DNA of 64,000 nt. It comes from Mesostigma viride (Eukaryota > Streptophyta > Mesostigmatophyceae > Mesostigmatales > Mesostigmataceae). The notes under the pieces were generated by a model that was given only the letters and a program-made list of their open reading frames with translations, was not told the origin of the DNA and made no database searches. The DNA is taken from contig RPFO01000406.1 of NCBI GenBank assembly GCA_009746045.1, positions 699,501-763,500 on the forward strand. Reading direction: 5' to 3'. Of this stretch, positions 1 to 64,000 are shown in pieces (within the stretch, counting starts at the first letter, position 1; the number at the start of each line of letters is the position of its first letter). A program made the translations under genes and the position numbers.

Positions 1-1083
1 CGACATCGACAAGCGCCTCAAGGACAACGCCATCGCCATTGAGTGCCTGCAAAACACCGCAGGCCCACCGCCCAGGCGGAGAAGGACCTTGCCGCCCGGC
101 CAGCCCCTGCCGGCCCCGGTGGCGATGCACCTCCCACCCAGACCTGGGCCGCCATGCTGCTGAACCACACCACCTCCACCACCTCCGCCATCGCAGCACA
201 GCTCAAGCAGCAGATGCTCGACCTCCGCGAGGAGGCCGAGCTCGACAAACGCAGCCTTGATGTCATCGTCAAGCACTTCGACCGGCCGCTGGAGAAGACC
301 CCCAAGACCCTTGCCAAGGCGTTTGAGAACACAATCCTTGTCCCCATGGCTCTCAATGGTGAGGTCAAGCCGGGGGTGATCCGCCTTCTCCGCTCGCGGG
401 GTAAGGCTGGCCCCTCCCCCTTGCTCCTCACCTTTGACACCAGGGCGGATAAGCTGGAGTTCCTCAAGCGTCGCAAGCGGCTTGCCGGGGGGACCTCCTA
501 CATGCTGGACGACGACTTGACCATGGCGCAGCAACAACGGCGACGGGAGCTCTGGCCGACCTACCTCCGGCTCCGGCAGACAGAAGGAAAGAAGCCGGTA
601 CACTGGATCAGGGCGGTCATGTACGTCGACCACAAGCCCTAGCAGGCGACCCCAGCAACCCCAGCAACCCGGCCCTGCCTAGGGAATATATAGTAGTGTA
701 GATTAGTCAGGCTTAGGTGACGTGGCCCACGCCCATGTGCATGTGTGCCTATGATGGGACCCACACCAGATGATGTATTGGCGTTCACGTAGTTAGCCAT
801 GCTTTGCCCATGATGCAGAGAGTTACTCTCGGTTGAGACGCCATACCCTACTAGCCATTGTCTAGCCATGCGCATCTTCCACCCCATGCCAGGCCTCTTT
901 AGGTATGATACATCATGGTGGTGCAGGTGCACCTAGTGCACCCAGAGTAGGTGGCAGTTTACATCCCCCACCTGCAGTTTGTAGCTCAGCCTTCTCAGGG
1001 CTATGTGTTACATATACTCCCAACGGTTACAAATACTCCCAACGGAGATATGTTCTTAATTAATCAATTAATTAATTAATATG
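1..1083 (+). mobile_element. ORF1-only LINE-like element, 3' part (family F)
   Basis: The element enters from the left edge of the window. It consists of an ORF1-like reading frame ending at 642, a non-coding tail of about 430 bp and a final AT repeat (TTAATTAAT units, 1055-1080). Just before the repeat is a short hairpin, CTCC-CAAC-GGAG (near 1038-1049), the same shape as at the ends of other LINE copies in this window. No endonuclease or reverse transcriptase lies between ORF1 and the tail, so this copy looks like a non-autonomous ORF1-only derivative. The 5' end is outside the window. Confidence 0.6.
2..642 (+). pseudogene. LINE ORF1-type protein, C-terminal portion
   Basis: The reading frame is open from 43 to the stop at 642; a different frame is open from base 2 to about 60, so a frameshift lies near 45-60. 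The protein has an acidic/basic helical stretch followed by the motif LDDDLTMAQQQRRRELW about 45 residues before the end. The same motif in slightly changed form (LDDDLTPAQQQQRRDLW and LDEDYTPAQ) ends the ORF1 proteins at 21246-22639 and 36848-38027. This links all three to one family of LINE ORF1 proteins, expected to bind RNA. The family is assigned by similarity within the window and by position relative to a LINE ORF2 at 36848-43089. Confidence 0.6.
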
Positions 1084-3320
1084 AAATGCACTGCTGTCGT
1101 TGTGTGCAGTGTATGGTATGCAGTGGGAGCTTGCAGGTAGAACTGTAGAAGCAAAGGAGGCAGGGCTCTACAGGGCACGCAGAAAGATGATGAAAGATGC
1201 ATGCAGAAAAGTGACTTCCACACACAAAATGATTGCCAGCTAAGAGGAAAGCCAAGCATCAAGCCTTGCACTTGGAGTCGCTGCGACCTTCTAGATGGCT
1301 TGTAACCACAAAGGCGGGGATTGATGGCAACCGGTGGCATGGCGCAAACTTAAAACCCAGAAAAAAAAGTAGTGAAGGTACGTATGGAATGGCCGCTTCT
1401 CCAAACTTGCTGTCTGCAGCTCTAAAAACACCAAGGGTCACTGCGTCATTTGTCGTACGGCGACCTCCTCCCCGAAACATGGTCGGTCACGATACACCCG
1501 TGATCAATCACAAACCACCGTATAAGGGACACTAGATTGCCACGCGGTTAGCAATGATATAATTTGCTAGAGAATGCCGGTAAGGGGCTGCTTGCCCGCG
1601 GGGGCGGATCGCACGAACATATGGAGACGATACGAAACCCTACCCACCTTGCCTAGCTATGCCGGTGTACGTACAGCTGGCCCGCTGTTCGCGAACATTG
1701 AAACACCGTAATTGCGCTCTTCTATTTCATGCGCTCCCCAACAGTGATGAACTTCGCGGCCTGAAGCACTGCAGGCCCAAAGTAGGCCCAAAGCAGGCCC
1801 AAAGCAGGCCCAAAGCAGGCCCCAAGCAGGCCCAAAGCAAGCCCGAAGCAAGCCCGAAGCAGGCCATGAGCGTACTCCGCCATCATTGACCGACATGTGG
1901 TCTTGCGTGGGGCGAAGGCCCACCATGGTATATTTCGCGGGAACTCCGGTCTACGCGGGAAAGGGCGCACAGTGACGTAAAGTGAGATACGGAAATACGC
2001 GATCTTCACGATTTGGGTGGCAGGGGCTGGCAGCATCCACTGTACACTTCAAAGTGCCAAACATTAAATTATTTTGCCTGACGAAATAAAATTTATAATT
2101 ACCACAGCGAGCAGGGAGCAGGAGTTTTACGAAAACACGACTCGGATTGCTGATGCAAAATCAACTCGGATTTGTTTTTTTTTTGAGACTGTATCGATGC
2201 TTCATCCTTAATAGATAATTAGCGTCGCTAAACAAGAAAGCTATGGAAGGGATCTGTCTTTCGGTGCCAGCGGTGCGAGCTATGAAGTCTGGGACTTCAA
2301 TGGCGATCTTACAACAATAAGGGGTAACTAAATTTATCAAAAGCACTTCTACGCCGATTAACGTCATTTTACGGGCGTGCATATTGCGCAAGGGTTTCGG
2401 CATGTGCAGGCGGCAACATGCCTTTACCGTCTAGATTGGCGTGAACTAGTGTGATTTAACTGGCATTAAGTCAACATGTTAACCAGGTGGCAGAGGAGAA
2501 CATCTTGTTGCTTGCTCCTGTGTTTGTCGTTTTTGTTTTGCATGCCGGCGGCATCCTGTGCAAGTTTACGATGTATCCTGTGCACGCAGAGTAGGGCCGC
2601 ATGTTCATGATGGCACGAGTGCAGAATTTCCCGTTGCTACAGAGAATGGTCCGTGATGCATTGGCGTCTTGGGACTGAATTCCTGTACAAACGAAAGATG
2701 TTTGCTCGTTGCCCTGTGTTTTCCTGCATACAGATGCTACTATCTGTCTCAGCGATGTCTGACATGGGAACCGTGACATGATCGCCACACAAGCTCGCTT
2801 ACATCCTGCGGAGGCGAAATCCAGTTCGTTATATGTGATGCCGTGATTAGGCGTCGCTGTAATCTGGGGCGCTCGGTGGCGGTCAATCCAGCAATTGCTG
2901 GCAACGAGTACTAATCTCGTATTACAAGGCCACATTTAAGGCTGTTTCTGCGAAGGTGGGTGCAGCTGAGCGCGGTAAACGTGTTTCGTTTGAGCAGCAG
3001 AGCTTTATGTTTAATGCACAATCACATTTGTGCACCTCCGTTTTGAACGATGCTGATGTGGTGTAGATGCGAGTTACATTTTGGGGGAACTGCACTGATA
3101 GCAATATATCCTTCCTTAGATGACGGCCTCCATAAGAGGAGGGCTTGGGCAAAGGCCCCATTACCAATTATTTCCTACATTTTAAGGCGCTCTTGCCTTC
3201 TCTGAGCTTTGTGACTGTGCAAACCTGCTTTTCAGATTGCTCAAGAAAGCAACTTCTTGTCTTCGTGCTTCCATCTGAAATTGTTGGGCACTACTATGTG
3301 GGCTGCGCGCAGTGCCGACC
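1084..3320. other. Intergenic region
   Basis: No convincing gene was seen on either strand. Open frames here are short and lack recognisable domains or paired splice sites. The only structured part is the 11-bp tandem repeat near 1772-1866. The last few hundred bases should contain the promoter and 5' UTR of the ankyrin gene, but no TATA-like box could be assigned. Confidence 0.5.
1772..1866. repeat. 11-bp tandem repeat, about 8 units
   Basis: The unit AGGCCCAAAGC is repeated about eight times with point changes; later units read AAGCCCGAAGC. It is a simple minisatellite. Reading frames across it on both strands come from the repeat. Confidence 0.8.
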
Positions 3321-6300
3321 ATGACTTTCGTAGAGCTTAAGAAGGTGGCCGCCTTGAATGCTCCGAACCCCGCGGTAAGGCATGCATGTCAAATGGATTC
3401 TAGAGAGCTAGACAGATCTAGCTCAGGACAGTGTTAAGAGCACTGTGCGCTGGCATGCTGGCAAACTCCCTGGCTGCAAGACGTCTACAAGGTCCTTTCC
3501 CTTCCGGTGGCATATAGCTCAACTTAATGTTCTCCTTCAGGTGACAGAAACTCTAAACCCCAGTGCAATAAATAATAGTTAAGTTTGTGCTTTGGCTAGC
3601 TAATGCTTGCGCGTGCTTGATTGTGCTGAATCACTGCTACAGCAACGTTTTGTGAGCTTCTTTTAATGGTTGCAACATATCTGCGCAGCCAGTTGGTTGC
3701 GGACACGGCTTCCAAACCATTGTAGTTCGTTTTAAGTCACTCAATGGTTTTGCAGGATACTTGACAAACAGTGATATTTAGCCAGGCTGATGAAGGCAAG
3801 TAGTCTTTTTGTCTTGTCTTATGCTGTTGTTAACTTACACTTGTTAACTAATATATGTGTTTGTTCGTTATCTAATATGTTTGTGAGTAATCCCAACCCA
3901 CCCGATGTGTTGACCATGCAAAACCGCTGTCATGGGCATTGCCAGGCATCGTATCCACAATGATTGGATTAATTATACAACTGACACGAGTTTACCTGTC
4001 AAGCTGAGCACCGCACATGGTGGTTCGCTCCCCCATGTTTTTTGGGGGGGTGGGGGCGCCATGATGCCACTGGCTTTCTTGTGTTTGCACCCTGTCTTGT
4101 CATATCAGTGCTTCAGAGGTTAACTGCCAAGGAGGGAGCAGTATCCTTGTGCACCAGAAATAATGTCACCATTGATCTTGATTGCTTCTGTTGTTGTTGT
4201 TTTTCTCGATCCCTAGAGCTGTCGGTACCCATCTAGAATATGCAACAGGCAAGCGTGTCCCTTCACAAACTTGCCTTGGACCTGCTCAGTGCCTTCCTTC
4301 ACGATGCCCACAAACCGGAGTGCTGGTTCGTCACGCAGCATCTCACGCAGCGCATAACAAGTTTAGCTGCCTCTGGTTGACCTGGTTGCACCTATTTGCA
4401 ACGCTTTATCACGCGAAGCAGGTGAAAATGAGCAACATAGATGAGGCTGTTGTGGTGATATTCCCATGCATGATTCATGCTCAAAGTTACAGGATATGTC
4501 AGTTGTGGCATTTGCATCGCTATACCTGATATGCATGGCCTTTTTTATGCTTTTCTGCCAGCATCACCTACACATACCCTGCAGCCTACAGACACCATTT
4601 TCCTGATTCATCCAGGTTTTGAACTGTAGCGTGATGACAAGCTTGCTCGTGCTCACAACCCAACAATGCCTGGTTGTCACCGTTGGTCCTGTTCATGCTG
4701 ATGACTATGGCCCACTAATTGTGCAGACCGGAATGGCAGCACTTCATCTTGCTTGCTCACAGAGCGATGTGGAGATGATCAAGCTTCTCATCGAGGGCGG
4801 AGCCGACCTGAATTCAAAAGATAAGGTACCTTTGCTGGCCAAGAAGAGTCTGAGAACGTTGGGCAGCCTAATTGATAGAAAACAGTGGTGCTCGTTAAAT
4901 GGTTATTCCTAATCATGTGGCCTATGTGCACCTGTATGTGTTGCCAAACTCATGGCTATGGCATGCTACCGTGCAGATGGGGATGACACCGCTTCACCGC
5001 TCGACGGCCGATGCGAAGGCGATGAAGTTGCTGGTGGATGGGGGGGCCGACCTGAACATAGAAGACCAGGTAAGCGGCATGAAATATGGCCATGTACATG
5101 AGAATTATGGGCATGCCAGGAGTCACAATTCGTTTGGGGGTTTTCAAGTCTCAATTATATCAAGGCTCAGCATGATACCTTGAGGCATCATGCTGTGGGT
5201 CATCCCAAGTGCCTCGGTTTAGGGTTCTCAATCCTACATAATGTTACATGACCTGTCTGGATCTCACTCTTTTGCATGTGGTGACCATGGCCATGGCTCA
5301 GCTACCGCCCTACCTCTTTCTCCTTGATGGCTAGCTCGCGTCCAACTGGTACCGAGACCGCGTCATGAAGTTGCTGGGCAGCCTCCTTCCCAGCTGCGAG
5401 GCTGATGTGGACCACCGCATCTCCCTCGCCTGGCACGCTTTACGCCAATACCGGGCCCTGTGGCGCAAGCCCCTGGGCAAGATCGAGAAACAGGACCTGT
5501 TTAAGGTCCTCGTCCTTCCTGTTCTCACGTATGGGGCCGAGACGTGGACCCTCACCGCCGACCTGGCCCGCAAGCTGGACGGCGCGGTCACTAACATGCT
5601 GCGATCCATTTTCCGAGTAGGCTATGCTGCTCATGTTCGCAATGAGGACCTGTACCTTGGAGTGCCATATATCACCAGCACCATCAAGCAGTGGCGCCTG
5701 CAGCTAGTAGGGCACTTAGCTCGCACCAACCAGGTAGACACCTCACGTGGCCCCCCCGCGGGACTGCGCCCAGCTCAGCCTGGCCGGCACCTCCTGACGT
5801 GGGCCGGGCCCCGTGATGCTAGACGCCGCGAGGCCCCCACCTTCAAAGAACAGCTCGTAGAGGACATGGGGGGCCTAGGCCTCTCCGTGATTTGGAAAAA
5901 GATGATGGACAAGGCCAAGTGGGCTCAGGTCATAGAGGACAACTAGCCCCCCCCCGTGGGGAAGCGCCCGCGTGTGCAAACATACGGGAAGCGCACCAGA
6001 CAGGTCCCCTAGGGTAGAATTGATGTTGATAGATTAGATGTTGTAGATAGCCGTTGTAGATAGATTAGACCGGTAGAACTGTTTGCACCCATCCATCCAT
6101 CCATCCATCCATCCATCCATCGGGGTTAATGCTCCGTGACTCCCCAACGGGAGCACGAGTCTAATTAATTAATTAGTTAATTAATGGCTTGCATGCTGCT
6201 CTGCAGACCGGGAAGACAGCGCTTCACTATGCGTCTTGGAGTGGCCATGCAAGCGCAGTGAAGATGCTGGTGGATGGTGGGGCAGACCTGAACATACAAG

Positions 6301-9300
6301 ACCAGGTAAGCGGTGTAATATGGTAGCCCGCAAGGCGACCGGCCATGGGAAAGTATGGAGTGCATATGGAGTGGTGCCCACGCAGCTTGTGTGCATGGTG
6401 TTTGTGTAGTTTGTTTGCCAGGCCGTCTCCCTGTTTACCCTGCCTTCCTTGAATTCCCCATCTTGCTCAGCCACCATTTTGTAATGTGATCCCTGCTTTT
6501 GATGCCACAGTTGCTAGATGGGAAAAGATGCTAAATTTCCTGCCACGCATTTTTAATTGCCTTGTTTGAAGCTTGAATAGTTTTTTTTTTTTCAAAATGC
6601 AGCTTGGGGGAAACATACTTCTGATTTTGCAATGTGACAAAAGGAGGTAACTTGAAGGCTACCAAAAGAGTCGGTGTTATCAATAGCCTGGCATCAGCCT
6701 GACATGCATAATAATGCTTCAATGCCCGTTGTGCTGTTGTTCCGCAAATGCTAGCTCAGAAGAGTTTGTTTATTCGGTACTAACCTTGGTGTACGTGCCA
6801 TTCCTGATCCTTACATGGTCAGTGTATACCGCAATCACAGTACGCAGGCCAGCGCACAGGCCTGCCTATAGGTTCTGGTGGGCCAGGCTGTCTTTTTGGC
6901 AGATTTATTGTTCCATTGATTTATTCCATTCAGAAAGGGCTATTCAGTGCCCGCATTGGCAGTTATGATTAGGGGGACAGTTTCGGTAGGGAAAATACCT
7001 GGACTAGTTATTAGCTGGATTATTTTTGTTGCCAGCTGGAAACCAAGGGGTTCAACCAAACAAAAAAACCAAATAGTTTGATTAATAAAGTACAGTGAAA
7101 TGCAGTTGTTTGGTTGAAGTACAGTTGTTGAAGCCACTCTGAAATGAAATTAACATGTCATTTTGTACATTGGGACGGCTTCTTTAGTTGCTCCAGCAAA
7201 CCTGGCAACAGACCTTGCATGCGATTGGTTTTATTGTCTCTTTGTCTGCTTAGTTGTGTCAATCAGTCAATTTGGAAGATCTGAAATTAAATATCTAACT
7301 TCTTTTTGTTTCACTGTACGTAGGTGACCAACCCTTGAAAGTAATAGTATAGTAGTAGTATAGATTTTGTAAAACTATCCATGCTGACACTGTACTTGAA
7401 TTTGGTCTAAGTTTTAGCGGGCATGGTATATTGGTGGTGCCATTGGGACATGTAATTGACATTCAAAGATCTGAAGGCTTTATTGACACGTGAAGCTTTT
7501 CACATCGTTGTCAGTGGGTCATCTACTCATATGCTAGCAGCCAGGTGTCGATCAATTGAACCTGGCTTGCTAATGTAGTGTTTCAAGGACCTGCTGTTTC
7601 CATTTTTGGATTTTACACCCAGGATGGCAAAACTGCGCTTTTTGCAGCGTGCACACAACAAAAGTGGGACGTGATCAGCATGCTGATCAAGGATGGAGCG
7701 GACGTGACCGTAAGAAATAAGGTACTGATCTGTGTGTTGGCTGTTTTGGTGTCGCATGGAGTCCTGGTACACTATGTAGTAATGTTTGTTTTAGAGAATC
7801 GTCCCATGTGTGTTCTTCTTTTACTTGCTGCCGTCCAGCTGTAATTCGTGCCTGTCGCTTGCTTCCTTGCTCTGTTACCGACTGGCTGTGAATAACCACT
7901 CCTTGGGGTGCGCTATTCTCTTTTCCCCGTCATTTGCCGTATAGGTTATGTACCAGGATGTGTGTGGCTCCTATGGTGAGCCAGAAATTGGGTTTCGTCT
8001 AATAGAACTTGCAGGAAGGCATGAAAGAAGGCTGGCTACAGTTTTTTCGATTGCTTAAAGAAGGGCACATATATTATTTCCACAATTATCTAAAGAGCTG
8101 GCTAGTTTATGCGCGGAAATGATGTGAGGACTTGGTTAAAAAAGAGGGAGTAGCTCTGTATCTGGGAATTTTTTGTGTATGGGATGACAAGCATTGTGGT
8201 TTTTGAACATAGTTTCTTATAGTGAGAGGGAAAAATAGCCGCTACAGCTTAGGTTAAACAGTTTGATGTGACGAACTTTCCGAGGCCTGTCGGATACGTG
8301 GTGGCGATGAAAGAGGCCAGTTTTCTGGCCAGGTCTGGAATATCGTGTTATTATGTTCCCACTACGTGTAGGTTTTTGTTATGTGTAGATCCTAGATCTT
8401 AGATTGTTTTTCCATGCATGATGTGATCGAAGAGCCCGGGCATTCTAATTATGATGCCGGCAAGTAAGGCGCCCATTTGCGTCTTGTTTTAAGGCAAAAA
8501 AAGAGGCGAACAAACGTCCTCCGGGGCAAGTCACGACGCCACAAGATGAGATAAGCAAACGCGCCTAGTTAAGATCGCCCTCTCTTCTTTTCCTGCCCAT
8601 CCTCCCTGTGTTTTTGTGTAAGGCTGGCATTTTGACAAGCGGTCTTCTCATGAGCAGCGGTGGCCGGGATTCTGGCCTGTCGTTTGTATGTGTTCCACTC
8701 ATTTTAAAAAAGAGTCTTGCTACCCTGGAGATCTGCAGTTAGTAGAATATAGGAAACTAGTGTGACCCGCTGGCTTCGCCCAGCCCAAAGCAGTCACTTT
8801 TTGGCGGTAGAGAGACCATGGAGGGACTGCCCGCTGCCCGCTGCCCGCTGCCCGCTGCGCCCGCTGCCCGCTACGCATAGTTCGTAGTAGCGTGCTCCTT
8901 CGCTGCGCTCCGGAGAGGAATCATGACGGTCTCCTTCGCTTGGTGGTCAGTAGGTCCGCTTCTGTAGTATTGGCAGTCAGTTTGTCCTCCCCTTTTTTGA
9001 TTGGTCGGGAAGTTGGGATGCCCTGAATAGTGGCGGATGGCGTTTTATTGCTGAATTAGTAAATAGGGTGTATGCTGAGCAAGGGAAGTTAGTTAATAAC
9101 CATATTGTCATGCCTCCGCATATGGTTGTATGCGTTATGCCCTTCTTCCCTTGCCTGTTGTCATGCGCAGGCCGGTAACACGGTACTCATGGAGCTGGCA
9201 AAAGATTTTGCCTCCACGGCTCGTCGGGTCATGGCATCTGACACTGCCATCTTTTCCCAACTTGTTTCAGCTGGAGCCATGGGGCAGGTACGTTCTTGCA

Positions 9301-12300
9301 GACAAGCGCTTGGCATATAGGCACAAGAGATAGGCCATTTCTAATGAAACAGAAGCTCTATCAGGTAGACAGCAGACTCTGTGACAGTGTTCCAGGCATG
9401 CAACCACTGTCCGAGTTGAGAATTGTTGCCATGGTAGGACTGCAACCTCAGGGTCAGCCGCAGTACTCACAAAACATTGAAATGGCCTTTTTAAAACATA
9501 AATTATGGCCCATGACAAGTTTATAGTCAGATTGGCCTAGGGTTGGATCCCACCACTCCCCAGGATGTGTCTGGCTATTGGTGGAGCAGTTGAGTAAAAA
9601 TGAAAAGTTTACATGGTATTCCCTGTTGAAGTTAACTCCAGATCCAAGGCCAAAACTGGTCACATACACCACTTGCACTTGCCTAGAAACAACAATTCAA
9701 CTCAGATGGTGTTGTAACTTTGCAGCCGTGACGAATAACACTTGTTTTGACCTTGTACAAAGTTCTAGAGCATCTGGAGCCCTAATAAGTGACAAATGCT
9801 AGCAAAATTTTGCTAGCATTAGTCATAAATGGCAATTTTTAATCAATATTAAATCCAAATCATATCAGAATGACACCCAAACCTATTATCATAATGCCAG
9901 CACCTGACACAGGGTCCCAAAAGTTCATCAGTGCAAAAATTCAGATCATACGGAGCCAAAAATGGTGACATTTGCCAGCATTTGTCACCATGTTTTGCTC
10001 TTTTTTCACAACTTCAACAACACAAACCACCAAAACACTTCCCAAGCTAGGGCACAGCATGTTAAATCTTTGCAGGCAACTCAAGAATGACTAGTGCAAT
10101 CAGTGTGCACAATTTCGGGGCTTGTGAATGCCTGAGTGGTGACCATTGCTAGCAGAATGCATAATTTTAAGGTAGACATTGCAAGTATGCCACAAAGCTG
10201 TGATGTGCAGTGCACGTCCATATAAACCCCATGACGCCATACCTATAAACTACTTGGCAAAACGGGAACATCAAGGTTGCCGAGCGAACGGTGAAGTGAC
10301 ACCCAGCCGCTGGCACATGTCACCTGGCATCCACGTATGCTCACGTGATATGGTATTGGCATATCCCATGTCTCCATCTCTTGTGCTTGGTGCGCACCGA
10401 GCCACCCATGCAGCCCCCCACCCATCCCTTTCTGGCCTTGCTTTGCTTTGCATGCATCACCACAAAACATCAAATTTAATCTAATATGTGTGCTAGCTCT
10501 ATACGGTGGAATAAGACAGACTTGTCTACCAGATGGCCACATGGCCATCTGTATGCTAGGGTGAGCGAACTATGTGAACTTGCAGGGCCAGCCCACAGCA
10601 GCTGTGCCCCTGCTCTACCCACATGGCTAACAGCCGAAAAATACGTAGGACATGCAAAAAAGAAAACTCAACTACAGGTCTAGCTATGGGGGTAGTTTGT
10701 CCCAACCCAGGTTCGCCCTCGGGTTAGTTAAGCCATTTCCCCCCTGACCTCCCACGCAGGTCTGAGGTCAGTTGATAGCTAAAAGACGAGAGATGAAGAC
10801 AGGAAGACGTCAAAACACGACGCCACCGAAGTGGCGCCGAAAAGCCGCTGGATCAAAACCCAGGGCCTGAGCCCAAAGGGCAGGCGGGATGTCCCGCCCC
10901 AGGAGGCTGCGGTGGAGGCCAATGTAGCGCGTGACCGAGAGGGGCAAAGCCCACCGGCTGCGCCGCTGAATGGCCTCCGGCGATTCGCCAGCGATGGCGT
11001 CGTGCGTCGCCCCCCTATCCCGGACGCTGTGAAAAGAAAACATCCCCGGGATGCCCATGCGGGCCTGCACAGCCTCCCACTGCTGCCTAGCCTGGCTGTA
11101 CGTTAAGCCCCGAAAGAGGAGTGCATCCGGGGGCTGGCCAGCCGTCAGGCGTCGCAGGAGCCACAAAGAAAGTGGATCCCGGACGAGGACGTGCTGGGCC
11201 GCCCCCTGCGCAGTTTTGGGGTTGCGCAGCACAAGGGCACCGATCGTGGGCCCTGGCTCGAGAAGGGGGTGGCCAGGATGGGCCACATCCTGAACCCGCA
11301 GCCCTAGCGCCTCGCTAATGCGTAAATACTGCTGGAAAGCAATAATGATTAACACACTCAAATGCACCTGTCAACGTGAAACTAGCAACAGGGCAGTGAA
11401 ATAGCGGAGGCGCCAGGGCATAGGCGGAGGCCTGACAGCCGGAACAAGCCGCTGCCAACCTGCTAGCAGGCGGTCCGTCAGTACCCAGTTCCGAACAATG
11501 TCGGGGAAGAACAGGTGCAGACAGGCCTTGGCGTGCTGGCATAAGGTACGCCCCCGCCCACCTCGGGCATGGTAGACAGCAGAAATCCACTCACAGAAAA
11601 TGGCTTCCGCTTCAGCTGGGTCGACGGGGCCAGGTGGCGCCCACGCCATGATCATCAGAAACTTCTGGAGCCTTCTAATGGCTCGCACCGTAGCAGTCTC
11701 CGTACAAGAACAGCAAGTACGAAGTAGCACTGTCAAACGGGAATATTGCATAAGAACTAGGGTGGCTGACTCCCGGTCGTCGAGCCCCTTGTGTTCGAAA
11801 CCCGGTTGACGCACTACCACTTCGCAAACGTAAAAATGTTGACGATTTACCCCAAAGTGTTGACGTGCAATGGTGAATTTTAGTTTTTCCGTCAACTTTT
11901 GACGAAATCGTCACGTTAGCAGAAGCACTGATCGAAAATCGCACGTGTTGAAGTTTTTAGGTACATCATAACACACGAGCTCAGATATGGCGTCCAGAAT
12001 TTCATCTCCTCATGTGATGGAGACTTTGAGACACGTACCACCGAGAAATCTGGTTTTCGCGAAAAAAAATAATTTGTCCCGTTCAATGCCCTCGTCGCAA
12101 TCACAGCGCATCATCCCAATATTATTCCATGCATAGACCGTGATGTAAGTTTCGTTTTGACACCTCGAGCGGCTGCAAGGACGCAAGTTTCAAAACGCCA
12201 GCTGATGCTCGACCGCCATGGGTGGTTTTGTCGCTTTCGTCTCTCGTGTGGCGGGGAATATCAAGATCATGGACGAAATCCGGACAATGATTTGTGTAAA

Positions 12301-15300
12301 AGTCTGGCGCGGCTCGCGGTGTTGTGTTACGATTTAAGGAAGGATGTTTCAGCTTAGCTGTCGGCAATGGTAATGTTTCGTGCATGATCAGACTGTCTTT
12401 GATCATGTTGATGTGTGGTGCTTTAGTCACTGACTAGTTACTGAGTAGTTTGTTTGGGAAACAGTTTATTTAAGATCGCTATCTAAGGATTGGCGCTATA
12501 AGTACATAGCAAATTCTTGATTTTGCATTGCTTTCAACATTTTATCTTCATTTTGAGCTTTTCTTCTGTGAAGGCTCACTGCTGGGCTCGTTGAAGGGAA
12601 CAGATCGTAGGCAACGGAGGGTGCATTTAACTACATTAATTTACTGATGGCATGCATGGGGAGCGGGGAAAGGGCGGAAAGGGAGAAAGGGTAGGGGAAC
12701 TTTACACCGCTAAGCTTCTGTCCCAGGGCTTCAGGCCTGTTACGAAGTGCCGAGGTTTTCCTTGCTCTCCAACACAAAAGTTTTGTCGTGCCATAGGGCA
12801 GCTTGCAATGCAATTTGTGCTTATAGCATTGAACAGCATTTTAACTTATTCCCTGGCCATCGTGTCTTCGTGTCGTGGATGAATTCTCTGCATAGCCGTG
12901 AATTCAGAAAGCAGAGGCTTACAGTAATGGATTTCAAAGCGCACATGGCGAGCAAAGCTAGCTAAAGGTTAAGTCTATCATATTCTTGCACAAGGATATC
13001 GATCTGCTTGGCAGGGCTTGCATGCGGTACTAATGACTAGTTTGCTGTTGCACCCGAGCCCTGGTCCGTGTCCGTACCACGGTTGCTTTGTGCAGGATGG
13101 GAACAGGCTGATGGAGACACTCCTGTCCTTCCAGACCTGGTATTCTGAGCAGAGCGAGCCTGGTTTTCTGTGCAGAGGATGTGATTATTCTCAGCGGAGG
13201 AAGCCACTGTGTGCAGCCATGATCAAGTCCCTACTACTCGCAGGTGCAGACCCTGCAGGAAAGGCCTCGGTGAGCAGCACTTGTGATCTTAAAAGAGTAC
13301 ATTTGGTCTCAAGCTCGCTGTAAAGATGAGGGAGGGCATCACTCTCTAAGCATGGCATAGGCAACAGGCCTCATCTGGTTCATAGCGTTGATTTCAGACC
13401 ATGCATTTTTTAAACGCTGGGTTCTTCTCGGTGAGGCAGAACAAGGTTGTTTTTACAGCGATGCCAATGTATTTGCGCGCTTCAGTATTGCTACTTTCTT
13501 CTTAAAGTCCCAGTAAGCACTGCATACTACTTTGTGTTTTTTTAATTGCATTGGGTGTTGCATGCCCCCATCCGTAGCGTGGCTTACAGCTTTGGTGTGT
13601 GTGGCAGACGGTTCAAACGAGCGAGAACGTAGCTTGTATCGCTGTGCTCATGACTTCATCCAGGTTCTCAGTCATTTTGTATACTGAGGGGGAACAATAA
13701 GATCATTGTCTACTGTGCTTCTGCTTCCCATCGTGCTGTAGGAAACGCATGCAGTCGCTCCTCATTAATAACTTGTGAGCTTGCAGTAGGAGATACTTGG
13801 TGGACTGCGTTGTGCTTGTTGTGTTTTAGCAGACATCGGTTCATCGATTGCGCATCCTGTGTTGCAGGCCAGCACGTATTTTGCCCGTATTCCTGTTTCT
13901 GAGGGCCTTTCGGATGCCATTCCATGCTTGAATTCATGGCATCAAGCAAGGAATATGTTTAATATGCCTGCTAGCTGTCTGACACCCAAGCTGCGCATTG
14001 TAAGCATATAATTATGTTTTGTTGATTCAGATGTATGTAAATATCCAGCTTCATGGACAGCTATGCATGCAGGCGCGCACTGCACAAATAGCTACTCACT
14101 TACACATGGCGTAACAGCCGCTGATCATGTGTGGCATAGCAACCATACATATGTGTACAATTTCCATGCAACAAGTCTGCAATTTGTTTCTCTGGAGACT
14201 CTCCCTTAAGTTTGTAGAAGAAGAGGATGCATCCAAGTTGGACCACGACTCTTACAGGGCACCTTTTACGCCTTCAATCTGCATTCTCTTGTCCTCCTGC
14301 GGCACTATAATCGGCGAACACAAGCGGCAGTTTAGTTTTATCATCGCATGTTCGCATCATGGACTCGAGAAGGTTTTCATCATCCGGTCTTGCAGACGTA
14401 TGGTATCTGGATCGAATGGCCCTTCAAGTTGCTCAGGTACAGCACTGGCCAGAGAGGGTGTTACTCATATGTCTTTGCCGACTGCCTTGAAGGGGACTTA
14501 TGGGACCAATGGTATGGCATTGCATGCATATATATAAACATGTCACCCTCTTTGCTAACTGTTGATTGCATGCGTGGTTGGCGGGTACCCAGAACGGGGA
14601 GCCATTCTTGACTATGGCGATGGAGAAGCCTTTTCGGGAAGCCGCGCTTCTGCTGGTGGTGAGTCAACTGAACTTGTCATGACTACTTGTCTCATTGATT
14701 TGGCCGTGGTATATATGATATTAACTCGATCCTTGTATCCCGACATCGACCATGCATGGACGGGGTAATGGATTATCTCGATGAGAGAGGGCTTGAGCTA
14801 GCTAGTGGCTTGGCGGACCTAGGCGTTTCATGCTTTCTTAAATGCTGCGCGTCATGTTTGTCCATGAAGTTGCACTCCATGATGCACAAAATGAAGGATA
14901 CATGCTTGACAAGCCAGTCGTATATATGCTGCTGGGGAGTTCGTGCTTTGAACCAGAAACTGAGGGAGGAGTGGTATATACAGGCTAGTCATGATCGCTA
15001 GCCATGGAAGTCACATGATTGAGTGGTCAATAAGTAATCTCAGTTACAATAGCCGTGACTGCCTAGCTAGCCATAAGTGGTTCAAACCAGTGTCAGGCAG
15101 GAACTGCTTTCAATGTGGTGTTATGTAAGTGGCAGGTCTGTTCTACTGATGTTGGTGTATTACAATCTTTTTAAACCTCTAATATAGGTATTAAGACCTC
15201 CGGCAGCCCAACAGATGTCTGGCAGGTGATAAGTGGAGCTTTTTTCATGCTGTGGGTACGTGGCATGCGCCATGCTGTGTTTACTGCGTGTGCATTAAGC

Positions 15301-15484
15301 TAAATGGGTGCTCCCAGGTTTGTCATGCATGCTGCAGATTTTCCACTAAACTTGCCATGGATGCAGAGGCTTTTGCTGTCAGTCACTAACATACATGTGG
15401 TGGGTACGTTGGGGATTGCACGTACGGTAATTGCAGAAGGCGATCAAGGGTGAGCCTCTTGATGACGCGCCTGAGAAGTCCTGA
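3321..15484 (+). CDS. Ankyrin-repeat protein, multi-exon gene
   Basis: Ankyrin repeats usually mediate protein-protein contacts; the partner is unknown. Proposed exons: 3321-3374 (ATG, 18 codons), 4727-4825, 4977-5069, 6207-6305, 7623-7721, 9171-9287, 13096-13269, 13868-13999, 14593-14658 and 15437-15484 (ends in TGA). All listed exons start after AG, end before GT and are in phase 0. Exons 4727, 4977, 6207 and 7623 each encode a single 31-33 residue repeat with the classic pattern TALHxA...LLxxGADLN. The 9171 and 13096 exons are diverged, longer repeats; the latter keeps LLLAGADP. The last exons are less certain, because they are short and have no recognised domain. A 46-codon block at 4237-4375 is also protein-like, but its 3' end does not fit the phase. 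An exon starting at 14396 is possible. Introns hold a LINE fragment and an antisense recombinase. Confidence 0.65.
4237..4375 (+). CDS. Possible additional exon of the ankyrin gene
   Basis: After a long T-rich tract and TAG at 4234-4236, a frame runs 46 codons (AATATGCAACAG...) and encodes an amphipathic helical stretch including LHKLALDLLSAFLHD. It would follow exon 3321-3374 in phase 0. The frame ends at GGTTGA, so the donor would have to be GTTGAC at 4376 in phase 1, which does not match the phase-0 acceptor at 4727. An alternative frame using acceptor 4217 and donor GTGAAA at 4422 also stays open. Either the block is a decayed exon or a small exon was missed. Confidence 0.3.
5333..6186 (+). 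mobile_element. 5'-truncated LINE, family A, inside an ankyrin-gene intron
   Basis: The copy starts within the end of the reverse transcriptase ORF and runs through a short 3' UTR. It ends with a (CATC)n stretch at about 6089-6120, the hairpin GCTCC...CTCCCCAACGGGAG (6131-6154) and an AATT/TTAA tail up to about 6186. It lies between the ankyrin exons 4977-5069 and 6207-6305, only about 20 bp before the second exon's acceptor. It is in sense orientation with the host gene. It carries only an ORF2 end and cannot move by itself. Confidence 0.85.
5365..5946 (+). pseudogene. LINE ORF2 C-terminal fragment
   Basis: The 193-residue frame covers the part following the reverse transcriptase catalytic core. 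It shows FKVLVLPVLTYGAETWTLT, typical of LINE ORF2 C-terminal regions, then HLARTNQVDTS and a conserved end with LSVIWKKMMDKAKWAQV. The catalytic YADD box is absent because the copy is 5'-truncated. The ATG is internal to the parent protein and is not a true start. Close relatives are at 17417-18740, 23041-23365 and 23983-24478. Confidence 0.85.
8828..8874. repeat. Short GC-rich tandem repeat (CTGCCCG)n
   Basis: About six imperfect CTGCCCG units lie in the large ankyrin-gene intron 7722-9170. The rest of that intron shows no recognised feature. Confidence 0.7.
9790..9825. other. 36-bp near-perfect palindrome
   Basis: The core AATGCTAGCAAAA/TTTTGCTAGCATT (9795-9820) is a perfect 26-bp palindrome. 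It extends with one mismatch to TGAC...GTCA. A related inverted pair, GGTGACA...TGTCACC, occurs about 170 bp downstream near 9963-9990, and another TGCTAGCA near 10147. These could be parts of a small foldback or MITE-like element within the ankyrin-gene intron 9288-13095, but no ends or target duplication were identified. Confidence 0.55.
10810..11895 (-). CDS. Tyrosine recombinase (phage-integrase-type), probably mobile-element derived
   Basis: Read on the minus strand, an N-terminal part (from at most 11895 down to 11383) carries the helical core-binding region. The catalytic domain (11331 down to 10810) shows the tyrosine recombinase signature: the first Arg in YLRISEALGL, then HSVRDRG (His-x-x-Arg), a Trp in RSRW, and the Tyr in TRYIGL. 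The two parts join in frame if a 51-nt intron 11382-11332 is removed. Its acceptor TTTCCAG is good and its donor GTTTCA is weak; the in-frame TGA in this stretch makes either splicing or decay necessary. The gene lies antisense in an ankyrin-gene intron. It could be a remnant of a DIRS, Crypton or similar YR element; no RT or terminal repeats were seen nearby. The N-terminal limit is uncertain. Confidence 0.6.
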
Positions 15485-15654
15485 AAATGATTACCTTTCG
15501 TGAAAAATCACGATACTTGCTTCCGTCAGCGGATGTGATGTCATCAGGCTGCATGCATAGACCCACTTGTTCCTGATGCTGTTGTTAGTGGTACAATGCA
15601 GGGATCTGATAGTTTTTTTTCCCCTTAATTACATACACCATGCGTTGATCTGAT

Positions 15655-15820
15655 CCATTAATTATTTTTTTTTAGTCAATTAATAGACACGTGACTGCCT
15701 CACCTGAGCATCTGATCTATACCATAAAGCAAATACTACTATGTTGCGCATGATTCGATCTCACATTTACTTTTGTGCTCAGTGTTATTAATTAATTAAT
15801 TAATATACACGTGACTGCAT
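15655..15820 (-). mobile_element. Two tiny LINE 3'-end remnants (family B)
   Basis: At about 15676-15713 and 15786-15818, a TTAA-type tract is followed by a sequence close to ACACGTGACTGC, the reverse complement of the family B 3' end. The first copy also keeps part of the adjoining GAGCAT. They lie just after the proposed end of the ankyrin gene. Confidence 0.55.
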
Positions 15821-16108
15821 ATCATAATGATAACAAGTTTCAATTAAATTTAGAGCTAAATGGCTTGTATTTAAAAGTTGATTTATCTTTGAAGGGTGCC
15901 CTGCAACTGGTGGTGTCTTGCATGGCTAGCGATTGAACAGTTGCATGAGTTGCATGACATGCGTGACATGCATGACTGCGTCGTGGAACATAAATCCTAG
16001 GGTGGATGGTGCCCAGGGGTGGAGGGTTATCAAGTCCTTATTATATAAAATAATCTTCCACTCAGTTTGCACATTAGCAATGAAGATTTGTATGCTGCTT
16101 TACCATAT

Positions 16109-16411
16109 GCCTTAGCTTAGTCCTTGTACAGCCATGCTACGTCCTGGCTACGATCAGATATTACTTGCCCACGCTCCTTGTTATGCCATGCTCACATGGG
16201 TCTTATTGCGCCCACAGATTGCCGGATCGTTGGCGTGTCCGTTTCGCTAGCGTGCCCGAATTATGCAGCTGTGGCATGCCTTAGGCATGAAGGAGACTCG
16301 GGGGGTCTCTGCCCTTTCTCCTGTTGTGCACACACAGGGATTAAAAGCACTTCGGTGCTCCGTGACTCCCCAACGGGAGCACGTGTTTAATTATTTAATG
16401 AATTAATTAAC
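16109..16411 (+). mobile_element. Solo LINE 3' UTR, family C
   Basis: From GCCTTAGC onwards this stretch is closely similar to the 3' UTR at about 22769-23060 of the ORF1-only element. It ends with the hairpin GTGCTCC...CTCCCCAACGGGAGCAC (about 16357-16384) and an AATT-rich tail. No coding part remains. A pure (TTAA)n array follows at 16427-16464. Confidence 0.8.
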
Positions 16412-16464
16412 TTGTAACTAATATGGTTAATTAATTAATTAATTAATTAATTAATTAATTAATT

Positions 16465-17416
16465 AACCATATGTTTCCCACATTCTTAGGCACAGGTGCC
16501 TGGGCATAGGCAGGCACCTGGCCCGCACAGATCAGGTCGATTAATTGGGAGCCCCCACAGACTTGGGGGTGGTCTCCGTCATCACTACTTGCCATCTATC
16601 CTTGCGCACCATCTGCCTCCATATTACAGACAAACCAGGAGGCTGCCCGGGTGTGAGCCCGTCACGTCTTAGTAGTGTAGTAGCACATGTCCATGCCGAG
16701 TCTATCACGAAAAGTCCACGGGTGGCGGCCCTGTCGCGCACGGCCTGGGGCACGCCAGGTGAGGACATATCGCCCAGGCTGGGCGGGCTTGGTGCCAGCC
16801 ACGGTCTATCTGATGTGTCTACCTGATCTGTGCGGGCCAGGTGCCCGGCTAGGCCCAGGCGCCTGTGCCTAATAATGTGGGAAACATAGGGCAAATCAGC
16901 GTACAAACAAATCCTCCTTACTAATGTGCAAACCAAAGGGGATGTTAAGGGCCGTGCGCAGCATCTTGGTGACGTTGCCGTCGAGTCGTTGCTCCAGCTC
17001 CTGCGTCAGTGTCCAGGTCTCGGCGCCGTAGGTCAGAATTGTCAGAATGGCGACCTTGAAGAGGTCACGCTTGACGGTCCGGGGTAGGGCGGGGTTGCTC
17101 CACCAGCGGCGGTGGTCATGGAGTTGCGCCCACGCCATGCCGATCCATGTCGTCAGGTCGTCCTCGCAGTCGGGAAGCCAACTTCCGAGCAGCTTGAAGC
17201 GGCCTGAAGTAGGGTAGTTGACCTCGGTGTCGCCTAAGAGGCGGAGTGTGGGTGGGGGCCCTGCCATGCCGAGGGCCAGGGCCTCCGTTTTGGGGCTGAT
17301 TTCTAGACCAACCGCCCGAGCCTCGAGCGCCAGGCAGTCCAGCCATTTGAAGTTGGGCACTACTCCGGCTTCTCGATGAGCGTGATGTCGTCGGCATAAT
17401 AAATGAGGTCAGCTAG
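16465..17416 (-). mobile_element. Truncated LINE, family B, with an inverted piece
   Basis: The minus-strand part (17416 to 16541) encodes RT domains from the catalytic box (LADLIYYADDITLIE near 17400-17350) through the TYGAETWTLT region to the ORF2 end. It is broken by frameshifts and by a stop after the YADD region. About 75 bp at 16465-16538 repeat the segment near 16820-16890 in the opposite orientation, so the two pieces face each other across TTAATT. The usual family B tail is missing here. Local rearrangement or a twin-priming-like event are possible causes. Confidence 0.7.
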
Positions 17417-18740
17417 TAATTAATTAATTAATTAATTAATTATAGACTCGTGCTCCCGTTGGGGAGTTGACACGGAGCATTAACCCCGATGGATGGATGG
17501 GTGGGTCCAAACAGTCCTACCGGTCTAAGCTATCTACATCAGCTACCTACGACATCTATCTAACAGCATTACTAACTACAACATCTATCTATACAGCACT
17601 GGCGTGCCTCCCACGGGTTTGCACACGCGGGCGCTTCCCCACAGGGGGGGGCTCGTTGTCCTCGATGACCTGGGCCCACTTGGCCTTGTCCATCATCTTC
17701 TTCCAAATCACGGAGAGGCCTAGGCCCCCCATGTCCTCTACTAGCTGTTCTTTGAAGGTGCCGGGGCGGCCTTGCGGCGTCTAACATCAGGGGGCCCGGC
17801 CCACGTCAGGAGGTGCCGGCCAGGCTGAGCTGGTCGCAGTCCTGCGGGGGGGGCCCGTGAGGTGTCTACCTGGTTGGTGCGAGCGAGGAGTGCCCTACTA
17901 GCTGCAAGCGCCGCTGGTGATATATGGCATGCCCTGGTACAGGTCCTCATTGCGGACATGAGTAGCATATCCTACTCTGAAAATGGAACGCAGCATGTTG
18001 GTGACCGCGCCGTCCAGCTTGCGGGCCAGGTCGGCGGTGAGGGTCCACGTCTCGGCCCCATACGTGAGAACAGGAAGGACGAGGACCTTGAACAGGTCCT
18101 GTTTCTCGATCTTGCATGCCCAGGGGCTTGCGCCACAGGGCCCGGTACTGGCGTAAACTGGCGTGCCAGGCGAGGGAGATGCCGATGGTCCACATCAACC
18201 TCGCAGCTGGGGAGCAGGCTGCCCAGCAGCTTGACGCGGTCCCGATATACAGGACTCGAGAGCCGTCGAGGAGATAGAGGGGTGGCGGTGAGTGGGTGCA
18301 TGAGCCCAACCGCCAGGGCCTCTGTCTTCTTAATTGCTGACCTCAAGCCCCACTGCGCGGGCCTCGATAGCCAGGCAGTCAAGCCATGTCTGCACGTGCC
18401 CAGTGTCCTCGAAGAGGGTGGTGTCGTCTGCGTAGATGATGTCTGCCAGCCGAATCTCCGCTATAGTAAATTCTGCTTGTTAGTCGGCCCCCCTTCTCCA
18501 AGCTCGTTCGTGATCGCTAGGCCAGGGGCACGGCCTGCAATGCTAGCAAAGCGAGCACGTGCCTGGCGCATAACATAATCCACGATAGTGTATACAATAA
18601 TAATAAACAGGTACGGCGACAGGACGCAACCCTGCCAGACGCCGGTCTGCCGTGGGCATGGCGGGGTAAAGCCGTGTTGAGTGCGCACCGAAGTGGTCGA
18701 CCCCTCATACAGCGTGCGGATGACGGTAATCAGGGCCTAG
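17417..18740 (-). mobile_element. Truncated LINE, family A
   Basis: Read on the minus strand, the copy starts inside the RT at about 18740. It shows GVWQGCVLSPYLFII, the conserved RT region just before the catalytic box. Frameshifted C-terminal parts homologous to 5365-5946 follow. It ends at 17417-17500 with (CATC)n, the hairpin and a (TTAA)n tail. Several frameshifts make it non-coding. The left end abuts the family B copy without spacer. Confidence 0.8.
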
Positions 18741-18864
18741 TCTACTAGGGCCTAGATAGCTTACACAATCCATTCCATCCCACGTTCCCCTCCCGCTGAG
18801 GACTTATGCTCACGTGACGCAGTCACATGTCTATTAATGAGTTCTAATGAAATAATTAATTAAT
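18741..18864 (+). mobile_element. LINE 3' end only, family B
   Basis: This 5'-truncated copy is about 120 bp long. It has the family B end: CCATCCATTCC-like sequence, CCCTCCCGCTGAGGACTTATG, the hairpin CACGTGAC-GCA-GTCAC, and an AATT-rich tail. It is followed directly by the family D fragment. Confidence 0.75.
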
Positions 18865-19860
18865 TGCATGCTCTTCAAGGTCCTCGTCCTCACGGTGCTT
18901 ACGTATGGCGCCGAGGCGTGGACACTGGAACGGACACTGTCACTGGCGGCTAAGCTAGATGGCACGGTTTACAGGATGCTCCGACAGGTCCTGAATGTAG
19001 GGTTTTCCAAGCATAGGTCATTAGAGTCTTTGTATCAGGGTATGCCTCCTGGTTTGTCTGTAATATGGAGGCAGATCAGTGGTACGCAAGGATAGATGGC
19101 AAGTAGTGATGAAGGAGACCACCCCCAAGTCTGTGGGGGCTCCGCGTGTGACCGCGTATGGCATTCATAGCGACTCGGGCCGTGGTGCCCACAATTCCCA
19201 GCTGTAACTAGGACCGAGATAGCTTGCACCATCCATTCCATCCGATGTTTCCCTCCCACTGAGGACTTATGCTCACGTGACGCAGTCACGTATCTATTAA
19301 TTAATTAATTAATCAGGGTATGCCTCGTATTTTGGACGAGATTAGGCAGCGTAGGATAGCATTTGTAGGACATCTTGCTAGCACCAGCCAGGTTGACACC
19401 GCCCTTGGTCTGGCCGGCCCCCAGCGGCTTGGCCAACCCGGGCGACACATCTTGACCTGGCCTGGCCCCAAGGACATTCCCAGGAAGCTAGGTAAACCTG
19501 CCATCAACGTACTACACCCAGATGTTGCTGGCCGACCTAGTGGTCCCAGCTCAGTTTGAACACTGCGCATCCGGCACTCCCTCTCCCTTAATTTGGACTG
19601 CCATGCAAAACAAGAAGCGGTGGCAGAAGATTGTCCAGAGTCACACGCCAGCCCCTGTGGGCAAGCCACCCCCCCCCAAGCTAGAGGAAGGGGCCGCCGG
19701 TTTGGCTGAGCAGTGTAGTTAGGAATTTCTAGCCTAGATAGCTAAGAGTTAGGTAGTTCCAGTCGATTACGCGGCTTCTCCCACCTCCACCCACTGCATG
19801 ACCCAGCATGGAATATGTGCTACATGATCTCCCAACGGAGGCATTAATTAATTAATTAAT
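18865..19860 (+). mobile_element. Truncated LINE, family D, carrying an inserted family B tail
   Basis: This copy matches the C-terminal half of the ORF2 at 41922-43089 (LFKVLVLTVLTYGAEAWTL, then HLASTSQVDTALGLAGPQ) and its 3' UTR. It ends with CTCC-CAAC-GGAG and (TTAA)n. It is interrupted at 19050-19312 by a second LINE insertion. The flanking 15-bp target ATCAGGGTATGCCTC occurs on both sides (about 19035-19049 and 19314-19328). Confidence 0.85.
19050..19312 (+). mobile_element. Nested LINE insertion, family B 3' end, with target duplication
   Basis: A 263-bp 5'-truncated copy holds the very end of ORF2 (LSVIWRQ-type sequence), the 3' UTR, the ACGTGAC-GCA-GTCACGT hairpin and a (TTAA)n tail. 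It is bracketed by a 15-bp duplication of the family D ORF. This shows that the TTAA tail belongs to the inserted element and was not in the target. Confidence 0.85.
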
Positions 19861-20580
19861 AGACACGTGACTGCGTCACGTGAGCATAAGTCCTCAGTGG
19901 GAGGGGAACATGGGATGGAATGGATTGTATAAGCTATCTAGGTCCTAGTTACAGGGACCGTGTGGGCACCGCGGCCCGAATCGCTATGAATGCCATACGC
20001 GGTCAGTCACACGCGGAGCCCCCACAGGCTTGGGGGTGGTCTCCTTCATCACTACTTGCCATCTATTATCCTTGCGCACCATCTGCCTCCATATTACAGA
20101 CAAACCAGGAGGCTGCCTGGGGGTGAGCCTGTCACGTCTAGTGTAGCACATGTCCATGCTGAGTCTATCACGAGAAGTCCACGGGTGGCGGCCCTGCCGC
20201 GCGCGGCCGGGGGCACGCCAGGGGAGGACATATCGCCCAGGCTGGGCGGGCTTGGTGCCAGCTAGTCTATCTGAGGTATCTACCTGATCTGTGCGGGCCA
20301 GGTGCCCGGCTAGGCCCAGGCGCCTGCATGTGCCTAATAATGTGGGAAGGCATAGTAGGGCAAATCAGCGTACAAACAAATCCTCATTACTAATGTGCAA
20401 ACCAAAGGGGATGTTAAGGGCCGTGCGCAGCATCTTGGTGACGGCGCCGTCGAGTCGTTGCTCCAGCTCCTGCGTCAGTGTCCACGTCTCGGCGCCGTAG
20501 GTCAGGATCGTCAGAATGGCGACCTTAATTAATTAATTAATTAATTAATTAATAGAATGACGACCTGGAAGAGGTCACGG
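19861..20580 (-). mobile_element. Truncated LINE, family B, with a tail-only insertion
   Basis: Read on the minus strand, this holds ORF2 C-terminal sequence homologous to 16541-17100, then the 3' UTR, the hairpin GTGAC-TGC-GTCAC at about 19865-19882 and the tail at 19845-19862. At 20526-20553 it is split by a pure (TTAA)n stretch flanked by a 13-bp repeat. Confidence 0.75.
20526..20553. mobile_element. Tail-only (TTAA)n insertion with 13-bp target duplication
   Basis: AGAATGGCGACCT (20513-20525) and AGAATGACGACCT (20554-20566) flank 28 bp of TTAA repeat. The flanks continue the same LINE sequence, so the array was inserted. It fits a LINE insertion in which only the 3' tail was copied. Confidence 0.7.
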
Positions 20581-20717
20581 AGGCATGTTATAATTTAATT
20601 TTAATTTTATTTTTAATTTAATTTTTAATTTAATTTAATCCCATGTTCCCCTCCCACTGAGGACTATGCTCACATGACCCAGTCACGTGTCTATTAATTA
20701 ATTAATTAATTAATTGT
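20581..20717 (+). mobile_element. LINE 3' ends: family D tail then family B tail
   Basis: AGGCATGTTATAATTTAATT plus an A/T-rich run (20581-20638) matches the very end of family D at 43190-43220. CCCATGTTCCCCTCCCACTG, a mutated hairpin and (TTAA)n (20639-20717) match the family B end. Each is only a tail. The unique stretch 20718-20837 shows no feature. Confidence 0.65.
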
Positions 20718-20837
20718 GGTACCGGCAGTAAAACGCCGGCACTTCGACGCACAGTGTGGCTGGCTGGAGCGCTGCACCCAGCGGACGGCGTGTATTATTG
20801 CAGCCTGCCTTTCTCACAAGAAATGTTAATGAATTAA

Positions 20838-21062
20838 TAAATAGACCCGTGACTGCGTCACGTGAGCATAAGTCCTCAGTGGGAGGGGAACATGGGATGG
20901 AATTAATTAATTAGACTCGTGCTCCCGTTGGGGAGTCACGGAGCATTAACCCCGATGGATGGATTAATTAATTAATTAATAGACACGTGACTGCGTCACG
21001 TGAGCATAAGTCCTCAGTGGGAGGGGAACATGCGATGGATGGATGGATGGGTGCAAACAGTC
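20838..21062 (-). mobile_element. Nested LINE tails: B, A, and B inside A
   Basis: On the minus strand, a family B tail (about 20840-20900) is followed by a family A tail (20903-20965) whose GGAT array is interrupted by another family B tail (20965-21035). The array then resumes with GGATGGATGG and GTGCAAACAGTC up to 21062. The order shows successive insertion of 3' ends into each other. Confidence 0.75.
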
Positions 21063-23063
21063 AAAAAAAAAAATGGCTGACGGCGGTATGGCTGACGGCG
21101 GAGTTCAGATCTTTTGCGTCTGAGCCCCAAATTCGGTCAGACCACTTGCATTCGATGCGCCTTTCTAAGACGCACTTGCCAGTATAAACGGTTACGGCTG
21201 CCACGCAGTATATATATATAGACAAAGTTACGCACGTGACCAGCTATGACGACTACCAAAGCAAAACGAGGGCTGGAAAAGGAGCTGGCACAGCTTCCCA
21301 GCGCCCAGCCCAACCCTCTCGCCCTCGCCATTGTTCAGCCGCCAGGCTTACCCGCCAACCAGCCGTCTGGGGGCCTGCCAACCCACCGCCAGCAAACCCA
21401 TCGCCCAGCGCCTCGCCCGAGCCCAAGAAACCCTGCCACAAACCCAAATGGCGAATGTACCTACCAGATTACGACAGCTTTTCTTTCACCCACTGGCTGG
21501 AACTCAACCAAAGACGAATGCGCCGAAATAGTGCGTTTCTTATCACAGGAACGCAAGCTCCGTGGGGCCGTAGGGCCCATCCCCGCCGACGACCTGGAGA
21601 GGTTCCTTGCCAGGCCAGAGCTCAACCACCGCATCGCCATCATGTGCAGCTACTTCCAGCTACCTATGAGCAGAATTGTCGCCAGGATCCGCACCCCAGC
21701 CCAGCCTGCGCGGCCGACAGCCACATCGGCTTCCTCCCTCTGCAAGGATGACATCCGAGCAGTGCTGGAGGAGCACGTGACCTGGCCGTTGGCCGAGAAG
21801 CTGACCTCGCTGAACACGACGCTCAACACGGTGGAAGCCCGGGTCTCCAACGTGGAAACCAAGGTCGTCCACAAGCTACAACCCCAGTTCACGGCGCTAC
21901 ACACCGCGGCGCAGGCTTCGGAAACGCATGCTGCACTTGTCTCTCGCCAGGTGGAGGGCAAGTGTGGCGTGCTCCTGAAGAAGCTTGAGGCCATCACCGC
22001 CCACACCGAGGCCCTGGCCACACAGGTCCCCAAGATAGCGGAGCAGACGGCCACCATTGCATCCCAGCCACCCCGGCACTGAGGATGCTGGCGACCTCCC
22101 GCCGCTCTCCTACGCGGACCTGCTGCGGTCAGCGACCGCCTCCACCACCGACGCCATCGCCACAAAGCTCCAGGAGCTGGAGGACCACCGCCAGGCCCAG
22201 CAACGGGAGGTCACCGACCGCGCTCGCCGCGAGTGCCGAGTGGTGCTACGTCGCTTCCCCCAGAAGCCAGGTGAGACGTCAACCTCTCTTGCTGACGAGC
22301 TCAAGAACCAGCTTCTTACCCTCATGGGCCTGGTAGGTGAGGTAGAACTGCGTGGGTGCCACCGCCTTCCCCACTCACGGGACAAGGCGGCTCCCCCACC
22401 AGTCCTACTCACAGTTCCCCTCCCCTGAGGATAAGCAGCGGTTCCTCTCTCGTCGCAAGCGGTTGCACGACCTCACCTGGACGCTGGATGACGACCTCAC
22501 CCCCGCTCAGCAACAGCAGCGACGCGACCTGTGGCTGGAATACCTCCGCCATAAGCAGGACCCCCAGAAGCCCAAGGTGTACTGGAGGGGCGGGGACCTG
22601 ATGATCAACCACAAGATGTGGACGCCCCCAGCGGGCTAGAATAGCAATAGCCCTAGCTTGTAACCATTGGCGTCACTGCCGCTAAGGCAGCCATGCCTAG
22701 AATGTTGCCTAGCTGTGCCAACACACCTAGTCACGAGTGCCGCCAACGCACGGTACACAACCAGCCATAGCCTTAGCCTAGTCCTAGTACAGCCATGCTA
22801 CGCCCTGGCTATGTTCAGATTACTTGCCCACGCTCCTTGCTATGATATGCTCACATGGGTCTTATTGCACCCACAGTTTGCCGGATCGTTAGCCTGTCCT
22901 TTTAGCTAGCCGCGCCCGATTGCAGCTGTGGCATGCCTTTGGCATGAAGGAGACTGGGGGTCTCTGCCCTTTCTCCTGTAGTGCACACACAGGGATTAAA
23001 AGCACTTCGGTGCTCCGTGACTCCCCAACGGGAGCACGAGTTTAATTAATTAATTAATTAAAC
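21063..23063 (+). mobile_element. ORF1-only LINE-like element, family C, near full length
   Basis: A 5' leader of about 180 bp, a broken ORF1 (21246-22639) and a 3' UTR of about 400 bp end in the hairpin GCTCCGTGACTCCCCAACGGGAGC (about 23011-23034) and (TTAA)n at 23041-23062. No endonuclease or RT sequence separates ORF1 and the 3' UTR. The 3' UTR matches the solo copy at 16109-16411. The exact 5' end is not defined. Confidence 0.7.
21246..22639 (+). pseudogene. LINE ORF1 protein with two frameshifts
   Basis: The start is the ATG at 21246. The N-terminus is rich in Pro and Gln and is followed by a folded-looking region (FLSQERKLRG ... ELNHRIAIMCSYF). A long heptad-like stretch around residues 170-275 (LTSLNTTLNTVEARVSNVETKV) should form a coiled coil, as in many LINE ORF1 proteins. 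The frame shifts near 22070-22080 and again near 22420-22430. The last part contains ARRECRVVLRRFPQKPGETS, then LSRRKRLHDLTWTLDDDLTP. Total length if unbroken would be about 460 residues. Its end matches the ORF1 ends at 642 and 38027. Confidence 0.7.
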
Positions 23064-23470
23064 AGTCCTACCGGTCTAATCTATCTACATCGGCTACATA
23101 CTACATCTATCTAACAGCATTCTAACTACAACATCTATCTAGACAGCCGCACGCTGCCCTAGGGGAGCTGTCTGGCGTGCCTCCCACGGGATTGCACACG
23201 CGGGCGCTTCCCGGCCCACAGGGGGGGGCTCGATCGTTGTCCTCTATGACCTGGGCCCACTTGGCCTTGTCCATCATCTTCTTCCAAATCACAGAGAGGC
23301 CTATGCCCCCCATGTTCTCTACTAGCTGTTCTTTGAAGGTGCGGGCCTTGCGGCGTCTAACATCATGGGCCGGATGGAATGGATGGTGTAAGCTATCTAG
23401 GTCCTGTCTATTAATTAATCTAGATCCTAGTTACAGGGGTCTATTAATTAATATAGACATACGTGACTGC
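23041..23470 (-). mobile_element. LINE fragments, families A and B
   Basis: From 23063 to about 23365 the minus strand carries the family A 3' UTR and ORF2 end (LSVIWKKMMDKAKWAQV, frame open at 23313-23230). The A hairpin is missing. Family B 3' sequence follows at about 23368-23470, broken by a short TTAATTAAT insertion at 23412-23420 between CTAGGTCCTG and CTAGATCCTA, perhaps another tail-only insertion. From 23471 to 23982 no feature was recognised. Confidence 0.6.
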
Positions 23471-23982
23471 GTGAGGAGGAGGAGGGCGTGGGATGCTAGC
23501 CTAATTCTACCGTTAAGTCGTGTTACCGCGTTAAGTCGCGACGCCGAATTTTAGGCGTCGATCGCAACTTAACACGGTAATGACTGTAGTCATAATTGCA
23601 GCACTGAACTCAGCCAGCCAGAAATCAGATAGCCATCCATTAATTTTAATAGTAGTAAGTGGAAGAACAAAAGTTTACTGGTTTGGGTGCACCACATGGC
23701 ACATCACATAACGCATAATTGATAATGTTAAATTGTGCTTCCTGCTAGATGGACAGCTTCCGTGTCTTGGGTTGCCACCCCGGCTTTGTCAGAAACCAAC
23801 TGCAGCTTGTTAAATGACCGCGCACGTGAGGGGGAGGGAAATAGGATGGGATGGGCCGGGATGTACCTATATCTAGCATTCTCGATCACTGGTCAGGCCG
23901 GGTTTGCGGCAAGCAGTGCTAGGAAAGCGGGCAAGGGGACCGCTGGGCAATATATATGCTACCAACTGGGCAATTAATACGC

Positions 23983-24478
23983 TCGCACCAACCAGGTAGA
24001 CACCTCACGGGGCCCGGCCCCGCAGGACTGCGACCAGCTCAGCGCCTGGCCGGCACCTCCTGACGTGGGCCGGGCCCAGTCATGTTAGACGCCGCAAGGC
24101 CCGCACCTTCAAAGAACAGCTAGTAGAAGACATGGGGGGCCTAGGCCTCTCCGTGATTTGGACGAAGATGATGGACAAGGCCAAGTGGGCCCAGGTCATA
24201 GAGGACAACGAGCCCCCCCCTGTGGGGAAGCGCTCGCGTGTGCAAACCCGTGGGAGGCACGCCAGACAGCTCCCCTAGGGCAACGTGAGGCTGTCTAGAT
24301 AGATGCTGTAGTTAGAATGCTGTTAGATCTAGATCGTAGGTAGCTGATGTAGATAGATTAGACCGGCAGGACTGTTTGCACCCATCCATCCATCCATCGG
24401 GGTTAATGCTCCGTGACTCCCCAACGGGAGCACGAGTCTAATTAATTAATTGATTGATTAATTAATACGCTTCCATAT
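23983..24478 (+). mobile_element. 5'-truncated LINE, family A
   Basis: The copy starts in ORF2 at CGCTCGCACCAACCAGG, equivalent to about 5720 of the copy at 5333-6186. The coding part is frameshifted. It continues through the 3' UTR with (CATC)n, the CTCCCCAACGGGAG hairpin (about 24417-24430) and an AATT/TTAA tail ending near 24468. It lies immediately downstream of the DUF262/HNH gene. Confidence 0.8.
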
Positions 24479-24591
24479 AGCAATATTTGTATATGGGCCA
24501 CAGTGCTGCACCGCACGCGATAGATGATACAACACCCCACCTACTTAGTAGGTTGCTTCCTAACCCAGCCCCGCATTTGCGACCTGCTTGA

Positions 24592-26113
24592 TTACACCTT
24601 GTTTGATTTCTCCCGGTTGCACTTGAGATGCAGCAGCTGCATGTTGTCGTAATCTGTCGTGCCTCCTTCGGACCACGGTTTCTTATGGTCCCCAGCATTG
24701 AAGCAGATCTACATTCGGTCCGAGAGCCTTCTCGCACCACAAACATAGCGCACTCGGCCCCATGCATTCCAGCCACTTTTTCTTCAACGCTCGGGAAAAC
24801 AGGCGGGGGCCTCGCTTGGCTTCATCCTCCGGCTCCATGACCTGCCGCACGGCTGCGTTGGTTGCGTCAATGCGCGCCCCAACTTTCTTGACCGCGAGTG
24901 ACTCAAAGGCCTCATGTGCGGTCAGCTGAAGCAGGGCCTCCCTCAACTCCTCCGCGCGCTTCAACAGCTGCTCTTTCTTGTACTGGCCCTCGCAGCCGCT
25001 GAAGACGTGCATGTGCACATCCCACAAGCCGGCCTCGATCTTGCCCTGTTCCGACGTTGACTTGTTGATGGAACGGAAAGGTAAGGCGCCGTCTTTCTTC
25101 GCAAAGACCTTGTTGGCAACCTCAAGTGCGTCCAAGGCCAGCGACTGCATCGCCTTCAACTGTTTCTTCAACCGGGCTTCTGGGAGCTTGTTTCGCCGAC
25201 GCATATCCTCGAGGATGGCCGAGTTCAGCGGCCGGCTCTTGAGGTTCATCACCCCAATGTCCTGGGCCAGGAAAAACCGAGCCAGCAGCTCCTGTTCCTT
25301 CATGTGAACAGCCGGTACATGCGTGCCCATGGCTTCGCGCATCTCCTGATGCATCACGAGCTCGTTCAGCAGCTTCGTGTACTCACCGAACGACAGCGCC
25401 TGCCGAAGCTCCTGCATTTTCATGACAGTGCCACCACCCTGTATCTTGGAGAAATAGATCAGCATCTGTTCCAGAGGCCAGTCTGCAGGGATGGTTTCCA
25501 CCTTGACACGGGCTCTCAAGATCATCTGTCTCTGGTCTTCATCAAGATCCTGAAATGATTTGCCATTGAGCAACGGCAAGTGCTTTAGTTTACAGAGGGT
25601 AAAGCCCGCTTTCTCCCACCCGCTGTTGTCTGGCACTGCCCTGCTCAGCTCCAATGGCGATTTTCCCTCCACAAACAGCCTTAAGCTCATCAGGCGCTGC
25701 TGGCCATCCACGACATTTCGCTTGAGGCGGACGTCCATCTGACAAAAACGGACTTCGGGCATAGGCATGTCAAGCAGCAAGGTTTCCACCAGATCGGATG
25801 CCTGCTCCCGTTTCCATACGTAGCCTCGCTGGAAGAACGGTGTGAGTTCGAGATACCCCTTATTTACACTATCCAAAATGGACTCGAACACCTCGTTGCT
25901 CGTCTGTGGTTGGGTCAGTGCCTGCGGTGGTTTGCTGCCAAACTGAATGCCGTCCGCGTCGTCGTCATCGTCGTCTTGATTGCTGTCCTCTGACCCAGGA
26001 ACCTCGCCTTCTGTCATGCTGCCGCGCGGTATTTGGACAGCGCGGATGCTTTTTCTGGCAGCAAGCTCACACATGTACAGCCGCGGGCGTGGCTCAGGCC
26101 CTAGTTTAGACAT
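24592..26113 (-). CDS. DUF262/HNH (GmrSD-like) nuclease-type protein, one frameshift
   Basis: The N-terminal DUF262 domain (roughly residues 55-200) shows [20 protein letters not shown] and [11 protein letters not shown], the family's hallmark motifs. In bacterial GmrS-type proteins this domain binds nucleotide and is linked to DNA cleavage. The C-terminus has an HNH-type finger: CLWC, then [28 protein letters not shown], ending at the stop 24592-24594. The frame shifts by one base around 24695-24705, between LGPN and the GDH motif; without it a protein of about 506 residues results. The start ATG (26113-26111) begins MSKLGPEP. An upstream ATG in the same frame lies in retrotransposon sequence and is unlikely to be native. 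An acidic run (DDDDDD) lies near residue 50. The LTR element's 5-bp target duplication ends 1 bp before the ATG, separating the gene from its former 5' flank at 33972 onward. The gene has no intron and resembles bacterial or large-virus genes, so transfer is possible but unproved. Confidence 0.75.
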
Positions 26114-26119
26114 GGCGTT

Positions 26120-26738
26120 AGTTGAATGAGAGTTTACCACCGAGGGAATCCATGGCTCTTGCAGGAAAGTTGCCTTTATTATAATGAGCAAACACAGACG
26201 TAAGTCACGTCAAGTCCGAGACTGCACGTAGCACAGACGACAGCTGGGTCGTTATGCCAAGAGAGCGTGCACGCAAGAGCTAGCGCCCCAGTGTGACCAA
26301 GTCACTCATATAGCTTGCTAGGGACGCGTCCAAGTATTCAGCTGTACTGTCACAGCTGAACTGTCAATCAATTGATTACACAGACTCTGGCACGCCTTTG
26401 GCGCGCAGATCTATCAATTGTCCATACGGCTAGTCCTGTGGACCTATCCGTACACTAGTCAGCATCAATTGTCTCATAGGTCCTGGCGCGCTACAGTGCG
26501 CCTACCTATCAATTGACCATCAAGTCCTGTACAAGTCCTGTCAACGTCCTGCGGACTATCAAAGTGACACTTGTACATCCTGTGTCCGTACGCGCCCACA
26601 GTGGCGCGCCGGGTACTGTCGGCACAGCCTAGGAAACGTCATAACTTTTACGTTCCTTAACCAAATGAGGCGTTCAAGGTGCCGTTGGAAAGAGCGTAAC
26701 AATCTCTATCCATCTAACGTAAATCCTTTACGTTAACT
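26120..26738 (-). repeat. 3' LTR
   Basis: The 619-bp repeat starts AGTTGAATGAG and ends CGTTAACT on the plus strand, so its ends are a short inverted repeat AGTT/AACT instead of the usual TG/CA. It contains several short GGCGCGC and ATCAATTG motifs. It adjoins the DUF262/HNH start codon, so LTR sequence now forms that gene's immediate upstream region. Confidence 0.9.
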
Positions 26739-27689
26739 CCAATCCCTTCTTTTCTTTAGGGATCACATCCCCTGCCAGGGACCCTTGAAGTAGCTTGAAA
26801 TGTCCTTCACTCCAGCTTGAAGCTTGAACAGATGTCTTTAATGGCCAATGCCATTCCCCCAGCCCTTTCTTTTAAGGAACTGGAAAAGAAACAGATCTGC
26901 CACAGGGAAAACCATTTCATGAGAAATGGATAAAAACCTATGGAAGTGGCATTACAGAGTACCACCAGATATTAGAAACACACAAAATTAAATACATACA
27001 GGTTAATTCTATGAGGTCTTCTCCAGGAATTAATCCCATCACCTCGGTAGAGCCTCCAGTACAATGACCTTCTGGCGGTGAGTTACATTAATCCCAGATA
27101 CTAATCCCATAAAACCCAGTACATATCTAATATAAGCACAATAAATCCATGACAATTGAAATACCACTTGACAAAGTAAGACGTATTACAATAGTTTCCC
27201 CGTCATACTCTCAACAGGTTAGTATTGGCGCCCGTCTTATGGCGCCCGTCTACTTGTCAGATGATAAATTGCCACAGCAAACAAATGACAAAATGAAACA
27301 CATAGGCAACAATTAAATCCTGCCCTGGGGAACTAGGGAAGTCTGAACAGGTAAAACACCTGAGCAGGCCAGCTTGTAGAAACATAATACCAGGGAATCG
27401 AACCCCGCCCTATAAACCCCAGAATAAAGGTTCCCAGACCATTGTGAGAGGTATGTACAAATATACATTTCTTTTTAAATAGAATACATGGTCTGTAATG
27501 GACCTGTCAACCTTGTGTAGTCAACAGCATGAACCCCAGCCAAAACCTGGCTGTATCCTGATTAAAATCAGAGTGAGTGTACCATGGTCCATGAGCCTTA
27601 GTACAGACTAAAATACAGGTATTATGCCAGTCACAATGCTGACACTACCACACAATCTGCTCTCCAATGCCCTATAACCAGGCACCAGC

Positions 27690-30600
27690 TTAGACAGCTT
27701 GCTGAGATGGGTCCATCAGAGACTGAAGAACCTTGTATTGCACTGCTGCCTTCTGCACTAGCTTGGTCAAAGCATCAGCAGGATTGTCAACCCCAGGGAT
27801 ATGCTCAATATTGGCCAAGGAGGACAATTCCTTAAGAAGGAGATAATCCAAGTCCCTACTTCTGGCCATCTGCCTGTGCACAAACTGCACCATCCCCATG
27901 GAGTCTGTTTTTAGAAGAGTGGTAACCTGAAGTGGCCAAGGAGTGTTAGAAGTCATCTGATGAAGCAACTCCTTCAGATAAAGGCTTGTGTGAATGCCTT
28001 CACAAATAGCCCTGCATTCTGCCACATCACTACTGACAGCCACCCGTTTGTGCAGGCGACTGAACCAGCTCACCAAACTCCCCAGGCCTTCCTGTCTGAG
28101 CACAAAGAGCCCTGCAGCCCTGCCCCTGACCTTGGAGACCTGCCTGCTGTCCATTGAGCTATCCACATACAGCTCCATGCAAATGGGTTGTGATAAATCC
28201 ACTGCAGACAACAGAATGCCAGACGAAGCCCTGACCTGATCAGCCACCTTGGCAGACCCTAGCTCTGTCAGCATGTCATCAGGCAACCTGGCTATGACCA
28301 TAAGGTCTGGCCTGGAAATGCCTGCCACCCAAGCAACCATGCCCCTCACCATGGGACACAGTGCCTGTGTGATGACTGGAGGAAGCTTGCTAATGAGGGT
28401 CTCTTGATAATCGTTGCCCCCCACCAGCAGCATACGCCACTCCCCCCCTTCTTCACCAGTGTGGCCTCCATGCCCACAAACAGGAGAGGCTCATTCTCCA
28501 CCTGCCATTGCTCCCTACCCAGAGGAAACTTGGACTTAATGATGGAGATCAGCTCCTTAAGCCACGACGTGGGAGCTATCAGATGTAGGTCATCCCCGTG
28601 CAGCGAAGCATACACTGGTAGGCCTTCCCATTGCCCCAGAAACAGACAGGGGTCTACAGGAGAAACCTTCAAGTTGCAATGCTCCTTCAGGAAACGGTTG
28701 AGAGTCTCCCTCCAGATTATTGGACTTGACCTCAGGCCCTCCAGGCCCTTGAGGATTTTAAGGAACTCAGTGTGAATGTCCCTTTTCCATACAGCAGGCA
28801 CCCTGACATAGAAAGGCGTCTTGCCCTCCCACTTTTCCTGTGCCACATCTGCATCCCCCTCCAGAAATGCCCTCTTGAAGTCTACCACCACTGAGCCATA
28901 GTCCAAGCCCTTGTTGAGAAGGCCTAGAAATACACACAGCAGCAGCCTCCAAGTGTCATGCAGCATGCCAGGGGTATACAACTCCTCAGCGGTGCACTCA
29001 CCAGTACCCTTGAACTCATTCAGTACTGGCCTGACGTGTGGTACCTTGACCCCGTCCACCTCCTTCATCTTGATGACAAACTTGAGCTTGAGTAGACGTC
29101 GTGCAGGAGGCAGGTCATTGACAGGTTCCACGCATTTCTTGGAGATCCAGTCCTCCCCAGATTTAATCAGACCCAGTGTGACCTGGGGACACATAATGGG
29201 AGAGGACATGAGCTTCACCAGGCCTTGGTAGTTTATAGGGCTGTGTCCAGCAAGTGAGTGAGGACCAATGCCCAAACTGCTTGGATGACTAGCAGCTGGC
29301 AATATGAGGTCATCAACCAAGGGCTCCTGCCCCTGGCACACTTGCACACGCTTAACCGTCCTGGTTACTGCACGTGATAGGTGAGTGGTCCTGAAATTAA
29401 TCAGTGGGACCTGACCAGCCCCTTCCTTAGTCAGGAGAGAGGACGTGATCACTACCCCATCCTGGCATAGGAAATTCTGCCCCAGAAGAGCAGGTCCCTG
29501 ATAGCCCTCCAAGACACAAAAAGCAGTGTCCTGTCCAAGGATAGGAATGGATACCTCACCCAGTACCTTCACGTGTACCCCGCCACTGAAGTCAGACACA
29601 AACTGATAGCTGGGTTCAGTCATGCTGTACCCTGCTGCAGCTCTGGTCCCAATGATGGAAACCTGAGAATTAGTGTCTACCTCTAAGGCAGTGTCCAGCC
29701 CCAGATTGCCATGCCACCTGAGCTTGGCTACCTTGGGCTGCTTCTTGGCCCTTTGCAGAGCCCCAATTAATCCAGCCAAACTTGTCCCCCTGGGCTTGGT
29801 TAGAGCCTTGGGCTTGACAGTTGACTCCCCAGCTGTTGACCTTGCAGCCTGTTCAACAGGTACCTCTGCAACCTGGCCAGGGCTGACAGATTCCCCTGCA
29901 ACAGATGTGGTCGTTGCATCAGTGATGTCACTTGGGACCTGAAAATCCTGCAGGTCCTGTGAGCCTTGTGCCTGACTGCCCTCATTCATCAGGTTAGGCT
30001 TGACATATGACCAACTCAGCCGGTGCACATGCTTTGGTTCGTCCTCCATGCTGACCAAGCATGCGTGGCTAGCTTCATCAACCTGGGTAACCACCCCAGG
30101 ACTCCAGCTACCACGTTTGCCATAAAGGCTAGGTTCCTTCCAAGCTAGGACCTTCTGACCCACTTGTGGCTCCAGCATCTTCCAACCCCGGTCCTTCTCC
30201 CTCAGCTTGGCAAAGGTGACATGTGCAGCATGTTTCCAGCCCTCCAGCACATGTGGTGGGCACAGGCCATGATATAGACCCATTGGGCTGACAGCAACTC
30301 CATCATAGTAGAAGTTAACCCTGCTGTTCAGCTGCTGCTCCACGTTCCTCAGCCATGCACTCCTGACAAGTGCAGGTGCAGATAAGGGTACCCAGTCTTC
30401 AGAGATAATCAATTTCTTGACCTCCTGGATTGCCCTCTCTATAGCACCCTGCTGCCCATGAGCCTCCCTAGGTGTAACCAGCAACTCAGGAAGGGTGGGA
30501 TCACCCTTGAGATGCTGAAACTGCATGTCCACCTGGATCCTTGTGGTAGGAAACTTGGCTCTTACATTCTGCAGGGCAGCCAGCAAGTACCTGTTCTTCA

Positions 30601-31174
30601 TAGAAGGTAAATGCTCCAGCACCTTGTATTTTGTGTACCTGTCCACGCACACCAACAGTTGCATGCCCCTGATGTGTTGGATATCACACTGCAGATCACC
30701 AATGCTCTGAGGTATAGCTTTGGCATGTGATTTCCTGGGCTTGTTGGAGGACAACTGGCACTTACACCGTGAGGCAGCTTGCTGACACGCCTTAAGAAGG
30801 GGTGCCCTGCCCATACGGAAGGCAAAGTTGTTTGACAGAGAAGTGGCATGCCCAAACATGTTGTGGATTCGGGCACCCAACTCCTGGTACACAGAGGAAG
30901 CAGTCCCTGGCACAGTCAGGACTGTGCTGTCAGGTTGTCCAGCATCACCATGCTGTCTTCCATCCTGTTCTGACTCAGAGTCTGAGTCACCCTGCTCATG
31001 CCCAACACCTGGACCGCCAGCAGGGACCACATGCATACCACCAGAGGCCTTCACACCCCTCTGTGGTTGTACATTGGTTTCTCTCAAAATGAGAGGTCCA
31101 CCCTCGTGCCCAGCACAAGGATGCATGGGGTCAGACATTCTTACAGCTGCACCAGCTGTCAAGGACGTCTTCAT
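27690..31174 (-). CDS. Copia-type pol: integrase, protease-like, RT, RNase H
   Basis: A long frame (31174 to 28346) begins with a diverged His/Cys zinc region (HNMFGH...CKC). An integrase core follows, with acidic residues in DLQCDIQHI, IQVDMQFQ and GQQGAIERAI. Next is a retropepsin-like stretch with LEVDTNSQVSII and ALLGQNFL. The reverse transcriptase has VVDFKRAFLEGD and HGDDLHLIAP in the catalytic position. A frameshift near 28430 leads into the RNase H frame (28433 to 27690) with ELYVDSSM, AECRAICEG, LLKTDSMGM and HIPGVDNPADALTK, typical of Copia ends. The order IN-PR-RT-RH is not standard; Copia elements normally have protease before integrase. The frameshift may be decay. Confidence 0.85.
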
Positions 31175-31315
31175 AGGAACCTGTACCTCTCCAGGTGACC
31201 TGGGGCCACCATGAACCTGGAGATCACCCTCTTGTTGCCCAGATATAAAATCTGCATTGGAGCACCTGGCCTCCCCCTTGGGTGAATTAAGGTGTGTAGG
31301 GGTTGCCTCAGACAG

Positions 31316-32264
31316 TCACTGCTCCTTGTTGTCTTCTTGCTGACTGCCCTTTGAAGGCTGGCCTGCCTGGGACTTGTTGTTGTTCTTGTTGTTGTTTTTC
31401 TTGTTGCTGCCCTGGCCCTGGGTCTTCTTGAAGCTGGGACACTCCTTCTTGATGTGCCCCCACCCCTTGCACAGGTAGCACTGGATCTTTGACTTGCCCT
31501 GGCCTCCTCCCCCGTTGTCAGGCGCGTTACCCTGCCTGGGCTTACCACCCACCCTCCTGAACACCGACTTGGCATGTGATTGCCCGTCAGGGTCGGGTGA
31601 ATGGTTGGCCTTCCGCTTGTTGTGGTTGCCCCCACGTCCTCCTTGGCTTCTGTCAGCCTCAGACGTCTTGGAGCCCCCCTGGGCACGCCCACCTGCGTGG
31701 GTAGCCTTCACAGCTGGCATTCCACCCTCAAACAGCTCCTCTGCCTCGAGTGCTTGTTTGATTATGACCTTGTAGGCCTTGAGGGTAGAGTGTGGGGCAC
31801 ACATGACCTTTAAAGAGCCACGTGTTGCCTTGTCCAGCCCAGAAACCTTGAGCCAGTTTGTCAGGGCTATGCTGTCAGCGACATTGAAGCCGTGAGCCCT
31901 GCCCTCCTCAACCATTTTACAATAGTTGAGGAAGTTCTGGATAGGTCTCCCTTACCTCCCACCCTTGGTATTTATCCTGCCAATGGATCCCCACTTTCTT
32001 CCGTTGATCCTCTAGCAGCTCCCTCAGCTCTGCCACGTAGACTGCCCAGGCCTTGTTGGCCTTCTTGCACTCTCTAGTGAGGTCTTTAATCTGATCTGTG
32101 CACTTGCCAAAAGTCTGGCTGCCTATCCAGATCTGATAATAGTTTGTACCACCGTACAAGCTTGGAAACCCCTCTAGTCCTTCCACAAACTCCTCTGCCT
32201 GCTTTGGCTTTGAGTCTGAAGTGACAGGTTGCAGCTGATTAACAATAAGGAGACCCTGTGTGGT
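31316..32264 (-). CDS. Copia-type gag polyprotein with zinc knuckle, frameshifted
   Basis: The N-terminal part (about 32264 to 31917, with EEFVEGLEGF and GTNYYQIWIG) and the C-terminal part (31915 to 31316) lie in different frames joined near 31917. The C-terminal part carries the CCHC knuckle CYLCKGWGHIKKEC that binds RNA, amid Lys/Asn/Gln-rich sequence. Upstream, an ATG at 32417 is in frame but is cut by three successive TAA codons near 32300, so the true start is unclear. The gap 31175-31315 between gag and pol holds no other frame of note. Confidence 0.75.
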
Positions 32265-32539
32265 GAGATCATATCCAGAACAGCATGTGTATTATTATTA
32301 AAGGCACATTGGTAATCTCGCCGGTACCCCCACGTCATCTACGTGAGCGGTCCCGCTACCAGCACCCCCATTATTATTCCCACTGGCTAGGCCCTTGCTA
32401 CGGCGTCCCTCAGCCATGGTAAACTACACTAGCTGTGTATGGCCCTGAGCTAAGCAGCTGGAAAACAAAAGACAGGTAGATATGTACAATCTGTCAAAAA
32501 GCCGCCTGCCCCGGTGCCGACCGCGCCACCATGCCGAAT

Positions 32540-33324
32540 TCAGTCGAGACCACGAAAATCGCAGTAGTCGTAGTCGTAAATTGGATCGTTGGCGACAGGC
32601 GCAGGCGCCTCCTGGCCTTGCCCAACCTCAATCGTCACCGGAGTTTCGATGACGATGGGGTCCAACCGACGTCCCGTCACCGGATCAATGCGGCGACGAC
32701 GGCGGCGGGTGACGATGCGGAGCGGGTTGGTAAGAATCGTTAGAAAATCCCACCCGTCCGGCGCCCACTCTCGCAATGCAGACAAGAACGCGACAAGATT
32801 GAGCAGCAATTGCCGCTCACGCGTCCGGAAGCCTCGCGACAGCAACTGCAGAATCGCAAGGTCTTGAAACAGGTTGGTCGTAATCGTCGGAATGACGCCC
32901 GAACGAACCGACAGCCAGTTAGCGAGATTGCGCTGGTAACCTGTAAGCGATGAAACCGCGTTGTCGATCTCCTCAGAGACCTCGGCAACCGCGCTGGGCG
33001 CTTGCAACCCCGCCCGGGTATGGACCTCGAAGTCCGCGAGCAAAGCTCGAATGGAATCAAGGTAATCGCGAAACCCCGAAACAATCGAAGGTTGCGGAGG
33101 CGGGGGCGGCAGTCGTAGGTTTTGCAGCAGTGCCTGCTGCTGAGCGCGTAGCTCCGCACTGGACGCTACCGCCTGGTCAACAACACGCTGCCACGCCGGA
33201 TTAAGAACCGGACGATCTTCACGAACAGGAGTCGTCGAAGGACCAGCCGGAGATTCGGCGATGTCCGCTGGACTGCCCAAAATTTCAGAATCCCTCGGAA
33301 TGCGGAACTCCATCGAGTCCGGCA
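32540..33324 (-). CDS. Unknown 261-residue ORF inside the LTR element, upstream of gag
   Basis: The frame runs from the ATG at 33324 (MPDSMEFRIP) to a stop at 32540; a longer version reads into the LTR, but that ATG is shared with the DUF262 side and is a by-product of the repeat. The protein has a Pro-rich start, predicted helical segments (LLNLVAFLSALREWAPDGWD), an Arg run (RRRRRRID) and an acidic, Tyr-rich end. I recognise no family. It may be an element-encoded accessory protein or a captured sequence. Confidence 0.5.
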
Positions 33325-33352
33325 TTTTTCTTGGTACGAAGATTGTAATACG

Positions 33353-33966
33353 AGTTGAATGAGAGTTTACCACCGAGGGAATCCATGGCTCTTGCAGGAA
33401 AGTTGCCTTTATTATAATGAGCAAACACAGACGTAAGTCACGTCAAGTCCGAGACTGCACGTAGCACAGACGACAGGGTCGTTATGCCAAGAGAGCGTGC
33501 ACGCAAGAGCTAGCGTCCCGGTGACCAAGTCACTCATATAGCTTGCTAGGGACGCGTCCAAGTATTCAGCTGTACTGTCACAGCTGAACTGTCAATCAAT
33601 TGATTACACAGACTCTGGCACGCCTTTGGCGCGCAGATCTATCAATTGTCCATACGGCTAGTCCTGTGGACCTATCCGTACACTAGTCAGCATCAATTGT
33701 CTCATAGGTCCTGGCGCGCTACAGTGCGCCTACCTATCAATTGACCATCAAGTCCTGTACAAGTCCTGTCAACGTCCTGCGGACTATCAAAGTGACACTT
33801 GTACATCCTGTGTCCGTACGCGCCCACAGTGGCGCGCCGGGTACTGTCGGCACAGCCTAGGAAACGTCATAACTTTTACGTTCCTTAACCAAATGAGGCG
33901 TTCAAGGTGCCGTTGGAAAGAGCGTAACAATCTCTATCCATCTAACGTAAATCCTTTACGTTAACT
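33353..33966 (-). repeat. 5' LTR
   Basis: The 614-bp direct repeat matches 26120-26738, lacking CTG in the ACAGCTGGGTC stretch and two bases near GCGTCCCGGTGACC. On the minus strand this is the promoter-bearing copy. The target duplication GCGTT follows at 33967-33971. Confidence 0.9.
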
Positions 33967-35291
33967 GCGTTAGAATGACGTACGCCGAAGCACAAACGGC
34001 TTCCACTGTCCTTCGAGCACGCCAAATAAAGGAAACTTTTCGACTGTGGGCTATGGGGCGCAGCCCAACATGAAGTACGCTGCAGTGGGACCCAAGGCGG
34101 AAAATCACAGGGGAGAATCGCCGGCCCGCAGGCCGAGTAAAGAGCAGGCATGGCAGCAACAGTCGAAGTCCAAATATTGATCACATACAGGGGAGCTGTG
34201 CGTTGCTTAATTTCTCAATATGAGGACCGTGAGATGGGCTCTGCCGAGATGAGCTGCTTCTCTTACGAGCGTCTTGGTGTTGGAAGTATTTTCTGCATAC
34301 CGTGGTCACCTCACGCCCGCGCCTTGTCCAGTCATGCACTATGAAAGCGACAGCTCTAATAAAAGCCATTTCAGTAAGTGTCCACCATGATGGACAGCAG
34401 ACTGAGCAGACAGAGCCTTTTAATTGCAACTGTCAAACCAGGCCTCTGCACAAGCAACGAAATTCGCGCTCGCGCTCAAGTCACATGAAATGGGGTGTTT
34501 GTCCATGGTTTGTCCAGTTGGTCCAGTAATATTTGTCCTTCTACAGTACCTAGTTTCGGCTTTCATCAGTCAGTCAGGTCCGTCAGTGGTTTTGTTGGTC
34601 ATCCTCAGGGAACCGTTACAGTCGAGTGGAACCGGCACGTGAACGGGCAGATCTAGGGAATAGGGATACGTCGTGTTCGAGTCAACTGTCAAGACGACGT
34701 GTCAACTCGTCAAGAACAGGGCAAGAATTACATTATAAACTACCAACAGCAAGTCATGCTGCCAACTCGTGAACGAGAAAGCAAAACATACACACGATGT
34801 TTTCTAATACTGATGGTTAATTACCGCAGATCGTAGAACGGCGCAAACATGCAAACATATTAACTGACGTTTGGGATTTCGATCAATTGACGAAACGAAG
34901 TCGCAACGTACGTCCGCCTGTGGCCTGCACCATCGTGGGTGAGGAAAGTTCTCCCTTGCGCAGCGGTACGCCGGGGAAAGGCGCTAGAGGCAGAAACATC
35001 TGGAGTAATGGCGGCTTGAGGATAATTTGGCGCGATTGCGCAGCATGGCGGCCATAGCAAGATAAAATTAATGGCGACTGGCATATCGATTATTTTGCTT
35101 AATTTTTTTGTTTCTCGCATGTGCTTAGGATATAAGGCACGTGGTTATAGGGTTGTGCAACATACCGTACACTCGGTTCCGTTAATGAGTGCCGTGAATG
35201 AGTCCTCAATATGCATATCACAGTCATCATGGAGGGTACTAATCCACCACCGACCACCGTATGGTAAGAACGCCTGTCGCGTCGTGCCATG

Positions 35292-35293
35292 GG

Positions 35294-35332
<39 letters not shown>

Positions 35333-35342
35333 TCCTGCCTGC
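35292..35342. repeat. (GCCT)n microsatellite
   Basis: About twelve GCCT units, one changed to TCCT. Confidence 0.9.
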
Positions 35343-35920
35343 AGTATGTGGGCTGTACACTTGCCCGCCTGCCTCCCAACATTGATTCCTACTTAGAAGA
35401 TGAGCTCGTCTTGCAGGCGGCTATGTGGGGTGATTAACTGACGCCTCTTAATTAAAAGGCTGCTTTCATGGTGATATCCTCATATCAGGAAAATGGCATT
35501 TATTATTTCATTTGGTCAAATAAGCGCATTAGCAGGTTAATTAATTAAAATGAATGGCGGGACAATGCCTGCTGATGCTTGGGGAAACGTTCGACCTTAT
35601 CGTAGCTAGAAACGGCAGGGGCTCTGCTGGCAGCTGTAGACGTCTTCAGTATTCCTGCTGGCGTGGCATGGAGAAAACATGCTGCAGCCCACAATGTGGA
35701 GAAGGCTTGAATGGGAACCATGTGTAATCCATGTCATGAAAAGTTTGCGAGTTTTTAACCTGTTAGCCTGTTGGGTTTCATCTGCAGTACGCATCGTAAT
35801 GGTGCACAGTCATCTGCAGTTCGTCTCCATCATTTATTTTCCATGGCCATGACACTAGTGTTAAGCCTTGGTTCTGGTTATCCAGATTTCTTGAACTTTA
35901 GGTAAGACCTTGGTTTAAGG

Positions 35921-36445
35921 CCCCTCCCTCCCTCCCTCCCTCCCTCCCTCCCTCCCTCCCTCCCTCCCTCCCTCCCTCCCTCCCTCCCTCCCTCCCTCCC
36001 TCCTCCCTCCCTCCCTCCCTCCTCCCTCCCTCCCTCCCTCCCTCCCTCCCTCCTCTCCTCCCTCCCTCCCTCCCTCCCTCCCTCCTCCTCCCTCCCTCCC
36101 TCCCTCCCTCCCTCCCTCCCTCCCTCCCTCCCTCCCTCCCTCCCTCCCTCCCTCCCTCCCTCCCTCCCTCCCTCCTCCCTCCCTCCCTCCCTCCCTCCCT
36201 CCCTCCCTCCCTCCCTCCCTCCTCCTCCCTCCCTCCCTCCCTCCCTCCCTCCCTCCCTCCTCCCTCCCTCCCTCCCTCCTCCCCCTCCCTCCCTCCCTCC
36301 CTCCCTCCCTCCCTCCCTCCCTCCCTCCCTCCCTCCCTCCCTCCCTCCCTCCCTCCCTCCCTCCCTCCCTCCCTCCCTCCTCCCTCCCTCCCTCCCTCCC
36401 TCCCTCCCTCCTCCCTCCCTCCCTCCCTCCCTCCCTCCCTCCCTC
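35921..36445. repeat. 525-bp (CCCT)n / (AGGG)n microsatellite
   Basis: The tract is almost pure CCCT units with scattered CCT interruptions. The long Arg/Glu/Gly reading frames on the minus strand are a by-product of the repeat. It is a strand-asymmetric polypurine-polypyrimidine run able to form triplex or G-rich structures. Confidence 0.95.
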
Positions 36446-36847
36446 GACGTTTGTAATCAATGTATTCATTAATTAACACCCATGGGCTAACTAACTAAAT
36501 ACCCAAAGGCCTGGCACGGGGTGGGAGATTATTATGGCTAGGCAATGGCTCTAAAAACCCCATTATACGAGCGCTTATACGAATTCATGCCGAGCTATGG
36601 ATGCCGAGAATGCTCATAACTTTTGATTCCGGGCATGAAATTTGGTCGGGTAAATTGCAACAGACTCGCTTTTTGATGACGAACACGCTGATCTAATTTT
36701 TGGCAGCCATCGCCCAGGATTTCGAAAGTTATCGCCAGCGGCCTGCCCAGCAGATATCGCTATTTTTCTGCACGTTATGGCGGCACCACGCACGTGAGCC
36801 GTGCGCCTGCGCCCCCTGCCATCGTCTAGGTGCTATTAAACGTAGCC

Positions 36848-38027
36848 ATGGAGGCCCCCGCATCGTCTTCAGTTCTTGCTGCCGAGTCTATCGATGACAA
36901 ACTTGCTGCAAACAAAATCGCCACCGACATTGCCGCCGCCAAGAAAGCCGCTAACAAGCGCACCAAGACTTCGGCAGCGACTTCGGAAGCAACTCCGATA
37001 GCGGTTGAAACCTCCTTGCCGGACTCCATTTCTTCCTCATTCTACATGCCAGGCGAACGTTTGAGCCTGGACGACATCGCTGCCTTCCTCGGCTTCAGCG
37101 ACGCCGAGGTGCGACGCGTGCTGCAGCTCCGCTACGAACACAACGCCCCGATTCGCCACCCTCGCACCGGCCAGGTTATGGACGCTCCTTCGGATACAAT
37201 TCGGGATTTGGAGCCCAAGGATTGCCGTCTTGCATGTCTTATTTCGTGCTGCTCTGAACTTGTCGAGCTGCCGGCGACACCCATCGCCAGGCCAGCCCCC
37301 GCGACCGATACTACCGTGCATGCCGCTGCAGGACCTCGCACAGTCTTTTACGACCGTGCAGGGCGACATTAAGGTCCTGAAGGAGACGATGCTGGAGCTG
37401 AAGAAAGCCATGGCAGCCCCTGCCAAAACTACCACGTTTGCCGATGTCACCGGCAAGCAATTGACCACCATTGTTCAACAGGCGGCCAAGTCTGCAGCTA
37501 CCGCTGCGGTCACCCAGAATGCAGTGCAGCAACGCCAACGCAATATGGTAATCAAAGGCTTCCAGAAAGGCGCGGCAGCACAGGAGACAGCACACTCACT
37601 TGCCGAGGAGCTGCGCGGCCCAGCGTTTCTGGGGAAGCTGCAGCTCCAGAACCGTGTTGCCATTGAACGTGCCATTCGGCTGCCAGGCCCCCTGGGCCTG
37701 GTCGTCGTCACCATGGCCTCCATGCACGACAAACGCCTCGTGCTGGGAGCACGTCGTCTGCTCCAGCCTAACGACTTCAGCCTCGACGAGGACTACACAC
37801 CGGCTCAGCTGAAGGCGAGGAGCGTGGTGTGGAACAGCACCATCGTCCAGGAGACCAAGAAGCACGAGACCAAGGGTAAGCGCATTAAGTTGCGTCTGCT
37901 TCAGGATGGCTCCTTTGCAGCATTCTTTGATGGGCACAGGATTACAGGTGTTCCGATTAACACCCCCGGAGCGGAGTCTCGTCAGGTGTCTAGCCAGAAG
38001 GGTGCTGCCTCTGTTGGTAGACAGTAG
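36848..38027 (+). pseudogene. LINE ORF1 protein, one frameshift
   Basis: The ATG at 36848 begins MEAPASSS. The first part is Ala/Lys-rich and leads into a helical block with LSLDDIAAFLGFSDAEVRRVL. The frame shifts near 37320. The second part has a coiled-coil segment (TTVQGDIKVLKETMLELKKA), a region with RQRNMVIKGFQKG and the ending motif SLDEDYTPAQ shared with the other ORF1 copies. It probably binds element RNA. Intact length would be about 390 residues. Confidence 0.75.
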
Positions 38028-38887
38028 GTAGACAACCCCCCTCGTCGGCTCGCGGCTAATAGGCTTCGGGGACAGCCTCTAAACAGTCCCGTTCCACTAC
38101 CATGCCTCGACCTAACCGTCGGGTGAAAGCCATGGTGGTGCCGGTATTTCGGGCCACAACCTCATCTGTCAAATGTCAGATTCGTAAAACCCAACGTTTG
38201 CTAGATTACCTACGCCTCGGCGTTGTGCAATCAGCCCCAACCCTGAATACCCCGAGCAAGCGGCAGGCTCGCATCCTACGCTTGCAGGACAAAATAAATG
38301 CGATGAAAAGCACTATTTCTACCGCTTCCCTTCCCCCCTCCGTTTCACCCCCACCTCCACCCCCCGCCGCACCCACCCCCATCATCCATCGTCGTTCTCC
38401 CCTGGTGGGCCAGCAGGCATCCTTGGCCCTTGCCACTTTCAACGCCCGCACATTGCTAAATGACGACCATAGCTACCGGGTAGAGGAGCTAGTCGCATTC
38501 TGCATTGAGCATCGTGTATCTATATTAGGCGTCCAGGAGCACCGCCGCACGGTGCCACTTGGCATGGTGAGCACTGATCGCCTGGCGGGTGGCTGGCGAT
38601 TTTACTTCGCTGGCAGCGGTACGTCTGGCCAAGGTGGTGTTGGTCTTTTGTGTTCGCCGCTGGCACTGAGTTGCTAGCCTCAGCACGCTTCAGTTTCTAA
38701 CCCCACGCCTTATGGTAGCACATTTCACCTCTGTCGAGGGGCGGTCTAAACACCACCTCACGGTGGGGGTGGGCTACGCACCCCACAGTGGTCTACCTGA
38801 TTCGGCCCGTGAGGAGTTCTTCGAATCTTTGCATGACCTTGAGAGGGTCACTCCGGCCCGCCACTTTTTGGTTATGCTGCTCGACGC

Positions 38888-40250
38888 CAGTGAACAGCCA
38901 TACGGCGTATAATACGCCGTATGGCGCGTATTATACGCCATACGCAAGATTTCCGTATGGGTATGGGAAAAAAAATACGCACTGCGTATGGTTTGCGTAT
39001 TTTTTGCGTATTGCGTATTTTTTGCGTATTTTTTGCGTATTTTTTGCGTATGAACCGCGTTCGAAGTAGCTTCTGGCATCATTTTGGACGGCAGTGGAGC
39101 CGGAACTAGACTGTATCTAGGCGACCTGGAACTCCGCGCACAACTCCGCCGTAAGCGGAACCGCCCACACCTGGAACTCCGCGACAAATAAACGACATGC
39201 AGGTGCCAAGCTGGCCGTGCATGTACGACTGTAAGTGCATTGCTGCAGATTGCTGCGTGTCGGACTAGGGTCTAGGAGACGAAGGACGAGGAAATTAGGT
39301 GACGAAGTTATGTTGTCTGCCAACAAGGGCGCGCATCTGGCACCTAACATTTAATCGTAGCACAATTGACATCCAGGCACCATGGCTAGCGACGGTGATG
39401 GTGTGGGTCTATGGAACACGATGATGACTGGGCCGACGAGATGCAGGCCGTACTCGAGACTGTCTGGACACACATCGTGAAAGAACAGACTCTCAACAAG
39501 AAAGGGCAGCCGACAGGTAACTACAAGCTAAGTGACGTGCACACTTTTGGATGCAGAATTCTCGGGTTCTACCACCCGAGCAAGGCTAGCACCCGCCATA
39601 TCATGGGCGCTACGTACGCGAAGGAGGCAAGAGTGAGCGAGTGCAAGAGGCCGCCGGAGGCATTACGTCGCAGGCTGCGGGGTATTTGGTGTGACTCGCG
39701 ATGCACATAAATGCCTTATTTAGCCATGCAGGCTGCTGCTAGCCAGCCACCGTACCATATGTGTTAATGGTTTAGGGAAGCTGGGTCGGGTTGCCGGCAT
39801 GCATGGTATCCTGCACGCTAGCCACATTGTTGGCAGCCCGTATGGATTCTTGCTTCATGTAGATCAATATTGCATGGTGGCCTACCACGAGTAGGCAAGA
39901 TGTCTGTTTCTGGCACAATGTCTTATTACTTTTGGCAAGTTGGCCGACTGACCGTGTGCTATTTACAGACATTATTAATAACAACAGATGTACAATGCTT
40001 GTATTTGTAGGCATGCAGCGACGGCAACGGCAATATTATGTGATGATGTGTTAAATAAAGGCAAGTGGTGTTGCAAGAACACACAAAAAACATGCCTGAT
40101 TGGTCAGAATGTTGAAGAACCCCCTGAACCATGCAAAAAACAGCATTTTCAAGAGTCCCCGTATGGTTTGCGTATTATACCCCGTATGGCGTATTATACA
40201 CCATACACAAGGGCCCCGTATGGCTGCGTATTGCGTATGGCTGTTCACTG
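38888..40250. mobile_element. hAT-type DNA transposon, non-autonomous, 1363 bp
   Basis: The ends are a perfect 17-bp inverted repeat: CAGTGAACAGCCATACG at the left and its reverse complement at the right. The 8-bp target CTCGACGC is duplicated at 38880-38887 and 40251-40258. CAGTG termini with an 8-bp duplication are the signature of the hAT superfamily. Both ends carry many subterminal GCGTAT/ATACGC copies, several preceded by T6 (38900-39060 and 40160-40245), likely transposase sites. The interior has one 99-codon frame (39411-39710) of unknown nature and no recognisable transposase, so mobility would need a partner element. Confidence 0.9.
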
Positions 40251-42848
40251 CTCGACGCCAATGCTACGCTCCCCGTGGGCACTGCTGGCAGTCGCTTTGC
40301 GCCTGCTGACACGGAAGCTAACGCCAACACTCCCCTGTTTTCTGCCTTTTTGCGGGATAGCGGGATGGTTGCTGTCAACTCACTTCCAACGTCCCTCACA
40401 GGACTTGGTCACTTTTCGTGGCCCTAACGGCCGTCAGGCCTGTTTGGACTACGTGGTGGTACGGCAGTCCAGGTGCACCTCGGCCCTGGACACCCGAGTG
40501 TTTGACACGCCGACGGTGTGCTCTGACCACCGGTTGGTGCGCGCGACCCTTCGGCTCCGGTTCCACGTCCCCGCGCGCCGCGCCCCAGTGCATGGTCCGC
40601 CCTGACTGGTCTGCTCTACGTCCGGTCAAGGGAGATCCTGAGGACTGGACGGACGCCGAGCACGAGCGGAACTGGTGCCGACGGAAGTACCTGTCGGCAC
40701 TGGACGCCCGGGCGGACGTCGACGAGCTGGACAATGGTGCCCCCAACGCAGCCATTTTTGCGGGCTTTGCGGCCCGTGCCCCGTTGCTGGCGGCCCGGCA
40801 CCTGCCGGTCATGCCCCGCCGCCGCCCCGGCCCGCTCTACCGCCAGGACCCCATTAGGTCTTGGCCGCCCGGCACCGCCTCAAGCGTAACCGGGACCCGC
40901 TGCAGAAACCATTGCTCAAGGCCGCCCTTGTGGAGGCCTACGAGCACGCTCAGGACGCGGAGGCGGCCCAGTGCATCGCGGATGCCAAGGCCTGCCAGGC
41001 TCGCAACCAGGGCAAGGACATGTGGTACCACCTCGACCGGCTCGGCGGCCGGCGGCAGAGCACCCCGGTGGAGCACACGGGGGACGGCACGGCGCCGGTA
41101 AGCCTTGACCGCTGGTTGGCCCACAATGTTTCCTTGACCGGTGGGGCTCGCGCCCCCCCCCCGCCGCTTCACCCCGAGACGGCCGCCCGCCCGGGGTCGC
41201 CGGACCCCCGCCGCCGCCAGCGCCCCCCTCCTCCGCCGCGGACTACCAAGTCCCCGCCTTGCAGGAGGGCTGCCTTGCCACTGACGACGTCGTCCCCCCC
41301 TTCACTTTGAAGGAATTGGACGGCGCCCTTGCTCGCCTGCGGTACGATGCGGCGGTCGGTGCCGACCACCTTTCTGCTGAGCTGCTGAAGACCCCTGATC
41401 TGGCGGTTAGGGATCTTCTGCTGGCGTTCTGCAACCGTGTCCTGCTCTCTGACGAGCCTCCGCCTGCTGAGTGGCAGACGGCCATCCGCGTCATGCTGTA
41501 CAAGAAGGGCTCTGCTGCTGACCCCGGTAACTACCGGGGTGTCTGCCTCCAGAGCGCCGCGCTGAAGGTCTTCATGCGCATGATGCTGCACAGGCTCCGC
41601 GCCGCGCTGGACCCACACCTGGGTGAGTACGTCTCAGATGGGTTTCCGTCGTGGTCGTAACACTGTCATGGCTGTGTTTGTCGCGCGCCGGTTGATGGAG
41701 GAGGTGCGTCGACTTCCCCCTGACAGTTTGCCGCTGGTCTTCATTTTTGTTGACTATATCATGCAAGGCCTTTGACACGGTTCTCTGGGAGGCTCTTTGG
41801 GCCATCCTAGCTCTGGATCGGGTACCACCTGCGTTTATTGCTGCCATTCGCCGACTGTATGAGGGCTCACAGGCAGTAGTGCGGACTGCGGAGGGCACCA
41901 CTCCACCATTCCCCCTTCACCATGCACGGGGTGTGGCAAGGTTGTGTCCTGTCCCCATACCTGTTCATTATTGTCGTGGATCACGTCATGCGCCAGGCAC
42001 GTGCGCGCTTTACTGCTCTTAAGGGGTTCGAGCCAGGCTTGGACATCCTTAACGTGAAAGAGCACGGCGGGGTTAGACCTGGTTACCGCCTTGCCGACCT
42101 GATTTATGCGGATGATACCACCCTCATCGAGAGCCCCGAGCACATTCAGACCTGGCTGGACTGCCTGGGCCTGGAGGCGCGGGCGGTGGGGCTGGAGATT
42201 AGTGTCAAAACTGAGGCGATGGTGATCGGGGCATCCAGTAAACCACCGCTGCCGCGCCTGCTCGACGGGACGGAGGTCCCGTTCCGCGACCGCTTCAAGC
42301 TGTTGGGGAGCTGGCTTCCTGACACCGCCGACGACGTGGACACCCGCATCGGCCTTGCCTGGGCCAAGCTCCGTTCGCTCACACCTTACTGGCGCTCGAA
42401 GGGCCTGAACGGGCACCGCAAGCGCATGCTCTTCAAGGTCCTCGTCCTCACGGTGCTCACGTATGGCGCCGAGGCGTGGACACTCACCCCAACACTGGCA
42501 TCTAGGCTAGACGGCACGGTTTACAGGATGCTCCGACAGGTCCTGAATGTAGGGTTTTCCAAGCGCCCGTCTTCAGAGTCTTTGTATCAGGGCATGCCTC
42601 GTATTTCGGACGAGATTAGACAGCGTAGGATAGCATTTGTAGGACACCTTGCCCGCACCAGCCAGGTCGACACCACCCTTGGTCTGGCCGGCCCCCAGCG
42701 GCTTGGCCAGCCAGGGCGGCACATTCTGACCTGGCCTGGCCCCGCGGACATTCCCAAAAGGGTAGGGAAACCTGTCACCAACTATGTTCAGATGTTGCTG
42801 GACGACCTAGTGGTCCCAGCCCAGTTTGAGCACCGCATCCACTCTCTC

Positions 42849-42957
42849 ATCCATTCCATCCCATGTTCCGCTCCCACTGAGGGCTTATGCTCACGTGACG
42901 CAGTCACGTGTCTATTAATTAATTAATTAATTAATTAATTAATTAATTAATTAATTA
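42849..42957 (+). mobile_element. Nested LINE 3' end, family B, with target duplication
   Basis: About 110 bp: CATTCCATCCCATG, CTCCCACTGAGGGCTTATG, the perfect hairpin CACGTGAC-GCA-GTCACGTG (42892-42910) and a 48-bp (TTAA)n tail. The 12-bp target ATCCACTCTCTC flanks it (42837-42848 and 42958-42969). It interrupts the family D ORF2 shortly before its end. Confidence 0.9.
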
Positions 42958-43429
42958 ATCCACTCTCTCTCCCGTCTTTGGACTGCCATGCAGGACAAGA
43001 CGCGGTGGAAGAAGATTGTCAAGGCGCACACGCCCGACCCTGTGGGCAAGCCACCTCCCCCCAAGCGGAGGAGGCGTTTTGATGAGTAGTGTAGGTAGGA
43101 TTTTCTAGATAGAGTTAGGATAGTTCGATCACGCGGCTTCCTCCATCCCATCCATCATGAAATATGTGCTACATGACCTCCCCACGGAGGCATGTTATAA
43201 TTTAATTTTTAATTTTTTAATGGGCTAACATGTTTCAGGATATGTAGCATATGTGCTGCACACGCGTGGTCCATGTAGTTTTCTCACTTACTTACCATTT
43301 ATGGCAAGTGCAGCATATTCTGCCTGCTTACTGCTCAGCATGGCTCAGTCTACTTCCAGCTGCCCGCACTCACTGTCAGCCCATATCGCGTGAGAATTTG
43401 CCATGCAGTCAGTGGCACCTTAGCATCAA

Positions 43430-43878
43430 GGTGATAGCATTGGCGCCTGCCGCCGGACCATAGCCTACAGATGTAAGCGTATCGGCGTGATTTCTAGCCT
43501 GCGCTGCATGTTGTCTCACTGGTATTGGCGCGAGACAACTATGCTAACTAATCCTTGGGCCAGGTAACGCGTAGTGCCAGGCTCTAGAGGTCACGCCTGG
43601 CATTCTCCCCATATCGGAAAGACGCTTCTTGCCCACTGGGGGGGGACATTGTCCTCTAGACCTCTACTACCGGCCCGCATACTTCAGTGCGCATCCACAG
43701 TATATGCCAGACTCTGCTAGTGAGTAGTGTTGATTGCAGGCTGCAGTGGCTTGCCTTCAGGCATGAGGAAAGATGTGGGTATCCGCCCCTTTCTCGTTGT
43801 GCGACAACCACAGATGGAGAGCACTTTGAAAGTGCTCCGCGACCCTGCAAGGCCGGGAGCGCGTGGATTAATTAATTA
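43430..43878 (+). mobile_element. Solo LINE-like 3' UTR, family E
   Basis: The part from about 43690 resembles the family C 3' UTR (GCCTTCAGGCATGA, then TTTCTC..TTGTGC, AGAGCACTTTGAAAGTGCTCCG). It ends in GCTCC...GGGAGC and GGATTAATTAATTA at 43866-43878. A relative lies on the minus strand at 62335-62570. The left border is approximate and no coding part remains. Confidence 0.6.
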
Positions 43879-43943
43879 CTGTATCTTTGTTCTAAGAAGG
43901 TAAGCTGTGCATGCAACATTGAAGTGCACCTTCGTACGTTAAA

Positions 43944-44180
43944 TTAATTAATTAATTAGACTCGTGCTCCCGTTGGGGAGTTGACACGGAGCATTAACCC
44001 CGATGGATGGATGGATGGGTGGGTGCAAACAGTCCTACCGGCCGTCTAAGCTATCTACATCAGCTACCTACGACATCTATCTAACAGCATTACTAGTTCT
44101 ACAACATCTATCTATACAGCACTGGCGTGCCTCCCACGGGTTGGCACACGCGGGCGCTTCCCCACAGGGGGGGGCTCGTT
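43944..44180 (-). mobile_element. 5'-truncated LINE, family A, with 10-bp target duplication
   Basis: On the minus strand, ORF2-end and 3' UTR sequence is followed by (CATC)n, the hairpin (about 43967-43990) and a TTAATTAA tail. GTACGTTAAA stands on both sides (43934-43943 and 44181-44190). Confidence 0.85.
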
Positions 44181-44190
44181 GTACGTTAAA

Positions 44191-45282
44191 GGATAAAGCG
44201 TTTTAGAAACGTTTTTAATTGCTAATCTGCATGCTGTCACGTCCGTGATCATTTACGTCAGTGCACTCGAGAAACGGCTGTTCACCGAATCATTTACGTC
44301 CGATTCGGTTCCGTTGGTTTGGTTCCGCGGTAGCAGTTTGGCTTGGATTTGTTCAAGTCTGGGTATACCGGCCGGTGTGAAGCGCCGCGCCGGACGCTAG
44401 TACCCAACTCTACGACGTTTGTGGTTGAATATTTACTTTTGTAGTATGTTCAGTCTACCGTTGGTAGATATCGGACGGCACAGTCATTATGTCATGATGT
44501 CTGAGCGTCGCGCGTAATCATTATTGTATTGCTGACGTGCAGACTGATTTGATTGATGCGCACACGCGTCGCTCATAGCCTGAGCGCGCCAAAGCCTGAA
44601 ATGTGTTGTGACAAGCAGGCAGGATTGGCAGCACATACGATTTGCTGTATTGCTGGGAAATGCGCACATAGTTTGCATGGCGCGCATGTAGCCAGGTTTG
44701 ACAGCTAGTGCTATGGCGCGGGATTTGCTTGCGTCAGCAGCACTTTTTGAAATAGCTAAAGGGAACGAGCCTCGGCCATGGAGGTCGTTGTTCGCTCGTT
44801 TCTCTCCCTCACAACTGGTTTGTTGTCTTCATGGGGATGAAATAGTTCGAGCAGCCCGGAGCAGCCCCCGTGCACGAGTGGTTGCATGCAGTCCATTGCC
44901 ACAAGAATGGATTGACGGAAATGACAATCATGCGTTTTGTTAAGAATGTGTGTAACACTGGGAACAATCAACATGCAGGGGACAGCCCCGTGCCCTAGGC
45001 CTGTCATCGGTGGCTCAGGCGAGCCAGTAGCTCGAACAGCGACAATACGCCTTCAACCGCGGAAACTATGTGCACATGCGCTAGTTGTAGGTATGCAGCA
45101 TGGCATCATCGATGTACATGGGTAGCACGTACTAGATTATCCTTCAACATTTATACTGTATGACACAAGGTTAGCTGATTGGTTACAACATGGAGGCATA
45201 CTCATGCAAGGGCCATCTATGCGCATTTTTGGGAATTAATTAGGAAAGTTGCTTCCATCCAAACGGTCAAAACCTCGACCCA
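44191..45282. other. Intergenic region
   Basis: No gene, repeat or element was recognised. It should contain the 3' flank of the minus-strand zinc-finger gene. Confidence 0.5.
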
Positions 45283-48052
45283 CTACGTTGTGCTCTTGCC
45301 CTGGGGAGCACGATTTCCACCTGGCATACTGCCACCCCTCAGTCCGAAACCAACCAGCTTGTTCTGACCGCGCCCCCGGCCGCGCCCACCAAAGAACGCA
45401 CACGTGGGCACGTTGCCCTGCGCTGACCCAGCATTCAACCGTGACATGGACTGTGTCAAAGCCGTCACGTCCACATCCATAGCATCTGTGGGCTGCAAGC
45501 CACCCAGCTCCTCCAAGCGTGGGCCTTGCTGCTTACTTCCTACTGCATCATGGCCGCCTCCCCCGGGTGTTCTGCCTGCATTCCTGCAGGGTGGGTGGCA
45601 TGACTGTGTACTGCTGCTTACGTTCTTGGTTGGGTGGCAGGACAGGTAGGCCTCATGTGGCCCCCACTCCTCGATCCGCTCGCCCTGGCTGGAGAACTCA
45701 ATATCCACTGCACTCCCCGCCGCCTCCCTCACGCGGTTTCTAGCGTTCCAAGCAGAGCTTGTCACCCCACTACACACCCCTGCACTTGTCCCATTGGCAT
45801 GCATGGTCCTCGCTGCTTGCATCTCATTATCATCATCATTTCCACAGCGTGCCACAAACCCCGCTGGTCCCATCGGGTCATCCCTCAAAGCCGCTGAGCT
45901 GGCGACATGGTCACCACCGCCCGTGCGAACAGGAGGCGTCGCACCTCCCCTCCCCACACCAACACCACCCGCCTTGGACTGCGACAGGCACACTGCCCGG
46001 GGAGCCATCAGACCTCTGGACACAGCAGGAATGGCCCGGCCCTGTGGCATGTTCGGCTTTACTGCCGGTTGCATGCCGGCTGCAACACTACTTACTGTTT
46101 CCGTCCCCATCATGGAGCTCCCATCGCTGGCTATACTGGGCACGGGGGCACCCACGGTACGTTCGCCGGCCACAACTGGCGTATACACACCCATTGTACC
46201 TTCACCGGCCTGCTTCAGCAGACCCGCCTCCCTTGCGGCCTGCCTTCGTTCCCTCCGGTTGCCACCACCGGGTGTGGATTTATTCGCCGGGCTCCCTTGG
46301 CTGCTGCTGGCGACCGCGCCTCCGCTTTCCCTCAGCCCCACGCCTGCCATCGCCTCATCCCCAGGAGCATGCATGCCCGTCGCTATGCTGGCAGCCGAAT
46401 CCACCGTCAGGCCTGCCGACGGCACCGCTTGACCACCACCATCATAACCCATCGGATGCGACGAACCCAGCATGCCATGATCCCCCCGCTGTGAATCCCC
46501 ACCGGGTGTGTTGGTGGACAGCGGCCGTAAAATGCAGGGTGACAGTCCATCCTGCGACCTCTGTACAGCGTTGCCGATTATTCTGGCATCCTGGCCCAGT
46601 TCCCCCCACGTGCCTCCTTGTGCTGGCGTCCGCTCCTGCGCGACCTTCACCCCCTTGCCCCTGGCCCGCTTGACACTCGCATGCCCCGGCGATGGCCCTT
46701 GCAAGCCCTGCATGTTCTCCGCCCCTTCGCCCATGTCACGCGCGGCCATCCTGACGTCAGCGCCGCCACGTGGCTGCACAGCCTTGCCCTTGGTGGCATG
46801 CTTGCGGTGCGACCTGCGCGGCCCCCCCCCCACGATGCCGTGTATGAGCGTGTCAGTATAACCGTGGACGAGCCGCAGGTGCTCGCGCCGGGCCTCCGAG
46901 GTGGTGAAGCGGTGGCTGCTGCACGCCGGGACCAGGCACTCAAACTGCATTCCCGGGGGGGGGGGGGGGGGGACGAGGAAGGGCAAATAAAATATCCATG
47001 GCGGGCAGGCATGCCAAGGCTTAGGGCAGGGAACACCATGTTATGTTCTGGAAAAGGAAAACCTTGCAAGTAGAAAGCCTTGCAACCACAAACACGGGCG
47101 TAGAAAGCCTTGCAACTACAAACATGGGCGACGTGATACTCTGTCATTCGTCTTGGCATAAGAGTGCAGAACATGCCATTCCCCTTTCCATAGCAAGGTC
47201 GCTCTAAGCAAATCAATCAAAAACGTTGTGCTGAAAAAATGGATGCCCCAACGCTCAAACCGCCAGACTAGCAGCCGTCGATTTTACAAACTGCACTACT
47301 AAGGGTTGGTCAAGCAGAATGGTCAGCAGCAAGGCCATCTGTCTACGTAAAGCTTGCCAAATGACTTCAGTGGCAAGAAACCTGAGTAGAAGCACTGGCG
47401 GCAGTCATCGCTCACCACCAGTTTCCTTCTCGCTGAGCTCACCCTAAACAGCTCAAAGCTCACCCCAGAGCCATTACACAAAAAATCACATACAGGGGCT
47501 CCATGCAGCGCTCACCACCAGTTCCTTATCGCAGCGAATACATCAAAAACCACGCTGCGCACGCGTTCCCCATCGCAACGCCTGTACGCCACCACCACGC
47601 TGCGCACGCGTTCCCCATTGCAACGCCACCACCGCGCTGCGCACGCGTTCCCTACGTGGCAGCTCTAAGCCATGTTATGTGTAGTACTACTAGGCAAGCT
47701 CCACGCTCAGCACCGGGTCCCTATGTGGCAGCTCTAAGCCATGTTTTGTGTAGTACTACTATGCAAGCTCCACATAGATGCTCACCACCGGCTTCCTGCG
47801 CGCCGCCATGGCCGCAAAGAAGGAGTCATGTCGCTCGGCCACGTGGATGCCCAGCAGGTGCGGTGATGGCAGCACGCAGCCGCACACGCTGCACGCGTTG
47901 CGGTGGCAGGCCGCGTAGTGGTCGTCGAACTCTGTGGCGGATGACAGCACGCGCGAACAGTGGAGTAGGGGGCAGGGGAGCGCCTCCCTGCGTGGCATGC
48001 ACGTGGCCACCGGTAGGGAAAGAAGGTAGGCATGGGGAAAGTAGGTAGGCAT
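45283..48052 (-). CDS. C2H2 zinc-finger protein of the ZNF511 family
   Basis: Exon 1 (48052-47786, 89 codons, phase 0, donor GTGAGC) carries CPLLHCSRVLSSATEFDDHY and CSVCGCVLPSPHLLGIH followed by AERHDSFF. Exon 2 (46943-45283, acceptor after a long C run and AATGCAG) starts with FECLVPACSSHRFTTSEAR and HLRLVHGY. The joined order of fingers, with the HDSFF spacer, matches the three-finger core of ZNF511-type proteins found in plants and animals, and the C-terminal VPTCAFFGGRGRGRG also fits the family. Between core and end is a long low-complexity Gly/Ser/Ala region (about 430 residues) much larger than in family members I know. Predicted length is about 642 residues. The role is probably nucleic-acid binding in the nucleus. 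The start may lie further upstream in an unseen exon, because sequence before MPRREALPC is not typical. Confidence 0.7.
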
Positions 48053-50910
48053 AGGACCGATTCAGCGATTGCAAGGCTGTAATGTTGAGCCAGTGGCTCC
48101 AAAGTCATCGCTGTAACTCAACTATCAACCATGCACCTCATCCCCCAGTATGGGAAATAAAGTACCCTTTTCTATTAAGTTGCAAGATAGGCTATGCAAG
48201 GAAACAAACCACGGTTGTGAAGCGGTTGCGTATCGAAGCAATAGCTCATGCATTCGCCTTTCACATTCACCACCTTTGGTGGGGTGGGGAAGTGGCCGAA
48301 CAAGGTTAGGCTATTTTGGATTTGCCTCCCTCCCCCCACTCCATGACCAAACCCCAGTGGACTTATCTGCAAACCCATGCAACATCGGGCCACTGGACCA
48401 CACTGCACCCCCCCGTCGGGCCGTTGGACCACACTGCAAGCCCCCATCGGGCCTACGCAAGCATCAGGTTGATGGTATTGCTATGACGCAGCAAAACGTT
48501 TTTAGAACCGCATCCGTGCTTCCTGGAACAAGGGGGAAAAGGACACTTGGTGGATGCGCTGTTGGGTGTCTTATTAGATGGGAGACTAGAACACGGGAAC
48601 AACTTGAGCAAGAACATGAGCAAGAGCAAATGCATGACGTCCAGGCTCACATGAAGTGGAAGTCGCTCGACTCATCATCCGCAAAAAGAGTGGAGGGTGA
48701 TGACGCGTCGTCGTCCGCACCCGTGCTGGTACAGATGGCGCTCTGACAAGGTGGCAGCAACGTGTCAAGGGGAGTGGAGCAGCAACGTGTCAAGGGGAGT
48801 GGAGCAGCAACGTGTCAAGGGGAGTGGAGCAGCAACATGTCAAGGGGAAGGGGGCAGCAACGTGTTTATGGGGAAGGGGGCAGCAACGTTGTCAAGGGGA
48901 AGGGGGCAGCAACGTGTTTATGGGGAAGGGGGCAGCAACGTGTCAAGGGGAAGGGGGCAGCAACGTGTCAAGGGGAAGGTGGCAGCGACGTGTCAAGGGG
49001 AAAGTAGCAGCAACGTGTCAAGGGGAAGGTGGCAGTAGCACGTCAAGAGGAAGGGGGCAGCAATGTTCCAGGTGCCAGTGCGGCAGCAGCATTGCAGTGC
49101 AGCAAGGTGAACAGCATTCCGTTGAGAATAGTGGAAATGATCAGAGCCCGCAAAAAGCTGCAACCGGGGATGAGCGGGTTGGCACAAGACTTGGTTAATA
49201 AGTGGGCACAGAACAGAGGCACGCAGCTTGAGTTACAGGTGGGGGCATAACGGGGGCATGGAGATTCATCCGCGGTGCCAGCTAATGCTGACACACCATT
49301 GTTTCTCTGGTGAGCGTCCCTAGTCAACCTCTTCCAGGCAATCCCAGCGGCGTGGCCAGGGCGTTATCTCGGCGCGCGGGCCAGAGCAAGCGCCTTAACG
49401 GAATTACTGGCAGTTCGCCACTTGCACTACAGCTATGGACTGAGCGTACCGCCAACGATACCCAGGAGCTATACTTGAAAATGACGTCACTGCAAGGATT
49501 CGCAATGCCGGGAGTTCAAGTAGGCATACCGCATGCTGTCTAGTTGCGTAAAGAAATTAGGTTACAGCTACGTCGAGCGCTGCGCGGGAGACAAAAATTA
49601 CGAATTCATGCCGCCTAGCGTGAACGAACCGATGTCGCCAAGAATATTGCCGGTAGTTCGGAACACTGCCAGGAGTTCCAAGACATTGGGGAAACGTCGA
49701 CCTTAGCCTGCCACAGTTCAACAGGACAATATATAGCCAGCTCATATGCATGTTACCAAGAGATCACTAAATTGGCTTCGCCCTTTCCTCGAACTTTTGG
49801 TGATTCCGAAAATGGGCTCCGCCAGGTAGCACAGCGATTTTTCTTAACCGTGTAGTGACCGGCAGCTCACCTGTTTCGCAAAAATCTCCCGCTCGATATT
49901 GCCCAGAGAAAACAGAGGGTGATCACTGGGAAGGCGGCGCTTGATGGCTACTAGCCTGGGGAAGACAAAAGATATCGGCATCTTCGCTGCCTGACTGACG
50001 TCAGCTCCGCAGTCCATCGCCTCCATGTGAGAAATTCGGGTGTGCACGTGCAATAGCACTTACTGCGTCATGTTAAATACACGGCGCACGTGCTCTTGCG
50101 CAGTGCAGCTCTACGCAAAAATGGAATTGCAGCAGCCTCTCCCGCCGTGGGTGATTTCTTATTGCACTCATCAATTGTAGTCGTCGGCCTGTCGCAGATT
50201 GTCTCGCGTTAATAATTTGCACCAAACGACGCTGACAACCTGTGCTGGGTGACCGATTGAAGACATTGGCGAGAGACCGGTCTACTAACTTACCTGTGTA
50301 CAGTGTTTACTTACTCGGAAGTCGGAAGTCGGACACCCTCACATACAGTAAACTGCCCACGCATTAAGGCGCCGGTTCTAAAATTCAAGCCGTTGGCGGG
50401 ATCTCGAACGTTGCCTAACTGTTGCCTACGACACCGTCACCTATGTTGTGTTTTTTTTTTTTTTGTTGTTGTTGATTTTCCGGGTAAATGGGTATTTTTA
50501 TTAACCAATAGGAATATCATTAGGTGAAGAGGTTTTTGTTGTTGTTGATTCGCCACCTCTGTACTTCATAAATGCGAAACTAGGAGTTAGTTGCTAACTA
50601 ACAAACTAACTAGTTAATAACTGCTGACTGTCCAGTTTCTGTCCAGTTTCAGTTCGGCGCAGTGCAGCGTTTGCTCGACCAATGACAGCCCACGCGACGA
50701 CGCGGCGCCACGGCCACGGTGGTTGGTGGGTCAGCACTCAGCACTGCAGCAGCGCGGGCTCAGCTCCGCGGGTGCCGGCGTCAGATATGGCTTTTATTTC
50801 GTGTCGCGTGCACACGACAATTAGGTAGTGCGCAAATACGCCCCCAAGCAATTAGGTCTGCGGGGGCCGAATTGAGCTTTTTTAGCAGGATTTCCGGCAA
50901 GTAAGAGGCA
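48053..50910. other. Intergenic region between divergent genes
   Basis: Apart from the 25-bp minisatellite, nothing was recognised. The interval should hold promoters for the zinc-finger gene (left) and the dehydratase gene (right). No TATA box could be assigned for either. Confidence 0.45.
48750..49066. repeat. 25-bp minisatellite, about 12 units
   Basis: The unit GGCAGCAACGTGTCAAGGGGAAGGG is repeated about twelve times. Variant units have GAGCAG..GAGTG at the left and GTTTATGGGG in the middle. Frames across it are repeat by-products. There are no spacers, so it is not a CRISPR array. Confidence 0.9.
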
Positions 50911-53900
50911 ATGACGCCTTGTACAACCATCCTCCCCGTAAATGCGGCCCTGGTTTGTCCTCGGGCGACTCAGGCGGATGTCTCTCCGTCGTCGCAAGGT
51001 CAATTTCTGTCCGGCATTCGGCTGTCGCCCCGTGCATTCCGGGCGCTGCCGTCTGCCGTCGCCCGCTCGTCGGTTCGCGTGAGCGCGGCTGCGAACAATA
51101 TGGATGGTCTTAATAAGTACAGTGGCCGCATTACGCAGCCAAAGTCACAGGGCGCATCACAGGCCATGCTGTATGCCACTGGCCTCAAGGAAGAGGACAT
51201 GAACAAACCGCAAGTCGGAATTTCCTCTGTCTGGTATGAAGGAAATTCCTGCAACATGCACCTTTTGGGCCTGTCTGAGGCCGTGAAGGAAGGTGTGAAG
51301 GTGAGTCCTTTCGACTCTATTGTAGTCGACGTTACGTGTCAATTATAATGGCCATGATTTCTCGACGCCACGCGCGAATCATGGAAGCAGGCATCGCGCG
51401 TGTGTAGACACGCATGGCTGCGTTATTCAAATCATCGTGCATCCTATTCGTTTTCGATAGAGCGTATGCCAGGCTAACTCGGAGATAACCGGTAGGTTAA
51501 GATAATATTTTTTTCCGGTACAAGTAGGAAGGGCAATTTTGCTGACTTACATGAAGGGTTTGCCTGGAGGAGCGGAGGCAGGGGGGATTTTGCCACCGCT
51601 GCAATGCCTTCAGCACGTCATCCCGCCTTTAAATGAGGCGATAGTTATCAATCGCTCTGTTACTAGCAGGTTTATGTAGTGGTAATGCTGATAGCCTATT
51701 TCTATGAAATAACAGTGGCCCATGCAATCTTTTTCTCTTGCGCGATGGGTCCTGTATTCTCCAGAGTCAGGCCTATATATATATATATATATATAACTAG
51801 TCAATCGTTGGGCAAACGTGAGCGATGTTTTGTTATCCCTAACATCTGGGGCCCCACCTTGCACGTGTTATAAGTGCAATCACCTTGGCAACTTCCCAAC
51901 ATCTCCTCCTTCAAATTTCCAACGTGTTCACCCATCGGGGATGAATCACACCACGCTGCCCACACATGCGCCCGCACACCTGCAACCTCTTCCCCGCCCC
52001 CCCCCCCCTGGGCGCACCCATGTACTTACGTGTCCGCCACCGCCCCCTCACGCACTTGCACGTCTGGCCCCCCTGCGCATGCCTGCAATTCTTCCCACCC
52101 ACCCCCAGGCGGCCGGCATGGTCGGCTTCCGCTTTAACACCATCGGTGTGAGCGACGGCATCTCCATGGGCACGGACGGCATGTGCTTCTCGCTGCAGTC
52201 GCGCGACCTGATCGCCGACTCAGTGGAGACGGTCATGGGCGGGCAGTGGTACGACGCCAACATCTCGCTGCCAGGTACGGGGCCATCGCGTGCTAGTCAC
52301 GTGGTCAAAGCAAGAGCAGGCACATGAACATGAACAGAAGCAGAAACAGAAACAGAAACAGAAACAGAAACAGAAACAGAAACAGAAACAAACGCAAGAA
52401 GAAGAACGCAAACAAACCAGAAAAGAGAAACACAAACAGCAGCACAGAGGCGCCAACACAATAACAAACGCTTACCATTGTGGGGAGGTGGTGGCTACCA
52501 ATATACTCTACATGCCCATTCGTACTGTAATGATGTGCCCATCAGTTTAGAGGGATGCATACTTTTTCTTTGGTTTGCAACGTTGACACTGCACCCCCTA
52601 AGCCCCCTGCCGCCCCCCCGCACGATTGTCAGTTTCTTGCCCTGCCCCCCAGTGCACATCTCCCTCTTTGTCTATTCCCGCCCTCTTGCTTTTCCCCCCT
52701 GTTTTGCCATCCCTCTCATTTTCCTTCCCTTAAACCTTTGCTTACCCGTCCCCCGTTTCGTATCCCTCACGCTTCTCTTACCCTCCCCCTTCACGCATAC
52801 CCTCCTCTACCCTACCCTCTCGCCCCTCTTTCCCCCTTCTCCCCCCTCTTATACCCCTGCCCCCCCCCGCGCTTCTTTACCCCCTCCCACCTGTACTTCC
52901 CTCCTCCCCCTTTTGCCCTTTCTCCTCCCCCCCCCCCCCCCCAGGCTGCGACAAGAACATGCCCGGCGTGCTCATGGCCATGGGCCGCCTCAACCGCCCC
53001 TCCCTCATGATCTACGGTGGGACCATCAAGCCCGGCATGGGTGCCGCGGGCAAGCCCCTCGACATCGTGTCCGCGTTCCAGTCGTACGGAGAGTTCATCG
53101 CGGGCCGCATCAGCGAGGAGGAGCGCGTTGACATCGTGCGGCACTCGTGCCCCGGCTCGGGCGCGTGCGGCGGCATGTACACGGCCAACACCATGGCCAG
53201 CGCGATCGAGGCCATGGGCATGACGCTGCCGTACAGGTGAGGGGGATGGGAAAGGGCTGGTGACATGGGCTGGGGGCATGGCGCTGCCGTGTAGGTTGAG
53301 GAACAAGGGGTAGGGAAAAGGGGGAAAGAGGATGAGGGGGGGAATAAGGTGGATATGGGCATGGCGCTGCCATACAGGTGAGGTTGGGTCAGGGTTGGTC
53401 GGGTGAAAGGAAGATGAGGGGTGGGGACGAAAGGACGAGAAGGGGACGGGGAATAAGACATGACGCTGCCACTGAGGTGGGGGTTTGGGGAAAAGGAAGC
53501 AGAAGGGGAGGTCATGACCTTGCCGTGCAGGTGGGTGACAGCTGACGGGAGGTTGGGGTCTGTTGCCCACGTCGGCCCCCCCCTGTAGCCCTCCAACCCT
53601 CCAACCCTCAACCCAAGCCCCCTGCCCCGCCAAATCCTCCATCAGCATTCCCTCTCCTACCCTTTCCCTTTGAACCCCCCTATCTCCCCCCAAGTCCCCC
53701 AAGCCCCTCCCCCCACCCTTCATTCCACACGCGCTCCCAACACCGCTCTCCCCGAACCCCCCTGTCCTCCTTTCAACCCCCCCCCAGCTCGCCCATTCCT
53801 ATTCAGACCCATATCGCAGTGAACCCTTCTTACTTTTCCCACCCCTTCTTCACATTTCAACTGTCTGAACTTCTTGTAATCCTTTATACCCCCTTGTAAC

Positions 53901-56900
53901 CCCATCTCGTCCATCCCTACTCTGACCTATATTTTTTTTATCCCCTGTATCTTCCCACCCCCTTGGACCCCCCTCCCCCCTCCTTCCCCCTTCTCAGCTC
54001 GTCCATCCCCGCGGAGGACCCGCTGAAGCTGGACGAGTGCCGCCAGGCCGGCAAGGCCATCCTGGAGCTGCTGCGCCGCGACATCAAGCCGCGCGACATC
54101 ATGACCAAGCAGGCGTTTGAGAACGCGATGACCCTCATCATGGCCCTGGGGGGGTCCACCAACGCGGTGCTGCACCTGATCGCCATGGCGCGGTAGGTAT
54201 ACACCGGGGCTGTATTTCTATAATGATATAGTAACATACGGCACCTGATCGCCATGGCGCGGTAGGCGTACATCAAATACATATCATACGGCACCGGTCA
54301 CTGTGTTGGTAGTATATCATCCCCCCCACAAGGTTGTATGGTGGGTCCGTTAGTGCGGTGCTGAACCTGATAGGCATGGCGCTATGGTCTGTATGCGCGG
54401 TAGGTAAACACCGTGTTAGTATATATACATGGCTGTGGTCACTGTATCGATAGGTGCATTGTATCGGTAGCAATGCTGTCTCCACAAGCGTCTCTAAAGC
54501 ATTCTATCACCCCATGGGGTATCGTCATGTGTCCGCGTCGGAGATTGCTGCACCTGATTGCTGATTGCGCGGTACCTGCGGCAGTGGGCACCCTATCGTT
54601 GGCATACCTGACACCGTCGCCCCATCGCCCTCTCCTGCACCTTTTTCCTTTACCCCGATTCATGCGACGAGAATTTCTCAGCTTTCCACACACTCATTCT
54701 CGTTTCTGACGAATCCATCTTTGGATCCTTGTTTGAAACCTATCTCTTATTCTGGCCCTGCCCCTCCCCCCTTGCTTCTCACCAATGAGCCCCACCTGCC
54801 TTCTCCCCATCGCCTCACGCCACCCCTCTCCCTCCCTAACTTCCTCAGTCTACCCCCATCAGCATGGTGGGCGTAGGTACACCCTTTGTAAGCTTCTCGC
54901 ATCTTCCTGTATCCTCCCCACTTGCTCCTGGCTCATCCCTACCTTCAAATACATAACTATCGCCCTCTTGTCTCTCCCTGTCGCTCCCCGTCTTCACCCC
55001 CCCTCGCGGTGGGCGTGGCACAGCCCTTTAGCAAGCTCTTTCCTTCCATCTGCATCCAACCTCGCCACTTTTTGTTTTCCCGCCTAGCTGACCATTCCCA
55101 CCATGCTTCTCGCTTATGCCTCACGTGTCTACCCCTCTCCTTACCTCCATCTTCCTCCCTGGTTCCCCCCCCCCCCGACCCCCCCCAGTGCGGTGGGCGT
55201 GTCGGTGACGATCGAAGACTTCCAGACCATCAGCGACCGCGTGCCCTTCATCGCGGACCTCAAGCCCTCGGGCAAGTACGTGATGGAGGACTTGCACAAG
55301 GTGGGCGGCACGCCGGCGGTGCTCAAGTACCTCCACTCCAAGGGCCTCATCCACGGCAACTGCATGACAGGTGGGCCATGACACCTCTGCTGCTTTTGTT
55401 TCTTCTTTTTGGCAGTGCACCGGGTAGGACAGGGCCTACATTAAGTGTAGGAGTGATTCAAACCTGGAATCCGAGGCGACGTTGCTTGGGCTAGTTTTAG
55501 GCGGGTGATGTGGCTCTGGAGGAAGATGAACTCGGGGTGAGTAAATAGCACCCGTGGCTAGCCGTGCATCAGGGCCTAGGATTTTGAGCGCGTTGAGGGA
55601 GTCATTATGGTCTTATTAACTATGCATGTGGGAAACTAAGTAATTGGAACCTTGAACAAAAGCCATGACTGCAAGCCATGACTGGGAGCCATGACTGCAA
55701 GCCATGACTGCAAGCCACGACTGCTAAACGAAAAGAAGAAGCAATCCCAGAAATGAATCGGGGGGGGGGGGCGTGGGTCAGGGTTATGGCAAAGAAAATG
55801 CACAAGTAGAATGTTTGAGGATGGGACGCGCAGAGCGCGAATGGCTGTACGCGCGCTCCCCTAACTGGTCTCTTCCCATGTGCCAGTTTATGGGCATGAA
55901 TTTGCCATGTGACATCCTTTACCATCGTCATCCGTGATGCATAAACCCTTTAGGCGATGCCTGGGCGAGCCTTGTCTCTTACGGGCGGCAACTCCATTGC
56001 GATTGCCATGCACATACGCTAGTAAGCATGCTCGCTCATTTGAGCAATATCCCAGCATTGCATCAATCGCTGCTGTTTTCCTGGCTCGGCATTGTTGGGT
56101 TTTGATGCACGCTGCTTTGCTGTCCATGCTGTGCCACCGATTGCCACATCGCAGTGACTGGCAAGACCCTGGCAGAGAACCTGGCCGGCTGCCCACCGCT
56201 GTCACCAGGACAGGTGCGTGAGCTTGACCCTTTTCTGCTTGTCGCTGTAGCGACAATCATGGCTGCTTTGTTGGGGGAGGGTTGGTACTGCACTGCATGT
56301 GGGCACCTTCGGGCTGTCTGTGATAGCGACACATGATGGTGAAGTTCAGATAACATACCGCCAGGGGGAGAATGGTTTCACGATTGCAGATCAGGTGGTC
56401 AAGATTTTATTTAGTCTGCATGCCGTGGTAAACAAGCAACGAAAGGCATGCGCTTGCTGTGGTTTCTAACGGATCGTGTTATAGCTTGGCATGCATGCAT
56501 GCATGCATGCATGTTCCGCTACGGTGCACCCTTTCCTCGCCTAGCAAACTGATCAACAAAGGTATCTGTCGCAACTTCCGTGCTGGCATGCCGCTGCGGT
56601 TTGCTCCCTTTCCTTTCCCCTGTGGCACCTCCTGCCACGGACACCTCCTGGCTGGCCGCACGCCTGTATGGGCTGGCCCCTTGCATGCTTATCTTCCCTT
56701 GCGTGTGTGTGCGCGCCGGCTTCCATCATCCCTATTGTGTTCATATTTGTGCCTTGCTTGTGTGCGCGCGCCGGCTTCCATCATCCCTATTGTATTCATA
56801 TTTGTGCCTTGCTTGTGTGCGCGCGCCGGCTTCCATCATCCCTATTGTATTCATATTTGTGCCTTGCTTGTGTGCGCGCGCCGGCTTCCATCATCCCTAT

Positions 56901-59900
56901 TGTATTCATATTTGTGCCTTGCTTGTGTGCGTGCCGGCTTCCATCATCCCTATTGTATTCATATTGTGCCCACACACGCGCCGCCTCACATCGTCCATGT
57001 CCATGTTCATGTCATTGTGCCCGCACGTTTGCCGCAGTCCATTCAGGCAGTCATCCAGGCGCTGGGTGCCTTCCTGCGTCCTCCCCCGCCCCCCCCCCCC
57101 CCCAATATTCACTTCCTATTGCAACCTTCCTATCGATTTCCTATACCAACCTATCCGCTTCCAATACCAACCTTCCTTTTCACTTCCTACATCAACTGTC
57201 CTTCCTCTCCTCTGCATCTGTCCGTGTCCACCTCTGTGTCTGTCCGTGTGCTGTCCTCCTGTGTGCCCATGTCCATGCTCGCTGCCCTCACTCACATGCC
57301 GTCATCACCAGCGGTCATTTAGATGCGGGGCGCTTCCCTGCGTTGCCCGATGTCCACTTTCCATTTTCCATTTCCCGTACTTGCTGAACAAACTGCACTG
57401 TTCTATACATAGTAATATACTGACTGTACTGGCTAACTGTTCTATAAATTGTCATATACTGACTGTACAAGCTAACTGTACCAACTGTACCTTCTCCCCT
57501 GCATGTGTCCGTGCTTGCTGCCTCGTGCCCATGCCATCATTCATCACAGGCGGTCATTCAGACGCTGGAGAACCCGATCAAGGCGACGGGCCACTTGCAG
57601 ATCCTGTACGGCAACCTGGCCAAGGAGGGATCCGTGGCCAAGATCACGGGCAAGGAGGGCCTGCTGTTCAAGGGTGGGTGGTGTACCTTAGTACAGCTCA
57701 AGAGTGATTTTATCGATGGGCAGCTGGGTGTGCTTTGCGCCAAGATCACGGGCAAGGAGGGCCTACTGTTCAAGGGTGGGTGAAGGCGTTGTTGATGTGC
57801 CCATGGTGCTCTCAGTTGCAGGGTAGTAGTCAGCGCCAAGGTCACGGCCATGTGGGGCATGCACTTCAAGGGTGGGATACTGACCTGGGTTTGCTTGGTA
57901 ACCTACTCATAGGTGTGATTGGTATGACCTACTGACAAGGAGGGGATGCAAGCACAACATTTGCACGCCAGCAGGATGCAGCATTTGTTGTTTTACATTG
58001 TTTGGAAGGTTGTTCTAATTTCTTGTCTACCCAAGCACGCTCATGTCATCTTGCTATGGTCCTCTCGCAGTTTTCAGGAAGCCAGAAGTTTCTATTTTAC
58101 TGTCCTGTGCTAACATCTCACTACTTTGGTATTGGTATTTTATTTTTTTCCCCACGCCGCGTCCGCCTTTGTGCAGGCTTTGCGCGCGTGTTTGACTGCG
58201 AGGAGGACATGCTGGAGGCGCTCGCCAAGGACCCAATGTCGTTCAAGGTGGGAGGGGGGATGAAGAGGAAAGGTGGAATAGATGTAGGTGCCCTTGCGAA
58301 GGACTTGATGTCCTCCAAGGTGGGCGTAATACAGATGCATGCTTGTTCATTGAATCGTGCTAATACACTGAATAATACTACTTGACAAACTATGCCTCGT
58401 GCGCAAGCAAGCAAGTGTTTGCTCGTGTCTCCGGCTTGGGAGAGAGAGAGGATACAGGGAAGGTACAGGTACACCTGCCACGATTGTAGAAACTGGGCGC
58501 ACCCTAGGCATCTGCAGCATCATATTAACTACTATGAAGGCAGCTACTAAAACAAGGAAAGCACCAGGGCATGGGCTCAGGGATAAATAACTCCGTGCGA
58601 ATAAAGGTAAAGTAATGGGCTCTTCATGCTTGATGCCACCACCTAAGTTCCATCGTGCTTCGCCTCGATGGTTTTCCCAATTCTTCCCGCCCCTGCAGGG
58701 CTCCGTCATCGTGATCCGCTACGAGGGACCCAAGGGAGGCCCAGGTGAGCTGTCATGGGTACTTCTTCATACACTACTCAACGTATTATTTACTGCGTGC
58801 CGTCCCGGGTGCTCTTTCCTCTTGCATTTTAAGCAGTCATACCCCACATACCCATGTCCCCTACCCCCCCAAAAAAATTAAGGGGCCAGTGTGGCCTAGC
58901 CTGTGGGAGGGTACTGCCGCCTGGTGCTGTTTTGGAACCTGTCCCAGCCATGGATAGGTTTGTGAATAACAAGTTTTACAGCCAGCACGGTGTGTCCGCA
59001 TGAAGGGGACATGGATCCATCTGCCACTCGTGAGCTGCTCATTCCGTTGGGACACCGACAAGTGGGAGATTTCTTGGCTATCTCAGTTTCCTAAAGGGTA
59101 GTTTCCTTACGCAGGGATGCCAGAGAAAAACAAACAAGGCATCAACTAACAAATCACTGTGCTCTTGGCGACCGCTTCTTTGCCTATGTGTTGGTTTCCT
59201 CACACGGCAGGCATGCCGGAGATGCTCACGCCCACCAGTGCGGTCATGGGAGCCGGTCTGGGCAAGGTAAGGCGGCCGACCCCCTCGCTGTCCTCACGGA
59301 TTTGAATCATTGCCCTTCTGCTGCTCAATGGTTACATAGGCATCGGCATTTGCCTAAAGGCTAAGGCTTTGCAAGGCAGCCCCTTCTAAAAGGGGGCTGG
59401 CTCGCGATAATGTTGGGCCATTGCGGGCATGTCGGTTCCTCATATTGAAATCCATCCCCGTGGTTGCGATTGATATATAACTTATCGACCAGTGAAGCAT
59501 TTGGAGCGGCATGTGGTCGTCCATTAGGTGTCTCTGCCAGTTCATTCGGCACGCTATTAATTCCTTTTTCTGTGTTATAATTCCTTGATCTCCATTTTCA
59601 CAATTCCTTGATCTCCATTTTCACAATCAATTCACTAAGTAACGATGCATGTGCCCATTATAAGACTACAAGAACTTTACCCTTCTCCCCCCCTCATATC
59701 CTCTCCATAGTGCTGCTCCTCCCCCCATGCACCCAACCACGCGTCCACCCAACCACGCCAACCCACCGCCGCACGACAAGACTGTGCGCTCGTCACGGAC
59801 ACATCATTGTGGCTTATGTGCTATTGCTGTCAACACTTTTCCCTACACACACCCACACCGCCCACACATTACCCCGAGCCAGCCCACAGGACAGCGCGAT

Positions 59901-61570
59901 CATGACGGACACATCATTGCTATTGAAATGTTATTGCTGTCATGATTCCCGTTACCCACTCTGCCCCCACCTCAACCCCCACCGCACCCCCCCCATCCCC
60001 CCCATCAGGACTAAGGGCTCACATCACAGACACATCGTAGAGACTGACATGCGATTCCCCCTATTACCCCTGCCCCCGTCCCCCCCATCCCTCACCCACC
60101 ACCACCCACCACCACCACCACACCACCCCCACCACCACCACCACCACCACCACCCCCACCACCACCACCACCACCACCACCACCACCACCACCACCACCA
60201 CCACCACCACCACCACCACCACCACCACCACCACCACCACCACCACCACCACCACAGGACTGCGCGCTCATCACGGACGGCCGCTTCTCGGGTGGCTCGC
60301 ACGGGTTCGTGGTCGGCCACGTGACGCCCGAGGCGCAGGTAGGGAGGGGCAGCTTGCATGCCACAGGCCCTGTGCTTTTATTTTAGTTGTCGCTGCATCG
60401 GTTGCACTGCCTGGGTGGGAGAGGTCTATGGGATAGGCGAGGGAAAGGGAAACCGATGCTGGCGTATCAGCTGGTGATGAGCAGATGCCAGGCTAGCTAT
60501 TATGATGTCCATACTTCATTGGTGCGGCTCCTGCTGCCATCTGGCCTTGATTGGTGCCATGAACACCGACCCGAAGGCAATGGGTTTTTTCAAGGGACAG
60601 AATGGCGGCTTGGACATCAACACAGCGTGATCGAGGGGTTTTCAACAAGGGGTCTGCTCCTCTTGGGACAATGTACTCAAACACATTAAATGCTATCTTG
60701 CCGTGGGAAGGTTAGCTGTGACATTACTACTATCACATGATGGTTGAAACGGGGGTCATCATGTTCTCATCGCGTCCATGGCTATAGCTGAAATTCGCCC
60801 CAGCTTTTCGATGGATTTCGGTGCCATGTGTCTGCCATGCAATCCAAGGACCACATCCACCTTGACTGAACTGCCCTTTTTTCTCTTACTGGCTGGCCCT
60901 TGCCCGTGAATGTAGAAATGCACACGCTTCTTAGTGCATGCTCACATTTGCCGCCCGCCATCTCATGGCACATCCCCTGCAGGTGGGGGGCAACATTGCG
61001 CTGGTCAAGGATGGTGACATCATCACGATCGACGTCGTCAAGCGGCTGATGGACGCTGACGTCAGCGAGGAGGAATTTGCGCGCCGCCGCAAGAGCTGGG
61101 TGGCACCGCCGTACAAGGCGACCCGGGGCACGCTCTTCAAGGTCAGAAGTCCTATAAGTAGGACAGGTGGTCATTGTAGATATTAGAACATAGAATATAC
61201 TGCTTATATACTAGTATTTTTATATAGACAATTATCTTGTATATGCTGGCGGTGTGCTGCTAGTAATGTGACACATCCATTCTAGGCCATCTGATGTTAA
61301 TGGTCCTGCATGGCATCCAAGTGGGTAGGTATTCCATCGTCAACGTGACTTTGCCAGCCTAAGGCATCTGCTTTCAATTGTTTTGTAGCTCACACCTGAT
61401 GTTCTTACCTCTGCCCCCTTCCTGTTGTGTACCTGTTGCCCCCCTACCCCGCCTCCTTCCCCATCTTCCCCACCTACCCACCCACCCAACCCTGCATCAT
61501 GGCCTTACCCTGTGAGCAGTACATCAAGAATGTGAAGAACGCGTCAGAGGGCTGCGTCACCGACGAATAA
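50911..61570 (+). CDS. ILVD: Dihydroxy-acid dehydratase, plastid precursor (EC 4.2.1.9)
   Basis: The enzyme converts 2,3-dihydroxy-isovalerate and 2,3-dihydroxy-3-methylvalerate to the 2-oxo acids for valine, isoleucine and leucine synthesis. Exons: 50911-51300, 52109-52274, 52945-53236, 53998-54192, 55189-55370, 56155-56213, 57550-57673, 58177-58247, 58699-58744, 59211-59266, 60258-60338, 60983-61141 and 61520-61570. All introns are GT-AG, phases agree at each junction, and the total is 1872 nt or 623 residues, normal for plant enzymes. Residues 1 to about 58 look like a plastid transit peptide (Ser/Arg/Ala-rich, ending SSVRVSA). Three conserved Cys (114 in GNSCNMH, 187 in GCDKNMPG, 260 in [14 protein letters not shown]) fit the [2Fe-2S] cluster ligands. 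[10 protein letters not shown] (534-543) holds the likely catalytic Ser538. The protein ends ASEGCVTDE, as in plants. Exon 1 is less GC-rich at third positions than later exons. Confidence 0.95.
51773..51795. repeat. (TA)n microsatellite in dehydratase intron 1
   Basis: About eleven TA units in the 808-bp first intron. Confidence 0.9.
52333..52392. repeat. (CAGAAA)n microsatellite in dehydratase intron 2
   Basis: About nine CAGAAA units lie shortly after exon 2. Most of the following intron is strongly pyrimidine-rich and ends in a C17 run before the acceptor CAG at 52942-52944. Confidence 0.9.
53267..53540 (+). repeat. Decayed copies of the exon 3 end plus donor site, intron 3
   Basis: Exon 3 ends GGGCATGACGCTGCCGTACAG followed by GTGAGG. 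Similar stretches recur near 53272-53300 (CATGGCGCTGCCGTGTAGGTTGAGG), 53354-53384 (GGGCATGGCGCTGCCATACAG then GTGAGG), 53458-53483 (CATGACGCTGCCACTGAGGTGG) and 53512-53538 (CATGACCTTGCCGTGCAGGTGG). The second copy has only two changes over 27 bp. Spacing is about 60-100 bp. Confidence 0.8.
54236..54575 (+). repeat. Decayed copies of the exon 4 end plus donor site, intron 4
   Basis: Exon 4 ends CACCTGATCGCCATGGCGCG followed by GTAGGT. The same sequence stands at 54241-54265, followed by GTAGGC. A longer, more diverged copy lies at about 54335-54412 (GGTGGGTCCGTTAGTGCGG...AACCTGATAGGCATGGCGC...GCGCGGTAGGT). A third weak copy is at 54547-54573 (GCACCTGATTGCTGATTGCGCGGTAC). Confidence 0.8.
56703..56945. 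repeat. 55-bp tandem repeat in dehydratase intron 6
   Basis: Five units of 53-55 bp each contain GCGCGCGCCGGCTTCCATCA and TTCATATTTGTGCCTTGCTT. GCCGGC recurs at 56715, 56770, 56825, 56880 and 56933. The alternating GC start could adopt Z-form DNA. The overlapping reading frames in several phases come from the repeat. Confidence 0.95.
57041..57330 (+). repeat. Decayed copies of the exon 7 start, intron 6
   Basis: Exon 7 begins after CATCACAG with GCGGTCATTCAGACGCTGG. Related stretches lie upstream in the intron: ATTCAGGCAGTCATCCAGGC followed by GCTGGG at 57041-57066, and CATCACCAGCGGTCATTTAG followed by ATGCGGGG at 57303-57330. Confidence 0.55.
57637..57876 (+). repeat. Copies of the exon 7 end plus donor site, intron 7
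   Basis: The 44 bp at 57637-57680 (last 37 exon bases plus GTGGGTG) are repeated at 57739-57782 with one change. A weaker copy is at 57835-57876 (GCCAAGGTCACGGCC...TTCAAGGGTGGG). The second copy would keep the same donor and frame if used. Confidence 0.9.
58287..58326 (+). repeat. Decayed copy of the exon 8 end plus donor site, intron 8
   Basis: Exon 8 ends with GCGCTCGCCAAGGACCCAAT, then GTCGTTCAAG and donor GTGGGAG. The intron has GGTGCCCTTGCGAAGGACTTG, then ATGTCCTCCAAG and GTGGGCG at 58287-58326. Confidence 0.75.
60090..60255. repeat. (CAC)n microsatellite ending in the exon 11 acceptor
   Basis: About 160 bp of CAC units with a few CCC changes run directly into ACCACAG, the acceptor of exon 11. 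The pyrimidine tract normally found there has been replaced by the repeat. Long Trp- or Gly-only frames on the minus strand are by-products. Confidence 0.95.
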
Positions 61571-62334
61571 AAGGAAGAGACTTCCGCTCACATAAAATGA
61601 CCGCTGCTGCTGGTGACAGTCGCAGTGAATGAAATACAGGGGTGGCGTCCTGCACAACGCCGTCACAGGAACCGAGATCTGGGCCCAGGAGAATAAACAG
61701 GACGTCAAGTGGGGCGCTAAGCTGATTCTGGCATGCCGAGCCCTTCCAAGGGAGTCTAAGCTGCTCTCTTCTTGCAAAGGCAAGAATGAGTGCCGATGTT
61801 TCGAATGCAGTGCACCCTTGACGCTCCTTAGAGTGAGTGGGGCAGCACCACATGCTGGGTGCCCCATGACATGACAGGGTTCCGGTTGCAAGATTGCCAG
61901 TCAGCTCCACGCTTTCACGAAAGCTTGATTTTGAATAAACTGGAGGGGCATAGTCAGGCACTCGTCTCTCCTGGACGCTTAAGTTTTTCCTGCATGCAGA
62001 ATCTGCATTGGAAACCTCGTATGCAGGATCGTCACTACCAGTCAGGATATCCATGCAGGTGTGAGCAGAATGCGATACCTGCAAGGATCACTACACGACT
62101 TGGCAATGGTTGGCACTTCTTAGCACTTGCATCCCGGGCGATTATTCCAAATAAGGCTTGCTGATTGCAAGCTGTCAAGGCGGTCTGTCAATAAGTGTGC
62201 CCTACACTCCCACCTATAGTTGAGTTCAGTCCATCTCCACGTTTGAAAGGTTTCAGTTTGAACTGTGATGTAAATCGAATCATGTTGAGCACTGCTTGTC
62301 ATGGAAGTCTGACATAGCCTTGATTGATTAGATA
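61571..62334 (+). other. 3' UTR and flank of the dehydratase gene
   Basis: AATAAA-like sequences occur at about 61692 and 61937; the TGTAA signal of volvocine green algae was not seen close to the stop. Open frames here lack recognisable domains. Confidence 0.4.
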
Positions 62335-62570
62335 GACTAATTAACCGTGCGGACTACGCAGAGCACTTCTACATCAATCCTGTGTGTTGCACAACAAGAA
62401 GGGGGCAGAGACATGCACCCGTCTTCCAGCCTGATTGAAGGCTAGCCGGCCACAGCTGCTATCAATACTACTAACAAGGAGAGTCTGGCATCTACTACGC
62501 TGTGGGGGCACTAGACTGCAAAGTATGTGGGGGTAATATATACTGGCGGGTGCGCATTGACTAATAAAGC
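62335..62570 (-). mobile_element. Solo LINE-like 3' UTR, family E
   Basis: On the minus strand, GCCAGACTCTCCTTGTTAGT and TTGTTGTGCAACACACAGG match the spacing and wording of the family E and C 3' UTRs at 43690-43878 and 16300-16400. The copy ends with AGAGCACTTC-type sequence and TTAATTAGTC at 62334-62345. It is degraded and non-coding. Confidence 0.55.
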
Positions 62571-64000
62571 ATGTTGAGCATGAAGTGTTCGCTAGCGCCA
62601 TGCTGCATGATTGGCATCATGCAGCTAGCTGCTCGCGCACTCAATCGGCTTTGCACGTACGTGGGCCATATCCACGTCGATCGCAGGTCGCATGTGCATG
62701 ATTGTCGATTATTGCGTGCAACGCATATGTGCATGTGTGCTCATATACTCAGTGCCGTATGTTTGTTTGTAGAACTGGCCAAAATCCAGTGTTGATTAGA
62801 TGATGAAGTTTAAGGGGACATGACACCCGGGACTTTTTTGGCGCCAAAAATGTCGGGACGGTACCGACGGACCGTGAAATTGTGGTGCACAGTGCGCGCA
62901 CCGTGCGGAGGTGGCCATGGCGACGTGCGTTCCGTTAAAATATGGCTAATCCGGCGCGCGACAGGCCGAAAAATTAAGCCGATGGTTAAAAGTGATGTTC
63001 TATTATGATGTTTCATAGCCAGATCTGCACTATTTGCAAATTCGCTGCCTTTGTTGGTACAGATTTGCACGGGGGTCTCATCCAACAATTTGGCCGCGAT
63101 GAATAATCTAGCATGCGTGCCTGCGACGGTAGAACTCGATATTGGTGGGTTGTATTGATGCAGTAAGAGCCGTTTAGTAACGGACACCATGAAAATAACC
63201 TAAGCGTCTTCGATCTGCGGCCATTTCCTGTCATTTCTAAAATGATTTCGTTCAGGCCTGCGCGATCCGCGGTTAACCCATCCATGGCTGGCTGGCTTTT
63301 CTTGCGTGCCTGGGTAGGAAATAATGCCGGCCGTGGTACGTTGATTTGCCGCATGTCACCGCCCAGTCTGTTTGCGCTCTTAATGAACCTGGCATGAAAC
63401 TTTCGGCGCCGTTTCTGGGTTCTTCTTGCTATTTTGTTTTCCACTTGTTGCAGTTGTGCTATCAGATTTTCCGCAGCTTTCAATGGTTTTCCTTACGCTG
63501 CGTATGCCATGCTTCCTAAAGCTACCCAGAATTGATCGGGCAGTTATCTGGCTTTGCTACGCTTCCTGTATGGAGGTTTTCACACGGTAGACATCCTATA
63601 TTGCGTAGTCAAGGACCCTAGCTGCCTGGGAGCGGCATCACAGTTGCAAGGAGCTGGCGAGCTCATAAACGCCTGTCATGGCTCTTCAGCCTGCTGGAAA
63701 ACAAGGTTGCGGGGGGTGGATACCAGGGGAGGATGCGGGGCTGGAGCAAATCTTGGTGGGAGGAGCGCGCTCTTCATCATTGCCCAGTTTTTTTCAGCAA
63801 AGAATGCTCGCCTGGCGAGGCTGCAATTCTGGCTGTTTTACCGCCTTTTTTGTTTTTATCCTGTATGATGCATTATAGGAAAAGCAATAAAGAGTTCGGT
63901 TCAGCCAGGGGGGCATATCTATGCCATAAAAAATTTCCTACAACAACACAAGCCCTGGTCAGGGCCTTGGCTAAGCAGTTTCCAAGCCAAGGCCTTGGTA
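62571..64000. other. Intergenic region, no recognised gene
   Basis: A minus-strand frame from 63483 to 63013 (156 codons, MKAAENLIAQ, with a basic RRTQKRRRKF segment) is the longest. Its first 100 residues look moderately protein-like, so it could be a first exon, but no family was recognised and no partner exon found. The right edge contains a small repeat, AGCCAAGGCCTTGG-like, near 63960-64000. Confidence 0.3.

Follow-up and report, generated by a model that had tools for sequence, protein, structure and literature searches.

Intron-associated direct repeats have been described in several settings, which the sections of the papers cited here present as follows. In Daphnia pulex, newly gained introns carry direct repeats from staggered double-strand-break repair, and significant internal repeats occur in 55 of 90 new introns against 100 of 617 established ones (PMC4202315). 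The Rogers model invokes tandem genomic duplication of AGGT-containing exon sequence, with a case in potato RdRp (PMC4974935) and a review (PMC3443670). In a set of 213 introns, direct repeats close to the two borders have been read as marks of break repair (PMC11782384). The history of intron length is mostly inferred from sequence too decayed to read. Here, we describe introns of Mesostigma viride, many of which, in the sampled genes, carry old and new copies of the junction end of their own neighbouring exon. This suggests that they grew by repeated short-range duplication at the junction.

Exon-end copies in a dihydroxy-acid dehydratase gene

The window (64,000 nucleotides, the whole stretch of DNA analysed) contains a gene for dihydroxy-acid dehydratase (DHAD). 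Its whole-protein score (760.5 bits) lies above the curated cut-off of TIGR00110 (618.15), which makes it a member of that family, and it matches the chloroplastic enzyme chain 5ym0_A with 950.7 bits. The gene and the exons discussed below, the latter taken from the gene model, are:

50911..61570, + strand, DHAD gene (ilvD-type), 13 exons, 623 aa, intact (gene model with profile and chain matches)
52945..53236, + strand, exon 3, origin of the intron 3 ladder
53998..54192, + strand, exon 4, origin of the intron 4 ladder
57550..57673, + strand, exon 7, origin of the best copy
58177..58247, + strand, exon 8
60258..60338, + strand, exon 11

As the original prediction had it, introns 3, 4, 7 and 8 hold copies of the end of their own exon, in numbers of four, four (one of 19 nt), two and one, respectively. 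The best pair is the one singled out there, at the same coordinates: 57739-57782 and 57637-57680 are identical at 43 of 44 positions. The donor-side copies are:

53277..53301, + strand, copy of exon 3 end and donor, donor offset 58
53355..53399, + strand, copy of exon 3 end and donor, offset 141, 81% over 48 aligned columns
53459..53496, + strand, copy of exon 3 end and donor, offset 240
53510..53533, + strand, copy of exon 3 end and donor, offset 294
54241..54272, + strand, copy of exon 4 end and donor, 30/32 identical, offset 69
54355..54382, + strand, copy of exon 4 end, ending 1 nt before the donor, offset 191
54395..54413, + strand, copy of the exon 4 donor region, 19 nt, offset 207
54546..54574, + strand, decayed copy of exon 4 end, donor offset 379
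57739..57782, + strand, copy of exon 7 end and donor, 43/44, sharp edges, 58 nt of unrelated interspace
57835..57876, + strand, older copy of exon 7 end and donor, 81%, left edge in the exon at 57637 as for the copy at 57739
58290..58324, + strand, copy of exon 8 end and donor, 77%, offset 72

The junctions of exons 3, 4, 7 and 8 score 48, 54, 83 and 30 against their own introns, values that none of 200 dinucleotide shuffles equals; against the other DHAD introns, junction probes score at most 27. Of the 12 donor junctions, the remaining eight fail to beat all 200 shuffles (those of exons 5 and 9 are equalled by 7 each, the rest by at least 67). A BLAST of the gene against itself (E<0.01) returned eight repeats touching an exon, all of them direct and located in the adjoining intron. 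Seven span the junction, and the eighth (54164-54191 to 54355-54382) ends 1 nt short of it. The claim that copies always run across the donor GT does not hold for the copy at 54355, which has no donor, and in the copy that ends at 53294 the donor sequence, GTTGAG, is a poor one.

Exon-specificity had been taken as an argument against ordinary tandem repeats. This argument fails because any short-range duplication yields such specificity: a duplicated segment that extends from the exon into the intron necessarily spans the junction. Plain tandem duplication or slippage of whole units, acting evenly across introns, would therefore produce both own-exon specificity and junction crossing by geometry alone. 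Under this explanation, which we regard as rather unlikely for reasons given below, what sets junction pairs apart is only that their exonic member is conserved, so that the pair decays half as fast.

Copies are also present on the acceptor side, in introns 4, 6 and 10, where the original prediction mentioned none. The acceptor probes of exons 5, 7 and 11 outscore all 200 shuffles, and those of exons 4 and 10 have weaker matches:

53756..53799, + strand, weak copy of exon 4 start and acceptor (score reached by 1/200 shuffles)
54974..55017, + strand, copy of exon 5 start, intron 4
57044..57065, + strand, copy of exon 7 start and AG, intron 6
57276..57329, + strand, copy of exon 7 start and preceding intron, intron 6
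59101..59126, + strand, weak copy of exon 10 start and acceptor (score reached by 7/200 shuffles)
59745..59800, + strand, copy of exon 11 start, intron 10
59850..59910, + strand, copy of exon 11 start, intron 10; the sequence behind it resembles that behind the copy at 59745
59967..60031, + strand, copy of exon 11 start, intron 10

The units of intron 10 have a common interspace, as in whole-unit duplication.

Recurrence in other genes and position along the intron

The pattern recurs elsewhere in the genome. Across 48 introns of seven genes, downstream copies were found at 14 of 48 donor junctions and upstream copies at 5 of 48 acceptor junctions. Reversed introns gave none (0/48 on each side), and introns of other genes matched in 1 of 802 donor and 1 of 805 acceptor comparisons. 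The copies lie on the expected side only: donor probes had no match in the upstream intron (0/48), nor acceptor probes in the downstream one (0/48). Probes from exon interiors had no copies (0/43 and 0/29). Together with the shuffles, these controls rule out chance or composition as the source of the copies. The two outcomes that would have overturned the original prediction, similar matches in shuffled or unrelated introns and absence from other genes, did not occur. Sixteen further donors gave three more positives, one among seven in an eighth gene and two, both in one gene, among nine HSP70 windows, for a pooled count of 17/64.

These counts refer to single-gene loci, to which the gene finder was restricted because it joins neighbouring genes over long regions. 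Exons shorter than 45 nt or scoring less than 8 bits were dropped first, so some of the counted introns may hold a dropped exon. The 200 kb adjoining the window hold few strong exons and stand outside the junction counts. The chaperonin sample comprises loci L025-L032 among the matches. The nine HSP70 donor windows were chosen from 51 matches; score near the end of the match decided which site was taken as the donor, and weak donors among them may be misassigned.

Repeat rows are nearly all direct (56, against 2 inverted). In the position profile, which leaves out low-complexity probes (at most 11 on the donor side and 21 on the acceptor side), copies are most frequent for a probe at the donor (20/55, 36%). 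This is the highest of several overlapping positions, with -40..+7 giving 15/55. Probes deep in the intron (+200 to +391, pooled) give 10/177. When the complexity filter is removed and whole introns are the target, the junction gives 14/48 (reversed 0), +9..+56 gives 12/48 (reversed 3) and +57..+104 gives 13/48 (reversed 3). Probes in the first ~100 nt of the intron thus score near the junction level, and the excess is relative to the deep intron, not to these first 100 nt. These similar rates, and the presence of direct repeats inside introns, are what even duplication would produce. However, simulations at an even rate (one run per setting, with parameters of our choosing) gave 12-26% at the junction, the upper values only with 22-24% deep in the intron; none reproduced the observed ~6% in the deep intron alongside 36% at the junction.

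Structure and decay of the copies

Among the donor copies of all genes, 32 of 34 reach the donor, i.e., the splice site lies inside the duplicated segment. The youngest cases differ in structure: some are direct repeats around unrelated filler, others are tandem units. At a chaperonin donor (L031), a perfect 38-nt repeat has the form X-AT-X, a direct repeat flanking an insert, and a second contig (L032) differs by one change, the only allelic pair seen. Another donor bears a full tandem array of 48-nt units. Interspaces vary in size. The interspace is long enough for comparison in 29 donor copies. In 17 of them it is unlike the sequence after the copy (p>0.05), including copies of 98, 92, 90 and 85% identity. 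In the other 12 it is common to both (p<=0.03); four of these belong to the L029 array, and in others the interspace encloses earlier copies. The 48-nt array and the common interspaces, in these 12 copies as in intron 10, favour even duplication. Against it stand the several young separated copies (85-98%) with unrelated interspaces, for which it predicts near-equal identity. An even process does not readily account for either the donor peak or the unrelated stretches that separate several young copies.

Unrelated interspaces would also be expected if the copies were old tandem ladders in which gene conversion keeps the exon-like parts similar to the exon while the interspaces diverge. The common left edge (57637) of the copies at 57739 and 57835, and the sharp end of their homology at ~+7, agree with this. 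Yet the homology available for conversion is only ~40 nt, X-AT-X has sharp edges without conversion, and neighbouring copies are far apart in identity (98% vs 81%), which makes conversion quite an improbable explanation.

Some direct repeats flank an unrelated insert, as would be left by a mobile element (an introner or a transposon) with long target-site duplications. We consider this extremely improbable, since interspace sizes differ and intron 7, the one intron searched, matches only itself and the end of exon 7 in the genome (in a search that passes over simple words and those that are very common). An introner or mobile intron would be recognised by near-identical copies at many unrelated genes, and the search with this one intron found no such copies. 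The 58-nt filler, with no other genomic match, is long for untemplated joining, which weighs against the explanation favoured below.

Copies were said to weaken with distance. This stands as a tendency, with 15 within-junction pairs for and 4 against (permutation p 0.025; 29 of 34 copies, the five L029 5513 rows being excluded, and some identities coming from 18-19 aligned bases), but it fails in intron 3.

The GT is kept in 29 of the 32 donor-reaching copies, so competing donors are possible. Selection could then maintain the copies for use as alternative 5' splice sites, whether to regulate expression or to add peptide sequence. Splicing at the donor after 57775 would lengthen the reading frame by 34 codons, free of stops (frame 57463-57783), and the donor offsets of DHAD are divisible by three in 8 of 11 cases (p 0.009). 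In other genes this is so in only 3 of 20, and in-frame copying is rejected as a general rule (11/31 overall, p 0.47, from offset lists compiled by hand with the L029 array as one entry). Moreover, the identity at GT (0.953) is not far above that of the exon part (0.878), local alignment itself favouring matched ends, and the alignment with 5ym0, a chloroplastic enzyme of solved structure, shows no insert at that place. We find selection for alternative sites very doubtful.

A probable mode of intron growth and comparison with described systems

On balance, we lean towards the view that introns lengthen by recurrent short-range duplication, and that the exon-donor boundary seems to be a preferred site for it, with a probably higher rate. 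A break with staggered ends near the junction, or an equivalent slippage, would be filled in and rejoined. Each event would duplicate roughly 25-48 nt and often leave the copies separated by filler of 2 to >100 nt. If the original upstream donor alone is still spliced, the duplicated exon end turns into intron, which makes the intron longer and leaves the protein unchanged. As later events occurred beside the exon, older copies would move further downstream and decay there, and distance along the resulting ladder would tend to track age. Duplications entirely within the intron also occur, and those entirely within an exon would alter the protein and are presumably lost. The original prediction of growth by repeated local duplication of the boundary fits these data and extends to other genes; intron gain, for which it named such duplication as a proposed route, does not follow, as the copies lie in already existing introns.

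More tentatively, the 5' splice junction might be a mutational hotspot, at which a feature linked to transcription or splicing (e.g., an R-loop at the G-rich beginning of the intron) suffers a nick whose repair leaves a short duplication. Introns of this lineage would then extend from the 5' end as on a conveyor belt, and every intron would hold a dated record of its own growth. At the 17 positive donors, coding selection preserves the source of the trace, which makes the order and decay of the copies measurable. Should a larger sample confirm the donor excess, the concentration of duplication at splice sites becomes testable, and the near-identical donors provide natural tests of splicing choice.

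The closest described systems resemble these introns in part. As the cited sections present it, the Rogers model also involves a local direct duplication that includes the splice site, but it creates a new intron, whereas here existing introns get longer (PMC4974935, PMC3443670). The set of 213 introns likewise has direct repeats at borders; as reported in the cited part, these are of 4-30 bp (mean 11.4) and pair the two borders, whereas in the present introns a single border has been duplicated into the intron it bounds (PMC11782384). In Daphnia pulex, the portion of the report cited describes intronic direct repeats that include terminal exon bases and proposes that repeated events passively lengthen introns (PMC4202315). 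The exon-end repeats given there are of 4-12 bp and lie at the opposite end of new introns (PMC4202315). Those described here are mostly of ~20-47 nt, centred on the donor and often arranged in ladders.

Exon-end copies in the dehydratase gene

The copies of exon ends described for introns 3, 4, 7 and 8 of the dehydratase gene were found as claimed:

50911-61570 (+): intact dihydroxy-acid dehydratase gene, 13 exons, 623-aa product

The own-intron scores of these four introns were reached by none of 200 dinucleotide-preserving shuffles, and the copies are specific to their own intron, with junction probes scoring at most 27 against the other dehydratase introns. For the donors of exons 5 and 9 the score was reached by 7/200 shuffles. 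Acceptor-side copies were also detected for exons 5, 7 and 11 (0/200) and, more weakly, for exons 4 (1/200) and 10 (7/200), while the remaining junctions were at chance level in the 200-shuffle test.

The solved structure that best matches the product is a chloroplastic dihydroxy-acid dehydratase (5ym0_A), which we take to be the Arabidopsis enzyme. It aligns without an insertion at the joint of exons 7 and 8, so it is the upstream donor of exon 7 that yields the conserved protein. An open reading frame (57463-57783, +) runs from exon 7 through the copy at 57739, such that splicing at the downstream donor would extend the product by 34 residues with no intervening stop. The protein has 10 matches at E 0.001 or better in its own genome (440 Mb, 2243 contigs), all in this locus. 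Judged by the gene and its composition, the genome is probably that of a green alga. The last part of intron 10, as far as the acceptor of exon 11, consists of some 160 nt of (CCA)n (60096-60255).

Elsewhere in the window, a 619-nt direct repeat (26120-26738 and 33353-33966, 99% alike) flanks a frame on the minus strand whose reverse transcriptase match (PF07727), at 26.8 bits, stays below the curated threshold of 31.6; the ensemble looks like a putative young LTR retrotransposon. The repeat is adjoined at 26120 by an open frame (24686-26119, -) in which a PF03235 domain (GmrSD restriction endonuclease, N-terminal; 67.3 bits) is recognised, unexpected in this setting. Related fragments that resemble retroelements are spread between about 5.3 and 44 kb, and an RVT_1 reverse transcriptase match (41109-42926, +; 39.7 bits) lies among them.

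Recurrence and position of the copies

The pattern is also present in other genes of the genome. We sampled the dehydratase and six chaperonin (PF00118) loci, i.e., 48 introns in seven genes, and counted copies of a donor probe (-40 to +8) scoring at least 28. Donor copies occurred in 14/48 own introns, with at least one case in each gene, against 0/48 reversed introns and 1/802 introns of other genes. Acceptor probes gave 5/48, 0/48 and 1/805, respectively. An eighth gene had copies at 1/7 donors and the HSP70 windows at 2/9, both from one gene; the pooled total is thus 17/64 donors, chaperonin and HSP70 splice sites being defined by family matches and splice-site scores, not transcripts. In four HSP70 windows (L035, L039, L040 and L041), the top-scoring donors (gtaatg, gtatgt, gttggt) are unlike the G-rich donors of other genes, and copies are absent.

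We then slid a 48-nt probe over 55 introns of the eight genes in search of downstream copies. Exon-interior probes (-88 to -41) had none in 43, whereas the rate was 15/55 at -40 to +7, 20/55 at -28 to +19, 10/47 at +56 to +103 and 10/177 for four pooled positions between +200 and +391, with at most 2 in reversed controls at every position; the acceptor mirror peaked at 8/50. Repeat rows were direct in 56 cases and inverted in 2. In an earlier unfiltered run that searched entire introns, probes placed directly inside the intron (12/48 and 13/48; reversed controls 3 and 3) scored near the junction level (14/48; reversed control 0), so the contrast lies between deep intronic sequence and the first hundred bases, including the junction. 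Ladder copies (successive exon-end copies in one intron) matching one another contribute to the near-junction signal. When we simulated even duplication and decay with the exonic original held unchanging, 12-16% of junctions had copies at a deep-intron rate of 7-11%, and 42% at a four-fold junction rate. This argues for a donor excess over even duplication but is short of proof, because we chose the parameters.

Distance, frame and structure

Copies had been described as weakening with distance, and this holds as a tendency rather than a rule. Among 29 copies at 16 junctions (the repeat array of chaperonin locus L029 left out), identity falls with the offset from the donor (Spearman -0.48, p 0.008); 15 within-junction pairs follow the trend and 4 run against it (permutation p 0.025), and in 6/8 multi-copy junctions similarity is highest for the copy closest to the donor. 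Donor offsets are divisible by three in 8/11 dehydratase copies, but a general in-frame constraint was rejected because this is true of only 3/20 others. The GT is kept in 29/32 donor copies reaching it, which is little above exon-part identity, as local alignments favour matched ends.

In one chaperonin gene (L031), a segment of 38 nt, 31 from the exon and 7 from the intron, is perfectly repeated beyond a two-base spacer, and the bases following the second copy differ from this spacer, giving the form X-AT-X. On the second contig of this gene (L032), the repeat has one change; over 3.4 kb aligned, substitutions number 67/2691 outside predicted exons and 3/717 inside. The two contigs (C887 for L031, C1641 for L032) are 96% alike, and their alignment picks up again in L032 after a shift of about 3.1 kb, pointing to a possible large insertion at that place.

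The 57739 copy differs from the end of exon 7 at 1 position in 44, and the 58-nt interspace separating them is unlike the sequence after the copy (p 0.90 and 0.695 in two tests), as are those of the copies L027 4925 (92%), L029 2898 (90%) and L025 5284 (85%), the last with a second exon-end copy 47 nt upstream. In L029, by comparison, a 48-nt junction-containing unit is repeated across about 490 nt, and the intron 10 units of the dehydratase share their interspace. Among 34 donor copies, of which 5 had too short an interspace, sharing was absent in 17/29 (p above 0.05) and present in 12/29 (four in the L029 array). The sample thus contains both types of structure.

Proposed mechanism and published parallels

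Duplication over short range, at the donor or close to it and with splicing still at the upstream donor, would explain the own-exon specificity, the direct orientation, the junction crossing, the trend with distance and the lack of copies from exon interiors. Staggered breaks that may have been filled in and joined are suggested by the sharp X-filler-X form, and tandem duplication or slippage, probably acting as well, by the whole-unit ladders; we infer both from present-day sequence.

Donor-centred ladders of exon-end copies appear in none of the matches listed, as covered by title and abstract start and with subscription literature mostly outside. Tandem duplication is treated as a route of intron gain (PMC4974935, PMC3443670), repeats of 4-30 bp close to the two borders of 213 introns are described in a survey from 2025 (PMC11782384), and the Daphnia repeats also come up in a review of 2012 (PMC3488318). 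Among the matches listed, the nearest published parallel is that of Daphnia, where new introns are reported to carry direct repeats from staggered breaks, with the difference that the exon-end repeats there are 4-12 bp (PMC4202315).
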